Shown here: piece by piece, positions 1-54,780 of the stretch
Position numbering within the stretch: position 1 is the first letter of the stretch
Layout: each line of letters starts with the position of its first letter
Origin: Fusobacterium sp. IOR10
GTDB lineage: Bacteria; Fusobacteriota; Fusobacteriia; Fusobacteriales; Fusobacteriaceae
Assembly: GCF_010367435.1 (NCBI RefSeq)
Contig: NZ_WJWY01000014.1
Span: forward strand, 1 to 54,780
Length of the DNA: 54,780 nucleotides
Direction: 5' to 3'
Notes under the pieces: generated by a model
Database searches by the model: none
What the model was told of the DNA's origin: nothing
Seen by the model: the letters and a program-made list of their open reading frames with translations, nothing else
Program-made: the position numbers and the translations under genes

Positions 1-6
1 AATAAT

Positions 7-124
7 GATTGGCAAGAATAGCTATGAGGGTACACCTAGTAACATACCGAACCTAGAAGTTAAGCTCATAAACGCTGAAAGTACTTGGGGGGCAGCCCTC
101 TGGGAGGATAAGTACTTGCCAATC
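7..124 (+). rRNA. rrf: 5S ribosomal RNA
   Basis: The 5' arm GATTGGCAAG (7-16) is complementary to the 3' arm CTTGCCAATC (115-124), giving the closing helix of 5S rRNA. The internal stretch with CCGAACCTAGAAGTTAAGC is the standard 5S loop B/helix III region. The length of about 118 nt fits. It is presumably the end of an rRNA operon whose 16S and 23S genes lie left of the window, and a tRNA gene follows within 15 nt. Confidence 0.95.
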
Positions 125-138
125 TTTAATAATATAAT

Positions 139-214
139 GCTTCTTTAGCTCAGTTGGTAGAGCGCACGACTGTTAATCGTGTTGTCGTTGGTTCAAGTCC
201 AACAAGAAGCGCCA
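139..214 (+). tRNA. tRNA-Asn (anticodon GTT)
   Basis: A 76-nt cloverleaf with acceptor arms GCTTCTT and AAGAAGC, a D-arm AGCTCAGTTGGTAGAGC, an anticodon loop CTGTTAA giving GTT, a T-loop GGTTCAAGTCC, discriminator G and an encoded CCA end. It lies directly after the 5S gene and is probably co-transcribed with the rRNA operon. Confidence 0.97.
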
Positions 215-223
215 TATGAATTT

Positions 224-249
224 AAAGCAATCAAAAGGTTGCTTTTTTT
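224..249 (+). terminator. Rho-independent terminator of the rRNA/tRNA unit
   Basis: A short hairpin with arms AAAGCAA and TTGCTTT is followed by a T-run just after the CCA end of tRNA-Asn. It separates the rRNA operon from the next promoter, 29 nt downstream. Confidence 0.75.
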
Positions 250-277
250 AATTACAAAAAGATACATAAAAAAAAGC

Positions 278-306
278 TTGACAGATATAGAAATAAGAGG
301 TATAAT
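278..306 (+). promoter_or_regulatory. Sigma-70 promoter for rpmG-trnW-secE-nusG
   Basis: A perfect -35 box TTGACA (278-283) and a perfect -10 box TATAAT (301-306) are separated by 17 bp. The expected start site near 313 gives a leader of about 95 nt before rpmG. That leader holds a small hairpin (CCATAC at 349-354, GTATGG at 361-366). This is one of the strongest consensus promoters in the window, as expected for translation and RNA polymerase genes. Confidence 0.9.
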
Positions 307-408
307 CTTTTAGTCTTAATTAAACTAGAATCATTAAAAGCTCTATTACCATACAATAAAGTATGGGAGGATTAAAAAATATCCGGTAAGTAAATGGAGG
401 TGTATAAG

Positions 409-561
409 TTGAGAGTAAATATTCAATTAGAATGTACAGAATGTAAAAGAAGAAATTACAGTACTTCAAAAAACAAAAAGAATACTACAGAAAGATTAGA
501 ATTAAATAAGTATTGTAAATGGTGTAACAAAGAAACATTACATAAAGAAACTAAGAAGTAA
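409..561 (+). CDS. rpmG: 50S ribosomal protein L33
   Basis: This 50-residue basic protein is a small zinc-ribbon protein of the large ribosomal subunit. Two cysteine pairs, CTEC (residues 9-12) and CKWC (36-39), show the zinc-binding form of L33. The start is TTG at 409, preceded by a strong ribosome site GGAGGTG seven bases upstream; no in-frame ATG is available. The gene sits between tRNA-Asn and tRNA-Trp, immediately before secE-nusG, an order common in Gram-positive and related genomes. The identity is clear from length, cysteine spacing and context. The presence of both cysteine pairs implies a zinc-dependent paralogue; whether a zinc-free copy exists elsewhere cannot be seen here. Confidence 0.93.
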
Positions 562-593
562 GATTTAGAAAAAGTTAATAGTTATCAACATGC

Positions 594-669
594 AGGTCAA
601 TGGCTCAATTGGTAGAGCATCGGTCTCCAAAACCGAGGGTTGTGGGTTCGAGTCCCTCTTGACCTGCCA
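594..669 (+). tRNA. tRNA-Trp (anticodon CCA)
   Basis: A 76-nt cloverleaf with acceptor arms AGGTCAA and TTGACCT, an anticodon stem TCGGT/ACCGA enclosing loop CTCCAAA (anticodon CCA), T-loop GGTTCGAGTCC, discriminator G and encoded CCA. It lies between rpmG and secE, the classic position of tRNA-Trp upstream of secE-nusG, and probably shares the promoter at 278-306. Confidence 0.97.
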
Positions 670-699
670 TTTTTATTAAATTAAAAAGGTGGGAAAACT

Positions 700-885
700 A
701 TGAAATTGTTAAAAGATGTAGAGATGGAATACTCAAAAGTAGAATGGCCGAAAAAAAAGGCAATAAAACACGCAACTGTGTGGGTTTTAGCTATGAGTGT
801 TTTATTGAGCATATATTTGGGAGTTTTTGATATGGTTGCTTTAAGACTTTTAAAGATACTTGTATCTCTATTCGGAGGACAATAA
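700..885 (+). CDS. secE: Preprotein translocase subunit SecE
   Basis: A 61-residue single-span inner-membrane protein, the clamp subunit of the SecYEG protein-export channel. The amphipathic N-terminal helix carries the family signature around residues 12-19 (KVEWPKKK), followed by a hydrophobic segment at about residues 25-50. The ribosome site AAGGTGGG lies just upstream. Length and layout match the minimal one-helix SecE of most bacteria. It is followed after one base by nusG, the usual secE-nusG pair. Identification rests on motif, size and synteny and is secure. Confidence 0.95.
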   Translation: MKLLKDVEMEYSKVEWPKKKAIKHATVWVLAMSVLLSIYLGVFDMVALRLLKILVSLFGGQ

Positions 886-886
886 A

Positions 887-1489
887 ATGAAGACAGTTGT
901 AGAAAAAAAGTGGTTTATGATACACACTTATTCAGGATATGAAAAAAAAGTAAAAACTGATTTAGAACAAAAAATAGAAGCGTTATCAATGAATGAAATT
1001 GTTACTGATATTTTAGTTCCAGAAGAACAATCAGTTGAACTTAGAAGAGGAAAAAAGAAAGTTATTAGTAGAAAATTATTTCCAGGATACGTGATGTTAA
1101 ATATGTTTACTACTAGAGAAGAAAGTGAAGAAGGAATTAATTATAAAGTTGATTCAGACGCTTGGTATATAATTAGAAATACTAACGGTGTCACTGGATT
1201 TGTAGGTGTTGGTTCAGATCCTATACCTATGGAAGATTATGAAGTAGAAAATATATTTAGAGTTATTGGATATAGTTTGGAAAATAGTGAAAATGAAGAT
1301 TCAGAATTAGTTGCTGTGGACTTTGGAATAGGAGATTATGTAACTCTTCTAGATGGAGGATTTGCAAATCAAAAAGGAAAAGTAGCAGAAATTAATCTAG
1401 AAAATAAAAAAGTTAAAGTAATGGTTGAGATGTTCGGAAGAATGACTCCAGTTGAAGTAAACATTACTGATGTAGAAAAAGAAGATTAG
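887..1489 (+). CDS. nusG: Transcription termination/antitermination protein NusG
   Basis: A 200-residue transcription elongation factor that binds RNA polymerase and, in many bacteria, Rho or ribosomal protein S10. The N-terminal NGN domain begins with the typical WFMIHTYSGYEKKV and includes LFPGYVML and NTNGVTGFVG. The C-terminal KOW domain starts near residue 140 with VGDYVTLLDGGFANQKGKV-like sequence. I chose ATG 887 rather than an upstream TTG at 860 because GGAGGA (874-879) is correctly spaced to 887 and the upstream option would overlap secE by 26 nt. One base separates it from the secE stop, so translation is probably coupled. Confidence 0.96.
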   Translation: MKTVVEKKWFMIHTYSGYEKKVKTDLEQKIEALSMNEIVTDILVPEEQSVELRRGKKKVISRKLFPGYVMLNMFTTREESEEGINYKVDSDAWYIIRNTNGVTGFVGVGSDPIPMEDYEVENIFRVIGYSLENSENEDSELVAVDFGIGDYVTLLDGGFANQKGKVAEINLENKKVKVMVEMFGRMTPVEVNITDVEKED

Positions 1490-1504
1490 ATTTGGTCTAG
1501 TCTA

Positions 1505-1529
1505 GTGGGAGAAAAATCATTAGTACCAC
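1505..1529 (+). promoter_or_regulatory. L1-operator-like hairpin upstream of rplK
   Basis: GTGG (1505-1508) pairs with CCAC (1526-1529) around an asymmetric loop with GA on the 5' side and ATTAGTA on the 3' side. Known L1 binding sites on 23S rRNA and L11-L1 mRNA share the pattern GTGG, short loop, second helix, A-rich asymmetric loop, CCAC. The inner helix here is weak (GA/TC), so this is a less convincing copy than the one at 2003-2028. It could mediate feedback by L1 on rplK translation. Confidence 0.55.
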
Positions 1530-1554
1530 AACATTTTGGAGGTGTAATAAAAAA

Positions 1555-1980
1555 ATGGCAAAAGAAATCATTCAAATAATAAAGTTACAATTACCTGCAG
1601 GGAAAGCTAATCCTGCACCACCAGTTGGTCCAGCTTTAGGACAACACGGTGTAAATATAATGGAATTTTGTAAAGCATTTAATGCAAAAACTCAAGATAA
1701 ATCTGGTTGGATAATTCCAGTAGAAATATCAGTTTATAATGATAGATCATTTACATTTATCATGAAAACTCCTCCTGCATCTGATTTATTGAAAAAAGCA
1801 GCAGGAATATCTAAAGCTGCTGGAAATTCATTAACAGAAACAGCAGGAACAATAACTAAAGAAAAATTAAAAGAAGTAGCAGAAACTAAAATGCCTGACT
1901 TAAACGCTGGGTCAATAGAAGCTGCAATGAAGATAATAGCAGGATCAGCAAGATCTATGGGAATAAAAATAGAAGATTAG
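1555..1980 (+). CDS. rplK: 50S ribosomal protein L11
   Basis: A 141-residue protein of the GTPase-associated centre; it binds 23S rRNA with L10/L12 and is the site where stringent factor and thiostrepton act. The N-terminal domain has the family signature [20 protein letters not shown] with [16 protein letters not shown], and the C-terminal RNA-binding domain ends in [12 protein letters not shown]. Length is exactly typical. A strong ribosome site (GGAGGTG) precedes the ATG. It lies between nusG and rplA in the canonical order, flanked on both sides by L1-operator-like hairpins, suggesting it is translationally controlled by L1. Confidence 0.98.
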
Positions 1981-2002
1981 TCTTAATCTTTTGAGATATT
2001 AA

Positions 2003-2028
2003 GTGGTAGGATAAAATCCATTGACCAC
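2003..2028 (+). promoter_or_regulatory. L1-operator-like hairpin between rplK and rplA
   Basis: The sequence reads GTGG-TA-GGAT-AAA-ATCC-ATTGA-CCAC. Outer helix GTGG/CCAC and inner helix GGAT/ATCC are separated by an asymmetric internal loop (TA against ATTGA), the architecture of the ribosomal protein L1 binding site on rRNA and mRNA. It ends 10 nt before the rplA ribosome site. Autogenous repression of the L11-L1 unit by L1 is inferred from this structure. Confidence 0.7.
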
Positions 2029-2048
2029 AGAAGGAGGAAAATTAAAAG

Positions 2049-2756
2049 ATGGCAAAACATAGAGGAAAAAAATATATAGAAGCTGCGAAACTAGTAGATA
2101 GTACAAAATTATATGATGTAAAAGAAGCATTAGAAACTGTAGTAAAAACAAAAACAGCAAACTTTTTAGAAACTGTAGAAGTTGCATTAAGATTAGGGGT
2201 AGATCCTAGACATGCAAATCAACAAATAAGAGGAACTGTTGTTTTACCTCATGGAACTGGTAAAGATGTTAAAATACTAGCAATTACTCAAGGGGAAAAT
2301 ATTGAAAAAGCACTAAACGCTGGTGCAAATTATGCAGGAGCTGAAGAATATATAGAAAAAATCCAACAAGGTTGGTTAGATTTTGATATAGTAATAGCAA
2401 CTCCAGACATGATGCCTAAATTAGGAAGATTAGGAAGAATTCTAGGAACTAAAGGATTAATGCCTAACCCTAAATCAGGAACAGTAACTCCTAATATAGA
2501 AGGAGCAGTTTCAGAATTTAAAAAAGGTAAATTAGCTTTCAGAGTAGATAAATTAGGATCTATTCATGTTCCTATTGGAAAAGTAAACTTTGAAGATGAA
2601 AAAATATATGAAAATTTTAAAACTTTCATGGCTGAAATAATCAGATTAAAACCTTCAGATGCTAAAGGTCAATATTTAAAAACAGTAGCAATTTCATTAA
2701 CTATGGGACCTGGTCTTAAATTAGATCCAGCTTTAGTAGTAAAAGAAATAGGATAA
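2049..2756 (+). CDS. rplA: 50S ribosomal protein L1
   Basis: A 235-residue protein forming the mobile L1 stalk near the ribosomal E site; in many bacteria it is also the translational repressor of its own operon. The start [17 protein letters not shown], the internal [22 protein letters not shown] and the segment [12 protein letters not shown] are diagnostic of L1. Length is typical. The ribosome site AAGGAGG lies about 10 nt upstream of the ATG. The hairpin at 2003-2028 just before the gene fits a site where this protein could bind its own mRNA. Confidence 0.98.
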
Positions 2757-2769
2757 AATCAAAAAACTC

Positions 2770-2798
2770 TTGAAAAAAAATCTTTGATAGAGTATAAT
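2770..2798 (+). promoter_or_regulatory. Internal promoter for rplJL-rpoBC
   Basis: TTGAAA (2770-2775) and TATAAT (2793-2798) are separated by 17 bp, only 11 nt after the rplA stop. Transcription starting near 2805 would include the whole L10 leader. This makes rplJL-rpoBC transcribable independently of the upstream ribosomal genes. Confidence 0.8.
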
Positions 2799-2836
2799 GT
2801 TTTGTTGGATAAAAATTTAATATAAATCCAAACTAA

Positions 2837-2952
2837 AGACAGTGGGTGAAAAGATAGTAAATCCCACCGAGGTTGGAATCAGGTATTCATAGACCTCATT
2901 GCAAGATTACAACCTTCGTTCCACTTTAAAATGGCACGAAGGTATTTTTTTT
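2837..2952 (+). ncRNA. Ribosomal protein L10 leader with terminator-like hairpin
   Basis: The 5' part has GTGGG (2842-2846) pairing with CCCAC (2863-2867) and the following GAGGT pairs with ACCTC, forming the multi-helix L10(L12)4-binding leader known upstream of rplJ in Firmicutes and relatives (Rfam L10_leader type). The 3' part is a strong hairpin, ACCTTCG (2912-2918) with CGAAGGT (2937-2943), followed by a T-run, ending 18 nt before the rplJ ribosome site. The family is known to use autogenous attenuation by L10; the terminator here fits that. Confidence 0.85.
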
Positions 2953-2975
2953 AAAAAAAGAGGAGGTGAAATGAA

Positions 2976-3482
2976 GTGGCAAATCAAGCAAAAAAAGAAG
3001 CAGTAGCATTACTTGTTGAAAAAATAAAAAGAGCACAATCTATAGTTCTTGTTGACTATGAGGGAATAAAAGTTAAAGAAGAAACTCAACTTAGAAAATC
3101 TTTAAGAGAATCAGGTGGAGAATATTTAGTAGCTAAAAATAGATTATTTAAAATAGCTCTTAAAGAAGCAGGAGTTGAAGATTCTTTTGATGATGTTTTA
3201 GAAGGAACTACTTCATTTGCATTTGGATATGATGACGTTGTAGCTCCGGCTAAAGTTATGCATGAAGTATCTAAAGCAAATGTAAAATCAAAAATATTTA
3301 ACATCAAAGGTGGATATTTAACTGGGAAAAGAGTTTCTGTAGAAGAAGTTTTGGAACTAGCAACTTTACCATCAAGAGATCAATTATTATCTATGATATT
3401 AAATGGAATGTTAGGACCAGTAAGAAAACTTGCTTATGGTGTAGTAGCAATTGCAGATAAAAAAGAAGAATCTGCAGAATAA
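2976..3482 (+). CDS. rplJ: 50S ribosomal protein L10
   Basis: A 168-residue stalk-base protein that anchors L7/L12 dimers to 23S rRNA. The N-terminal domain includes SIVLVDYEGIKVKEETQLRK and YLVAKNRLFKIAL, typical of L10; the C-terminal helix near residues 135-160 binds L12. The start is GTG at 2976; an ATG at 2971 is out of frame and too close to the ribosome site AGGAGG (2961-2966), whereas GTG is 9 nt away. The upstream leader (2837-2952) predicts feedback control by the L10-L12 complex. It pairs with rplL 37 nt downstream. Confidence 0.97.
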   Translation: MANQAKKEAVALLVEKIKRAQSIVLVDYEGIKVKEETQLRKSLRESGGEYLVAKNRLFKIALKEAGVEDSFDDVLEGTTSFAFGYDDVVAPAKVMHEVSKANVKSKIFNIKGGYLTGKRVSVEEVLELATLPSRDQLLSMILNGMLGPVRKLAYGVVAIADKKEESAE

Positions 3483-3519
3483 AAATTAAAATTAATAAAA
3501 AATTAGGAGGAAAAATAAA

Positions 3520-3885
3520 ATGGCATTCAATAAAGAACAATTTATAGCTGACTTAGAAGCTATGTCAGTACTAGAATTAAGAGAATTAGTAACTACTCTA
3601 GAAGAACACTTTGGAGTAACAGCAGCGGCTCCAGTAGCAGTAGCAGCAGTAGGTGGAGCAGCAGCAGCAGAAGAAAAAACTGAATTTAACGTAGAGTTAG
3701 TTTCAGCAGGAGCTAAAAAAATAGCAGTTATCAAAGAAGTTAGAGCAATAACTGGTTTAGGTTTAAAAGATGCAAAAGCATTAGCAGATAACGGTGGAAT
3801 GATTAAAGAAGCTGTGTCTAAAGAAGAAGCAGAAGAATTAAAAACAAAATTAGAAGCTGCTGGAGCAACAGTAGAAGTTAAATAG
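3520..3885 (+). CDS. rplL: 50S ribosomal protein L7/L12
   Basis: A 121-residue acidic stalk protein that recruits translational GTPases. The N-terminal dimerization domain (about residues 1-30, [19 protein letters not shown]) is followed by an alanine-rich hinge (about 32-50) and a C-terminal domain with the invariant stretch [20 protein letters not shown]. The ribosome site AGGAGG precedes the ATG. It is the last ribosomal gene before a strong terminator at 3922-3950, beyond which rpoB begins, so L12 can be made in excess over RNA polymerase subunits. Confidence 0.98.
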
Positions 3886-3921
3886 TTTAATTTAATACAT
3901 AAATTTTGTATAAAAAAAAAG

Positions 3922-3950
3922 AAATAGGCACTCAGAAAGAGTGCCTATTT
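3922..3950 (+). terminator. Terminator/attenuator between rplL and rpoB
   Basis: A perfect 12-bp stem, AAATAGGCACTC (3922-3933) and GAGTGCCTATTT (3939-3950), with an AGAAA loop and a short T-tail. As no good promoter is visible between here and rpoB, it most likely acts as a partial terminator that lowers rpoBC expression relative to rplJL. Confidence 0.88.
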
Positions 3951-4078
3951 TAATCATCTTTACAATAAAGTTGTGTTTAATTTTTTAGTAGTTGATACTT
4001 AATCCTTTAAAATTAATAATTATTTATTAATTTCAAAAGGTTAGGTATTGACATTAAAAGTTGAAGGAGTGTGAGTAA

Positions 4079-7000
4079 ATGGGGAAACTCGTTGAAAGAT
4101 TTAATTATGGAAAAATACAAGAAAGAGGTGTGATGCCTCACTTCCTTGAATTCCAATTGAATTCTTATGAAGATTTTATTCAATCAAAAAACAATCCATT
4201 ATCAAGAGAAGATAAGGGTTTAGAGTCTGCTTTTAGAGAGGTGTTTCCAATAGAGTCTTCTAATGGAGATATTCAATTAGATTATATCTCATATGAATTA
4301 CATGATGCTGAGCCGCCTTTAAATAATGAATTAGAATGTAAAAAAAGAGGTAAAACATATTCAGCTTCATTAAAAGTAAGATTAAGATTAACAAATAAAA
4401 AAAGTGGAAATGAGATACAAGAAAGTTTGGTCTATTTCGGAGAAGTTCCTTTAATGACAAAAAGAGGAACATTTATAATAAACGGAGCTGAAAGAGTAGT
4501 TGTATCACAGTTACATAGATCTCCAGGAGTTTCATTTGATAAGGATACAAACTTACAAATAGGAAAAGATTTATTTGTAGGGAAAATTATACCTTATAAA
4601 GGAACTTGGTTAGAATTTGAAACTGATAAAAATGATTTTTTAAATGTTAAGATTGATAGAAAGAAAAAAGTATTAGCTACAGTGTTTTTAAAAGCTATTG
4701 ATTTCTTTAATACAAACGAAGAAATTATGGAAAAGTTTTTAGAAACTAAAGAATTAGATTTAACAACTTATTATGAAGAATATAAAGATAAACAAGAATT
4801 AGTAGATGCTTTAAAATTAGAAATTGAAGGAAGTTTCTTAAAAGAAGATATTTTAAATGAAGAAGATGGAGAATTCATTGGAGAAGCTCAATCTATTGTA
4901 GATGAAGAACTTATAATGAATTTAATAGAAAACAAAGTTTTAAGTATTACAATCTATAAAGTAACTCCAAGAGAAAAAGTTTTAGCAAATAGTTTATTAA
5001 ATGATGCTACAACATCTAAAGAAGAAGCAGTAACAGAAGTGTTTAAGAAATTAAGACCAGGTGATTTAGTAACTGTAGATTCTGCTAAATCATTAATAAG
5101 ACAAATGTTCTTCAATCCACAAAGATATGACTTAGAACCTGTTGGAAGATATAAATTAAACAAGAGATTAGGTTTAAAAGTAGATGAAGAAGAAGTATTG
5201 TTAACAAAAGAAGATATTACTAGAACTGTTGAAATTATAATGGACTTATTCAATGGAGAAGGGCATACAGATGATATTGATAATTTATGTAATAGAAGAA
5301 TAAGAGGTGTTGGAGAACTTCTATTAATGCAAATTAGAACAGGATTAACAAAAATGTCTAAAATGGTTAAAGAAAAAATGACAATACAAGACGCTGAGAC
5401 TTTATCATCTCAATCTTTATTGAATACAAGACCTTTAAATGCATTAATTTTAGACTTCTTTGGATCAGGTCAACTATCTCAATTTATGGATCAGTCTAAT
5501 CCATTGGCAGAATTAACTCACAAAAGAAGAATATCAGCATTGGGACCTGGAGGTCTTTCGAGAGAAAGAGCAGGGTTTGAAGTAAGAGACGTACATGATT
5601 CACATTATGGTAGAGTTTGTCCAATAGAAACTCCAGAAGGACCAAACATTGGATTAATCGGTTCTCTTGCTATATATGCAAAAGTAAATAGTTACGGATT
5701 TATAGAAACTCCATTTGTAAAAATAGAAAATGGTGTTGCTCAATTTGATAAAGTAGTTTATTTAGCAGCAGATGAAGAAGATGGTCTATTTATTGCACAA
5801 GCAGATACAAAAATATCTGAAGATGGTGTTTTAGAAGGAGAAGTTACTTGTAGATTTGGACATGAAATAGTTCAAGTTCCAGGTCAAAAAGCAGATTACT
5901 TGGATGTTTCTCCTAAACAAGTTGTATCAGTTTCAGCAGGATTAATACCTTTCTTAGAACATGATGATGCCAATCGTGCGTTAATGGGATCAAACATGCA
6001 AAGACAAGCAGTTCCATTACTTAGAACAGAAGCTCCATATGTAGGAACAGGGTTGGAAAGAAAAGTAGCAGTGGATTCAGGAGCAGTAGTAACAAGTGAT
6101 GTTGAAGGAACTGTTTCTTATGTAGATGCAAACTTAATAAAGATCATGTCAGTAGATGGCATAGAATATTCATATAAATTATTAAACCATGAAAGATCAA
6201 ACCAAGCAATGTGTTTACATCAAAAACCTATTGTTGATTTAGGTGAAAAAGTGGTAACTGGAACAGTAATTGCTGATGGACCAGCAACTAAAGGCGGAGA
6301 TTTAGCGTTAGGTAGAAATATTCTAATGGCATTTATGCCTTGGGAAGGTTATAACTACGAAGATGCGATTTTAATTTCAGAAAGATTAAGAAAAGATGAT
6401 GTGTTTACATCAATCCATATAGAAGAATATGAAATAGAAGCAAGAAATACAAAATTAGGTGACGAAGAAATAACAAGAGAAATTCCAAATGTTTCAGAAG
6501 AAGCTTTAAGAAACTTAGATGCAAATGGAGTAATTGTTGTTGGAGCGGAAGTTAAAGCTGGGGATATATTAGTTGGAAAAACAGCTCCTAAGGGAGAAAC
6601 TGAACCACCAGCAGAAGAAAAGTTATTAAGAGCTATTTTTGGAGAAAAAGCTAGAGATGTTAGAGATACTTCTCTAAAAATGCCACATGGATCAAAAGGA
6701 ACAGTTGTTGAAGTTTTAGAATTATCTAGAGCAAATGGAGATGATTTAAAAGCTGGTGTAAATAAAGTTATAAGAGTTTTTGTAGCTGAAAAAAGAAAAA
6801 TAACTGTTGGAGATAAAATGTCTGGTCGTCATGGGAATAAAGGGGTTGTATCTAGAGTTTTACCAGCAGAAGATATGCCATTTTTAGCAGACGGTACTCA
6901 TTTAGATGTAGTGTTAAATCCATTAGGGGTTCCATCTCGTATGAATATTGGACAAGTACTAGAAGTACATTTGGGACTAGCATTACAAAAAATTCCAGAA

Positions 7001-7603
7001 AAAGATAAAAGATATGTAGCGACACCAGTTTTTGATGGTGCTACAGAAATGGAAATAAAAGATCGTTTAGAAAGTTCAGGATATTCTAGAAGTGGTAAAG
7101 TAACACTTTATGATGGAAGGAATGGAGAAGCATTTGACAACAAAGTAACAGTTGGAATAATGTATATGTTAAAATTGCATCATTTAGTAGAAGATAAAAT
7201 GCATGCAAGAGCAATAGGACCATACTCTTTAGTTACTCAACAACCACTTGGAGGAAAAGCTCAATTTGGTGGTCAAAGACTAGGAGAAATGGAAGTATGG
7301 GCTTTAGAAGCCTATGGAGCTTCTAATATATTACAAGAAATGCTTACAGTTAAATCAGACGATATTAATGGAAGAACAAAAACTTATGAAGCTATAGTAA
7401 AAGGTGAAGATATGCCTGAGGCAGGTTTACCAGAATCATTTAAAGTTTTGTTAAAAGAATTTAGAGCTATAGCACTTGATATAGAGTTATTTGATAAAGA
7501 AGGAAATATTATAAATGTTGACGAAGATCATAATAAAGAAGAAACAATAACAGAGTTTTCTTTAGGTTCTATGGAAGAAAAAGAACAGTCGTCAGAAAAA
7601 TAA
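4079..7603 (+). CDS. rpoB: DNA-directed RNA polymerase subunit beta
   Basis: The 1174-residue beta subunit forms one side of the RNA polymerase active-site cleft. The rifampicin region begins near residue 461 ([20 protein letters not shown]) and continues through [20 protein letters not shown]; Asp, His and Ser residues at the usual resistance positions are the wild-type kinds. Further conserved blocks are [35 protein letters not shown] and [20 protein letters not shown]. The ribosome site AAGGAGTG supports ATG 4079. It is preceded by an attenuator and followed after 79 nt by rpoC. Length is that of the compact beta subunits of Gram-positive and fusobacterial lineages, without the long E. coli insertions. 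Confidence 0.99.
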
Positions 7604-7682
7604 GATAATTTATCAATTATAATTTAGATAATAATATAAAGTGTAAGAACTTTATCTCGATTAAGGAGGCATTATATTTAAT

Positions 7683-10600
7683 ATGGGAATAAAAAGTTTT
7701 GAAAAAATAAGAATAAAACTTGCTTCGCCTGAAAAGATTTATGAATGGTCTCATGGGGAAATAATGAAACCAGAGACAATAAATTATAGAACACTGAATC
7801 CAGAGATGGATGGTTTATTTTGTGAGAGAATATTTGGACCAAGTAAAGATTGGGAATGTGCTTGCGGAAAATATAAAAGAATGAGATATAAAGGTCTTGT
7901 TTGTGAAAAGTGTGGTGTAGAAGTAACTAAATCAAAAGTTAGAAGAGAAAGAATGGGGCATATAGCATTAGCTGCCCCAGTATCTCATATTTGGTATTCA
8001 AAAGGAACTCCTAATAAAATGGCATTAGTATTGGGAATTTCACCTAAAGAATTGGAATCAGTTCTTTATTTTGCTAGATATGTTGTTATAAAAAGTTCTG
8101 AAGAATCTTTACCTGTAGGGAAGATTTTAAATGAAAAAGAATACAAATTATTTAAACAAATGTACAAAAATGCCTTTGAAGCTAAAATGGGTGCAGAAGC
8201 TATTTTAAGATTACTAGAGGACTTAGACTTAGTTGCTATTAAAGAAAGTTTAGAAAAAGATTTAGACGAAGTAACTTCTAGTCAAAAAAGAAAAAAAGTA
8301 GCAAAGAGATTAAAAATTGTTAGAGATTTTTTAGAATCAGGGAATCAACCTGCTTGGATGATATTAAAAAATGTACCAGTTATACCTGCTGACTTAAGAC
8401 CTATGGTTCAGTTAGATGGTGGAAGATTTGCAACTTCAGATCTTAATGATTTATATAGAAGAGTTATAAATAGAAATAATAGACTTAAAAAATTATTAGA
8501 AATTAAAGCTCCAGAGATAGTTGTAAAAAATGAAAAAAGAATGCTTCAAGAAGCAGTGGATGCTCTAATTGATAATGGTAGAAGAGGAAAACCTGTTGTT
8601 GCTCAAAATAACAGAGAATTAAAATCATTGTCAGATATGCTTAAAGGGAAACAAGGAAGATTTAGACAAAATTTACTAGGGAAAAGGGTTGATTATTCTG
8701 CAAGATCAGTAATCGTTGTAGGACCATCTTTAAAAATGGATCAATGTGGAATTCCTAAAAAAATGGCGTTAGAATTATATAAGCCTTTTATTATGAGAGA
8801 GTTAGTTAAAAGAGAACTAGCGACTAACATAAAAACAGCTAAGAAATTAGTTGAAGAAGCAGATGATAAAGTTTGGGACGTTATTGAAGATGTAATAAAA
8901 GGACATCCAGTTTTATTAAATAGAGCCCCAACTTTACATAGATTATCAATTCAAGCTTTCGAACCAGTGTTAATAGAAGGAAAAGCTATAAGATTACATC
9001 CATTAGTATGTTCAGCCTTTAATGCAGATTTCGATGGAGACCAAATGGCAGTACATTTAGTGCTATCTCCAGAAGCTATAATGGAAGCTAAACTATTAAT
9101 GTTAGCTCCAAATAATATAATTGCTCCTTCAAATGGTCAACCAATAGCAGTTCCAGGTCAAGATATGGTTATGGGATGTTATTACATGACTAAAGATAGA
9201 CCAGGATGTAAAGGGGAAGGAAAACAATTTTCAAATAAAGCTCAAGTATTGACAGCTTATGAAAATGGTGTAATAGAAACACATTCAATTATAAAAGTTA
9301 GAATAAATGGAGAGTTAGTAACAACAACTCCAGGAAGAGTTCTGTTTGGAGAAATATTACCAGAAGAAATAAGAGATTATACTTTAACTTATGGAAAAGG
9401 ACCTTTAAAAAAATTAATTGCAGACTTATATGATGGATTTGGATTTACAGTAACAGCTGAAATAATAAATAAAGTTAAAAACTTTGGATATCATTATTCT
9501 ACATTTGCTGGTGTTTCTGTAGGAATAGAAGATTTAGAAATTCCTGAATCAAAAAAAGCAATTTTAGAAGAAGCAGATAAAGAAGTTACAAGTATAGAAG
9601 AAGAATACAAAGCTGGAAAAATCATAAACGAAGAAAGATATAGAAAAACAATATCTGTATGGGCAAAAGCTACTCAAGATGTTACAGATGCAATGATGAA
9701 TGGTCTAGATGAATTCAACCCAGTTTATATGATGGCAACTTCAGGAGCCAGAGGATCTGTTCAACAAATGAGACAACTAGCAGCAATGAGAGGAAACATG
9801 GCCGATACAAGAGGAAGAATAATAGAAGTACCTATTAAAGCTAACTTCCGTGAAGGGTTAACTGTATTAGAATTTTTCATGTCATCTCATGGAGCTAGAA
9901 AAGGATTAGCTGATACAGCTTTAAGAACAGCCGATTCAGGATACTTAACAAGAAGATTAGTTGATATTTCTCATGAAGTAATAGTAAACGCAGAAGATTG
10001 TGGAACTCATGAAGGAATTGAAGTTTCAGACTTGATTTCTGAAGGAAAAGTTATAGAAACATTAGCAGAAAGAATAAATGGAAGAGTTTTAGCAGAAGAT
10101 TTAATTGTTGATAAAGAAGTAATAGCCACAAGAAACACTTTAATAAATAAAGAATTAATTGCTAAGATTCAAGAGTTAGAAATAAAAAAAATAAAAATAA
10201 GATCACCACTAACTTGCTCATTGGAAAAGGGTGTTTGTAAAAAATGTTATGGTATGGATTTATCAAATCATCAAGAGGTCCTAGAAGGGGAAGCAGTTGG
10301 AGTTATTGCTGCTCAGTCAATAGGAGAACCTGGAACACAACTTACAATGAGAACTTTCCATACAGGTGGGGTAGCTATGGCAACTGCTTCAGCAACAACT
10401 AAAAGAGCTGATAACAGTGGTATTGCTAAATTCAAAGATATGAAGGTATTGATTAATGAAACTGGAGAAGAAATTGTTGTAAGTCAATCAGCAAAAGTTT
10501 CTATAGAAAATAATGATCATGAAATTCCTTCTGGTTCTGTATTGAAAGTAAAAGATGGAAGCAAAATAAATAAGGGAGATGTATTGGCAAACGTCAATCC

Positions 10601-11630
10601 ATATCATATTCCTATTATTTGTGACCAAGATGGTGTAGTTGCTTTTAAAGAGATTACTATAAAAGAAAACTATGATGAAAAATATGGAGTTACAGAATAC
10701 TTAGCAGTAAAACCTGTAGAGTCAGGAGATAGTAACCCAAGATTAGTAATATTAGATGAAAACAAAGAAGTAAAAGCAAGTTGTCCAATTCCATTTGGGG
10801 CTTATATGATGGTTCACGAAGGGGAAAAAGTAACAACAGGACAAGTTATTGCTAAGCTTATAAAAGAAGGGGAAGGAACTAAAGATATCACTGGTGGTCT
10901 TCCAAGAGTACAAGAATTATTTGAAGCAAGAAATCCTAAGGGAAAAGCACTGTTAACAGAAATAGATGGTAAAGTAGAAATAACTAATAAAAAGAAAAAA
11001 GGAATGAGAATTTTAATAGTTAGAGATGTTAATGATGTAGAAACATTTAAAGAATACTTAGTTTCTGTAGGGGATCACTTAGTTGTAACAGATGGTATGC
11101 TAGTAAAATCTGGAGATAAAATAACAGATGGTGCTATTTCTCCTTATGATGTATTGAACATAAAGGGTCTTGTAGCAGCAGAACAATTTATACTAGAATC
11201 AGTTCAACAAGTATATAGAGATCAAGGTGTTACAGTAAATGATAAACATATAGAAATTATAGTAAAACAAATGTTTAAAAAAGTAAAAATTATTAATTCT
11301 GGATCTTCATTATTATTAGAAGATGAAGTAGTTGAAAAGAGAATAGTAGACTTAGAAAATGAAGAATTAAAAGCAAAAAATAAAAAATTAATTCAGTATG
11401 AACCAGTTATACAAGGTATAACTAAAGCTGCAGTTAATACAGAAAGTTTCATTTCAGCAGCATCATTCCAAGAGACAACGAAAGTTCTTTCTAATGCCGC
11501 TATAGAAGGAAAAGAAGATTATCTTGAAGGATTAAAAGAAAATGTAATTATTGGGAAAAAGATTCCAGCAGGAACTGGTTATATAAAATATAAACATATA
11601 ATCCCAAAAGAAGTTAAAGAAGAACAATAA
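7683..11630 (+). CDS. rpoC: DNA-directed RNA polymerase subunit beta'
   Basis: The 1315-residue catalytic subunit of RNA polymerase. The N-terminal zinc ribbon ([13 protein letters not shown] with CEKCG, about residues 59-80), the bridge and lid regions, and the catalytic loop [12 protein letters not shown] (about 446-457), whose three aspartates bind Mg2+, are intact. A second zinc site is formed by [19 protein letters not shown] (about residues 780-860). The trigger loop region [18 protein letters not shown] follows. The ribosome site AAGGAGG lies upstream. A perfect-stem terminator begins two bases after the stop, so rpoC ends the large transcription unit. Confidence 0.99.
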
Positions 11631-11631
11631 A

Positions 11632-11659
11632 AAAATAGGCGACTCTTGTCGCCTATTTT
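11632..11659 (+). terminator. Terminator after rpoC
   Basis: A perfect 12-bp stem, AAAATAGGCGAC (11632-11643) and GTCGCCTATTTT (11648-11659), with a TCTT loop; the A-rich 5' arm and T-rich 3' arm would let it act in either direction. It closes the rpoBC unit. Confidence 0.92.
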
Positions 11660-11667
11660 GATATAAT
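11659..11667 (+). promoter_or_regulatory. Extended -10 promoter for yicC-gmk-rpoZ-apbE
   Basis: TGATATAAT (TG-A-TATAAT) directly abuts the rpoC terminator and lies 24 nt before the yicC start. No good -35 box is found 17 bp upstream, as often in extended -10 promoters. The start site would be about 11674. Confidence 0.55.
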
Positions 11668-11690
11668 CTTAAAAATAAAGAGGTTACTAT

Positions 11691-12563
11691 ATGAGAAGTA
11701 TGACAGGTTATTCTAAAATTTCATATCAAAATTATAACTTTAATATTGGTATGGAAATAAAAAGTGTTAATAACAAAAATTTGAATTTGAAAATTAAAAT
11801 TCCAAATACTTTAAATTTTTTAGAAAATAAAATAAGAGCAACAGTAGCTTCAAGAATATCAAGAGGAAGCGTAGATTTAAGAATAACTTTTGAGGATAGA
11901 AGAGATTTTGAAAACTTGTATGAATATGATCAGAAAATGTGTGAAGCATATTTAAATATTTTAAATAAAATGGAACAAGATTTGAATGAAAAATTTTCTA
12001 ACAAAATAGACTATTTAGTTAATAACTTTAATGTTATTAAAAAGAAAGAACAAAACTCAAATGATTATGAAGAAATAATCGAAACTCAGCTGCAAAATCT
12101 TTTGAATTCTTTTATTTCATTTAAAGAGGATGAAGGAAATAGATTAAGAGAATATTTTAAAGAAAGAATTATTTTTATTGAAAAAAGACTAGAAAAAATA
12201 AAATTACATAAAGAAGAGATTGTTGAGATATATAAAGAGAAACTTTTAAAAAGACTAGATAGAATAAAGGGAGAAATTGAATTTTCAGAGGAAGACATAT
12301 TAAAAGAAATTTTATTGTTTACAGACAAAAGTGATATCTCAGAAGAGGTTTCTAGATTAGACAGTCATTTGAAACAACTTCATATTGAACTTGATTCTGA
12401 CAGTGAAGTAATTGGGAAAAAAATCGATTTTATACTTCAGGAAATGTTTAGAGAACTTAATACAACAGGAGTGAAGTCAAACTCATACGAAATATCAAAG
12501 CTTGTGGTAGAATGCAAATCAGAAATAGAAAAAATAAGAGAACAAGCTATGAATATAGAGTAA
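11691..12563 (+). CDS. YicC/YloC family endoribonuclease
   Basis: A 290-residue member of the YicC/YloC family, stress-associated proteins for which endoribonuclease activity has been described. The diagnostic N-terminus MRSMTGYSK, the segment EIKSVNNKNLNLKIK and the C-terminal block REHN-like REL(N)TTGVKSNSYEISKLVVECKSEIEKIREQAMNIE are present, covering both family domains (YicC-like N- and DUF1732-like C-terminal). The middle is lysine- and glutamate-rich and probably helical. It is the first gene after the rpoC terminator, with gmk 24 nt downstream, reproducing the widespread yicC-gmk-rpoZ order. The precise substrate cannot be read from sequence. Confidence 0.9.
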   Translation: MRSMTGYSKISYQNYNFNIGMEIKSVNNKNLNLKIKIPNTLNFLENKIRATVASRISRGSVDLRITFEDRRDFENLYEYDQKMCEAYLNILNKMEQDLNEKFSNKIDYLVNNFNVIKKKEQNSNDYEEIIETQLQNLLNSFISFKEDEGNRLREYFKERIIFIEKRLEKIKLHKEEIVEIYKEKLLKRLDRIKGEIEFSEEDILKEILLFTDKSDISEEVSRLDSHLKQLHIELDSDSEVIGKKIDFILQEMFRELNTTGVKSNSYEISKLVVECKSEIEKIREQAMNIE

Positions 12564-12587
12564 TTAAATTATTAAGGAGACATTAAA

Positions 12588-13142
12588 ATGAAAAAGGGAA
12601 ATTTGTTTATAGTTTCTGGGCCGAGTGGTGCTGGGAAATCTACAATATGTAGACTCGTTAGAAAAATGTTAAATATAAATTTAGCAACATCAGCAACAAC
12701 AAGAAAGCCAAGAAAAGGTGAGATTAACGGGGCTGATTATTACTTTTTATCAGTAAAAGAATTTGAAGAGAAATTAAAAAATGGAGATTTTTTAGAATAT
12801 GCAAAAGTTCATGAAAATTATTATGGAACTTTAAAATCTGAAGTAGAAAATAGATTGTTAAATGGAGAAAATGTTATACTAGAAATAGATGTACAAGGTG
12901 GTTTACAAGTTAAAGAAGTTTACAAAGATTCAAATATGATATTCTTTAAAACACCGACTTTAGAAGATTTAGAAAAAAGATTAAGGGGTAGAAAAACAGA
13001 TGATGAGGAAACTATCCAATTGAGATTGAAAAATTCTTTAAAGGAATTAGAATTTGAAAGCAAATATGATATTTCTATAGTGAATTATACAGTTGAAAAA
13101 TCTTGTGAAGAATTGATTAATATAATAAAGAGTAAAAATTAG
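12588..13142 (+). CDS. gmk: Guanylate kinase
   Basis: This 184-residue enzyme phosphorylates GMP to GDP with ATP. The P-loop GPSGAGKST lies at about residues 11-19, followed by the GMP-binding segment SATTRKPRKGEINGADYYFLS and the lid region with GRKTDDEETIQLRL. EIDVQGGLQV, the Walker B-like segment, is intact. Length is typical. It sits between yicC and rpoZ (8-nt gap to rpoZ), the standard arrangement, with a ribosome site AAGGAGA before the ATG. GDP/GTP supply links it functionally to the RNA polymerase omega gene next door. Confidence 0.97.
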   Translation: MKKGNLFIVSGPSGAGKSTICRLVRKMLNINLATSATTRKPRKGEINGADYYFLSVKEFEEKLKNGDFLEYAKVHENYYGTLKSEVENRLLNGENVILEIDVQGGLQVKEVYKDSNMIFFKTPTLEDLEKRLRGRKTDDEETIQLRLKNSLKELEFESKYDISIVNYTVEKSCEELINIIKSKN

Positions 13143-13150
13143 GAGGAAAA

Positions 13151-13366
13151 ATGAAAACAGAAGTAGTTTATGATCAACTTTTAAACAAAATTGAAAACAA
13201 GTATGTTTTAACAATAGTTGCAGGAAAAAGAATGAGAGATTTAAATAAGGGAAATCCAGCATTAGTAAAAACTAGTAAAAAAGCTAATTTAATGACAAAA
13301 GTATTTAAAGAAATTTTAGAAGATAGAATAACTTTTGGTTATGAAGAAAATCCAACAGAAGATTAG
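13151..13366 (+). CDS. rpoZ: DNA-directed RNA polymerase subunit omega
   Basis: A 71-residue protein with the omega pattern: N-terminal MKTEVVYDQLLNKIENKYVLTI-like segment, then AGKRMRDLN, a KTSKKANLMTKVFKEI stretch and an acidic tail (EENPTED). Omega wraps the C-terminus of beta' and helps RNA polymerase assembly. Position directly after gmk supports the call. The ribosome site AGGAGG is 6 nt upstream. The following apbE gene begins inside the last nine codons, in another frame, implying coupled translation. Confidence 0.9.
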   Translation: MKTEVVYDQLLNKIENKYVLTIVAGKRMRDLNKGNPALVKTSKKANLMTKVFKEILEDRITFGYEENPTED

Positions 13367-14330
13367 AAAAGGAATAGTTTTTTTATTACTAGTAATTTTA
13401 TCTGGATGTGGAAATTCAGTAAAAAAAATAAGTGAAGAAAAGTTTTTATTTGGAACATATATTAACATTATAATCTATTCTAATAATGAAACTAAAGCTA
13501 AGAAATCAATAGAATTAGCCTTTGAAAAAATAAAAGAAATAGATGAAAAATATAATAGTAAAAATAGTAAGTCAGTAATATATAAAATAAATAATGAAAA
13601 AAATAAAGAAATAGAGATAGATTCAGAATTGAAAAATATTTTAAATAGTGTAAGAAAAATTTATGTTGAAAGTGGGAAAAGATATGATATAACAATTTCT
13701 CCCCTTCTTGATCTTTGGGGATTTGGAAAAAATCCAAGAGATGAAGTTCCAAAAAAATCAGAGATAAAAGAAGTGTTAAAGCTTATAAATTTTTCAGATG
13801 TTGTTGTGGAAAAAAATAATTTAAAATATTTAAACAATGTAAAAAAAATTGATACAGGATCTTTTCTCAAGGGATACGCAATAGAGAAAGCTAAAAATTT
13901 ATTAGAAAAAAGAGGGGAAGAACATGCATTTATAACCTCTATTTCTAGTATAGCAACAATAGGAAAAAAATTAGAGAATAAGCCATGGAGAGTAGGGATA
14001 CAAGACCCTTTTAATTCGGAGAAAACCTTAGGTATTATTGAATTATCAGGAAATTCTTTAGGTGTAAGTGGAGATTATCAAACTTATGTTGAAATAAATG
14101 GGAAAAAATATCATCACCTTATGGATAAACAAACAGGATATCCAATTGACGACAAAAAATTAGTGGCTGTAATTTCTAAATCAGCTTTTTTAGCAGATAT
14201 GTATTCAACAGCTTTATTTTCCATGTCTGAACAAGAAATATTTAAATTTGCAGAAAAAAATCAAATAGAAGTTTTAATTGTAAAGAGTAACGGAGAGAAA
14301 ATAACTACAAAGAATTTTATACTTAAATAA
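13341..14330 (+). CDS. apbE: FAD:protein FMN transferase (ApbE), lipoprotein
   Basis: ApbE transfers FMN from FAD to a threonine of target proteins such as the NqrB/NqrC or RnfD/RnfG subunits of sodium-pumping complexes, acting on the outer face of the inner membrane. The N-terminus is a lipoprotein signal ending in LSGC (lipid-acceptor Cys 23 from ATG 13341). Family blocks are present: YDITISPLLDLWGFG, KKIDTGSFLKGYAIEKA, a variant GDYQTYVEINGKKYHHLMDKQTGYP region, and near the end KSAFLADMYSTALFSM. ATG 13341 overlaps rpoZ by 26 nt and lacks a clear ribosome site, so translation is probably coupled to rpoZ; a TTG two codons upstream is possible. No Rnf or Nqr genes are visible here. Confidence 0.9.
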   Translation: MKKIQQKIRKGIVFLLLVILSGCGNSVKKISEEKFLFGTYINIIIYSNNETKAKKSIELAFEKIKEIDEKYNSKNSKSVIYKINNEKNKEIEIDSELKNILNSVRKIYVESGKRYDITISPLLDLWGFGKNPRDEVPKKSEIKEVLKLINFSDVVVEKNNLKYLNNVKKIDTGSFLKGYAIEKAKNLLEKRGEEHAFITSISSIATIGKKLENKPWRVGIQDPFNSEKTLGIIELSGNSLGVSGDYQTYVEINGKKYHHLMDKQTGYPIDDKKLVAVISKSAFLADMYSTALFSMSEQEIFKFAEKNQIEVLIVKSNGEKITTKNFILK

Positions 14331-14338
14331 TAAAACAC

Positions 14339-14367
14339 TTGAAATAAAAGATATAAACTACTATAAT
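14339..14367 (+). promoter_or_regulatory. Promoter for hppA
   Basis: TTGAAA (14339-14344) and TATAAT (14362-14367), separated by 17 bp. The expected start near 14374 lies just inside an alternative ATG at 14372, which rules out that ATG and supports the hppA start at 14405. Confidence 0.85.
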
Positions 14368-14404
14368 ACAAATGAGCAAAAATTTTTTTATGGGGGGGTT
14401 CAAG

Positions 14405-16408
14405 ATGGAAAAAATTATGTATCTAGGTATAGGAGCTGGGATTTTATCGTTATTAGCAGCGTTTTTTTATTCAAAAAAAGTGGATAGTTATGAAATTAAC
14501 ATTCCAAAGGTAGCTGAAATAACTGAGGCAATTAGAGAAGGGGCGATGGCTTTTTTAACAGCAGAGTATAAAATTTTGGTTTGGTTTGTTATAGGTGTAG
14601 CATTAGCTTTAGGATTTTTAATTTCTTTCAATACAGCAATAGCCTTTGTACTTGGGGCGATTACTTCTGCTTTAGCTGGTAATATTGGAATGAGAATAGC
14701 AACGAAAGCAAATGGTAGAACAGCTGTGGCAGCTAAAGAAGGTGGATTAGCAAAAGCACTTGATGTTGCCTTTGCAGGTGGTGCTGTAATGGGACTTTCT
14801 GTTGTAGGATTAGGAATGCTAATGTTATCTGTTTTAGTTCTAGTAATGGGTAAAGATGTAACATCATTTACTGACATAACAGGTTTTGGAATGGGAGCTT
14901 CTTCAATAGCTTTATTTGCGAGAGTTGGCGGAGGAATATATACCAAAGCAGCAGACGTTGGAGCAGACTTAGTTGGTAAAGTTGAAGTAGGAATACCAGA
15001 AGATGATCCAAGAAATCCAGCAACAATAGCTGATAATGTTGGAGACAATGTTGGAGATGTTGCAGGAATGGGAGCAGATTTATTTGAATCATATGTAGGA
15101 TCAATAATAGCAGCTATAACTATTGGTTTCACAATGAAAGAAAATACATTAAACTATGCTTTTGCACCAATCTTGATTTCAGCCTTGGGGATAATAGGAT
15201 CAATAATAGCAACATTTACAGTAAAAACAAATGATCCAGAAAAAGTTCATGCTAAATTAGAAGGCGGAACTAGAATAGCTGGAATATTAACAATAATAGC
15301 TTCTTATGGAGTGGTTTCAATATTAAAATTAGAAATTGGAGTATTTTATGCAATAGTTTCTGGATTAGTTGCAGGATTAATAATAGCTTATTTTACAGGA
15401 TTGTATACTGATACAGGAAAAAGAGCTGTAAATAGAATATCTGATGCAGCAGCAACAGGAGCAGCAACAGCTATAATAGAAGGTTTAGCAGTTGGAATGG
15501 AGTCCACTGTTGCTCCAATATTAACAATAGCGGCAGCTATTTTAGTTGCCTTTAAAGCAGCAGGACTATATGGAATAGCAATAGCAGCAGTTGGAATGTT
15601 AGCAACAACTGGAATGGTTGTAGCAGTTGACGCTTATGGTCCAGTAGCTGATAATGCTGGTGGAATTGCTGAAATGTCAGAACTTCCAGAGGAAGTAAGA
15701 AATTGTACTGATAAGTTGGATGCAGTTGGAAATTCAACTGCAGCAGTTGGAAAAGGATTTGCAGTTGGTTCAGCAGCTCTTACAGCTTTGTCTTTATTTG
15801 CAGCATATAGAGAAGCTGTAATTGTTCAAAGTGGAAAACCATTATCAATAGATGTTACCAATCCAGATGTAATAGTTGGATTATTCCTTGGTGGGATGTT
15901 AACATTCTTATTTTCAGCTTTAACAATGACTGCAGTTGGAAAAGCAGCTATGGAAATGGTTGAAGAAGTAAGAAGACAATTTAGAGAAATGCCAGGAATT
16001 ATGGATAAAACAGTAAAGCCTGACTATAAAAGATGTGTTGAAATTTCAACTCATTCTTCATTGAGACAAATGGTTTTACCAGGTATATTAGCTCTAATGG
16101 CTCCAATTTTAGTAGGAATTTGGTCAGTTGAAGCTTTAGGAGGATTACTAGCAGGAGCATTAGTAACAGGTATTCTAATGGCTATAATGATGGCCAATGC
16201 AGGTGGAGCTTGGGATAATGGTAAGAAACAAATAGAAGCAGGTTATAAAGGTGATGGTAAAGGTTCTGATAGACATAAAGCAGCAGTTGTTGGAGATACA
16301 GTTGGAGATCCCTTTAAAGATACTTCTGGTCCAGCATTGAATATACTAATAAAGCTAATGACTATAGTTTCTTTGGTTTTAGTACCGTTCTTTGTAAAAT
16401 TTATGTAA
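14405..16408 (+). CDS. hppA: Membrane-bound pyrophosphatase, K+-dependent, probably Na+-pumping
   Basis: A 667-residue, about 16-span inner-membrane pump that couples pyrophosphate hydrolysis to ion export. The substrate site [14 protein letters not shown] and the acidic [21 protein letters not shown] block are intact, as is the C-terminal [17 protein letters not shown]. The [12 protein letters not shown] segment carries alanine where K+-independent enzymes have lysine, marking the K+-dependent class. The glutamate in DLFES sits at the position typical of Na+-pumping members, one turn away from that of H+ pumps; ion choice is therefore inferred as Na+. ATG 14405 is chosen for the G-rich ribosome site and the promoter position. 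A terminator follows directly, so it is monocistronic. Confidence 0.95.
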
Positions 16409-16426
16409 TTTGAAATAATAGAAAAA

Positions 16427-16461
16427 AAAGAGTTGCTAAAATATTATTTTAGTAACTCTTT
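16427..16461 (+). terminator. Terminator after hppA
   Basis: The stem AAAGAGTTGCTAAAAT (16427-16442) pairs with ATTTTAGTAACTCTTT (16446-16461) with one mismatch and an ATT loop, followed by T residues. Confidence 0.88.
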
Positions 16462-16467
16462 TTAATA

Positions 16468-16496
16468 TAGAAAAAAAAGGATATATGTGATAAAAT
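16468..16496 (+). promoter_or_regulatory. Promoter for the uppS-cdsA-dxr-tmk-rseP operon
   Basis: TAGAAA (16468-16473), 17-bp spacer, TAAAAT (16491-16496) with an upstream TG extension (TG-A-TAAAAT). The start site near 16503 leaves a short leader before the TTG start of uppS. Confidence 0.55.
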
Positions 16497-16521
16497 TTAG
16501 TAGATTGAAAGGAGGTAAAAA

Positions 16522-17220
16522 TTGGAGGAAAAAATAAAAATACCAAAACACATAGCTATAATAATGGATGGAAATGGAAGATGGGCTAAATTAAATAATA
16601 AACCTAGAGTTTTGGGACATAAGGCAGGAGCAGAAACTCTAAGAAAAATAGTAACTCATTCTAAGAAAATAGGAGTAAAATATTTAACAGTATATGCTTT
16701 TTCTACTGAAAATTGGAAACGATCAAAGGAAGAAATAGAAGCATTAATGTTATTATTTAAGTTATATATAAATTCAGAAAGAAAAACTTTATTGAAAAAT
16801 AAAATTAGATTTGTAGTATCTGGGAGAAAAGAGGGAGTTAGCCCCTCTTTATTAACATTAATTGAAAGCCTTGAAGAATTAACTTCAAAGGATTATGAAA
16901 TGACTCTAAATATTGCCTTTAACTACGGAGGGAGAGCAGAAATTATAGATGCTTTTAACAAAGCAAATGAACAAGGTATGAAAATTACAGAACAAAATTT
17001 CAGTAATTTTTTATATAATAAAATTCCAGATCCAGAATTATTAATAAGAACAAGCGGAGAATTTAGAATATCTAATTTTTTATTATGGCAATTAGCTTAT
17101 TCAGAAATATATGTCACTGATATCTATTGGCCTGATTTTACAGAAAAAGATTTAGATGAAGCAATAAAAGATTACAATAAAAGAGAGCGAAGATTTGGGG
17201 GGAGATTAAATGTTAAGTAG
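16522..17220 (+). CDS. uppS: Isoprenyl transferase (undecaprenyl diphosphate synthase)
   Basis: A cis-prenyltransferase of 232 residues that condenses isopentenyl diphosphate units to make the C55 carrier lipid for peptidoglycan and LPS. The catalytic-site signature HIAIIMDGNGRWAK is at about residues 9-22; further blocks are GHKAGAETLRKIV, TVYAFSTENWKRS and DPELLIRTSGEFRISNFLLW. The start is TTG at 16522, placed just after a strong AAAGGAGG ribosome site; the next in-frame ATG lies inside the catalytic motif and is excluded. Its last 11 nt overlap cdsA. It heads a lipid and envelope operon. Confidence 0.96.
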   Translation: MEEKIKIPKHIAIIMDGNGRWAKLNNKPRVLGHKAGAETLRKIVTHSKKIGVKYLTVYAFSTENWKRSKEEIEALMLLFKLYINSERKTLLKNKIRFVVSGRKEGVSPSLLTLIESLEELTSKDYEMTLNIAFNYGGRAEIIDAFNKANEQGMKITEQNFSNFLYNKIPDPELLIRTSGEFRISNFLLWQLAYSEIYVTDIYWPDFTEKDLDEAIKDYNKRERRFGGRLNVK

Positions 17221-18025
17221 GATATTAGTAGCAATATTAGGTATACCTATACTAATATATATTTTTTATGTGGGGGGATTTCCTTTATTAGTTTTTTCTA
17301 ATGTAATTATAGGGATCGGTCTATACGAATTTTATAAAATGTCAGAAGAGATAGGGAACAAACCGTATTTAAAAATAGGAATTTTAACAGGACTGTTAAT
17401 TCCAAATTTTATTTACTTTTCAAATTTTTTAGAAAATAAAATTAATTTATTTTCACCATTAATATTTATATTTATATTAATAATGATAATGAGAATGGGT
17501 AAAAGTCAAATAGAAAATACAAGTAGAGATGTAGGGATAACCCTTTTAGGAATATTTTATATATCAGTTTTATTTAGTCATATATTATTATTGGAAAAAT
17601 TACCAAATGGTGGGAAATTAATTCTTTTAATTCAAATTTCAGTATGGGTATGTGATAGTGCAGCATATTTTGTAGGAATGAAATTTGGAAGAAAATTTTT
17701 TAAAGAAGGACTTTCTAAAATTAGTCCTAAAAAATCAAAGGAAGGAACAATTGGAGGTATATTATTTACAACTATCACAGTTATAATATTAAATAGCTTA
17801 TTTAATATTCTGGATGTAAATATAATTTTAATTTTATTTTTAGGTTTAATTATAAGTATTACAGCTCAAATTGGAGATTTAGCAGAGTCAATGTTTAAAA
17901 GAGAATTTAAAATAAAAGATTCAGGAAAATTATTAGGGGAACATGGTGGTATTTTAGATAGATTCGATAGTATGATTTTTGTTCTTCCAGTTGTTTATAA
18001 TTTATTAAAAATATTTATTTATTAG
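17210..18025 (+). CDS. cdsA: Phosphatidate cytidylyltransferase
   Basis: A 271-residue multi-span membrane enzyme making CDP-diacylglycerol from phosphatidate and CTP, the branch point of phospholipid synthesis. The conserved features are the [14 protein letters not shown] segment and the C-terminal signature [18 protein letters not shown], containing the metal-binding aspartates. About seven or eight hydrophobic segments are seen. It overlaps the uppS end by 11 nt and is followed by dxr after 10 nt; the uppS-cdsA-dxr order is widespread. Confidence 0.95.
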
Positions 18026-18035
18026 AAAGGAAGAT

Positions 18036-19187
18036 ATGAAGAATATAGTTATATTAGGATCTACAGGTAGCATTGGAACAAACGCTTTGGAAATTATCAG
18101 AAATAAAAGAGAAGAATTTAAAGTATTAGCTTTAAGTGGGCATAGTAACTACGATTTATTAATAGAGCAAATAGAAGAATTTTCTCCTAAATATGTATCA
18201 ATAGGAAGTGAAGTTGGATACGATAAAATCACAAAAAAATTTCCTAAATTAAAAGTTTTTTTAGGAAGAGAAGGGTTAAAAAAATTAGGTCAATTATTGG
18301 AAATGGATATTATTTTAATTTCAGTAACAGGAGCTATAGGTATAGAAGCAACAGTTGAAGCAATTAAATTAGAAAAAAGAATAGCTTTAGCAAATAAAGA
18401 AACAATGGTTGCAGGTGGGAGTTATATAAATAAATTATTAAAAAAATACCCAAAAGCAGAGATAATACCAGTTGATAGCGAACATTCAGCTATATTTCAA
18501 TCATTACTTTCTGGAAAAAAGAAAGATGTTCAGAATATAATTATAACAGCCAGTGGTGGAACTTTTAGAGGAAAAAGTAGAAAAGACTTAGAAAATATAA
18601 AAGTATCAGAAGCGTTAAAACATCCAAATTGGTCAATGGGGAAAAAAATAACAATAGACTCATCCACTCTAGTAAATAAAGGTTTAGAAGTTATAGAAGC
18701 ACATGAATTGTTTGGAGTTGACTATGATAAAATAAAAGTTATAGTACATCCAGAAAGCATTGTTCATTCTTTGGTAGAATTTAAAGATGGAGCTGTAATC
18801 GCACAACTGGGAGTAACTGATATGAAACTTCCAATTCAATTAGCTTTTACATATCCAGATAGAGAAAGTAGCTTAGCTTTGGAACATTTAGATTTATTGA
18901 AAATTAAAAATTTAACTTTTGAAGAACCTGATAGAGAGGTTTTTAAGGGATTAGATTTAGCATTTAAAGCTGGAAAAATTGGGAAATCTATGCCAACAGT
19001 TTTAAATGCAGCAAATGAAGTTGCTGTTGAATTATTTATGAAAGAAGAAATAAAATTTTTAGAAATATATGATATTATAGAAGAAGCAATGAAAAATCAT
19101 ACAATTAAAGATGTAGAAAATTTAGAAGACATTTTAAAGATAGATTTAGAAACAAGAAACTGGGTTTATAAAAATTTCAAAAAATAA
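18036..19187 (+). CDS. dxr: 1-deoxy-D-xylulose 5-phosphate reductoisomerase
   Basis: The 383-residue second enzyme of the MEP isoprenoid pathway; it converts DXP to MEP with NADPH. The N-terminal nucleotide-binding motif is [14 protein letters not shown] (about residues 8-21). [23 protein letters not shown] (metal-binding Asp and Glu) and the flexible-loop region [32 protein letters not shown] are present. Length is typical. Presence together with uppS in one operon shows that precursor supply and lipid-carrier synthesis are co-expressed. Confidence 0.96.
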
Positions 19188-19198
19188 AGAGGTCATAT

Positions 19199-19879
19199 AT
19201 GGGAAAAATTATAGTTATAGAGGGAACAGACTCAAGCGGAAAAGAAACACAGACAGAAGAATTATATAAGAAATTTAAAAAAGAAGGATATAATGTAAGA
19301 AAAATAAGTTTTCCAAATTATAAAAGTCCTGCTTGTGAACCAGTTAAAATGTATTTAGCTGGAGAGTTTGGGGAAACAGCTTTAGATGTAAATCCTTATC
19401 CTGTTTCAACAATGTTTGCAATAGATAGATATGCTTCTTACAAAAAAGATTGGGAAGATTTTTATAATAATGGAGGAATAATAATTACAGATAGATATGT
19501 TCAGTCAAATATGATTCATCAAGCTTCTAAAATAGAAAATAAAACTGAAAAAAATAAATTTATAAGTTGGTTAGAAGATTTGGAATTTGATAAGATAGGT
19601 ATTCCTAGAGCAGATTTAGTAGTTTTTATAAATATGCCTCTAAAATTTGCCAAGGAACTTATGGAAAAAAGAAATAATAAAATAACAGGAAAATCAGAAA
19701 AAGATATACATGAAAAAGATGATATTTATATGAAAAAATCATATGATAATGCATGTGAAATAGCTAAAATTAAAGACTGGAAAGAAATAAAATGTGAAAA
19801 AGAAAATAAATTAAAATCAATTGAAGAAATATCAAATAATATATATGCTGTTGTAAAATCTAATGTTTTTGGAGGGTAA
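19199..19879 (+). CDS. tmk: Thymidylate kinase-like nucleoside monophosphate kinase
   Basis: A 226-residue kinase of the thymidylate kinase fold, expected to convert dTMP to dTDP. The P-loop is GTDSSGKETQ (about residues 9-18), a variant of the usual GxDGSGKxTQ with serine and glutamate substitutions. The nucleoside-binding FPNYKSPACEPVKMYLAGEFG and the DRYAS and DRYVQSNM motifs fit a deoxynucleotide kinase. Its position inserted between dxr and rseP is unusual, as those genes are commonly adjacent. The ribosome site is GAGGTC. It abuts rseP with no gap. Substrate could differ (another deoxynucleotide), because this sequence is of the less common long subtype. Confidence 0.82.
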   Translation: MGKIIVIEGTDSSGKETQTEELYKKFKKEGYNVRKISFPNYKSPACEPVKMYLAGEFGETALDVNPYPVSTMFAIDRYASYKKDWEDFYNNGGIIITDRYVQSNMIHQASKIENKTEKNKFISWLEDLEFDKIGIPRADLVVFINMPLKFAKELMEKRNNKITGKSEKDIHEKDDIYMKKSYDNACEIAKIKDWKEIKCEKENKLKSIEEISNNIYAVVKSNVFGG

Positions 19880-20905
19880 ATGAAGATAATAATTTCTCTT
19901 ATTGTACTAGGTATAGTTATAATAATACATGAATTAGGCCATTTTTTAAGTGCTAAATTTTTTAAAATACCAGTTTCTGAATTTTCAATAGGAATGGGAC
20001 CAGAAGTTTATACTTATGATGGAGATAGAACAAAGTATTCTTTTAGAGCGATTCCCATTGGCGGGTATGTGAATATAAAAGGAATGGAGATAGGAGACGA
20101 TATTGAAAATGGTTTTAATAAAAAAAATCCCTTTGTAAGATTTATTGTTTTAATTGCAGGTGTTTTTATGAACTTTTTGTTAGCATATGTTATTTTATTT
20201 GGAATGTATTATTCTAGTGGAGAAATCATTTTAAATAATAAACCGATTATAGGCCAAGTCTTAGAAAGACAAAGTAATTATAAAAATCCTTTGAAAGTAA
20301 ATGATAAAATTTTGAAAATAAATGATGAAAAAATAGTAGAATGGAATGATATAAAAACTTCTGTTTATAATTTGAAAAACAAAGGACAAGCTGTAAATAT
20401 ATTAGTTTTAAGGGATAATCAAGAAAAAAATATACAAGTGAAGTTAGAGAAAAACGATAGAAATAATGAGTATTATTTTGGAATAATTCCTGAATATACA
20501 GTGAGAAAGAATGGAGTATTAAAAACATTGAAATTATCTTCCCAAGGATTTGTAGAGACTTTTAAACAAATTTTTCTAGGTTTTGAAAAACTAGTTAAAG
20601 GAGAAGTGAACAAAAAAGAAATAAGTGGACCTATTGGAATAATAAATATAGTAGGGGAAGCTAGTCAAAATGGTATAGGATCATTAGTTTGGTTGGTAGC
20701 AATATTATCTATAAATATAGGAATTTTTAATTTATTACCATTTCCTGCATTAGATGGTGGAAGAATATTATTTATTATTTTAGAATTGTTAGGAATAAAA
20801 ATAGATAAAGAGAAAGAAGAAAGTATTCATAAGGTAGGAATGATAATGTTATTTCTTTTAATAATATTTGTTACGACAAATGATTTTTTTAATTTAGGTA
20901 ACTAG
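19880..20905 (+). CDS. rseP: Site-2 intramembrane zinc metalloprotease (RseP/RasP family)
   Basis: A 341-residue polytopic membrane protease that cuts transmembrane substrates such as anti-sigma factors or remnant signal peptides. The zinc-binding HELGH lies in the first membrane segment (about residues 18-22). A central PDZ domain (about 115-200) includes GQVLERQSNYKNPLKVNDKILKIN-like sequence, and the second metal-ligand region is LLPFPALDGGRILF near residue 285. The ATG follows the tmk stop immediately, and the ribosome site GGAGG lies inside tmk. No anti-sigma gene is visible in the window, so the physiological target is unknown. Confidence 0.93.
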   Translation: MKIIISLIVLGIVIIIHELGHFLSAKFFKIPVSEFSIGMGPEVYTYDGDRTKYSFRAIPIGGYVNIKGMEIGDDIENGFNKKNPFVRFIVLIAGVFMNFLLAYVILFGMYYSSGEIILNNKPIIGQVLERQSNYKNPLKVNDKILKINDEKIVEWNDIKTSVYNLKNKGQAVNILVLRDNQEKNIQVKLEKNDRNNEYYFGIIPEYTVRKNGVLKTLKLSSQGFVETFKQIFLGFEKLVKGEVNKKEISGPIGIINIVGEASQNGIGSLVWLVAILSINIGIFNLLPFPALDGGRILFIILELLGIKIDKEKEESIHKVGMIMLFLLIIFVTTNDFFNLGN

Positions 20906-20982
20906 TATATAGGATATTTAAAAGATATAGAAGAAATTAGAACGCCAATTAATAGAAATAGTACATCTTTTCAATAAAAGTC

Positions 20983-21011
20983 TTGAAAAAACACAGAATA
21001 TCTATTATAAT
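20983..21011 (+). promoter_or_regulatory. Promoter for the NtrC-like regulator gene
   Basis: TTGAAA (20983-20988) and TATAAT (21006-21011), spaced by 17 bp, 36 nt before the ATG at 21047. This is an ordinary sigma-70-type promoter; no GG-N10-GC sigma-54 element is seen. Confidence 0.85.
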
Positions 21012-21046
21012 ACAGGTAGTACTATAAAATAAAATAGGAGGTCGAT

Positions 21047-22432
21047 ATGAAAAAATCGATTTTAGCGATATCAGAGAGAAAAGAAGTATTAAAAGAAATA
21101 AGAAAAGAACTTTTAAAGTATTATGAAGTTATAACATTTAATAATTTATTAGATGGGCTAGATATGTTAAGAGAAAGTGATTTTGATGTGGTTTTATTAG
21201 ATCAATATTTAACTTGGTTCAATTTTTCAGATGCAAAGAAAAAATTAAATGGAGTAGGGAAAGAATTTGTAACAATTGGTTTGGTAGATGAAGAAACAGA
21301 AGAAATCTTAGAAGAATTAAATAAAGCTAAAATATACAGCTATTCCTTAAAACCAATAAAGGGTGAAGAAATAGTAAAATTAATAAAACCTGCATTGGAA
21401 AATGTTGAGAACACAAAAAAATATAAAAAATTACAAGAAAAATTTAATGAATTGGAAGAACAAAAAGAGATAGTTGGTCAATCTTCTAAAATTAAAGAAG
21501 TGAAAGTGAAAATAGATAAAATGGCTTCTACAGATTTACCTATATTAATCACAGGAGAAGCAGGCGTAGGAAAAACTCTAGTGGCTAGAGAAATTTATAA
21601 AAAAAGTGATAGAAGAAAAAAAGATTTCATAACTATAAATTGTGGAACAATGACAAGTGAAAATTTAGAGAGAGAATTGTTTGGTTATGATAGAGGAGCT
21701 TTTTCAGGAGCCCTTTCTTCAAAAAAAGGAGTACTAGAAGAATTAGATGGTGGCACTCTATTTTTAGATGAAATAGCAGGAGTAGAAAATAAGATACAAT
21801 CAAAAATATTAAGAGTTGTAGAATATGGTGAATATAAAAAAGTTGGTGGAACTAGATCTAAAAGAACAGATGTAAGATTTATAGTTTCAACAGATAAAGA
21901 TTTAAGAGAAGAAGTGGAAAAAGGAAAATTTAGAAAAGATTTATATCATAGATTAACTGGATTTAAAGTAGAGGTTCCACCTTTAAGAGAAAGAAAAGAA
22001 GATATTCCTCTATTGGCAAATTATTTTATAAATGGGATAGCAAAGGATTTAAATAAATCTATACCAGTTCTTTCAGGAGAAGTTATGAAATATTTAATGG
22101 AATATTCATTTCCTGGAAATATAAGAGAATTAAGAAATATGTTAGAAAGAATGATAATATTATCAGACGATAAAATTATAGGAATAGAAAATTTACCGTT
22201 GGAAATCAAAATGAAATCAGATACTGTGGAAAATAAAACTGTAATAGGATTAGGTCCTCTTAAAGAAATATTAGAAAAAGAAATATTTAGTTTAGACGAA
22301 GTAGAAAAAGTTGTAATAGCAATGGCTTTACAAAGAACTAGATGGAATAAACAAGAAACTGCAAAAATATTAGGAATAGGAAGAACAACTTTATATGAAA
22401 AAATTAGAAAGTATAAACTAGATGACAAATAA
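21047..22432 (+). CDS. NtrC-type (sigma-54 activator family) regulator with degenerate receiver
   Basis: A 461-residue regulator with three domains: a receiver-like domain (about 1-120), an AAA+ sigma-54-interaction domain (about 143-370) and a Fis-type helix-turn-helix at the C-terminus (about 415-460). In the receiver, the phospho-acceptor position is kept (LLD, Asp 52) and so is a Lys (SLKP), but the paired acidic residues normally following the first strand are missing (AISERKE), so it may not be phosphorylated classically. The AAA+ domain has Walker A GEAGVGKT and the loop GAFSGA where sigma-54 activators usually have GAFTGA. No histidine kinase lies nearby. It is followed 16 nt later by a foldase gene, suggesting a link to envelope stress, but the target is unknown. 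Confidence 0.85.
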   Translation: MKKSILAISERKEVLKEIRKELLKYYEVITFNNLLDGLDMLRESDFDVVLLDQYLTWFNFSDAKKKLNGVGKEFVTIGLVDEETEEILEELNKAKIYSYSLKPIKGEEIVKLIKPALENVENTKKYKKLQEKFNELEEQKEIVGQSSKIKEVKVKIDKMASTDLPILITGEAGVGKTLVAREIYKKSDRRKKDFITINCGTMTSENLERELFGYDRGAFSGALSSKKGVLEELDGGTLFLDEIAGVENKIQSKILRVVEYGEYKKVGGTRSKRTDVRFIVSTDKDLREEVEKGKFRKDLYHRLTGFKVEVPPLRERKEDIPLLANYFINGIAKDLNKSIPVLSGEVMKYLMEYSFPGNIRELRNMLERMIILSDDKIIGIENLPLEIKMKSDTVENKTVIGLGPLKEILEKEIFSLDEVEKVVIAMALQRTRWNKQETAKILGIGRTTLYEKIRKYKLDDK

Positions 22433-22447
22433 AAAAAGGGGATACTA

Positions 22448-24157
22448 ATGGCTATAAGAAAATTCAGAAAAAAAATGAAAGTAATTACTTATGTTATAAC
22501 AATAGCATTTGTCGTTTCATCACTAGCATTGTATATAATAACTCAAATGGGTTATTCACAAACAAAGAATTACGCATTTAAATTAAATGATAATAAAATA
22601 AGTTTTAATGACATTGCAAGAAATAAATATATACTTTCAAGAGGAAATGGAACTAAAGTTGATGAAAATATATATGAAGTATTAGCTTTAAATAAAACAA
22701 TTGAAGAAGAATTAACACAACAGTTAGCAGACAAGTTAAAAATAAAAATATCAAACAGGGAAGTAAATAAAGAATATTTTAAGATAGAAAAGAGTGTTAA
22801 TGATAAAAAACAATTTAAAAGAATGATTAAAGCTCAAGGTTATACAAAGGCTTCTTTAAAAAAAGAAATAAGAAAAAATTTAAGAGCTATGAAGGTTATA
22901 GAATATTATGTTGAAAATGCAAAGGTTTCAGAAAATGATATATTAACTGTTTATAATGAAAATAAAGATACTATTTTTCAAGGTAAGGATTTAGAGGCTG
23001 TTAAAGAAGAAATAAAAGAATCTTTATTAAAAGAAGAAGGAAATAAAGAATATTTAAAAGAGATTAACAATCTAAAACAATCTATGAAAATAGAAGATAT
23101 TAGAGAACAGATTAAAAATAATTTTGAGAAGAAAGCATTGGATAAAAATGGAGTAGAATTTTCTAATGTTGAGTATGATGAAATAATTTTAGGATTTGCT
23201 AATAGTGGCTTAGAAGAAGCAAAGGCAAAAGAAAAAGCAGAGTCTTATTTAGAAAATCAAGCTAAATTATTAAATTTAGCTAAGGAATATAAAATAGTTC
23301 TTGAAGAAAGTTTGCCTATTAATTTAAGAGTAAGAGAAGCTTATAAAGAAATTTTTCAAACTTTAAAAACTAATGTTAGTTATACAGAAGAAGATTTAAA
23401 GAAATTTTTTAAAGAAAATAGAAGTAATTATGATATATATGCTTCAGTAAACTCTTATATAGCAGAATTACAAATAAGTCCTTCTTTAATGGATAAAAAA
23501 ACAGCTCACGGAAAAGCTGAAAAAATATTAGAAGAAGTTAATGTAGATAATTTTGCAAATATGGCTAAGAAAATTTCAGAAGGGCCAAGTTCTAAAAATG
23601 GTGGAGATTTGGGAACTTTCTCCAAAGAAACAATGGTTAAAGAATTTTCAGATGCAGTATTTAAAGGTAAAGTAGGAGAAATATATCCAGAGGTAGTGGA
23701 CACTATTTTTGGTTCTCATATAATATATGTAACAGAAAAAGATGAAAAAGCTGGAACAGCAAGAGCAAGTCATATTTTAATAAAAAATAAAATATCAGAT
23801 GCAACAATTTCAGAATATTTAAAAATAGCTGAAGAATCTGCTGAAAAAATATCAAGTGGAGATATTAAATTTACAGATTTACCTAAGGACAAATACACAT
23901 TAAATTCATTGTATAAAAATATAAATGAGGCAGGATATATTCCTGGGTTGGAATTTAATGAAGAATTAGTAAATGAAATCTATAAATCTCCATTAAATAA
24001 AGTTTCATATGAAAAAATTGATAAAAAGATATATATATTCAAAAAAATAAAAGAGATATCTTTTAAAAAAGCTGAATATAATAATGTCAAGTCGAAGGTA
24101 AAAGAAGACTACATTATCAAGAAAGCAACAGAAGCACTAGCAGATCAGCTAAAATAA
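22448..24157 (+). CDS. Membrane-anchored peptidylprolyl isomerase (PpiD/SurA type)
   Basis: A 569-residue periplasmic folding factor with an N-terminal membrane anchor (about residues 14-33). A SurA_N-like helical region (about 40-160) precedes a long coiled segment, then a parvulin domain around residues 335-435 with ISEGPSSKNGGDLGTFSKETMV and FGSHIIYVTEK. A second, partial parvulin-like start, ARASHILIKNK, follows directly, so the C-terminal part may be a degenerate second isomerase domain. Such proteins assist outer-membrane and exported proteins. It appears to be co-transcribed with the upstream NtrC-like regulator, and a terminator follows. Confidence 0.88.
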   Translation: MAIRKFRKKMKVITYVITIAFVVSSLALYIITQMGYSQTKNYAFKLNDNKISFNDIARNKYILSRGNGTKVDENIYEVLALNKTIEEELTQQLADKLKIKISNREVNKEYFKIEKSVNDKKQFKRMIKAQGYTKASLKKEIRKNLRAMKVIEYYVENAKVSENDILTVYNENKDTIFQGKDLEAVKEEIKESLLKEEGNKEYLKEINNLKQSMKIEDIREQIKNNFEKKALDKNGVEFSNVEYDEIILGFANSGLEEAKAKEKAESYLENQAKLLNLAKEYKIVLEESLPINLRVREAYKEIFQTLKTNVSYTEEDLKKFFKENRSNYDIYASVNSYIAELQISPSLMDKKTAHGKAEKILEEVNVDNFANMAKKISEGPSSKNGGDLGTFSKETMVKEFSDAVFKGKVGEIYPEVVDTIFGSHIIYVTEKDEKAGTARASHILIKNKISDATISEYLKIAEESAEKISSGDIKFTDLPKDKYTLNSLYKNINEAGYIPGLEFNEELVNEIYKSPLNKVSYEKIDKKIYIFKKIKEISFKKAEYNNVKSKVKEDYIIKKATEALADQLK

Positions 24158-24170
24158 AAGAAAAAAGAAA

Positions 24171-24197
24171 AAGGGTAGTAAGATCTATCCTTTTTTT
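24171..24197 (+). terminator. Terminator after the foldase gene
   Basis: AAGGGTAG (24171-24178) pairs with CTATCCTT (24185-24192, one G-U), with loop TAAGAT and a run of seven T residues. Confidence 0.85.
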
Positions 24198-24208
24198 AAG
24201 CAAAAAAA

Positions 24209-24237
24209 TTGCACTTTTAAAAAAAATGTAATATACT
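24209..24237 (+). promoter_or_regulatory. Promoter for dnaG-rpoD
   Basis: TTGCAC (24209-24214) and TATACT (24232-24237), 17-bp spacer, followed by a leader of about 50 nt to dnaG. Confidence 0.75.
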
Positions 24238-24295
24238 TAATAGCAGCAAAAAAAATAAAAATAAGAGTTATTCAGGATAAAGTTGGAGATAATTA

Positions 24296-26101
24296 ATGAA
24301 ATATTATTCAGAGGATGTAGATAAACTAATTGACGAGTTAAAGATAGAAGATGTTATAGGTGATATAGTTCCTTTAAAAAGAACAGGTGCTAATTATAAA
24401 GGGTTATGTCCATTTCATCCAGATACAAATCCTTCCTTTGTAGTAAGTCCGAGCAAAAAAATATGCAAATGTTTTGTTTGTGGAGCAGGTGGGAATGTAA
24501 TAAAATTTTATTCTATGTACTATAAAATATCTTTTGAAGAATCCATAGAGGCTCTTTCTAAAAAATATAATATTTCTTTAAGAGTTTATTCTAAAAATAA
24601 GGTTAGAGATGAAAAAGATGAAAAATATTATAAAATAATGAAAACTGCCCATAAATTTTATCAAGATAAAATATTTGAAAACGAGGGACAAATTGCATTG
24701 GAATACTTTTCAAATAGAGGGATAACTCCTAAAATCATAAGAGAAAGTATGCTGGGATATGCACCAAGTTCTTGGGATAGTTTATATAATTTTTTAGTAA
24801 CAAAAGGATATGATAAAGAAGATATTGTTACCTTAGGTCTTGCAAAAAAAGGAGAAAAAGGCATATATGATTCTTTTAGAAATAGAGTTATGTTTCCTAT
24901 TTATTCTATTAAAGGTGATATTATAGCTTTTGGGGGAAGAAGTTTAGAAAACAGAAAAGAAGTTCCAAAATATATTAATTCTTCAGATACTCCTATATTT
25001 AAAAAAGGTAAAAATTTATATGGAATAAAGAATAGAGGTAGTATTTTAAAAAAGAAAAACTACGCTTTATTAATGGAAGGATATATGGATGTTCTTTCAG
25101 CTCACAATTATGGATTTGATGTGGCTGTGGCTTCATTAGGAACAGCTTTTACTTATGAACAAGGAAATCTTTTAAAAAAATATACTAAAAATGTAATTTT
25201 ATCCTTGGATATGGATAATGCAGGGCAAATGGCAACAGAAAAAACAGCCTTTATATTAAAAAATTTAGGATTTAATATAAGAGTTTTAAAGTTGGATAAT
25301 GCTAAAGATCCAGATGAATTTTTAAATAAATTTGGTAAGGATAAATTTTTAAAAGCAGTTAAAAATTCTTTAGAAATTTTTGATTTTCTCTTTGAAATTT
25401 ATTCTAAAGAATATGATTTGTCTAATATAATGTCTAAAGAAAAGTTCCTAGATAGATTTAAAGAATTCTTTAAAAATGTGGAGTCGATATTAGAAAGAAA
25501 TTTGTATCTAGATAGGTTATCAAAAATTTTAAATATTGACAAAAAAATATTAGAAGAAATATTGATAAAAAAAAATAAGTTTATACAGTTGAAGAACAAT
25601 GAAGAAATTTATTTTAAAAAAGAAAAAATAAGTAAAAATAAAATTAGTCATTTGGAAGAATTGACAATTGAATTAATTTTAGCTAATGTAGATTACTATA
25701 AATATTTTAAAGATAAAAAAATTGAGTCTATTTTATGTAAAAAATTGTTCTATTATTTTGAAAATAAAATAAGTGATGGAGAAGAGATAAAGTCTAAAGA
25801 TTTAAAAGAATTTTTTAATTCTCAAGACATTACAAAAGAAGAAAAAGAAGAGATTTTTATTTTTAATTGTCGTTCTATAGAATTTTCAGATAAGGAAAAA
25901 TTAGAAGAAAATCTTAAAGAAGTATATAAATCTTGGTTTATAAAAGAAATAAAAGAGTCTCAAAAAATAAGAAGAAGTATAGTTATGACAACTAAACTAA
26001 AAAAGATAGAATCTGAATTGTATAGGGATACAAAATTTGAAAATCTTTTAAAAGAGTATGATAATTTTAAAAATATTTTAATAGAGAATGATGTGTTATA
26101 G
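24296..26101 (+). CDS. dnaG: DNA primase
   Basis: A 601-residue primase that makes RNA primers at the replication fork. The N-terminal CHC2 zinc finger starts with CPFHPDTNPSF (residues 38-48) and includes CFVCGAGGN. The catalytic TOPRIM core has LLMEGYMDVLSAHNYGF with its metal-binding glutamate and LSLDMDNAGQMA. The C-terminal part is lysine-rich and poorly conserved, corresponding to the helicase-binding domain. The ribosome site (GGAGAT) is modest. It heads the macromolecular-synthesis operon dnaG-rpoD, 15 nt from rpoD. Confidence 0.97.
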   Translation: MKYYSEDVDKLIDELKIEDVIGDIVPLKRTGANYKGLCPFHPDTNPSFVVSPSKKICKCFVCGAGGNVIKFYSMYYKISFEESIEALSKKYNISLRVYSKNKVRDEKDEKYYKIMKTAHKFYQDKIFENEGQIALEYFSNRGITPKIIRESMLGYAPSSWDSLYNFLVTKGYDKEDIVTLGLAKKGEKGIYDSFRNRVMFPIYSIKGDIIAFGGRSLENRKEVPKYINSSDTPIFKKGKNLYGIKNRGSILKKKNYALLMEGYMDVLSAHNYGFDVAVASLGTAFTYEQGNLLKKYTKNVILSLDMDNAGQMATEKTAFILKNLGFNIRVLKLDNAKDPDEFLNKFGKDKFLKAVKNSLEIFDFLFEIYSKEYDLSNIMSKEKFLDRFKEFFKNVESILERNLYLDRLSKILNIDKKILEEILIKKNKFIQLKNNEEIYFKKEKISKNKISHLEELTIELILANVDYYKYFKDKKIESILCKKLFYYFENKISDGEEIKSKDLKEFFNSQDITKEEKEEIFIFNCRSIEFSDKEKLEENLKEVYKSWFIKEIKESQKIRRSIVMTTKLKKIESELYRDTKFENLLKEYDNFKNILIENDVL

Positions 26102-26116
26102 AGGAGGCTCGCTAAA

Positions 26117-27355
26117 ATGAAAGAGTTGAAAGAACTTGTAAAAAATGAGAAAGTTTTAATTCTTCTTCGTAAAGCTATGAAAGATAATATAGTTACCTAC
26201 GAAGAAATTAACAGAGAATTAAAAGAGGAATTATCTCTTGAAAATATACAACGTTTAATTGAAGGTATGATTGATCAAGGAATAGAAATAATAAGAGAAG
26301 AAGATTTAAAAATAAGGGAAAAATTAAAAAAATCTTCTAAAAAAGTTAGGAAAGAAAAAGTTGTAAAAGCTGATAAGAATTCTAGAAAAAGTACTACAGA
26401 TATGAAAGAATTTGAAAATGCTGAGTTTAAGGATTTAAGCGCTAATGAATTGGAAGATATGGAAGAATACGCTAAGGAAGATGCAGCTTCTTATGAAGAA
26501 TATATTGCAAGTTTATCAACTGCTATGGGAGTAGACGAACCAATAAAAATGTATTTAAGAGAAATAGGACAAATTCCATTGTTAACTCATGCAGAGGAAA
26601 TTGATTATGCAAAAAGAGCCTACGAAGGTGATGACTATGCAGTAAAACAATTAGTTGAAGCTAATTTAAGACTAGTTGTAAGTATCGCTAAAAAACATAC
26701 AAATAGAGGATTAAAATTATTAGATTTAATTCAAGAGGGTAACATAGGATTAATGAAGGCAGTTGAGAAATTCGAGTACACAAAGGGGTATAAATTTTCT
26801 ACTTATGCTACTTGGTGGATAAGACAAGCAATAACTAGAGCAATAGCAGATCAAGGAAGGACAATAAGAATACCTGTCCATATGATTGAAACTATAAATA
26901 AAATAAAAAAAGAAGCAAGAATTTATCTTCAAGAAACAGGAAGAGATGCCAAAGCTGAAGTTTTAGCAAGCAGGTTAGGTATGGAAGTTGAAAAAGTTAA
27001 GGCTATTCAAGAAATGAATCAAGATCCAATTTCACTAGAGACTCCTGTTGGTAGTGAAGAAGATAGTGAATTAGGAGATTTTGTAGAGGATAATAAAATG
27101 TTAACTCCTTACGAGGAAACAAATAGAGTATTATTAAGAGAACAATTAGACGAAGTTTTAGATAGTTTAAATAGTAGAGAAAAACAAGTTTTAAGATATA
27201 GATATGGTCTTGATGATGGAGCTCCCAAAACTCTAGAGGAAGTTGGAAAAATATTTAAGGTAACTAGAGAGAGAATAAGGCAAATAGAGGTTAAAGCCCT
27301 TAGAAAATTAAGACATCCAAGCAGAAGGAAAAAATTAGAAGATTTTAAAAAATAG
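26117..27355 (+). CDS. rpoD: Primary sigma factor RpoD (SigA)
   Basis: The 412-residue housekeeping sigma factor. The N-terminal region is short and lysine/glutamate rich (region 1.1-like). Region 1.2-2 begins with [18 protein letters not shown]; region 2 contains [38 protein letters not shown] (all aromatic residues that melt the -10 element are present) and region 3 continues with RIPVHM. Region 4 has the recognition helix [19 protein letters not shown] good ribosome site GAGGAGG precedes it. The stop codon TAG is part of the terminator hairpin at 27350-27375. The gene order after it is unusual, as a degenerate sigma-like gene follows. Confidence 0.98.
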
Positions 27356-27375
27356 GAGCTTATAGCTCCTATTTT
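27350..27375 (+). terminator. Terminator overlapping the rpoD stop codon
   Basis: AAATAGGAGCT (27350-27360) and AGCTCCTATTT (27364-27374) form a perfect 11-bp stem with a TAT loop. The TAG stop of rpoD lies inside the 5' arm, so ribosomes finishing rpoD would cover it. It may only partially reduce transcription into the sigma-like gene, for which no promoter is obvious. Confidence 0.85.
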
Positions 27376-27400
27376 AGCTAGATAATTAAGAGGAGAAAGA

Positions 27401-28174
27401 ATGTTAATAGAAAATTTTAGTAAATTAGTGAGCAAGAAATATAGAGATGATATTGATTTTGATAAATTTATAACTGAAAATAAAGACTTTCAAGTTGAAT
27501 TTGAAAGGGAGGATGATTCTTTAAAATTTCAAAAAAAATTATTAGCTTATGATTATGGGGAAGTTTTAGAGTATTTAGAAGATATTAGTTTAAATGAAAC
27601 CCTATCAGCTGAAGAATCAATAGAGTTATTTAAAAATAATAATGAAGAAAGCATAGAAAAAATAATTTTGGATAATATTTGTGATATAGCTGTGATATCA
27701 TTAAACTTTTGTAAGAGAGGAATAGAATTTTTAGAACTTACTCAAGAGGGAATGATAGGTGTTTTAAAGGGAATAAATAATTATTCTTTAGAAAAGGGAG
27801 ATTTCAAAAGATATTTAAGAAACTGGATATCTAGAGAAATATCAATTTATATTGAAGATAGATTTTTACAACAAAAAGCTGAATTTAAATATTATTTAGA
27901 AAATACAAATAATGAAGAGTTAGATTTAACAAATGAAGAAAAAAAAGAAAAATTAGAAGAAATCAATAAATTAAGAATAGAAGATATTCCATTTACAATA
28001 AATAATTTAGAAATAAGATTATTAAAATTATACTTTGGATTAAATAAAAGCAAAAGATTCTCAATTTATGAAATAGAAAAGGAATTAAATTTAGAAAAAG
28101 GAAAGGGAGAAGAAGAATTTTATAAAATATTAATAAGATTATCAATCATTGATGGAGGGATGTTTTTAATATGA
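27401..28174 (+). CDS. Degenerate sigma-70-like protein
   Basis: A 257-residue protein that looks like a decayed sigma factor. Residues 106-152 (starting RGIEFLELTQEGMIGVLKGI) line up with sigma region 2 of the neighbouring RpoD ([20 protein letters not shown]), and RYLRNWISREI corresponds to [11 protein letters not shown]. Several -10-melting aromatics are lost (first of the WW pair, Tyr in KGYKF) though Phe, one Tyr and one Trp remain. Residues 201-247 resemble region 4 (LEIRLLKLYFGLN against [14 protein letters not shown]), but the recognition helix is acidic (EKGKGEEEF against TRERIRQIE). Region 3 is hardly visible. A ribosome site GAGGAG precedes the ATG, and its end overlaps the nif3-type gene by 4 nt. 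Core-binding without normal promoter recognition is plausible but unproven. Confidence 0.75.
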   Translation: MLIENFSKLVSKKYRDDIDFDKFITENKDFQVEFEREDDSLKFQKKLLAYDYGEVLEYLEDISLNETLSAEESIELFKNNNEESIEKIILDNICDIAVISLNFCKRGIEFLELTQEGMIGVLKGINNYSLEKGDFKRYLRNWISREISIYIEDRFLQQKAEFKYYLENTNNEELDLTNEEKKEKLEEINKLRIEDIPFTINNLEIRLLKLYFGLNKSKRFSIYEIEKELNLEKGKGEEEFYKILIRLSIIDGGMFLI

Positions 28175-28959
28175 AACTCTCAAATATAATTAAAATATTA
28201 GAAAATAGATTTCCTTTAAATAATGCAGAGGAATGGGATAATGTAGGATTAATAATAGGAAATAGAAAACAAGAGATTAAAAAAGTTCAAATTTCTTTAG
28301 ATATAACTGATAAAGTAATTGAGAATGCTATAAATTCTAAAGTTGATTTAATAATTTCTCATCATCCATTTATATTTAGTCCTAAAAATAAAATAAATAC
28401 AGATTTTTCAGTTGGAAGAAAAACATTAAAACTTATTTCAAATGGCATTTCTGTGTATACGCTACACACAAATCTAGACTCTTCTATGGATGGATTGAAT
28501 GATTTACTGGTGAAAAAGTTAAAGCTTGTTAGCACAAGAATAATAGATGGCAAAACAGATGGAGACAAAACCTGTGGAATAGGAAGAGATTGTAAAATGA
28601 ATGAGCCTATTTTATTGAAAGATTTTATAACCAATGTAAAATCATTATTATCCCTTGAGAAAATAATAGTTTCAGGAAAAGATATAGAAAGTAAGAAAAT
28701 TTCTAAAGTAGCTGTTGTAAATGGCAGTGGAAGTAGCTACTGGAGAAAATCTAGATCAGTTGGAGCAGAAGTTTTAATTACAGGAGATTTAAAATATCAC
28801 GATGCTCTTGATGCTAAAGAAGATGGAATGATAATAATGGATATAGGACATTATGAAAGTGAAAGATTTTTTTATGAAATTATATTAAAGCTTATTGAAA
28901 ATATTGAAGAATTAGAAACAATAGTTTATAATGATGAGAAAGTTTTGGAAATTTTTTAA
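28171..28959 (+). CDS. Nif3-like dinuclear metal centre protein (GTP cyclohydrolase 1 type 2 homologue)
   Basis: A 262-residue member of the NIF3/YqfO family, which forms toroidal hexamers with two metal ions per subunit; the cellular role is still unsettled. Metal-binding motifs are visible: the early EEWDNVGLIIGN segment, ISHHPFIF (two His), TLHTNLDSSMDGLND and near the end DIGHYESERFF. Length fits the short form without the CutA-like insertion. Its ATG overlaps the TGA of the sigma-like gene (ATGA), so the two are translationally coupled. It is often adjacent to rpoD and trmK-like genes in Gram-positives, so the position is normal apart from the sigma-like insertion. Confidence 0.92.
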   Translation: MKLSNIIKILENRFPLNNAEEWDNVGLIIGNRKQEIKKVQISLDITDKVIENAINSKVDLIISHHPFIFSPKNKINTDFSVGRKTLKLISNGISVYTLHTNLDSSMDGLNDLLVKKLKLVSTRIIDGKTDGDKTCGIGRDCKMNEPILLKDFITNVKSLLSLEKIIVSGKDIESKKISKVAVVNGSGSSYWRKSRSVGAEVLITGDLKYHDALDAKEDGMIIMDIGHYESERFFYEIILKLIENIEELETIVYNDEKVLEIF

Positions 28960-28974
28960 AATAAAGGAGAAAAA

Positions 28975-29406
28975 ATGTTTAGAATAGTATTTTTATTTTT
29001 AATGATAAACATATTATCTTTTGGAAAAATAGAAGACGGGCTAAATTTATTAAATTTAAAAGATAAAAGAAGAATTGAAAAATTAATAACAAAAATAGAA
29101 AACAGTAAAGATATAATCATTTATATAAAAACAGTTAATGGAGAAGAAAGTATACAATTGGAAAATCCACAAAAAACTGTAATGATTATTGTTCAAAAAA
29201 TTAATGATGAAAAAGTAGCTTCAGAGTTAAAATTCACTGAAGATTTGAGAATGGAAGACAGAGAACATGATTTGAATTTAATTTTAGTTAATAACAAGGA
29301 TTATATGTTTGATGCAAAATATGAAGATTATTTTGAAAATGTTTTAATGGAAATAGATAAATTGGTAGATTATTCAGAAAAAGAAGAAAAAGTTACAGAC
29401 AAATAA
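28975..29406 (+). CDS. Small exported protein of unknown function
   Basis: A 143-residue protein not recognised as a named family. The first 17 or so residues (MFRIVFLFLMINILSFG) look like a signal peptide with possible cleavage near residue 17. The rest is charged and alternates short strands and helices, with hydrophobic strands IIIYIKTV, VMIIVQKI and LNLILV. The pattern is loosely similar to TPM-type domains of exported proteins, but the match is too weak to name. It has a ribosome site AAAGGAG, lies 15 nt after the nif3-type gene and directly precedes the RNase P RNA gene, whose promoter overlaps its stop. Confidence 0.6.
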   Translation: MFRIVFLFLMINILSFGKIEDGLNLLNLKDKRRIEKLITKIENSKDIIIYIKTVNGEESIQLENPQKTVMIIVQKINDEKVASELKFTEDLRMEDREHDLNLILVNNKDYMFDAKYEDYFENVLMEIDKLVDYSEKEEKVTDK

Positions 29407-29415
29407 CGGAATTTA

Positions 29416-29424
29416 TGATAGAAT
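29416..29424 (+). promoter_or_regulatory. Extended -10 promoter for rnpB
   Basis: TGATAGAAT (TG-A-TAGAAT) with a poor -35 (CAGACA, 29396-29401, 17 bp away) inside the preceding gene. The predicted start, about 29431, coincides with the 5' end of the RNase P RNA. Confidence 0.65.
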
Positions 29425-29431
29425 AGTTAAG

Positions 29432-29767
29432 GTTTGGGTATTACAGTTGGTTACTTGGATTTATTCAAGAGGAAAGTCCGGGCTCCGTAGAGCAAAAGGG
29501 TAGCTAACGGCTACTGAAAGTAATTTTAAGGAAAGTGCCACAGAAAAGAAACCGCCGTAAGGTAAGGGTGAAAAGGTGGTGTAAGAGACCACCAGTTTTT
29601 TAGGAGACTGAAAAAGCTAGGTAAACCCCCTTTGGAGCAAGACTAAAAGGTAAAGGATAAGGGCTGCTCGTCCGTCTTTCGAGGTAAGTCGCTAGATCTT
29701 TTAAGCAATTGAAAGGGTAGATAAATTATCAACAAAAACAAAACCCGGCTTATGTAATGCCCAGCTA
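29432..29767 (+). ncRNA. rnpB: RNase P RNA (bacterial type A-like)
   Basis: This is the catalytic RNA that trims the 5' leaders of tRNAs. The P1 helix forms between TGGGTATTAC (29435-29444) and GTAATGCCCA (29754-29763). The universal core GAGGAAAGTCCGGGCTCC begins near 29470, followed by the ACAGAAA block near 29540, the AGAGACCACCAG block near 29585 and the terminal AAACCCGGCTTATG. The size of about 336 nt is usual. Ends were set by P1 pairing and are uncertain by a few bases. A terminator follows at 29787. Confidence 0.93.
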
Positions 29768-29786
29768 AAATAATAAGTAAATTTTG

Positions 29787-29818
29787 AAATCGTTAATTTT
29801 ATTAATTAACGATTTTTT
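29787..29818 (+). terminator. Terminator after rnpB
   Basis: AAATCGTTAATT pairs with AATTAACGATTT around a TTATT loop, followed by T residues; it closes the rnpB transcript just upstream of the hcp operator. Confidence 0.88.
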
Positions 29819-29862
29819 ATGTTGCAGATGCAACATAAAAAAGAAAAAGAATAAGATATAAT
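29819..29862 (+). promoter_or_regulatory. hcp promoter with HcpR-like operator
   Basis: The palindrome ATGTTGCAGATGCAACAT (29819-29836), core GTTGC-N4-GCAAC (29821-29834), has the 5-4-5 form of CRP/FNR-family sites. The -10 box is TATAAT (29857-29862) with no good -35. The palindrome centre (29827.5) is 34.5 bp before the end of the -10, i.e. about -41.5 from the expected start, the class II activator position. An identical arrangement occurs upstream of the frdX-like gene on the other strand, and the encoded regulator lies at 32506-33174. Confidence 0.8.
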
Positions 29863-29907
29863 AAATCATATTAAATATGAATTAAAAATATTAGGAGGAT
29901 GAAATTA

Positions 29908-31539
29908 ATGGAAGATAAAATGTTTTGTTATCAATGTCAAGAAACATCAAAAAATCAAGGGTGTACAATGGCAGGAGTTTGTGGGAAAAATTCAGAAGTA
30001 GCATGGCTTCAAGATTTATTAGTTTATGTAACAAAAGGATTATCAGAAGTAGCTACAAAATTAAGAAATGAAGGAAAAGAAATTTCTAAAGAAGTAAACC
30101 ATAGAGTTTCATTAAATATGTTTACTACAATAACAAATGCAAATTTTGATGATGAATCAATAAAAGATACAATAGAAACAACTATAGAATTAAAAAATAA
30201 TTTATTAGAAAAATTAGAAAATAAAGAAAATTTATCAAAGGCAGTTTTATTTAATATAAAAAGAGAAGAATACGATATTAGAAATAAAGAAATAGGAGTT
30301 TTAGCCACTGATAATGAAGATGTTAGAAGTCTTAGAGAATTAATAACTTATGGAATTAAAGGATTAGCAGCTTATTTAAAACATGCCAATGTTTTAGAAA
30401 ATGACAATGAAGAAGTAGATGCATTTATGCAAAGAGCTCTAGCTAGCACATTAGATGATAGTTTAACAGTGGAAGAATTAATAGCATTAACTTTAGAAAC
30501 TGGAAAATTTGGAGTAGATGGAATGGCATTATTGGATCAAGCTAATACAACTGCTTATGGTAACCCAGAAATAACAGAAGTAAATATAGGAGTTAGAACT
30601 AACCCTGGAATACTTGTATCTGGTCATGATTTAAGAGATTTAGAAATGTTATTAGAACAAACTAAAGGAACAGGAATAGATGTTTATACTCATGGGGAAA
30701 TGTTACCAGCTCATTATTATCCTAAATTCAAAAAATATGATAATTTTGCAGGAAACTATGGAAATGCTTGGTGGAAACAAAAAGAAGAATTTGAATCTTT
30801 TAATGGTCCAATTTTAATGACAACAAATTGTATAGTTGCTCCAAGAGCTTCATATAAAGAAAAATTATTTACAACAGGTGCAACAGGATTCCCAGGATGT
30901 AAACACATTTCAGGAGAAATTGGAGAAGTTAAAGATTTTTCTGAAATAATAGAATTAGCAAAACATTGTGAAGCACCAAAAGAGATAGAAACAGGAAAAA
31001 TAATAGGTGGATTTGCTCATAATCAAGTATTAGCTTTAGGAGATAAAATAGTAGAAGCAGTTAATTCTGGAGCAATAAAGAAATTTGTAGTAATGGCAGG
31101 TTGTGACGGTAGAGCTAAGTCTAGAAACTATTATACAGATTTTGCAAAAGCATTACCAAATGATGCAGTAATATTAACAGCAGGTTGTGCTAAATATAAA
31201 TATAATAAACTAGCTTTAGGAGACATTGGTGGTATCCCAAGAGTTTTAGATGCTGGACAATGTAACGATTCTTACTCACTTGCAGTAATAGCTTTAAAAT
31301 TAAAAGAAATTTTTGGATTAGATGATATAAACGAACTTCCAATAGTATATAATATAGCTTGGTATGAACAAAAAGCTGTAATAGTTTTACTAGCATTATT
31401 ACACTTAGGAATTAAAAATATTCATTTAGGTCCTACATTACCAGCATTCTTGTCTCCAAATGTAGCTAAAGTATTAGTAGATAATTTTGGAATAGCTGGA
31501 ATCGGAACTGTAGAAGAAGATATTAAATTATTCTTCTAA
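29908..31539 (+). CDS. hcp: Hydroxylamine reductase / hybrid cluster protein, class I
   Basis: A 543-residue cytoplasmic iron-sulfur enzyme linked to nitrosative stress; Hcp reduces hydroxylamine in vitro and acts as a high-affinity NO reductase in E. coli. The N-terminal cysteines C-x2-C-x8-C-x5-C (CYQC, QGC, GVC) mark class I, the form of strict anaerobes with a cubane cluster. Hybrid-cluster ligands are seen in [52 protein letters not shown] and [11 protein letters not shown] prefer ATG 29908 to 29899 because AGGAGG (29893-29898) touches the latter but is 9 nt from 29908. A predicted HcpR-like activator site lies upstream. It ends before a strong terminator. Confidence 0.97.
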
Positions 31540-31583
31540 AAAGAGTAATTAAAAGAATATAATTTTTTAAAGATATATATTTT

Positions 31584-31615
31584 AGGTATTAGTACTTTTG
31601 TAAGTACTAATACCT
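31584..31615 (+). terminator. Terminator after hcp
   Basis: A perfect 14-bp stem AGGTATTAGTACTT (31584-31597) and AAGTACTAATACCT (31602-31615) with loop TTGT, followed by TTTATTTTTTT. Confidence 0.92.
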
Positions 31616-31663
31616 TTATTTTTTTAGATAATTTAATTTTATATAAAATAAATTTAATAAATA

Positions 31664-31703
31664 AAAACAACTCTTAAATTTATTTCAATTTAAGAGTTGT
31701 TTT
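31664..31703 (-). terminator. Terminator after the frdX-like gene (probably bidirectional)
   Basis: AAAACAACTCTTAAATT (31664-31680) pairs perfectly with AATTTAAGAGTTGTTTT (31687-31703), loop TATTTC, flanked by A- and T-runs on the two sides. It lies 30 nt past the end of the minus-strand gene and could also stop leftover hcp transcripts. Confidence 0.88.
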
Positions 31704-31732
31704 TTTAGTTGGGTATTTAAAGTTTATATTGT

Positions 31733-32434
31733 TTAGTCCTTAAGTATTTTCCCATCATTTGAAATTGTTACAATTTGCCAAGGAATAAATTTCCCACTTT
31801 CTTTTAAAGCTATTTTGCTGGCATTTTCTATTCCTCCACAACAAGGAACTTCCATTCTTACAACTGTAACAGATTTAATATCATTATTTTTAATAATAGC
31901 TGTTAATTTTTCACTATAATCAATCATGTCTAATTTTGGGCACCCTATTATAGTAATTTTATTTTTCATAAATTCATTATGAAAATTAGCATAGGCATAA
32001 GCAGTACAATCAGCAGCAATTAATAAATTAGCATTTTGAAAATATGGAGCGTTAACAGGAACTAATTTAATTTGAACTGGCCATTGTCTTAATTGACTTT
32101 TAGGTTTAGGAGAATCAACAGTTATAGATTCCTCTTTTTCTTTTTCCAAAGATTTTGCTAAAGTACCAGGACATACAAAGGGTTTTTCATTTGCATTTTT
32201 CTTTTGATTTTCTAAAACAGCTTTTTCATCATAAGCTTCTGCTTCTCTTTCTTCAAATGAAATAGCATTTGTAGGGCATCCAGGAAGACAATCTCCCAAG
32301 CCGTCGCAATAATCATCACGCATTAATTTAGCCTTACCATTAACCATTTGAATAGCCCCTTCATGACATGCTTTTACACATAATTCGCAACCATTACATT
32401 TTTCTTCATCTATTTTTATTATTGTTCTAATCAT
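31733..32434 (-). CDS. Ferredoxin-like protein associated with Hcp (FrdX type)
   Basis: A 233-residue iron-sulfur protein probably supplying electrons to Hcp. The N-terminal domain has one complete 4Fe-4S motif, CNGCELCVKAC (about residues 14-24), and a second set CDGLGDCLPGCP (about 43-54) in which the usual second Cys is Leu, leaving three cysteines. The rest is a separate domain with a motif ADCTAYAY, GCPKLD and VPCCGG, suggesting further cysteine chemistry. Genes of this kind (called frdX) are known to be co-regulated with hcp by HcpR. Here it converges on hcp rather than forming an operon but carries the same operator upstream at 32491-32504. Electron transfer to Hcp is inferred. Confidence 0.82.
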   Translation of the reverse strand: MIRTIIKIDEEKCNGCELCVKACHEGAIQMVNGKAKLMRDDYCDGLGDCLPGCPTNAISFEEREAEAYDEKAVLENQKKNANEKPFVCPGTLAKSLEKEKEESITVDSPKPKSQLRQWPVQIKLVPVNAPYFQNANLLIAADCTAYAYANFHNEFMKNKITIIGCPKLDMIDYSEKLTAIIKNNDIKSVTVVRMEVPCCGGIENASKIALKESGKFIPWQIVTISNDGKILKD

Positions 32435-32462
32435 ATTTTATCCTCCTTAAGCATTATACGTT

Positions 32463-32504
32463 ATTATATAATATTAATTTAAAAAAATGAGTTGCCAATG
32501 CAAC
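32463..32504 (-). promoter_or_regulatory. frdX promoter with HcpR-like operator
   Basis: The core palindrome GTTGCCAATGCAAC (32491-32504) lies upstream of a minus-strand TATAAT (32468 down to 32463). Centre-to-end-of--10 distance is 34.5 bp, exactly as at hcp, giving about -41.5. A second TATAAT at 32458-32453 would put the site at -51.5 and is less likely. The operator begins right after the stop codon of the regulator gene. Confidence 0.78.
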
Positions 32505-32505
32505 A

Positions 32506-33174
32506 TTAGTATTTTTTTATTAATTTAAACTCATTGTTTTTGAAAGAAATTAAATTTTCTTCCTGCATTTTACTAAGCTCTCTAGAAAGAGCAGTTCTTT
32601 CTACAGATAAATAGTCAGCTAATTCTTGTCTATTGAAAGGAATTTTAAAAGAATCATTTTCACATTTAAAAGAGTAGGCTGAAAGATAAGAGAATACTTT
32701 TTCTCGAATAGATTTTTTAGTTATATGTTCAATTTTTTCAGTCAAAAGTACACTTTTTTTAGTAACAATAGAGAACATATTCAAAACAAGCTTTTTATTA
32801 TAAGATTCTAAAACTTCATCAGAATCAAATATTTTTTTAAAGTCTAAAAATAAAATTTCACTTTTTTTAGAAACTTCAACATTAATGTTTGGATTTTTAT
32901 TTTTTTGAAAACTCATAACTTCTCCAAAGATATTTCCTTTTTTTAGTTGAGTTAATATAGTTCTGTTTCCCCAAAAATCTTCTTTTATAACATGTGCATT
33001 TCCAGAAATGACTAAACCTATTTTATCAATTGGCTTTCCAAGTTCATAAATAAGATTATTCTTTTTGAAACTTTTCTTTTTTGCATTTAAATCTTTTAAA
33101 GATTTTTTTATTTCATCAATTGTTAAATTTTTAAATAATTCAGTTTTTTCTAAAACAATTAAAACTTCTTCCAT
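32506..33174 (-). CDS. CRP/FNR-family regulator, HcpR-like
   Basis: A 222-residue regulator with an N-terminal cyclic-nucleotide-binding-type beta-barrel (about residues 10-115; includes NLIYELGKPIDKIGLVISGNAHV and GNIFGEVMSF) and a C-terminal winged helix with NRQELADYLSVERTALSREL (about 173-192). Only one cysteine is present, so it is not an FNR-type iron-sulfur sensor; HcpR proteins elsewhere sense NO through haem. Its position beside frdX and hcp and the two GTTGC-N4-GCAAC palindromes make it the likely activator of both. A stop codon adjoins the frdX operator. It has its own promoter (33210-33238) with no palindrome, so no autoregulation is evident. The assignment as HcpR is inferred from context. 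Confidence 0.8.
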   Translation of the reverse strand: MEEVLIVLEKTELFKNLTIDEIKKSLKDLNAKKKSFKKNNLIYELGKPIDKIGLVISGNAHVIKEDFWGNRTILTQLKKGNIFGEVMSFQKNKNPNINVEVSKKSEILFLDFKKIFDSDEVLESYNKKLVLNMFSIVTKKSVLLTEKIEHITKKSIREKVFSYLSAYSFKCENDSFKIPFNRQELADYLSVERTALSRELSKMQEENLISFKNNEFKLIKKY

Positions 33175-33209
33175 TATATCTCCTTTTTAAAAAATAATTA
33201 ATTAATTAA

Positions 33210-33238
33210 ATTTTACCTTGAATCTAAAATAAAAACAA
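33210..33238 (-). promoter_or_regulatory. Promoter for the HcpR-like gene
   Basis: On the minus strand, TTGTTT (33238-33233), 17-bp spacer, TAAAAT (33215-33210). The start near 33203 leaves about 30 nt to the ATG, with ribosome site AAGGAGAT. Confidence 0.6.
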
Positions 33239-33247
33239 CAAATAAAA

Positions 33248-33276
33248 TTAAAAAAGAAAAGATTTCATGATATAAT
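33248..33276 (+). promoter_or_regulatory. Promoter for the purine permease gene
   Basis: TTAAAA (33248-33253), 17-bp spacer, TATAAT (33271-33276) with TG extension (TGATATAAT). The leader of about 50 nt is too short for a purine riboswitch and shows none of its conserved loops. Confidence 0.7.
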
Positions 33277-33333
33277 ATAGCGTACGTTTAAAAGAAAGGC
33301 TATAAAATCTACTAATATAAAGGAGAAAAAATT

Positions 33334-34629
33334 GTGAAAGATCTTTTGGAAAAACATTTTAAGATTTTAGAAAGAGGAAGTACAATAAAAACTGAAATTG
33401 GAGCAGGATTAACAACTTTTATGACAATGGCGTATATATTAATAGTTCATCCTATGATTATGAAAATTGCAGGAATGCCTATGGGATCAGTTTTTACAGT
33501 AACTGCTTTAATGGGATGTGTGATTACTTTATTAATGGGAATTTATGCTAATTTACCTTTTGCACTAGCTCCAGCTATGGGGACAAATGCATTCTTTTCA
33601 ATAACACTTGTAGCAACAGGAGCAGTTACTTGGCAACAAGGTTTAGCAATGAACTTCATATCTGGAGTAGTATTTTTAGTGTTATCAATGTTTGGATTTA
33701 GAGAGTTAATTGTAAAATTTCTTCCTAAAAGTTTAAAGTTAGGAATAGGAGCAGTTGTAGGAATTTTTTTAATAGAATTAGGTTTCAAATCAGGTGGGAT
33801 ATTTAAAATAACAGATAATGGTTTGGCTCTTGGAGACTTAACTAGTAATATAGCAATAGTAGCTATAATAGGAATAGTTGTAACATCTATTTTGGTTGCT
33901 AATAAAGTTAAATTTGATATGCTGTTAGGTATTTTTATAACTACAATTATAGGAATTCCTTTTGGAGTAACTCATCTTCCAGATAGTTTTATATCTTTAC
34001 CTGCTTCAATAAGGCCAATTGCTTTTCATTTGGATTTTACAGATATGTTAAGCATAAAAGTTTTGCCAATTTTATTTGTGTTTTTTGTTGGGGATTTTTT
34101 CTCAACATTGGGAACTCTTTTAGGGGTTTCAGAAAAAGCTGGTTTACTAGATGAAAATGGAGATTTACCAGATATTCAAAAACCTTTTCTAGTAGATGCT
34201 TTAGGAACAGTAACAGGAGCATTATTAGGAACAACAACAATAACAACATTTATTGAGTCAGCATCAGGTGTTGGTGCAGGGGGAAAAACTGGTTTAACTG
34301 CTATAACAACAGGGATATTATTTTTCTTTGCTCTTTTTTTTAGTCCAATTGCATTACTAATACCTGCAGCAGCAACAGCTCCAGTATTGATAATTATGGG
34401 GATTATTATGTTAGAATGTATGAGAAATATAGATTATGATGATTTCACAGAATTCTTTCCTGTATTTTTTATGATTGTATTTACAGCTTTTACAAATAGC
34501 ATTTCAAATGGAGTTGGGTCTGGTATAATTTCTTATGTTTTAATTAAAGTAGGAACAAGGAGACACAAGGAAGTTGGAATAGGATTATATATTTTAGCTT
34601 TGATTATGGTCTTCTATTTTATAAATTAA
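33334..34629 (+). CDS. NCS2-type adenine/guanine/hypoxanthine permease (AzgA/PbuG family)
   Basis: A 431-residue inner-membrane purine permease with about 12-14 spans. The family-specific N-terminus with TEIGAGLTTFMTMAYILIVHP and the block LAPAMGTNAFFSITLV are intact; NQ-like substrate-site region lies in FVGDFFSTLGTLLGVSEKAGL and GALLGTTTITTFIESASGVGAGGKTGLTA. It probably imports purine bases with protons or sodium. GTG at 33334 is the start, supported by AAAGGAGAAA upstream. Monocistronic: own promoter and a bidirectional terminator after it. Specificity among adenine, guanine and hypoxanthine cannot be decided. Confidence 0.93.
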   Translation: MKDLLEKHFKILERGSTIKTEIGAGLTTFMTMAYILIVHPMIMKIAGMPMGSVFTVTALMGCVITLLMGIYANLPFALAPAMGTNAFFSITLVATGAVTWQQGLAMNFISGVVFLVLSMFGFRELIVKFLPKSLKLGIGAVVGIFLIELGFKSGGIFKITDNGLALGDLTSNIAIVAIIGIVVTSILVANKVKFDMLLGIFITTIIGIPFGVTHLPDSFISLPASIRPIAFHLDFTDMLSIKVLPILFVFFVGDFFSTLGTLLGVSEKAGLLDENGDLPDIQKPFLVDALGTVTGALLGTTTITTFIESASGVGAGGKTGLTAITTGILFFFALFFSPIALLIPAAATAPVLIIMGIIMLECMRNIDYDDFTEFFPVFFMIVFTAFTNSISNGVGSGIISYVLIKVGTRRHKEVGIGLYILALIMVFYFIN

Positions 34630-34643
34630 ATAAAAAATACCAT

Positions 34644-34699
34644 AAAAAAATGGCTACAAAAGTTAGATTTTGCATTAACTTTTGATAGCCATTTTTTTT
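34644..34699. terminator. Bidirectional terminator between the permease and P-type ATPase genes
   Basis: A long stem with one bulge: AAAATGGCTA plus CAAAAGTTA on the left pair with TAACTTTTG plus TAGCCATTTT on the right, flanked by A7 and T8. Both convergent genes end within 30 nt of it. Confidence 0.92.
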
Positions 34700-34719
34700 A
34701 TTAAAGATAGAATATTAAT

Positions 34720-37332
34720 TTATATTTTAATTTTTCTATCATATTTTATATATCTAGAAATTTGAACTATTACTGTTGGAATAAAAGCAAATAAATATAT
34801 ATATAATAATTGACTCAAAGTAAGAGAAGACACTTCAAAGAAACTTCCAACAGAATCATTTAAAAGTAAAAGATTTAAAAGAAAAGTTCCAATTAAAAAT
34901 GCATATACAGAAAACATATTAGACCTAATTCCTAATTTAAGTAAACTATTTTTTCCACGGCAGTTAAACCCATGAAATAATCTTGCTAAGCATAAAGTGG
35001 CAAAGGCCATTGTCATACCAACAGAAGGAGAGGTGTGTAGTCCAATATGAAAACTAATCATTGTGAATATTCCAATTAATCCTCCCTCTAAAAGGATTTT
35101 AAATGATAGATCTTTATTTAAAATTGGCTCTTTAATGTCTCTTGGTTTTTCTTTTAAAACATTATTTTTACTAGGTTCCATACCAATAGCAATGGCAGGT
35201 AAACTATCAGTTAAAAGATTGATAAACAAAAGATGTACTGGAGCAAAAGGCATTGGTAAATTAACAATTGAAGAATAAAGCACTGCTAAAATTCCAGCCA
35301 TATTTCCAGATAATAAAAATCTAATAGAATTTTTTATATTAGAATAAATATTTCTTCCTGTAGCAATAGCTTTAATTATTGTGGCAAAATTATCATCAGC
35401 AAGTATCATAGAAGCAGCGTCTTTGGAAACTTCAGTTCCAGTTATTCCCATGGCAATACCAATATCAGCTTTTTTTAAAGCAGGAGCATCATTTACTCCA
35501 TCTCCAGTCATAGCACAGATATTACCTTTTTTTTGCCACATGGAGATAATTCTAATTTTATCTGATGGGGATACCCTAGCATATACAGTTATGTGCTCAA
35601 TTTCTTGAATAAATTCTTCATCAGATAACTGAGAGAGTTCCGTTCCTGTTAACGCCTTGTCACCTGGTTTCAAAATTCCAATTTCTCTAGCAATGGCAGA
35701 TGCAGTAATTTTATGATCACCAGTTATCATAATAGGTTTTATTCCAGCTTTAAGACAATCTTTAACTGCCTGTTTCGATTCCTTTCTTGGAGGATCGATC
35801 ATTGAGATAAGTCCTAAGAAAATAAAATCTGTTTCATCTTTTAGACCAATAAAATTCTTTGAATTAAAAATTTTATATCCAAAAGCTAAAACTCTTAGGC
35901 CATTATTAGATAGATCAAAATTTGTTTTTTCAATTATATTAATATCTTCTGAAGAAATGTCTTTTATTCCCTCAGATGTTAGTATGTACTTAGTTCTTTT
36001 TAAAATAACATCTAAAGCTCCCTTGGTAATCATAGTGCTTTCATTATTAATGTTATATAATGTGCTCATTAATTTTCTATCAGAATCAAAGGGAATTTCT
36101 GATAATCTTTTGTACTTTTTCCTAAGTTCAATTTCTTTTAAATTAAATTTATTTGCAAGTGTTGTTAAAGCTGTTTCAGTAGGGTCTCCAATCTCCTTTC
36201 CATTACTGCTAATAGCATCACTGCAAAGGCAACTAAATTTAAGTAATTTAGATTCTATAGGGTTATGAATATCAATATTTTCAACGCTTTTTAAGATGTG
36301 ATCAGAAAAAATATTTTTAGCTGTCATCTTGTTTTGAGTTAAAGTTCCAGTTTTATCTGAACAAATTATAGATACAGAACCTAGTCCTTCCACAGCTTTT
36401 AATTTTTTTATAATAGCATTTTCTTTTGACATTTTTTGAGTACCTATAGCGAGAACAATAGTAACAATAGAACTTAAAGCTTCTGGAATAGCAGCAACAG
36501 CTAATGCAACAGCAAATAACAGAGAATCAATTGTACTAGTACCGTGATAGATATTAATAGTAAAAACAAAGGCACAAAGGATCATGATAGCTATAGATAA
36601 ATTTTTTCCAAATTTATCTAAGGATACTTGAAGAGGAGTTATTTTCTCTTTAGTTTGTTTTATTAATTTAGCTATTTTTCCAATTTCTGTTGTCATACCA
36701 ATATCTGTAATTAAAATAGTTCCTTTTCCATAAGTTATAAGACTTCCAGAAAAAATCATATTTTTTTGATCTCCAATGGATAGATTTTCTTCAGTTAAAA
36801 TAGCATCAGTTTTTTCAACACTTTCAGATTCACCTGTTAGAGAACTTTCATTAACCATTAGAGAAGAGCATTTAAGAACCCTTCCATCAGCAGGAGCTAT
36901 ATCACCTGCTTCTAAAATAACAATATCTCCAACAACAATTTCCTTTGATGGGATTTCAAAAATTTCATTATTTCGAATTACTTTAGCCTTAGGTGAAGAG
37001 AGATTCTTAAGACTTTCTAAAGAGGCTTCAGCTTTTAAATGTTGAACAGTTCCCAAAATAGCGTTCATAGTGATAACAAAAAAAATAACAATTGAACTTT
37101 CAATATTCCCTGTAAACATGGAAATAAATCCAGCTATAATTAGCACAATAACAAGAAAATCTTTAAATTGAGAAAGAAATATAGTTAAAGAATTTTTCTG
37201 TTCAGTTTTTTCTAACTCATTAACACCATAAGTTTCTTTGTTTTGTTTAACTTGATTTTCTGTTAATCCTTCCAATGTAGTAGAAAATTCTTTTAATAAA
37301 TTTTCTTTTGATTTTAAAAAATATTTTATCAT
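34720..37332 (-). CDS. P-type cation ATPase (P2A, Ca2+/Mn2+ type)
   Basis: An 870-residue P-type ATPase with all standard parts: an N-terminal cation-ATPase domain, the actuator motif LTGES (about residue 160), membrane segment 4 with PEAL, the phosphorylation site DKTGTLTQN (Asp 326), nucleotide-binding domain, MITGDH and the hinge MTGDGVNDAPALKKADIGIAMG. About ten spans. By family this is a PMR1/LMCA1-like Ca2+ or Mn2+ exporter. The leader at 37383-37474 is a yybP-ykoY (Mn2+) riboswitch, so Mn2+ export is the more likely role here. ATG 37332 follows a GGGGG ribosome site. The metal preference is inferred from the riboswitch, not from the transport residues. Confidence 0.93.
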   Translation of the reverse strand: MIKYFLKSKENLLKEFSTTLEGLTENQVKQNKETYGVNELEKTEQKNSLTIFLSQFKDFLVIVLIIAGFISMFTGNIESSIVIFFVITMNAILGTVQHLKAEASLESLKNLSSPKAKVIRNNEIFEIPSKEIVVGDIVILEAGDIAPADGRVLKCSSLMVNESSLTGESESVEKTDAILTEENLSIGDQKNMIFSGSLITYGKGTILITDIGMTTEIGKIAKLIKQTKEKITPLQVSLDKFGKNLSIAIMILCAFVFTINIYHGTSTIDSLLFAVALAVAAIPEALSSIVTIVLAIGTQKMSKENAIIKKLKAVEGLGSVSIICSDKTGTLTQNKMTAKNIFSDHILKSVENIDIHNPIESKLLKFSCLCSDAISSNGKEIGDPTETALTTLANKFNLKEIELRKKYKRLSEIPFDSDRKLMSTLYNINNESTMITKGALDVILKRTKYILTSEGIKDISSEDINIIEKTNFDLSNNGLRVLAFGYKIFNSKNFIGLKDETDFIFLGLISMIDPPRKESKQAVKDCLKAGIKPIMITGDHKITASAIAREIGILKPGDKALTGTELSQLSDEEFIQEIEHITVYARVSPSDKIRIISMWQKKGNICAMTGDGVNDAPALKKADIGIAMGITGTEVSKDAASMILADDNFATIIKAIATGRNIYSNIKNSIRFLLSGNMAGILAVLYSSIVNLPMPFAPVHLLFINLLTDSLPAIAIGMEPSKNNVLKEKPRDIKEPILNKDLSFKILLEGGLIGIFTMISFHIGLHTSPSVGMTMAFATLCLARLFHGFNCRGKNSLLKLGIRSNMFSVYAFLIGTFLLNLLLLNDSVGSFFEVSSLTLSQLLYIYLFAFIPTVIVQISRYIKYDRKIKI

Positions 37333-37353
37333 GATTCCCCCTAAAATAAAAAA

Positions 37354-37390
37354 AGACTTTTAGTATAGCAAAAAACTATACTAAAAGTCT
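37354..37390 (-). terminator. Riboswitch-controlled terminator before the P-type ATPase
   Basis: Perfect 15-bp stem on the minus strand: AGACTTTTAGTATAG (37390-37376) and CTATACTAAAAGTCT (37368-37354), 7-nt loop, then eight T residues. The 5' arm contains the CTTTT that closes the riboswitch P1 helix, so the two structures exclude each other: metal-bound aptamer would prevent termination. Confidence 0.88.
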
Positions 37391-37474
37391 CGTTACTTAA
37401 TTAACATAAGTTTATAGTACCAGATAAAATTAATTATCGAGATTGTTGATACTATAATTAAACTACTCCCTTTT
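37383..37474 (-). ncRNA. yybP-ykoY (Mn2+) riboswitch aptamer
   Basis: Reading the minus strand, AAAAG (37474-37470) pairs with CTTTT (37387-37383) as P1. It is followed by the conserved GGAGTAG (37469-37463), and P1's 3' strand is preceded by TAACGAGA, corresponding to the TAGCAAGA of the Lactococcus aptamer. Between them are a long arm (TATAGTA pairing with TACTATA, containing TCAACA and TGG) and a second hairpin (CTTA pairing with TAAG). This is the two-legged fold of the Mn2+-sensing yybP-ykoY class. Its place in front of a P-type cation ATPase matches known members of this class. Confidence 0.85.
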
Positions 37475-37485
37475 ATTACAAGTAG

Positions 37486-37514
37486 ATAATATTACATTTT
37501 ATGTAATTTGTCAA
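37486..37514 (-). promoter_or_regulatory. Promoter of the Mn2+ riboswitch/P-type ATPase transcript
   Basis: Minus strand TTGACA (37514-37509), 17-bp spacer, TATTAT (37491-37486). Transcription would start near 37479, five bases before the aptamer. Confidence 0.85.
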
Positions 37515-37516
37515 AC

Positions 37517-37750
37517 TTATTCTTCGTGATTATTATGTTTATTTTCTTTAACTTTCTTTAAAAATCCATTGCGAACTTTAAAAATAACAGCTAGTAAAAG
37601 AAAATAATGTATAAACTTAAATTTGTTAAATTCTTTTGGAAAAAAATGATTTCCAGCAACTAAAATTAAAATCCAAACTGTAAGTATTAAAATTAATAAA
37701 ATTACAAATTTTGACCATAATTTCCAAAAGTTATGATTGTTTTTAGTCAT
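37517..37750 (-). CDS. Small two-span membrane protein of unknown function
   Basis: A 77-residue protein, not recognised. It has a positively charged N-terminus, a hydrophobic helix at about residues 13-34 (VILLILILTVWILILVAG), a second at about 47-59 and a His/Asn/Lys-rich C-terminal tail ending in HNNHEE. The ribosome site is AGGGAGATAT. It follows trpS by 36 nt on the same strand and ends two bases before the promoter of the Mn2+ riboswitch, so it is probably the second gene of the trpS transcript. The histidines could bind metal, but that is speculation. Confidence 0.6.
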   Translation of the reverse strand: MTKNNHNFWKLWSKFVILLILILTVWILILVAGNHFFPKEFNKFKFIHYFLLLAVIFKVRNGFLKKVKENKHNNHEE

Positions 37751-37786
37751 ATATCTCCCTAGTAATTAATATTAATAAGTAAGTGA

Positions 37787-38776
37787 TTATTTGTTATATA
37801 CATTTCCCATAAGTCCTACTATTTTTTTAGCTTCAGTTACTTTTTTTATAGCTATTGCTCTAGCTTTTAGAGCACCTTTTTTAAGTACTTCTTCCACATA
37901 ACTAGGATTTTTTTCAAGTTCTTCTCTTCTTGCACGGGCTTCTTTAAAATATTCCAAGATAGCTTCTAATAATTCTTTTTTTGCATGACCATAACCATAA
38001 CCACCAGCTTTAAATTTTTCCCTCATTTCTTGATATTTTTCTTCTGTTACAAATAATTTATAAAGTTGAGAAACGTTATTATCAGGATTTTTAGGTTCTT
38101 CTAAAGGAGTAGAGTCTGTTACTATGGACATAACTTGTTTTTTAAGTACTTTTTTTGGTGCAAACATATTAATAGTATTTCCGTAGGATTTACTCATTTT
38201 TTGTCCATCTGTTCCTGGAACTATAGCAAGATCATCTAAAATTAAAGGTTCAGGAAGTTTGAAAAAATCCACATTATACTGTTGATTAAATTTCATTGCT
38301 AAATCTCTAGTCATTTCTAAATGTTGTTTTTGATCTTTTCCAACAGGAACAACATCAGTATCGTAAATTAAAATATCACAAGCCATAAGAATAGGATAAG
38401 TAAGAAGTCCAGTATTTGGAAATAATCCTTTAGCCACTTTATCTTTATAAGAATGACCTCTTTCCATAAGTCCTACAGGAGTAATATTTGAAAGTAACCA
38501 AGATAATTCAACGTGTTCAGGGACATCAGATTGTAAGTATAGTGTTGATTTTTCAGGATCAAGACCGATTGCCAAGTAATCTAAAATAATATTTTTAGTA
38601 CTTTCTCTCAATACTTCTGGATTGGTAAGAGAAGTAAGAGCGTGGTAATCAGCTATAAAATAAAAACCTTCATATTTTCCTGAATTTTGATTTTCTATAA
38701 ATTGCCTCATTGCTCCAAAATAATTTCCAAGATGTAATGTTCCACTTGGTTGTATTCCTGATAAACTTCTTTGCAT
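37787..38776 (-). CDS. trpS: Tryptophanyl-tRNA synthetase
   Basis: A 329-residue class I synthetase charging tRNA-Trp. The N-terminus LSGIQPSGTLHLGNYFGA includes the HIGH-type motif (HLGN), and the KMSKS loop is KMSKSYGN (about residues 192-199). The YHALT and tryptophan-pocket blocks are present. ATG 38776 gives the expected N-terminus. Its ribosome site is displaced upstream and bridged by a hairpin (38785-38819), and the transcript carries a leader peptide with tandem Trp codons and a terminator. No T-box is seen, although T-box control is the usual mode for this gene in Gram-positives. Confidence 0.97.
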   Translation of the reverse strand: MQRSLSGIQPSGTLHLGNYFGAMRQFIENQNSGKYEGFYFIADYHALTSLTNPEVLRESTKNIILDYLAIGLDPEKSTLYLQSDVPEHVELSWLLSNITPVGLMERGHSYKDKVAKGLFPNTGLLTYPILMACDILIYDTDVVPVGKDQKQHLEMTRDLAMKFNQQYNVDFFKLPEPLILDDLAIVPGTDGQKMSKSYGNTINMFAPKKVLKKQVMSIVTDSTPLEEPKNPDNNVSQLYKLFVTEEKYQEMREKFKAGGYGYGHAKKELLEAILEYFKEARARREELEKNPSYVEEVLKKGALKARAIAIKKVTEAKKIVGLMGNVYNK

Positions 38777-38784
38777 AAAATTTC

Positions 38785-38819
38785 GCTGCTAAATTTAAAC
38801 TATTTAGCAACTCCCTCCT
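38785..38819 (-). promoter_or_regulatory. Hairpin-bridged ribosome binding site of trpS
   Basis: Minus strand: AGGAGG (38819-38814) lies 37 nt before the ATG, too far for use if unfolded. Between them GTTGCTAAAT (38811-38802) pairs with ATTTAGCAGC (38794-38785, one G-U), loop AGTTTAA. Folding leaves GA plus GAAATTTT, 10 nt, between ribosome site and start. Confidence 0.7.
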
Positions 38820-38846
38820 TTAAAAATAAATTTAATTGTTTTAAAT

Positions 38847-38872
38847 AAAAAAACCTGTGAATGTATCACAGG
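38847..38872 (-). terminator. Attenuator terminator in the trpS leader
   Basis: Minus strand CCTGTGA (38872-38866), TACAT loop, TCACAGG (38860-38854), then seven T residues (38853-38847). It lies about 70 nt before the trpS start, downstream of the leader peptide. Confidence 0.88.
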
Positions 38873-38955
38873 AGACTTAAATGTCAAATACTTGTAATAC
38901 AAATTATTTTAGGGATAATTAAAATAGATTTGCATTAAAATTACAAATCTGTAAA

Positions 38956-39000
38956 CTAATTATTCCACCAACATAAAATTGTATTTGTCAAATTCTTCAT
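38956..39000 (-). CDS. trpS leader peptide with tandem Trp codons
   Basis: A 14-codon reading frame, MKNLTNTILCWWNN, in the trpS leader. The ribosome site AGGGG (39011-39007) is 6 nt from the ATG (39000). Codons 11 and 12 are TGG TGG (38970-38965). The stop TAG is at 38958-38956, and a hairpin AGATTTG/CAAATCT starts five bases later. The promoter is 34 nt upstream of the ATG and the terminator 84 nt downstream of the stop. Too short for ordinary gene calling; the tandem Trp codons in front of a Trp synthetase gene are unlikely by chance and indicate ribosome-mediated attenuation, as known for trp operons of Gram-negatives. No protein homology is expected. Confidence 0.8.
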   Translation of the reverse strand: MKNLTNTILCWWNN

Positions 39001-39033
39001 AATTAACCCCTAAAATTAGATTAAGATGGATAA

Positions 39034-39062
39034 AGTATAACATGATTTTTTTTTATAATCAA
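39034..39062 (-). promoter_or_regulatory. Promoter for the trpS leader
   Basis: Minus strand TTGATT (39062-39057), 17-bp spacer, TATACT (39039-39034). The start near 39027 gives a leader of about 250 nt before trpS. Confidence 0.8.
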
Positions 39063-39086
39063 GTTAAAAGTATTGATGGTAAAAGA

Positions 39087-39115
39087 TTAAAAATATTAAA
39101 AAAATATGCTATAAT
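39087..39115 (+). promoter_or_regulatory. Promoter for the alpha-glucosidase gene
   Basis: TTAAAA (39087-39092), 17-bp spacer, TATAAT (39110-39115) with TG extension (TGCTATAAT). No operator palindrome is obvious between it and the ATG. Confidence 0.65.
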
Positions 39116-39165
39116 TTGTTTATAAATAAAGGATAGAATAAAAAAAGTTTCTAAGGAGATAGGCT

Positions 39166-40824
39166 ATGTGGTGGAAAGAATTAACAGGTTACCAAATTTA
39201 TCCTAGAAGTTTTAAAGATTCAAATGGAGATGGGATTGGAGACTTAAAAGGAATTATAGAAAAATTAGATTATCTAAAAGAGCTGGGAATTGATTTGATT
39301 TGGGTATGTCCTTTTTACAAAAGCCCAAATGATGACAATGGCTATGATATAAGTAATTATCAAGATATTTCACAAGAGTTTGGTACAATGGAAGATGCAG
39401 ATAAATTATTAAAAGAAGCGCACAAGAGGGGAATGAAATTAATAATAGATTTGGTAATAAATCATACAAGTGATGAACACCCTTGGTTTATAGAATCAAG
39501 AAAATCTAAAAACAATACTAAAAGAGATTGGTATATATGGAAAGAAGGAAAAAATGGAAAAGAACCAAATAATTGGGAAAGTATATTTAAAGGTTCAGCT
39601 TGGGAATTTGATGAAAAAACTAAAGAATATTATTTGCATTTATTTTCTAAAAAACAGCCAGATTTAAATTGGGAAAATAAAAATATGAGGAAAGCTATTT
39701 ACAAAATGATTAATTGGTGGTTAGATAAAGGAATAGATGGATTTAGAGTTGATGCAATTAGCCATATAAAAAAAGAAAAAGGATTTCCAGATATGCCAAA
39801 TCCCAAAAAAGAAAAATATGTAGAAGCTTATAACATGCATATGAATAGACCTGGAATTCAAAAATATCTAAAAGAATTAAAAAATGAAACTTTTGATAAA
39901 TATAATATAGTAACAGTTGGAGAAGCTAATGGAGTGGGAACTGAAAATGCTTTAGAGTGGGTAGGTGAAAAAAAAGGTAAATTTAATATGATATTTCAGT
40001 TTGAACATTTAAGTCTTTGGGACTATGAGAAAGAAATTAAATTTTCAGCTAAAAATTATAAAAGAATATTAAATAAATGGCAAATGGCATTGGAGGAAGA
40101 TGGATGGAATGCTTTGTTTATAGAGAATCATGATATTACTAGAAGTGTTTCTAGATGGGGTAATGATGATAAATATTGGTTGGAATCTGCTAAATCTTTA
40201 GGAGTAGCTTATTTTTTACAAAAGGGAACACCTTTTATTTATCAAGGGCAAGAAATAGGTATGACAAATATAAAATTTGAAAATATTTTTCAAGTAAATG
40301 ATATTAGAAGCAAAAATGAAGCGAGAGAAAAACTTCTAGAGGGAAATTCAATGAAAAAAGTTTTAGACTTTTTAAACAATACTTCAAGGGATAATTCAAG
40401 AACTCCAATGCAATGGAGTAGTGGAAAAAATGCAGGATTCACAACTGGAATTCCTTGGCTTAAAGTGAATGAAAATTATAAATTTATAAATGTAGAAGAC
40501 CAAATAAAAGATAAAAACTCCATCTATAATTTTTATAAAAATTTGATAAAAATTAGAAAGAGTTCCAAGGTATTAATTTATGGTAAATTTAATTTAATAT
40601 TAAAAAACATAGAAGATGTATTTATTTATTCAAGGACTTTTGAAAATGAAGAATATTTAGTAATTTCTAATTTAAGTGAAAAAATAAAAAAAATAAAAAT
40701 AAAAGGATATGAAAATAAAGAAAAGGAATTAATACTTAAAAATTATGAAAAGCACAGTCATAATTTAAGAAGGATGATTTTAAAACCTTATGAATGTTTA
40801 GTATATAAAATAATAAGTTTTTAA
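39166..40824 (+). CDS. GH13 alpha-glucosidase (oligo-1,6-glucosidase type)
   Basis: A 552-residue cytoplasmic enzyme without a signal peptide, of the GH13 branch that includes oligo-1,6-glucosidase and trehalose-6-phosphate hydrolase. The N-terminus WWKELTGYQIYPRSFKDSNG is typical. The calcium-loop-type DSNGDGIGDL, region I DLVINHTSDEH, nucleophile Asp 196 in GFRVDAI, acid/base Glu 253 in VGEANG and Asp 323 in FIENHDIT are intact. The C-terminal beta-domain starts near residue 475. Likely substrate is isomaltose/maltose-type oligosaccharide or its phosphate. The ROK glucokinase gene starts 9 nt after it, so released glucose would be phosphorylated. Exact specificity is uncertain. Confidence 0.9.
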   Translation: MWWKELTGYQIYPRSFKDSNGDGIGDLKGIIEKLDYLKELGIDLIWVCPFYKSPNDDNGYDISNYQDISQEFGTMEDADKLLKEAHKRGMKLIIDLVINHTSDEHPWFIESRKSKNNTKRDWYIWKEGKNGKEPNNWESIFKGSAWEFDEKTKEYYLHLFSKKQPDLNWENKNMRKAIYKMINWWLDKGIDGFRVDAISHIKKEKGFPDMPNPKKEKYVEAYNMHMNRPGIQKYLKELKNETFDKYNIVTVGEANGVGTENALEWVGEKKGKFNMIFQFEHLSLWDYEKEIKFSAKNYKRILNKWQMALEEDGWNALFIENHDITRSVSRWGNDDKYWLESAKSLGVAYFLQKGTPFIYQGQEIGMTNIKFENIFQVNDIRSKNEAREKLLEGNSMKKVLDFLNNTSRDNSRTPMQWSSGKNAGFTTGIPWLKVNENYKFINVEDQIKDKNSIYNFYKNLIKIRKSSKVLIYGKFNLILKNIEDVFIYSRTFENEEYLVISNLSEKIKKIKIKGYENKEKELILKNYEKHSHNLRRMILKPYECLVYKIISF

Positions 40825-40833
40825 GGAGGCTTT

Positions 40834-41793
40834 GTGAAATATATAGCAGGGGTTGATATAGGGGGAACAAATACAAAAATAGGATTAGTTAATAATGGTA
40901 AATTAGAAATAAAAAAATCAATAAAAACTCTTTCAGAAGATGGAGTAATTAAAACTATGAATAGAATTTGGGAAGCTATAAGAGAATTATTAACAGAAAA
41001 AAATATAAAATTAGAAGAGTTAGTTGGTGTAGGAATGGGAATACCTGGTCCAGTTAAAAATGAAGAGATAGTTGGTTTCTTTGCAAATTTTCCTTGGGAA
41101 AAAAACTTAAATATTTCAGAGATCTTTGAAAATATTAGTGGAAAGAAAACAAAAGTAAACAATGATGTTAATGTAATAGCTTTAGGAGAAGCAGTCTATG
41201 GAGCTGGAAAAGGCTCTAAATCAAGTGTAACTATTGCAATAGGAACAGGAATAGGTGGAGGAATTTTTGTTAATGGGAAAATAATTTCAGGATTTAGTGG
41301 AGCTGGTGGAGAAATAGGACATTTAAAGATAGTGAAAGATGGGAAATTTTGTGGATGTGGACAAAAGGGATGTTTTGAGGCTTATGCTTCTGCAACAGGA
41401 ATAGAAAGAGAAGCAATTTCAAGACTTATGATAAATAAAAAAAATATGCTATATGATAAAATAGATGGACATTTGGAAAAAATAGAAGCTAAAGATGTGT
41501 TTGACTGTGCAAAATTAGGAGATAAATTTTCAATAGATATAGTTGATTATGAAGCAGAATACCTTGCAATGGGTATTGGTAATATATTAAATATAATTAA
41601 CCCAGAAAAAATCATATTAGGTGGGGGAGTTGCTTTAGCAGGGGACATTCTTTTAAAAAGAATTAAGAACAGATTAGGTGAATACGCAATGCCTGTGACC
41701 TTGGAAAAAGGTTTTGAGATAGTCTTGAGTACTTTAGGGAATGATGCAGGAGTATTAGGAGCAGCTGCTTTAGTATCGCAAAACAAAGCTTAA
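40834..41793 (+). CDS. ROK-family glucokinase
   Basis: A 319-residue sugar kinase that most likely phosphorylates glucose. The N-terminal ATP-binding DIGGTNTKIGLV, the ROK signature around residue 130-150 (IGTGIGGGIFVNGKIISG), GAGGEIGHLKI and the zinc motif CGCGQKGCFEAYASATG (about residues 169-185) are intact. GTG at 40834 follows an AAGGAGGC ribosome site. It forms an operon with the GH13 alpha-glucosidase. No DNA-binding domain precedes it, so it is a kinase and not a ROK repressor. Confidence 0.92.
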   Translation: MKYIAGVDIGGTNTKIGLVNNGKLEIKKSIKTLSEDGVIKTMNRIWEAIRELLTEKNIKLEELVGVGMGIPGPVKNEEIVGFFANFPWEKNLNISEIFENISGKKTKVNNDVNVIALGEAVYGAGKGSKSSVTIAIGTGIGGGIFVNGKIISGFSGAGGEIGHLKIVKDGKFCGCGQKGCFEAYASATGIEREAISRLMINKKNMLYDKIDGHLEKIEAKDVFDCAKLGDKFSIDIVDYEAEYLAMGIGNILNIINPEKIILGGGVALAGDILLKRIKNRLGEYAMPVTLEKGFEIVLSTLGNDAGVLGAAALVSQNKA

Positions 41794-41851
41794 TGATAGA
41801 AATTTATGATTAATTAATAATAAATGATTATTTTATTTTATGGTCTTTCAG

Positions 41852-41860
41852 TGATATAAT
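41852..41860 (+). promoter_or_regulatory. Extended -10 promoter for the YeiH-type gene
   Basis: TGATATAAT with a poor -35 region (TTTATT at 41832). The start near 41867 leaves about 28 nt to the ATG and its AGAGGAG ribosome site. Confidence 0.5.
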
Positions 41861-41895
41861 TTTATAAATTAAAAGTATAAGAGGAGTTATAAAAG

Positions 41896-42915
41896 ATGAA
41901 AGACAAGTGGAGAGGATTTTTATTATGTTTATCAATAGCAGTACCGTCATGGATATTAGGAAGAATGTTTCCAATAATAGGAGGGCCAGTAATATCTATA
42001 ATTTTAGGAATGATTTTAACTAATTTTATTAAAAATAAGGATATGTATACAGCTGGTGTCAAATTTACATCTAAAAAAATATTACAATATGCAGTAATAT
42101 TATTGGGATTTGGGTTAAATCTATCAATTATATTTGAAACAGGAAAACAATCATTACCTATAATTTTATCTACAATTTCAATTTCTTTAGTAATTGCATA
42201 TATTTTACAAAAAGTAATGAATATTCCATCTAAGATATCAATATTAGTAGGAGTAGGGTCAAGTATCTGTGGAGGATCTGCAATTGCTGCAACAGCACCA
42301 GTTATAGATGCTGATGATAATGAAGTTGCTCAAGCAATATCAGTAATATTTTTCTTTAATGTTATAGCAGCAATTTTGTTTCCTCATCTAGGAGTATTAT
42401 TAGGATTTAATTCTTTTAGTGGAGAATCCTTTGGAATATTTGCAGGGACAGCTATAAATGATACTTCTTCAGTAACTGCAGCAGCTTCCACATGGGATAG
42501 TATGTACGCACTAGGAAGCTCTACTTTAGATAAAGCAGTAACAGTAAAGTTAACTAGAACTTTAGCTATAATTCCAATAACTTTATTTTTGGGATTTTTA
42601 AGAACTAGAAAAGAAAAAGGAAACGGGAAAAAAATAAAATGGATTGAAATTTTCCCAATGTTTATAATTTATTTTGTAATAGCATCAATAATAACAACAG
42701 TTTGTGAGAATTTTGGACTACCATCTACATTATTTAATCCTATAAAAATGTTGAGCAAATTTTTCATAGTGTTAGCAATGGGAGCTATAGGTTTAAATAC
42801 AAATATAATTAAACTTATAAAAACAGGTGGGAAACCTATATTTATGGGGCTTTGTTGTTGGATAGGAATAACTGGAGTAAGTTTACTTATGCAACATGTA
42901 TTAGGCGTTTGGTAA
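41896..42915 (+). CDS. YeiH/UPF0324-family membrane protein (putative sulfate exporter family)
   Basis: A 339-residue inner-membrane protein with about ten spans, of the UPF0324/YeiH family; transport of small organic or sulfur anions has been proposed for relatives, but function is unproven. Family blocks are visible: the two inverted halves each begin near GRMFPIIGGPVISIILG and GFGLNLSIIFETGK; VGVGSSICGGSAIAATAPVIDA and FAGTAINDTSSVTAAA are the re-entrant-like conserved segments. Monocistronic, with its own weak promoter. The C-terminus ends in a Trp-rich GVW. The name should be read as a family label. Confidence 0.85.
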   Translation: MKDKWRGFLLCLSIAVPSWILGRMFPIIGGPVISIILGMILTNFIKNKDMYTAGVKFTSKKILQYAVILLGFGLNLSIIFETGKQSLPIILSTISISLVIAYILQKVMNIPSKISILVGVGSSICGGSAIAATAPVIDADDNEVAQAISVIFFFNVIAAILFPHLGVLLGFNSFSGESFGIFAGTAINDTSSVTAAASTWDSMYALGSSTLDKAVTVKLTRTLAIIPITLFLGFLRTRKEKGNGKKIKWIEIFPMFIIYFVIASIITTVCENFGLPSTLFNPIKMLSKFFIVLAMGAIGLNTNIIKLIKTGGKPIFMGLCCWIGITGVSLLMQHVLGVW

Positions 42916-42993
42916 ATAAATTATTTTATAAATATGAAAAACATAAGTTCACTAGCTAAATATTAATAATATTTAATATATTATATTAATTTG

Positions 42994-43022
42994 TAGACAA
43001 AAATATTAATTTAATATAGAAT
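42994..43022 (+). promoter_or_regulatory. Promoter for murE
   Basis: TAGACA (42994-42999), 17-bp spacer, TAGAAT (43017-43022). Between this and the preceding gene the DNA is very AT-rich with no clear terminator. Confidence 0.65.
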
Positions 43023-43057
43023 TTAAACATAAAACTAATTATTTAGGAGATGAATTT

Positions 43058-44500
43058 ATGAATATAAAAAAAATATTTTCAGGAATAGATTATCAGGTAT
43101 TACAAAGTTATGATACTGAAATTTTCTCAAAGAATATGGAATATGATTCTAGAAAAATAGTTGAAGGGGATATATTTGTAGCTCTAGAAGGGAATGTAGT
43201 TGATGGTCATGACTATATAGATAAGGCAATTGAATTAGGAGCTAAAGTAATAATAGTTTCTAAAAAAGTTTCAATGAAAAAACATATAAATTATTTTTTA
43301 GTTGAAAATTTAAGAAAAAACTTACCTTTTATAGCTTCAAATTTTTATGATTTTCCTCAAGATAAATTGAAAATAATAGGGGTTACTGGAACTAATGGGA
43401 AAACAACAACAACTTATATGCTAGAAACTATTTTAGGTAATGAAAATATTGCTAGAATAGGTACAGTTGAATATAAAATAGGAGAAGAGATAATAGTTGC
43501 ATCTAATACCACACCAGAGTCACTAGATCTAGTTAAATTTTGTAAAAAGGCAGTGGATAAGAAAATAAAATATTTAATTATGGAAGTTAGCTCCCATGGA
43601 TTGAGCATAGGAAGAGTTGATATGCTAAAATTTGATGTTGGAATATTTACTAACTTAACACCAGAGCATTTAGATTATCATAAAACAATGGAAAATTATT
43701 ATTTAGCAAAAAGAAAGATGTTTGATTTGTTAAAAAATAAAAATAATTCAGTGATTAATGAAGATGATGATTATGGAAAAAAATATTTACAATATACAAA
43801 GGGAATGTCATATGGTTTAAAAAATTCATCAATAACAGGAAATATAAAAAATATTTCAAGACATGGACAAGATGTAACAATAAACATATTAGGTTCAGAA
43901 TACAATGTAACATTAAATATATTAGGAAGATATAATTTATACAATTTACTAGGAGCAGTTGGATGTGCAAAATTACTTGGATTATCAGATAATGAAATTA
44001 TAAAAAAAATCAGTAAAATAAAGGGAGCTCCAGGAAGATTTGAAAATGTAAATACAAATTCAAATTTCACAGCAATAGTTGATTATGCACATACTGGAGA
44101 TGCTCTTGAGAATATTTTGAAAAGTATCAATGAGTTTAAAATAAATAGAGTAATTACTGTTTTTGGTTGTGGGGGAGATAGAGATAAAACTAAAAGACCC
44201 ATTATGGGAAGAATAGCAGAGAAAAATAGTGATATTATAATTGTAACCTCAGATAATCCAAGAACTGAAAATCCAGAAGAAATTGTAAAAGATATTGTAG
44301 TTGGACTAAAAGAAGATAATCATATTATTGAAGTGGATAGAGAAAAAGCTATTTTTAAAGCTATTGAACTTGCTAAAAAAGATGATATAATTTTAGTGGC
44401 AGGGAAAGGACATGAAAATTATCAAGTTTTAGGAAGAAAAAAAATTCATTTTGATGATAGAGAAAAAATAATTGAAGGTATAGAAAAATTAAAAAAATAA
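43058..44500 (+). CDS. murE: UDP-MurNAc-tripeptide synthetase MurE
   Basis: A 480-residue Mur ligase that adds the third residue of the peptidoglycan stem peptide. The P-loop VTGTNGKTTTTY (about residues 110-121), the central ATPase segments and the C-terminal DNPRTENPEEI motif are intact. DNPR is the signature of enzymes that add meso-diaminopimelate; fusobacteria are known to use meso-lanthionine in some species, also handled by a DNPR-type MurE, so the amino acid could be either. It lies alone, away from a dcw cluster, with its own promoter, and is followed by an independent kdsA unit. Confidence 0.95.
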   Translation: MNIKKIFSGIDYQVLQSYDTEIFSKNMEYDSRKIVEGDIFVALEGNVVDGHDYIDKAIELGAKVIIVSKKVSMKKHINYFLVENLRKNLPFIASNFYDFPQDKLKIIGVTGTNGKTTTTYMLETILGNENIARIGTVEYKIGEEIIVASNTTPESLDLVKFCKKAVDKKIKYLIMEVSSHGLSIGRVDMLKFDVGIFTNLTPEHLDYHKTMENYYLAKRKMFDLLKNKNNSVINEDDDYGKKYLQYTKGMSYGLKNSSITGNIKNISRHGQDVTINILGSEYNVTLNILGRYNLYNLLGAVGCAKLLGLSDNEIIKKISKIKGAPGRFENVNTNSNFTAIVDYAHTGDALENILKSINEFKINRVITVFGCGGDRDKTKRPIMGRIAEKNSDIIIVTSDNPRTENPEEIVKDIVVGLKEDNHIIEVDREKAIFKAIELAKKDDIILVAGKGHENYQVLGRKKIHFDDREKIIEGIEKLKK

Positions 44501-44507
44501 ATTATAT

Positions 44508-44535
44508 TTGACTTATGTGAAAATTAATTTATAAT
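44508..44535 (+). promoter_or_regulatory. Promoter for kdsA
   Basis: TTGACT (44508-44513), 16-bp spacer, TATAAT (44530-44535), within 35 nt of the murE stop. Confidence 0.8.
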
Positions 44536-44583
44536 ATCTAGTAGAAGAAGTTTTAAATTAATGCTTGTTATGAAAGGAAGAAT

Positions 44584-45426
44584 ATGATAAATAAATTAGA
44601 AAAAACAAGAGAAATTCAAGTTAAAAATTTTACAATAGGTGGAAAACAAAGATTTACACTTATAGCAGGTCCTTGTGCTATTGAAAATGAGGAAATGTCA
44701 TTAATGGTAGCTAAAAAAATAAAGACAATTTGTGACAAACTAGGAATAAATTATATTTTTAAATCTTCCTTTGATAAGGCTAATCGTTCTTCAATTCATT
44801 CTTATAGAGGAGTTGGATTAGAAGAGGGGCTTAGAATATTAGGGAAAGTAAAGTCTGAGGTAGGAGTTCCTGTTATAACTGATGTTCATGAACCTTGGCA
44901 GTGTGAAAAAGTTGCAAAAGTTGTAGATATGCTCCAAATTCCAGCATTTTTATGTAGACAGACAGACTTAATAATAGCAGCTGGAAAAACAGGATTACCA
45001 GTAAATGTAAAAAAAGGTCAGTTTTTAGCACCCTGGGATATGAAGAACGTTGTAACAAAGATGGATGAAATTGGAAATGAAAGATTACTATTAACTGAAA
45101 GAGGAAATGTTTTTGGATATAATAATTTTATTGTTGATATGAGAGGGCTTTTGGAAATGAGAAAACTTGGAGTACCAGTTGTTTTTGATGCTACTCATTC
45201 AGTACAAATTCCAGGAGGACTTTCAAATTGTTCTGGAGGAAATAGAGAATATGTATTTCCTTTAATGAAGGCTGCTCTTTCAGTAGGGGTAGATGCAATA
45301 TTTGCAGAAGTTCATCCAGATCCAGATAAAGCTCCATGTGATGGACCAAATATGTTGTATTTAGATGACCTTGAAGAAATACTTGAGACAGCTATAAAAA
45401 TAGATAATATAGCTAAAGAATTATAA
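44584..45426 (+). CDS. kdsA: 3-deoxy-8-phosphooctulonate synthase (KDO-8-P synthase)
   Basis: The 280-residue enzyme condenses arabinose 5-phosphate and phosphoenolpyruvate to KDO 8-phosphate, needed for the inner core of lipopolysaccharide. [11 protein letters not shown] (Cys 31) marks the metal-dependent class, whereas non-metal enzymes have Asn there. The substrate blocks [38 protein letters not shown] and the metal ligands in [22 protein letters not shown] are intact. Its presence argues for an outer membrane with LPS. A terminator follows, shared with the RND gene. Confidence 0.97.
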
Positions 45427-45442
45427 AAATATTACAATAAAA

Positions 45443-45485
45443 AATAAGCAGTTAAGTTATAAAAAACTTAAGCTGCTTATTTTTT
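45443..45485. terminator. Bidirectional terminator between kdsA and the RND gene
   Basis: AATAAGCAG-TTAAGTT on the left pairs with AACTTAA-GCTGCTTATT on the right around ATAAAA, with A- and T-runs outside. The right arm includes the last bases of the RND gene. Confidence 0.88.
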
Positions 45486-48400
45486 ATTCTTTATTTTTAT
45501 AAGCAAAAAGATATATAACAGGGAAAATAAATAATGTTAATATTGTTGATGCAAATAATCCAAAAATAATTGTAGCAGCCATATCTCCATATAATGGATC
45601 CATAAGAAGAGGGATCATTCCAAAGATAGTTGTTAAAGCTGCAAGTCCAACTGCTCTAATTCTACTTACAGAAGAATCAACAACAGCAATTTGTGGTTCT
45701 TTATTCAAAGCTTTTATTTGGAAATTTATTTCATCCATAAGAACAATAATGTTTTTTATCATTATTCCAGATAGGGCAATTAATCCAACTGCTGACATAA
45801 ATCCAAAGGATTTTCCAGTTATTAAAAGTCCAGGAGCAATTCCAATTAATGCAAGGGGAACCATTAAAAAAATAAGTGCAGCTATTTTTACGCTGGCAAA
45901 AAGAAATACACAAATAGTAAACATTAATATTAAAGGTAAAGGCACAGAGGCAAGCAATGCCTTAATATTTTTTAATTGTTCAGAAAAAAGACCACCCCAT
46001 TTTCCATTATAATTTTCAGGCAATTTAATAGCTTCAATTTTTTTCAACATTAAATTTCTAATTTTATCTGGATTTTCTCCTATAGGAACATCACACTGTA
46101 CTTTAATTGTTCTTACTCTATTTTTTCTCCAAATTTGGCTGTTTTCAAATTCTAATTTCTGATTTTTTATAATAGAAGAAAGTGGTTGTGCTTTCCCAAG
46201 AAATCCCCAAATAGGTATTTTCCCTATATCAGCAATTTCACCAGATTTTTTTTCTTTCATAACAACAGTTATAAGAGAATCATTATCTTTTATTTTACCA
46301 ATTGGCATTCCATTGGAACTTCTCAAAATTGAAGTTGTAACATCAAAGGGGGTAATTCCTATTTTTTTAGCGTTAACTTGAGAAAAAGTTCCATTTAGAG
46401 CTAATGTTTTATTTCTCCAATTAGTTTTAACATTTAAAGTTCCAGGTGTATTATTCATAATTGCCATAGCTTTTTCAGAAAGAGTTCTTAGAACTTCAGG
46501 ATCAGGTCCTGAAAATTCATATTCTATAGGATATTCCACAGCAGTACCATTAGGATACTTTCTAATACTAACCATTACTCCTGGTAAATTTTTATTTGAA
46601 AACTCTAATACCTTAGTTGCGATAGTATTTAAATCTTTAAGGTGGTTAATATTAACTATTATCTCTCCAAAAGAAGAATTTGGAAATTCAGGAATTGTTG
46701 AAACATAGTATCTTGAAGGGGAAGCTCCAATAGTTAAAGTAATATTTTTAATTTTTTTATCTTTAGATAAAAAATCATTTAATTTTAAGCTAGCATTTTC
46801 CACTGTATTTATTTTACTACCTTCAGGACACCAAAGGTTAACAGTAAAACCTTTTTTGTTAGAATCAGGGAAAAAAGTTTTAGGTATAAATGTTAGTAAA
46901 AAAATAGAGAACAATAAAGAACAACCTATTACAGTAAGAGTTATTTTACTGTGGTTGATTAAGAAAATTAATATGTTTCTTGCTTTTGAATAAAATTTTA
47001 TTTCTCTACTAGAAGGTGTTTTCAAATCTTTTTTAGTAAGGAAAAGCTTGCAGTAAGTTGGCGTTTGTGTTAAACATAATCCCCAACTTAAGATTAAAGA
47101 AATTCCAATGACCCAAAAACAAGATCCAACATATTCTCCCATATATGTTGGCATTAAGTATGCAGGTAAAAATGCTAAAACAGCAATTAAAGTGGCTCCT
47201 AAAAGAGGAATTGCAGGTTTTTTAGTTGCATTTTCCAAAGAGATATCAATACCTAAATTTTTATTTAAATTTACAAGGGTGTTATCTACAATAACAATTG
47301 AATTGTCAACTAACATACCCATGGCAATAATGAAAGATCCAAGGGAAACTCTTTGTAAATCTACTTTTATAAATAACATGGCAATTAAGGTTCCTAGTAT
47401 TGAAAGAATAAGACCACTACCAATTATAAGACCACTTTTAATTCCCATTATTAAAAGTAAAACTCCAACCACAGTAATAATTGATATAATTAAATTTATC
47501 ACAAAAACATTTATAGAAGAACTAACTAAATCAGGTTGATAATATACTTTTTCAATATTTACACCAATAGGAAGTACTTCTTTTAATTTATTTATTTTAG
47601 CATCTATATTCTTTCCAGTATTAATAATATTAGTTCCAGCTAAAGGGGATAGGGAAAGACCAATAGCAGGTTTTCCATTATAATACATTTTTTCTTTCAT
47701 AGGATAAGAATATCCTTTTTTTATAGTTGCAATATCCCCTAATCTTATAATTTCTGTATTACCTTTGGGAAGTTTACCTGAAAAAATAATTAAATTTTTC
47801 AATTTTTCCACAGTATTTATTTCATTATTATATTTAATATTAACTACTAAATTTCCATAATCAATACTTCCGCCCCCGGTAATTAAATTCTCTGAAAGAA
47901 GGGACAAAGCTATTGTTTTAGTGCTTATTCCCATGGAATTAATTTTACTTCTATCAATTAATATCTCCATAGTTTCTTTGGGATCCCCAAAAATATTTGT
48001 TTTGGCAATCCCAGGAATAGAGTGCAGTTCTTTTTCAATATAATCTGTATATTTGGAAAGTTCAGAATAAGAGTAACCATCGCTAGTTATAGCAAAAAAC
48101 ATTCCATAGACATCTACATAATCATCTAGAACAATTGAAGGGACTACTCCATTAGGAAGACCAATTTGAGCGTCACTAATTTTTTTTCTAACATTATCCC
48201 AATATTGTTGTAAATTTTTACTTTTAACAGATTCATTTAATTTTATTTTAACTTGAGAATATCCATACTTAGAAACACTTTCAGTGAATTCTATATTTGG
48301 AATTTTTTGGAGAGCCTGCTCTATTTTATCAGTTACAAAAAGTTCAGTTTCATGAGGTGAAGCTCCAGGATACAAGGTTATGACTAAGGCTTCTTTTATT

Positions 48401-48522
48401 TTAAATTCAGGATCTTCTAGTTTACCTAGCTTAATATATGAAAAGAATCCTCCAATTATAATTAAGATTACTATGAATCTCACAACTATAGTATTCTTTA
48501 TTGAGTAATCTATAAATTTCAT
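45484..48522 (-). CDS. RND efflux transporter permease (AcrB/HAE-like)
   Basis: A 1012-residue inner-membrane RND transporter with twelve spans and two large periplasmic domains. The first helix is at about residues 12-30, the conserved LEDPEFKIKEALVITLYPGAS begins the porter domain, and membrane segment 4 contains AMGMLVDNSIVIVDN, which has one Asp where AcrB has a DD pair. Repeat halves match (second half includes IALSGIMIKNIIVLMDEI). It probably exports drugs or other toxic compounds with proton drive. It is the last gene of tolC-mfp-rnd, 9 nt after the fusion protein gene. Substrate cannot be read from sequence. Confidence 0.93.
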   Translation of the reverse strand: MKFIDYSIKNTIVVRFIVILIIIGGFFSYIKLGKLEDPEFKIKEALVITLYPGASPHETELFVTDKIEQALQKIPNIEFTESVSKYGYSQVKIKLNESVKSKNLQQYWDNVRKKISDAQIGLPNGVVPSIVLDDYVDVYGMFFAITSDGYSYSELSKYTDYIEKELHSIPGIAKTNIFGDPKETMEILIDRSKINSMGISTKTIALSLLSENLITGGGSIDYGNLVVNIKYNNEINTVEKLKNLIIFSGKLPKGNTEIIRLGDIATIKKGYSYPMKEKMYYNGKPAIGLSLSPLAGTNIINTGKNIDAKINKLKEVLPIGVNIEKVYYQPDLVSSSINVFVINLIISIITVVGVLLLIMGIKSGLIIGSGLILSILGTLIAMLFIKVDLQRVSLGSFIIAMGMLVDNSIVIVDNTLVNLNKNLGIDISLENATKKPAIPLLGATLIAVLAFLPAYLMPTYMGEYVGSCFWVIGISLILSWGLCLTQTPTYCKLFLTKKDLKTPSSREIKFYSKARNILIFLINHSKITLTVIGCSLLFSIFLLTFIPKTFFPDSNKKGFTVNLWCPEGSKINTVENASLKLNDFLSKDKKIKNITLTIGASPSRYYVSTIPEFPNSSFGEIIVNINHLKDLNTIATKVLEFSNKNLPGVMVSIRKYPNGTAVEYPIEYEFSGPDPEVLRTLSEKAMAIMNNTPGTLNVKTNWRNKTLALNGTFSQVNAKKIGITPFDVTTSILRSSNGMPIGKIKDNDSLITVVMKEKKSGEIADIGKIPIWGFLGKAQPLSSIIKNQKLEFENSQIWRKNRVRTIKVQCDVPIGENPDKIRNLMLKKIEAIKLPENYNGKWGGLFSEQLKNIKALLASVPLPLILMFTICVFLFASVKIAALIFLMVPLALIGIAPGLLITGKSFGFMSAVGLIALSGIMIKNIIVLMDEINFQIKALNKEPQIAVVDSSVSRIRAVGLAALTTIFGMIPLLMDPLYGDMAATIIFGLFASTILTLFIFPVIYLFAYKNKE

Positions 48523-48531
48523 AATACCCTC

Positions 48532-49653
48532 CTATAACATTTCACCAATGTTAGTTTTTGAAAAAGTTTTTAAAATTTTAACCTTTTCATTTTTTGAAAG
48601 TTGATGGATTCCCTTAGTAATAATTAGATCATTTATCTTAAGACCATTTACCAAAACTAGATGGTTATTTAAAGGTTCGAGAACATTAATTTCTTTTAAA
48701 TTAACAATACCATTTTCATATATCCAAACATTTGTCTTATTATCCCTATTGAAAATAGATTCAATTGGTATCGCTGTACCATTGAGATTATTTTTTTTAA
48801 TATATAGCTTAACGTTTCCGTTAACATTACTAGGTAAGGATAAATTTTTGTTTTTACTTACAAAAGTGGCAGGATAGGATATATTTCCAAATCCTTTAAT
48901 TTTACTAGCAGTTTCAATAGTAAGGGGATAGTTTTGAGAATTATAAATAAATATTGATTTTTCTAAATTGGAAAGTTCATTTAAATCCTCTTCGGAAAGA
49001 TTAATTCTAACTTTATTATCAGTATTAGAAGCCAATGCAACAACTGGAATTCCAGGTGAAGCAACAGCCCCTTCTCCTAAAAATTTATTAGTTATATATC
49101 CAGAAAAGGGAGCTTTTAAATTAGAATCTATAATATGATTTTTGCAATTTTCCACAGCTTGTTTAGAAGCTTCGTAATTTGCAAGAGCTGCTAAACTAGA
49201 AGAACTTGCAGATTTTTTTTGAGCAAGAGCTTCTTCATATATTTTTTTTGGTATAGTTTTACTTTCATATAATTTTTTGATTCTTAAAAATTGAGATTCA
49301 GTATTTTCAGCAATAGCCAAAGAAGCTTCATAGACATTTTTAGTGGCTAAGGATTTATTTTCAAAGGATTTTAAGTTTAAAATATAGTCTCTTGTATCCA
49401 TTTTAGCTAGGATATCATCCTTGTTAACAAAACTACCAACTTCCACATTAATTTTTTCAATTGGCCCAGAAATCTTAAAAGATAAGTTAGTTTTATTTGC
49501 TGGAATAGTGTTTGCTGGGTAAGTGCGAATTATATAATTTTCATTCTCAATTATTTTAAATACTTGAACAGGCCTTATAATTTCCTTTTGATTTTTACTA
49601 GAGCAACTAACAAAGGTTACTATAATTATAAATATACCTAATAATTTTTTCAT
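48532..49653 (-). CDS. Efflux membrane fusion protein (periplasmic adaptor), lipoprotein
   Basis: A 373-residue adaptor linking the RND pump to TolC. The signal peptide ends in the lipobox VSC (Cys 17), so it is lipid-anchored like AcrA. The lipoyl/biotinyl halves (LSFKISGPIEKINVEVGSFV and DSNLKAPFSGYITNKFLGEG), a helical hairpin (about residues 95-165) and the beta-barrel and membrane-proximal regions follow in order. The ribosome site is AGGAGA. It lies 5 nt after tolC and 9 nt before rnd; one transcript is likely. Confidence 0.92.
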   Translation of the reverse strand: MKKLLGIFIIIVTFVSCSSKNQKEIIRPVQVFKIIENENYIIRTYPANTIPANKTNLSFKISGPIEKINVEVGSFVNKDDILAKMDTRDYILNLKSFENKSLATKNVYEASLAIAENTESQFLRIKKLYESKTIPKKIYEEALAQKKSASSSSLAALANYEASKQAVENCKNHIIDSNLKAPFSGYITNKFLGEGAVASPGIPVVALASNTDNKVRINLSEEDLNELSNLEKSIFIYNSQNYPLTIETASKIKGFGNISYPATFVSKNKNLSLPSNVNGNVKLYIKKNNLNGTAIPIESIFNRDNKTNVWIYENGIVNLKEINVLEPLNNHLVLVNGLKINDLIITKGIHQLSKNEKVKILKTFSKTNIGEML

Positions 49654-49658
49654 AAATT

Positions 49659-51095
49659 CTATTCTCCTTTATCTATAGGACTCTTACCCATAGTAATATT
49701 TAAACTGCTCAATGAAAGATTATAATTAAATTCTAGATTTTTAACAGCAGTTAAACTTTGATTATAAGAGGCAAGGGAATTAAAATATTTATCCTCACCA
49801 ATTATCCCAACAGATAATTCAGCTTTAGATTGTTTTAACTTTTCCTTTTCTGCATTTAAATTTAATTTAGAAATTGCTAGAAGTTCATCTATTTTTTTTA
49901 AGTTATAGTAAGCATTTGCAGTTTCTATAATAGTTTTCATAAATTCTTTTTCTAAATTTAAATTTGCAATTTTTTCTTTTTTGACAGCTTTTTTATATTC
50001 ATTTATATTCTTAAAACCATTGAATAAACTAATGACTCCGCTTACATTAACATTTAGAAAACTAGGATCAGAGAGTATTTTATTTGAATTATTTACATAA
50101 CCTCCTCCAAGAATAATTTTAGGTAAAAAATTAGAAATAGCAATTTTTTTTGCATTTTGGCTAACATCAACATTTAAATTACTTATTTTTAAAGCTTCGT
50201 TGTTGGTTAAAGAATTTAGTATACATTCTTCTAAATCAGGGAAAGGTTTTTGTTTGAAATTATAAGATTCTAATGTTATATTATCAATGGGATTTAAGTC
50301 TAAAGATTTTAATAAATTCATCTTGGCTATTTTTAAATTTCTTTTATTTTCTTTTAAATTATATTTTTTAGTTTTTAGAAGAACCAATGCTTTCTTATAT
50401 TCCCAGGGCATTATAGATTCAACTTCCAATGAAATTTTAGCTCTTTTTGTAGTTTCTTCAATGGATTTAATTTCATTTTTTAAATAAATCTCTTGAGATT
50501 GTAAAGTGAGAATATAAAAATATTGAGAAGTTATTTGAAGTTCTATTAATTTTTTAGATAAGCTTTCTACTAATTTAGACATATCTTCTCCATTTTTTTT
50601 AGCAGAATATAAATACCAATAGCTTGGAACAAAAATTGGAATTTGAGCGTTAACTCCATAAGTATAAGATGATTTTTCAATTAAGGTAGATGACATTGTT
50701 GTTTGAGAATTTAAATTAGCAGCAATGGCAGATTCTCCAATTGCTGAAAAAGCATTTCCAAGAGATGTAGTTAGTTCACTTACATCAAAATCAATATTAA
50801 TATCATTATCAAGTTGTGAATAGTTTCCAACTAGATTAATTGATGGTAAAAAATTTCCAAAAGAAACATTTTTATCCAAAGTTGCAACTTCTCTTTGCAA
50901 TGTTTTTATTTTTAATGTTAAGTTTCTTTCTTCACCAATTTTTAAAGCTTCAGCTAGAGAGATACTTTCTCCATATTTTTTTAAAGATTCAACTTCAGTT
51001 AATTTTTTGATTTTTTGATTATGAAAAGATTTAGTGTTAGAACAACTAAAATTTAAAAAACTGACAAAAAGTAAAAATATTATTTTTAATTTCAT
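49659..51095 (-). CDS. TolC-family outer membrane efflux protein, lipoprotein
   Basis: A 478-residue outer-membrane channel. The signal ends in NFSC (Cys 18), a lipoprotein signal as in OprM-like TolC proteins. Two internally repeated halves with heptad-like helices, SLAEALKIGEERNLTLKIK (about 45-65) and a second copy near residues 290-310, fit the OEP repeats. Its long helices form the periplasmic tunnel. It is the first gene of the minus-strand tolC-mfp-rnd operon, preceded by a clear promoter and a palindrome at the start site (51173-51181). No local regulator gene is present. Confidence 0.9.
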   Translation of the reverse strand: MKLKIIFLLFVSFLNFSCSNTKSFHNQKIKKLTEVESLKKYGESISLAEALKIGEERNLTLKIKTLQREVATLDKNVSFGNFLPSINLVGNYSQLDNDINIDFDVSELTTSLGNAFSAIGESAIAANLNSQTTMSSTLIEKSSYTYGVNAQIPIFVPSYWYLYSAKKNGEDMSKLVESLSKKLIELQITSQYFYILTLQSQEIYLKNEIKSIEETTKRAKISLEVESIMPWEYKKALVLLKTKKYNLKENKRNLKIAKMNLLKSLDLNPIDNITLESYNFKQKPFPDLEECILNSLTNNEALKISNLNVDVSQNAKKIAISNFLPKIILGGGYVNNSNKILSDPSFLNVNVSGVISLFNGFKNINEYKKAVKKEKIANLNLEKEFMKTIIETANAYYNLKKIDELLAISKLNLNAEKEKLKQSKAELSVGIIGEDKYFNSLASYNQSLTAVKNLEFNYNLSLSSLNITMGKSPIDKGE

Positions 51096-51172
51096 TTGAC
51101 CTCCAGTGCCACAAATATTTTAAATCTATTTTTTTTCTAATTAATAACTGTTGTTCTTTATAATTTAAATAG

Positions 51173-51216
51173 GAACTGTTCGATAAAAATATACCACTTG
51201 TTTTTAGGTTTGTCAA
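51173..51216 (-). promoter_or_regulatory. Promoter of the tolC-mfp-rnd operon with start-site palindrome
   Basis: Minus strand TTGACA (51216-51211), 17-bp spacer, TATATT (51193-51188). The predicted start, about 51181, is the first base of the palindrome GAACTGTTC (51173-51181), a possible repressor site. A related AACTGTTGTTC lies farther downstream in the leader near 51146. Confidence 0.75.
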
Positions 51217-51252
51217 TATGAGATAATTAGTAAATAAGCTAAGGAGGAAAGA

Positions 51253-51735
51253 ATGAAAAAAGAGATTATTTATTTAGGGGATAGCATTATAGCATGGGAT
51301 GGATTTTTAAATAATGGAAATTATGGAGTTCCAGGTTTCACTACTATGGATCTTTTATGGAAACTTCAAGGGAATAATGATATAATTGGAGATATTGTCG
51401 TTTTAATGATTGGAGTAAATGATGTTTTATCAGATTGTTCAATCAAGTCAATTAATGAGAATATTGAAAAAATCATTGAACTTTTAAAAGTTAAATTTAA
51501 AGAAATTATTGTAATTTCTATTTTACCTACAATGTACAAAGATATAAATAAAAATATTATAGAAATTAATAATATTTTAAGTACCTATAAAAATATAAAA
51601 TTTTTAGATATATATAGTTTATTTTTAGGAGAAGAAGAAAAAATAGATAATAAATTTAGCTCAGATGGGGTTCATTTAAGCACATATGCTTATGATATTT
51701 TAAATAAAAAAATAGAGGAGGCATTGCAATGGTAA
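51253..51735 (+). CDS. SGNH/GDSL hydrolase family protein
   Basis: A 160-residue predicted esterase or acyl hydrolase. The catalytic blocks are visible: YLGDSIIAW (nucleophile Ser 11), the oxyanion-hole glycine in NYGVPGFTT, GVND (Asn 56) and near the C-terminus DGVHLS with the catalytic Asp and His. No signal peptide, so cytoplasmic. Ribosome site AAGGAGG. Its end overlaps the RlmA-type gene by 7 nt, so the two are co-expressed. Substrate unknown; relatives act on lysophospholipids, acetylated sugars or acyl-CoA. Confidence 0.88.
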   Translation: MKKEIIYLGDSIIAWDGFLNNGNYGVPGFTTMDLLWKLQGNNDIIGDIVVLMIGVNDVLSDCSIKSINENIEKIIELLKVKFKEIIVISILPTMYKDINKNIIEINNILSTYKNIKFLDIYSLFLGEEEKIDNKFSSDGVHLSTYAYDILNKKIEEALQW

Positions 51736-52553
51736 TTTGCCCAAAATGCAAAGAAACATTAGTTAAAGATGGTAAAACATATAAATGTATAAATAATCAT
51801 TCATTTGACATTTCAAAATCAGGTTATTTAAATTTATTATTGGATAACCAAAAAAATAGTAAAAATCCTGGGGATGATAAGGGAATGATTAAAAGTAGAA
51901 AGTTTTTTTTAGAGGAAGGATATTATAAGGATATATCTGATAAACTAAACGAAATTATACTTGAAAAACTTAGGGGAACAAAGGAAAATTTTATTCTAGA
52001 TATAGGGTGCGGAGAAGGCTATTACACTGGAAAATTAAAGACATATTTAGATGAAAATAATATAGAAAATAATATTTTAGGTATAGATATTTCCAAACAG
52101 GCAATACTTGAAGCATCTAAGAAATATAAAAATATTAATTGGGTTATAGCCAGTGCATTAAATGTTCCAGTAAATGAAGAAACTTGTGATATTTTAATAT
52201 GTATGTTTTCTAAAATAATTCCCAAAGAAAAAATGAGAATTTTGAAAAAAAATGGGATGGTAATTATAGTTTCAACAGGGGAAAATCATTTAAAAGAAAT
52301 AAAAGAAGTTGTTTACGAAAATGTTAAAAATGACTTTTATTCTCCAATAGAAGATATGAAAGAATTTAAACACATAAAAACATATGAAGTAAAGAAAGAA
52401 ATAAGCATAGATGAAAAAGAAAATATTGAAAACCTATTCAATATGACTCCATATAGATGGAGAAGTCCAAAAAAAGGAATAGAAAAATTGTTCCAACTTA
52501 ATTCAATTAAGGTAACAATTGATGTTAATTTTGATGTTTTTGAAAAGGTTTAG
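51729..52553 (+). CDS. RlmA-type 23S rRNA (guanine-N1)-methyltransferase
   Basis: A 274-residue methyltransferase of the RlmA family, which methylates N1 of G745 or G748 in 23S rRNA helix 35. The N-terminal zinc-binding unit has Cys 4, Cys 7, Cys 20 and His 24, followed by the family marks FDISKSGYLNLLL and the RKFFLEEGYY segment. The SAM-binding motif LDIGCGEGYY lies near residue 90. It could be RlmA-I or RlmA-II; Gram-positives with the latter type show altered tylosin response. It overlaps the SGNH gene by 7 nt. Confidence 0.88.
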   Translation: MVICPKCKETLVKDGKTYKCINNHSFDISKSGYLNLLLDNQKNSKNPGDDKGMIKSRKFFLEEGYYKDISDKLNEIILEKLRGTKENFILDIGCGEGYYTGKLKTYLDENNIENNILGIDISKQAILEASKKYKNINWVIASALNVPVNEETCDILICMFSKIIPKEKMRILKKNGMVIIVSTGENHLKEIKEVVYENVKNDFYSPIEDMKEFKHIKTYEVKKEISIDEKENIENLFNMTPYRWRSPKKGIEKLFQLNSIKVTIDVNFDVFEKV

Positions 52554-52592
52554 ATTTCAAAATTTATAAAAGACAAAAAATATGGGGGGATT

Positions 52593-53918
52593 ATGGGAAT
52601 TTTTAAATTTTTATTTTATTCTATTTTAGGAATAATTGCATTTTTAGCACCTATAAAAATAGGAGGAGAATCTTCAATTTTAATGGGGCATATAAAATCT
52701 TTAGTTATTGATGGATACAAGGTTCAAACAGAATACTTAGTTATAATAGTATCTTTAATAACAATAATAGGAACAGGAATCAGTTTTGTAAAAAGAGGTT
52801 TTAAAAATCATATTTTAAATGAATTTTTTACTTGTGGATGGATTAATACTATAGTGAGAATAGGTGGGAGTATCTTTTTTTTAATGGTTCATTATGGATT
52901 TGGCCCTGCTTATATTTCAGATGAGAATACAGGAGGGTTAATGGCAGGAGATTTAATACCTTCCCTAATAGTGACCTTTTGTGTAGGTGTTTTATTAATG
53001 CCATTATTAACATCTTTTGGATTAGTTGAGTTTGTAGGAGTTTTAATAGCTCCATTTATGAGAAAAATATTTAAAGTTCCAGGATATGCAGCAATTGATG
53101 CAATGGCTTCTTTTTTAGGAGATGGAACAATAGGAATAGTAGTGACAGATCAACAGTATCAAAGGGGATATTATACTCAAAAGGAAGCAGCAATTATAGC
53201 AACTTCATTTTCCATAGTTGGAATTTCATTTGCAGCAGTTGTAGCAGATTTCTTAGGTTTTTCTAAAATATTTATGATTTTTTATGGAACAATAGCTATC
53301 TCAACAATTATAGCTGGGGTTATTATGGCAAGACTTCCATTTAAAAAATTTAAAAATGAATATTATCAAGGAAAGGATATTGGAGGAGAAGAAGCAAGCA
53401 CTTCCTTTCTAGTTGCAATAAAAAAAGCAGCAAAAGCGGCAGAAAAATCAAAAGAAATAGAAGTGTTTTCAGATTCTATTAGAAAAGTAGGGATTATCTA
53501 TATAACATTTATACCAGTAATAATGTTTATGGGGACATTGGGTCTTGTTTTAGCTGAGTATACAAATGTTTTTGGAATTATTTCAATGCCTTTAGTTCCA
53601 TTTTTTAGATTACTTGGATTTCCATTGGAAATAGCTAAAAGCATGGCTCCAACAATGATAATAGGTTTTGCAGATATGTATCTTCCTTCATTACTTATAG
53701 AAAGCGTTCCTAGTGAAATGGTAAGATTTATAGTTGGAACATTATCGTTTGCTCAATTAATATTTTTAAGCGAAACAGGAATGATTCTAGTGGCATCTAA
53801 AATAGGTTTTAATTTTTTAGATGCGTTAAAAGTATTTGTGATTAGAACTCTTTTAACATTTCCAGTTATTTTTATTATTGCAAAGATACTTCTTTCAGTT
53901 GGTATATTAGTTAATTAA
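52593..53918 (+). CDS. YjiH-family membrane protein (Gate/nucleoside-recognition type)
   Basis: A 441-residue inner-membrane protein with about nine or ten spans, resembling the YjiH/Gate-domain group; function is unproven. Features are the N-terminal FYSILGIIAFLAPIKIGGES segment, a cytoplasmic charged stretch (about residues 250-300) and a conserved block GYAAIDAMASFLGDGTIGIVVTDQQYQ (about 167-193, read in two overlapping parts). A Gly-rich ribosome site (GGGGGGATT) precedes the ATG. It probably transports a small metabolite. A terminator shared with glnN follows. Confidence 0.75.
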   Translation: MGIFKFLFYSILGIIAFLAPIKIGGESSILMGHIKSLVIDGYKVQTEYLVIIVSLITIIGTGISFVKRGFKNHILNEFFTCGWINTIVRIGGSIFFLMVHYGFGPAYISDENTGGLMAGDLIPSLIVTFCVGVLLMPLLTSFGLVEFVGVLIAPFMRKIFKVPGYAAIDAMASFLGDGTIGIVVTDQQYQRGYYTQKEAAIIATSFSIVGISFAAVVADFLGFSKIFMIFYGTIAISTIIAGVIMARLPFKKFKNEYYQGKDIGGEEASTSFLVAIKKAAKAAEKSKEIEVFSDSIRKVGIIYITFIPVIMFMGTLGLVLAEYTNVFGIISMPLVPFFRLLGFPLEIAKSMAPTMIIGFADMYLPSLLIESVPSEMVRFIVGTLSFAQLIFLSETGMILVASKIGFNFLDALKVFVIRTLLTFPVIFIIAKILLSVGILVN

Positions 53919-53932
53919 AAATATTTATTAAT

Positions 53933-53969
53933 AAAAAAGGATTGAATAATAACATTCAATCCTTTTTTT
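53933..53969. terminator. Bidirectional terminator between the YjiH and glnN genes
   Basis: AAAAAAGGATTGAAT (53933-53947) pairs with ATTCAATCCTTTTTTT around AATAAC, a perfect stem closed by A- and T-runs on both sides; it terminates both convergent genes. Confidence 0.9.
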
Positions 53970-53986
53970 GTATTGTATAAGTTAGA

Positions 53987-54780
53987 TTATAATTTAAATA
54001 ATAAGTCTTCATAAATAGGGAAAGGCCAAATATTTTTTTCACAAATTAACTCTAAAGTATTAACCCAAGTTACAAGATGATCAATTTTAGGAGTTATATT
54101 AGAGTGATAAAACTTAGCTTTTTCATATTGATCCTTCATATTAATAGCAGTTTCAAAATCATTTTCAAGCTCTCCTAGGGAATTTCTCAAATGTTCTTTA
54201 GCATTTAAAACCTTAAGAACATGTTTTCTATCCCCTTCAATTAATCCATTATTCTCAGAACCAATAACTGATTTTATGTTATTAATAGCAGTTGAAAGGT
54301 TGTTTAAATGCTTCATAACAGCTGGATAAATTTCATTTCTAGCCATTCTAATAGCTGTTGAAGTTTCAATATGTAGTTGTTTATTATATCTTTCAGTATA
54401 AATAACAAATATTGAATTTAATTCTTGTTCATTTAAAACTCCATTTCTTTGGAAAAGATCAATAGTTTCTTGTTTTTTGTAAGTTGGAAGAGCTTCAACA
54501 GTACAACTTAAATTAGGAAGTCCTCTTTTTTCAGCCTCTCCAATCCATGAACTATCATATCCATTTCCATTGAAAATTATTCTTTTATGTTTATTGTATC
54601 TCTCTTTTATTAAAGATATAATACTTTTATTTAAATCTTTTTTATCTTCAACCTTTTCTAAAATATCAGCATATTCCCTTAAAACATCAGCAACAATTGT
54701 ATTTATCATTGTTGTAGGAGTTGCAGGGGAAGCGCTTGAACCAGGCATTCTATATTCAAATTTATTTCCAGTAAATGCAA
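53987..54780 (-). CDS. glnN: Glutamine synthetase type III (GlnN), C-terminal part
   Basis: A partial gene: the frame stays open from its stop at 53987 to the right edge of the window, so its 5' part is missing (264 residues visible). The signature FEYRMPGSSASPATPTTMINTIVAD is the C-terminal catalytic segment of GSIII, the long form (about 700 residues) of Bacteroides, cyanobacteria and fusobacteria. The following helical region (about 150 residues, ending WPFPIYEDLLFKL) is specific to this type. It makes glutamine from glutamate and ammonia. The apparent ATG within it at 54748 is internal. Confidence 0.92.
   Translation of the reverse strand, partial: AFTGNKFEYRMPGSSASPATPTTMINTIVADVLREYADILEKVEDKKDLNKSIISLIKERYNKHKRIIFNGNGYDSSWIGEAEKRGLPNLSCTVEALPTYKKQETIDLFQRNGVLNEQELNSIFVIYTERYNKQLHIETSTAIRMARNEIYPAVMKHLNNLSTAINNIKSVIGSENNGLIEGDRKHVLKVLNAKEHLRNSLGELENDFETAINMKDQYEKAKFYHSNITPKIDHLVTWVNTLELICEKNIWPFPIYEDLLFKL

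Follow-up and report, generated by a model that had tools for sequence, protein, structure and literature searches.

Leader-peptide attenuation proposed for trpS in Fusobacterium sp. IOR10, with one RNA scaffold found before several amino-acid genes

In Escherichia coli, the trp operon and pheST, the latter an aminoacyl-tRNA synthetase operon, are controlled by leader-peptide attenuators, and attenuators of this type are usually thought to originate anew in each operon. The T-box (RF00230) of Firmicutes works differently, as a single scaffold which serves many amino acids, often through control of a terminator, and which senses tRNA directly. Leader peptides have also been described outside the enteric bacteria. 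For example, a leader-peptide attenuator was predicted 5′ of the tryptophanyl-tRNA synthetase gene trpS in Streptomyces (PMC1262725), a leader ORF with a run of His codons lies 5′ of hisZ (hisZ / hisS*) in Bacilli, and thus outside Proteobacteria (PMC2965389), and uORFC-8-2 of the Rhodobacterales places tandem cognate codons 5′ of the aminoacyl-tRNA synthetase gene cysS (PMC8632094). Also, the trpB motif (Rfam RF04312; SRC-39-1, Narunsky et al., 2024), reported in Firmicutes and Fusobacteria 5′ of amino-acid genes, is considered a strong riboswitch candidate, and its authors left the alternative of an attenuator open (PMC11109978).

The locus described here lies 5′ of trpS in Fusobacterium sp. 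IOR10, in a stretch of 54,780 nucleotides of contig NZ_WJWY01000014.1 that was analyzed as a whole (hereafter the window). It is very probably a ribosome-mediated transcription attenuator, member of a fusobacterial family with one scaffold and a variable codon box, for which we propose a relay mode of working. Like the E. coli trp and pheST attenuators, it combines tandem cognate codons with mutually exclusive antiterminator and terminator. Unlike them, the fusobacterial family uses a single scaffold for many amino acids, and an additional hairpin, A:B, with the pairing B:C, intervenes between the leader stop and the antiterminator strand. The Streptomyces attenuator is actinobacterial and classical by its description, and it is likened here by that description. 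Similarly, the hisZ leader of Bacilli resembles the fusobacterial His leaders in its leader ORF and is described for His only, while uORFC-8-2 serves a single amino acid in alphaproteobacteria and the fusobacterial family many. The T-box has no leader ORF, whereas the fusobacterial family reads leader codons; the two roles are comparable.

The trpS leader in the window and in related fusobacteria

On the minus strand, 5′ of trpS, the window contains a promoter-like site, a Shine-Dalgarno (SD) sequence, a short ORF, a post-stop hairpin and an intrinsic terminator. The features are the following:

39062-39034, minus strand: sigma-70-like promoter TTGATT-17-TATACT, a consensus match only
Immediately 5′ of the leader ATG at 39000, minus strand: SD AGGGG
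39000-38956, minus strand: leader ORF MKNLTNTILCWWNN*, 14 codons, read from the sequence, with orthologous and related Trp leaders in relatives
38970-38965, minus strand: tandem Trp codons (TGG TGG) of the leader ORF
38950-38942, minus strand: segment A (AGATTTGTA), 5′ arm of the post-stop hairpin (relay or pause), with A:B covariation
38934-38926, minus strand: segment B (TGCAAATCT), 3′ arm of the post-stop hairpin, with C as alternative partner
38937-38928 with 38904-38895, minus strand: B:C pairing in the window
38916-38906, minus strand: stretch complementary to the region of the leader SD (39016-39006), 11 bp, lineage-specific and outside the conserved switch
38904-38893, minus strand: segment C (TTTGTATTACA), antiterminator strand, with B or D as partner
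38901-38893 with 38870-38862, minus strand: C:D pairing in the window
38872-38862, minus strand: segment D (CCTGTGATACA), 5′ terminator arm and loop
38860-38847, minus strand: segment E, 3′ terminator arm and T7 tract
38872-38847, minus strand: terminator CCTGTGA-TACAT-TCACAGG followed by T7
38776-37787, minus strand: trpS, tryptophan--tRNA ligase, 329 aa, the controlled gene (TIGR00233, above cut-off)

The initial annotation of this DNA had listed a promoter, a ribosome site with a 14-codon Trp leader, a hairpin five bases past the leader stop and a 7-bp GC-rich terminator with T7. The leader ORF with its SD is present, and so is the hairpin, segment A beginning 5 nt past the stop codon. The promoter hexamers are present too, although matches of this type are as common in shuffled sequences (4 found, 2.7 expected). 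The terminator is the one terminator-like site of the whole leader region (0.1 expected in shuffles). Its stem and T7 tract were as announced, but G-C accounts for just 4 of the 7 pairs, so the stem is GC-rich only against the surrounding AT-rich DNA. The annotation had also noted that no T-box core was present, which agrees with our searches: RF00230 had no Rfam match at the window leader or in the window's genome, and no T-box was found beside trpS in 98 genomes of the class (93 with trpS). T-boxes exist in some fusobacteria at loci other than trpS (G006:C2:400391-400662, G044:C53:5272-5519 and weaker places). As regards the features expected of an attenuator, the window leader has a translatable ORF with an SD and a run of cognate codons, and a terminator stands between leader and gene. 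The conserved alternative structure excluding that terminator is C:D, which is conserved and covaries across leaders.

The DNA 5′ of trpS was read in 93 genomes, i.e., 92 relatives and the window. A leader ORF with tandem Trp codons was detected near the expected place at 10 of these 93 trpS loci, in the window, G006 and G002 (one genus), in G010, G052 and G053 (two further genera), and in four g19 genomes. A terminator lies between leader and trpS at all 10 loci, against 5 of the 83 others. G006 is the nearest relative (TrpS 96% identical), and its orthologous leader is MNKLVNTILCWWNN*. Leader and terminator are of a common type in six genomes from three genera, and of a diverged type in the fourth genus (g19). 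The g19 trpS leaders (L009, L010, L011, L018) encode a different peptide, VSKxFTWWW..., within a different RNA layout, and their SD pairs with the post-stop TATCTTTTTTAT; possibly, they represent an attenuator of trpS with a design of independent origin.

Relatives that keep the terminator and lack the Trp ORF had been named beforehand as evidence that would speak against attenuation. Such a state was found in part, as G003 and G005 retain the trpS terminator and have lost the leader ORF, while leader-bearing relatives keep both. Leader and switch are deleted, with promoter and terminator kept, at L003 and L006 (trpS of G003 and G005), at L012 (trpS of G064) and at L191 (a symporter gene of G028); the bare-terminator state of L012 may be an assembly effect. 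Apparently, loss of the leader with the terminator kept occurred in more than one event. In G054, the first tandem Trp codon is changed to TGA and the terminator stem is broken too, both being intact in its sisters. The pattern of G003 and G005 is also seen in G064 (trpS) and G028 (transporter), and G054 lost Trp codon and terminator stem together. We therefore read the terminator-only loci as cases in which the element has decayed in certain lineages; they do not speak against attenuation at loci that have the leader.

The same scaffold before other amino-acid genes

A covariance model (R1) was built from the trpS leaders and searched over the 98 genomes of the class. It matched 5′ of a second gene in G031, G027, G002, G003 and G005. 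This gene encodes a sodium:neurotransmitter-type symporter (PF00209; nearest solved structure 4us3) and its leader contains Trp codons; among the symporter orthologs, 13 Trp leaders of the switch type were found, together with one shorter variant (G022). A second covariance model (R2), followed by one restricted to the scaffold and lacking the codon box (R3), detected elements in 49 of the 98 genomes; the training sets of all three models include the window's leader. His runs precede hisZ as well as a polar amino-acid ABC transporter, Pro codons precede putP, Thr codons thrS, Tyr codons tyrS, and Met codons both metG and metN. DAHP synthase is preceded by mixed aromatic codons, and a TrpX-type binding protein by Trp codons. 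NCBIfam was used to check representative downstream proteins, gene labels coming mostly from N-terminal sequence. At metG, the covariance-model match fell on the terminator and the element sits just upstream. Weak first-pass matches of the RNA model (L182, L184, L186, L187) were read as chance.

The window's own genome carries at least six elements, before trpS, the symporter (SWCWC), DAHP synthase (SWYWC), an ABC transporter (HHHYR), putP (NPMVP) and hisZ (HIHHHH). In other genomes, two apparently identical putP leaders, L309 and L310 (G006:C5:30443+ and 174381-), face opposite ways on the same contig. At L339 and L353 (G035 and G036), the leader has a WQSH motif and precedes an ABC binding protein, that of L353 being a TrpX-type tryptophan binding protein. 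Also, the scaffold with leader MFKIKFTWQSWYFED* is found before an oligopeptide-type binding protein at L299 (G033:C8:2342-2416).

The codons of the leader follow the gene. For 41 leaders, the amino acid of the gene is known independently, and all 41 contain at least two cognate residues; in 20,000 shuffles of the gene labels over these leaders, 11.1 matched on average and 24 at most. When similar leaders are merged into distinct types, the match is 22/22 (shuffle maximum 15 in 100,000). A larger tally gives 67/67, and it includes ABC and symporter genes whose substrate was assigned partly from the leader; for this reason, we rely on the 41 leaders instead. Ribosome-mediated attenuation on tandem Trp codons, the central proposal of the initial annotation, is strongly supported in this comparison by the co-retention of Trp leader and terminator and by the family-wide codon match.

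A sequence-only profile trained without the trpS elements recovers those of G002, G052 and G053, misses the window, and does not raise G010 beyond noise. The window's leader is among the most diverged members, and its assignment to the family depends on its trpS relatives.

Alternative pairings and a proposed relay

When the strongest helices are listed, a five-segment switch is common to six trpS leaders, with A:B directly after the stop codon, followed by B:C, C:D and the terminator D:E. In four leaders, the spacer around C has more complementarity to B, and also to D, than its dinucleotide shuffles have (combined p ~1e-7). Changes on both sides of A:B and of B:C are found among the trpS leaders. 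Across 22 elements, 92% of the A:B cells are paired and two-sided changes are seen at 7 of the 11 pairs; none of 500 shuffles equals A:B in the share of paired cells and in covariation score. Alignment A4, which misplaces arm A of G000 and G006, does not enter the A:B counts. For B:C in the same 22 elements, 82% of the cells are paired, above all shuffles, and covariation is weaker, as 29 of 500 shuffles reach its score. The family elements have a conserved U-rich tract past A:B.

Segment C has the core TGTAT(C/T) in 19 of 19 Trp leaders, and it pairs with B and with the 5′ side of the terminator in nearly all of them (C:D of L054 needs a one-base bulge). Swapping the partners between leaders breaks both C:B (p=0.0005) and C:D (p=0.008). 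The metG leader departs from the Trp version jointly in B, C and D, and the pairing is preserved. At the level of the sequence, the leader, the terminator, the conserved and covarying A:B, B:C and C:D, and the codon-gene match are the established parts of the element.

The initial annotation had called for a comparison of trpS leaders and had put forward two candidate switches, a pairing over the leader SD and a pairing of TTTACAG with CTGTGA. The comparison bore out the tandem Trp codons, at 10 loci, but among competing pairings it is B:C and C:D that show conservation. Neither candidate is conserved in relatives as the switch. The second one is weak (TTACAG:CTGTGA, 6 bp, -4.1 kcal/mol) and absent among the relatives' strong helices.

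As to the working of the element, we infer stalling, a direction of response, a relay and a pause. When Trp is short, the ribosome would stall on the tandem Trp codons, too far 5′ to cover A. A:B would then form and leave C free to pair with D, the terminator would be blocked and trpS would be transcribed. When Trp is plentiful, the ribosome at the stop codon would mask A, and B, being free, would capture C; with C held by B, D would pair with E and transcription would terminate. When there is no translation, the leader codon region would pair with C in some members and restore termination. The U-rich tract past A:B may pause RNA polymerase and keep it in step with the ribosome. We assign B the part of a relay because C sits about 50 nt or more past the stop codon, beyond the reach of a terminating ribosome. 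The relay is less certain than attenuation itself, since folding separates the states of the window leader poorly and the pairing of leader with C is weak or absent in it.

Folding with the ribosome footprint masked was carried out on 19 leaders as an equilibrium calculation that ignores kinetics. The mean P(C:D) was 0.83 with the ribosome at the Trp codons versus 0.36-0.52 with the ribosome at the stop codon, a range that reflects the footprint chosen, and there were no reversals, in agreement with the proposed working over these leaders. In the window leader, C:D wins in both the stalled and the stop states unless upstream RNA is also taken as occupied. Without a ribosome, the leader region of many members is able to pair with C, and the His codon box does so, mostly with 11-13 bp; in the window this pairing is not clear, unlike in the His leaders.

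Classical four-segment attenuation, built of codon region:C, C:D and D:E with A:B as a pause hairpin and not a relay, is a possible reading to which we give clearly less weight. The pairing of the His codon box with C would fit it well, as would the conserved U-rich tract past A:B. However, leader:C is weak or absent in many members, the window included, whereas B:C is conserved and covarying, and a ribosome at the stop codon cannot reach C.

It is improbable that control is exerted mainly at initiation of leader translation, with the pairing of 39016-39006 and 38916-38906 silencing the leader in the window species. This is the SD pairing of the initial annotation, and it exists in the window (11 bp, -11.6 kcal/mol); G002 and the g19 trpS leaders have SD pairings too. 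Nevertheless, it is largely lost in the closest relative, G006, and the register differs among members. Strong in the window species and not in G006, the 11-bp pairing may add a control of leader translation.

Relation to the trpB motif and meaning for the family

RF04312 gave sub-threshold matches in 46 of the 98 class genomes, with a best score of 52 bits against a gathering cut-off of 59. The window trpS leader had no match to it up to E=5; other members of the family match, including two from the window's own genome (E 5e-6 and 0.004). Over three Bacillota plasmid records, the search returned two weak matches only, one of them T-box-like. The coordinates of RF04312, an independently made model, overlap many family elements, P1 falling at B:C, the second hairpin on the terminator D:E and the antiterminator strand on C. 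The layout of the motif, a hairpin with the antiterminator in its 3′ strand and then a terminator, corresponds at the shared loci to B:C followed by D:E. The model starts at about B, without leader ORF, codon box or arm A, whereas the family elements have all three. At 28 of the 28 loci long enough to read, a leader ORF with His, Pro or aromatic codons ends 13-39 nt 5′ of the model start.

We infer that the fusobacterial copies of RF04312 are the 3′ part of leader-peptide attenuators. One switch whose codons are swapped to match the gene suggests that the trpB motif is a ribosome-read attenuator rather than a riboswitch. On balance, we lean toward a modular class of attenuator RNA, in which one scaffold would be re-addressed by its leader codons only and would use a relay hairpin, the trpB motif being the leader-less version of this class.

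We consider it very improbable that the RNA is a riboswitch which binds the amino acid directly and that the leader ORFs are incidental. The classification of RF04312 as a strong riboswitch candidate (PMC11109978) and its matches to many elements would point that way, but one scaffold is found 5′ of genes for six amino acids or more, only the leader codon box is seen tracking the amino acid, every RF04312 locus that could be read has its leader ORF upstream, and an attenuator was not ruled out by the authors of the motif themselves (PMC11109978). Finally, short ORFs are common in AT-rich DNA and the leader is absent from some relatives, but a chance Trp-rich ORF beside a terminator of another transcript is a reading with practically no probability left, already refuted by the comparison through the conserved sequence and spacing of the leader, the terminator at 10/10 leader loci and the family-wide cognate codons.

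These leaders may have been described earlier in the literature. T-boxes are uncommon in this phylum, and many of its amino-acid regulons appear to share a single RNA scaffold, with the sensor changed via the codons. For the trpB motif, an orphan with > 900 representatives, the family offers a testable answer: the signal would be the position of the ribosome on an overlooked upstream ORF, so that no ligand need be sought. If this is true, the modular class would be the leader-peptide counterpart of the T-box.
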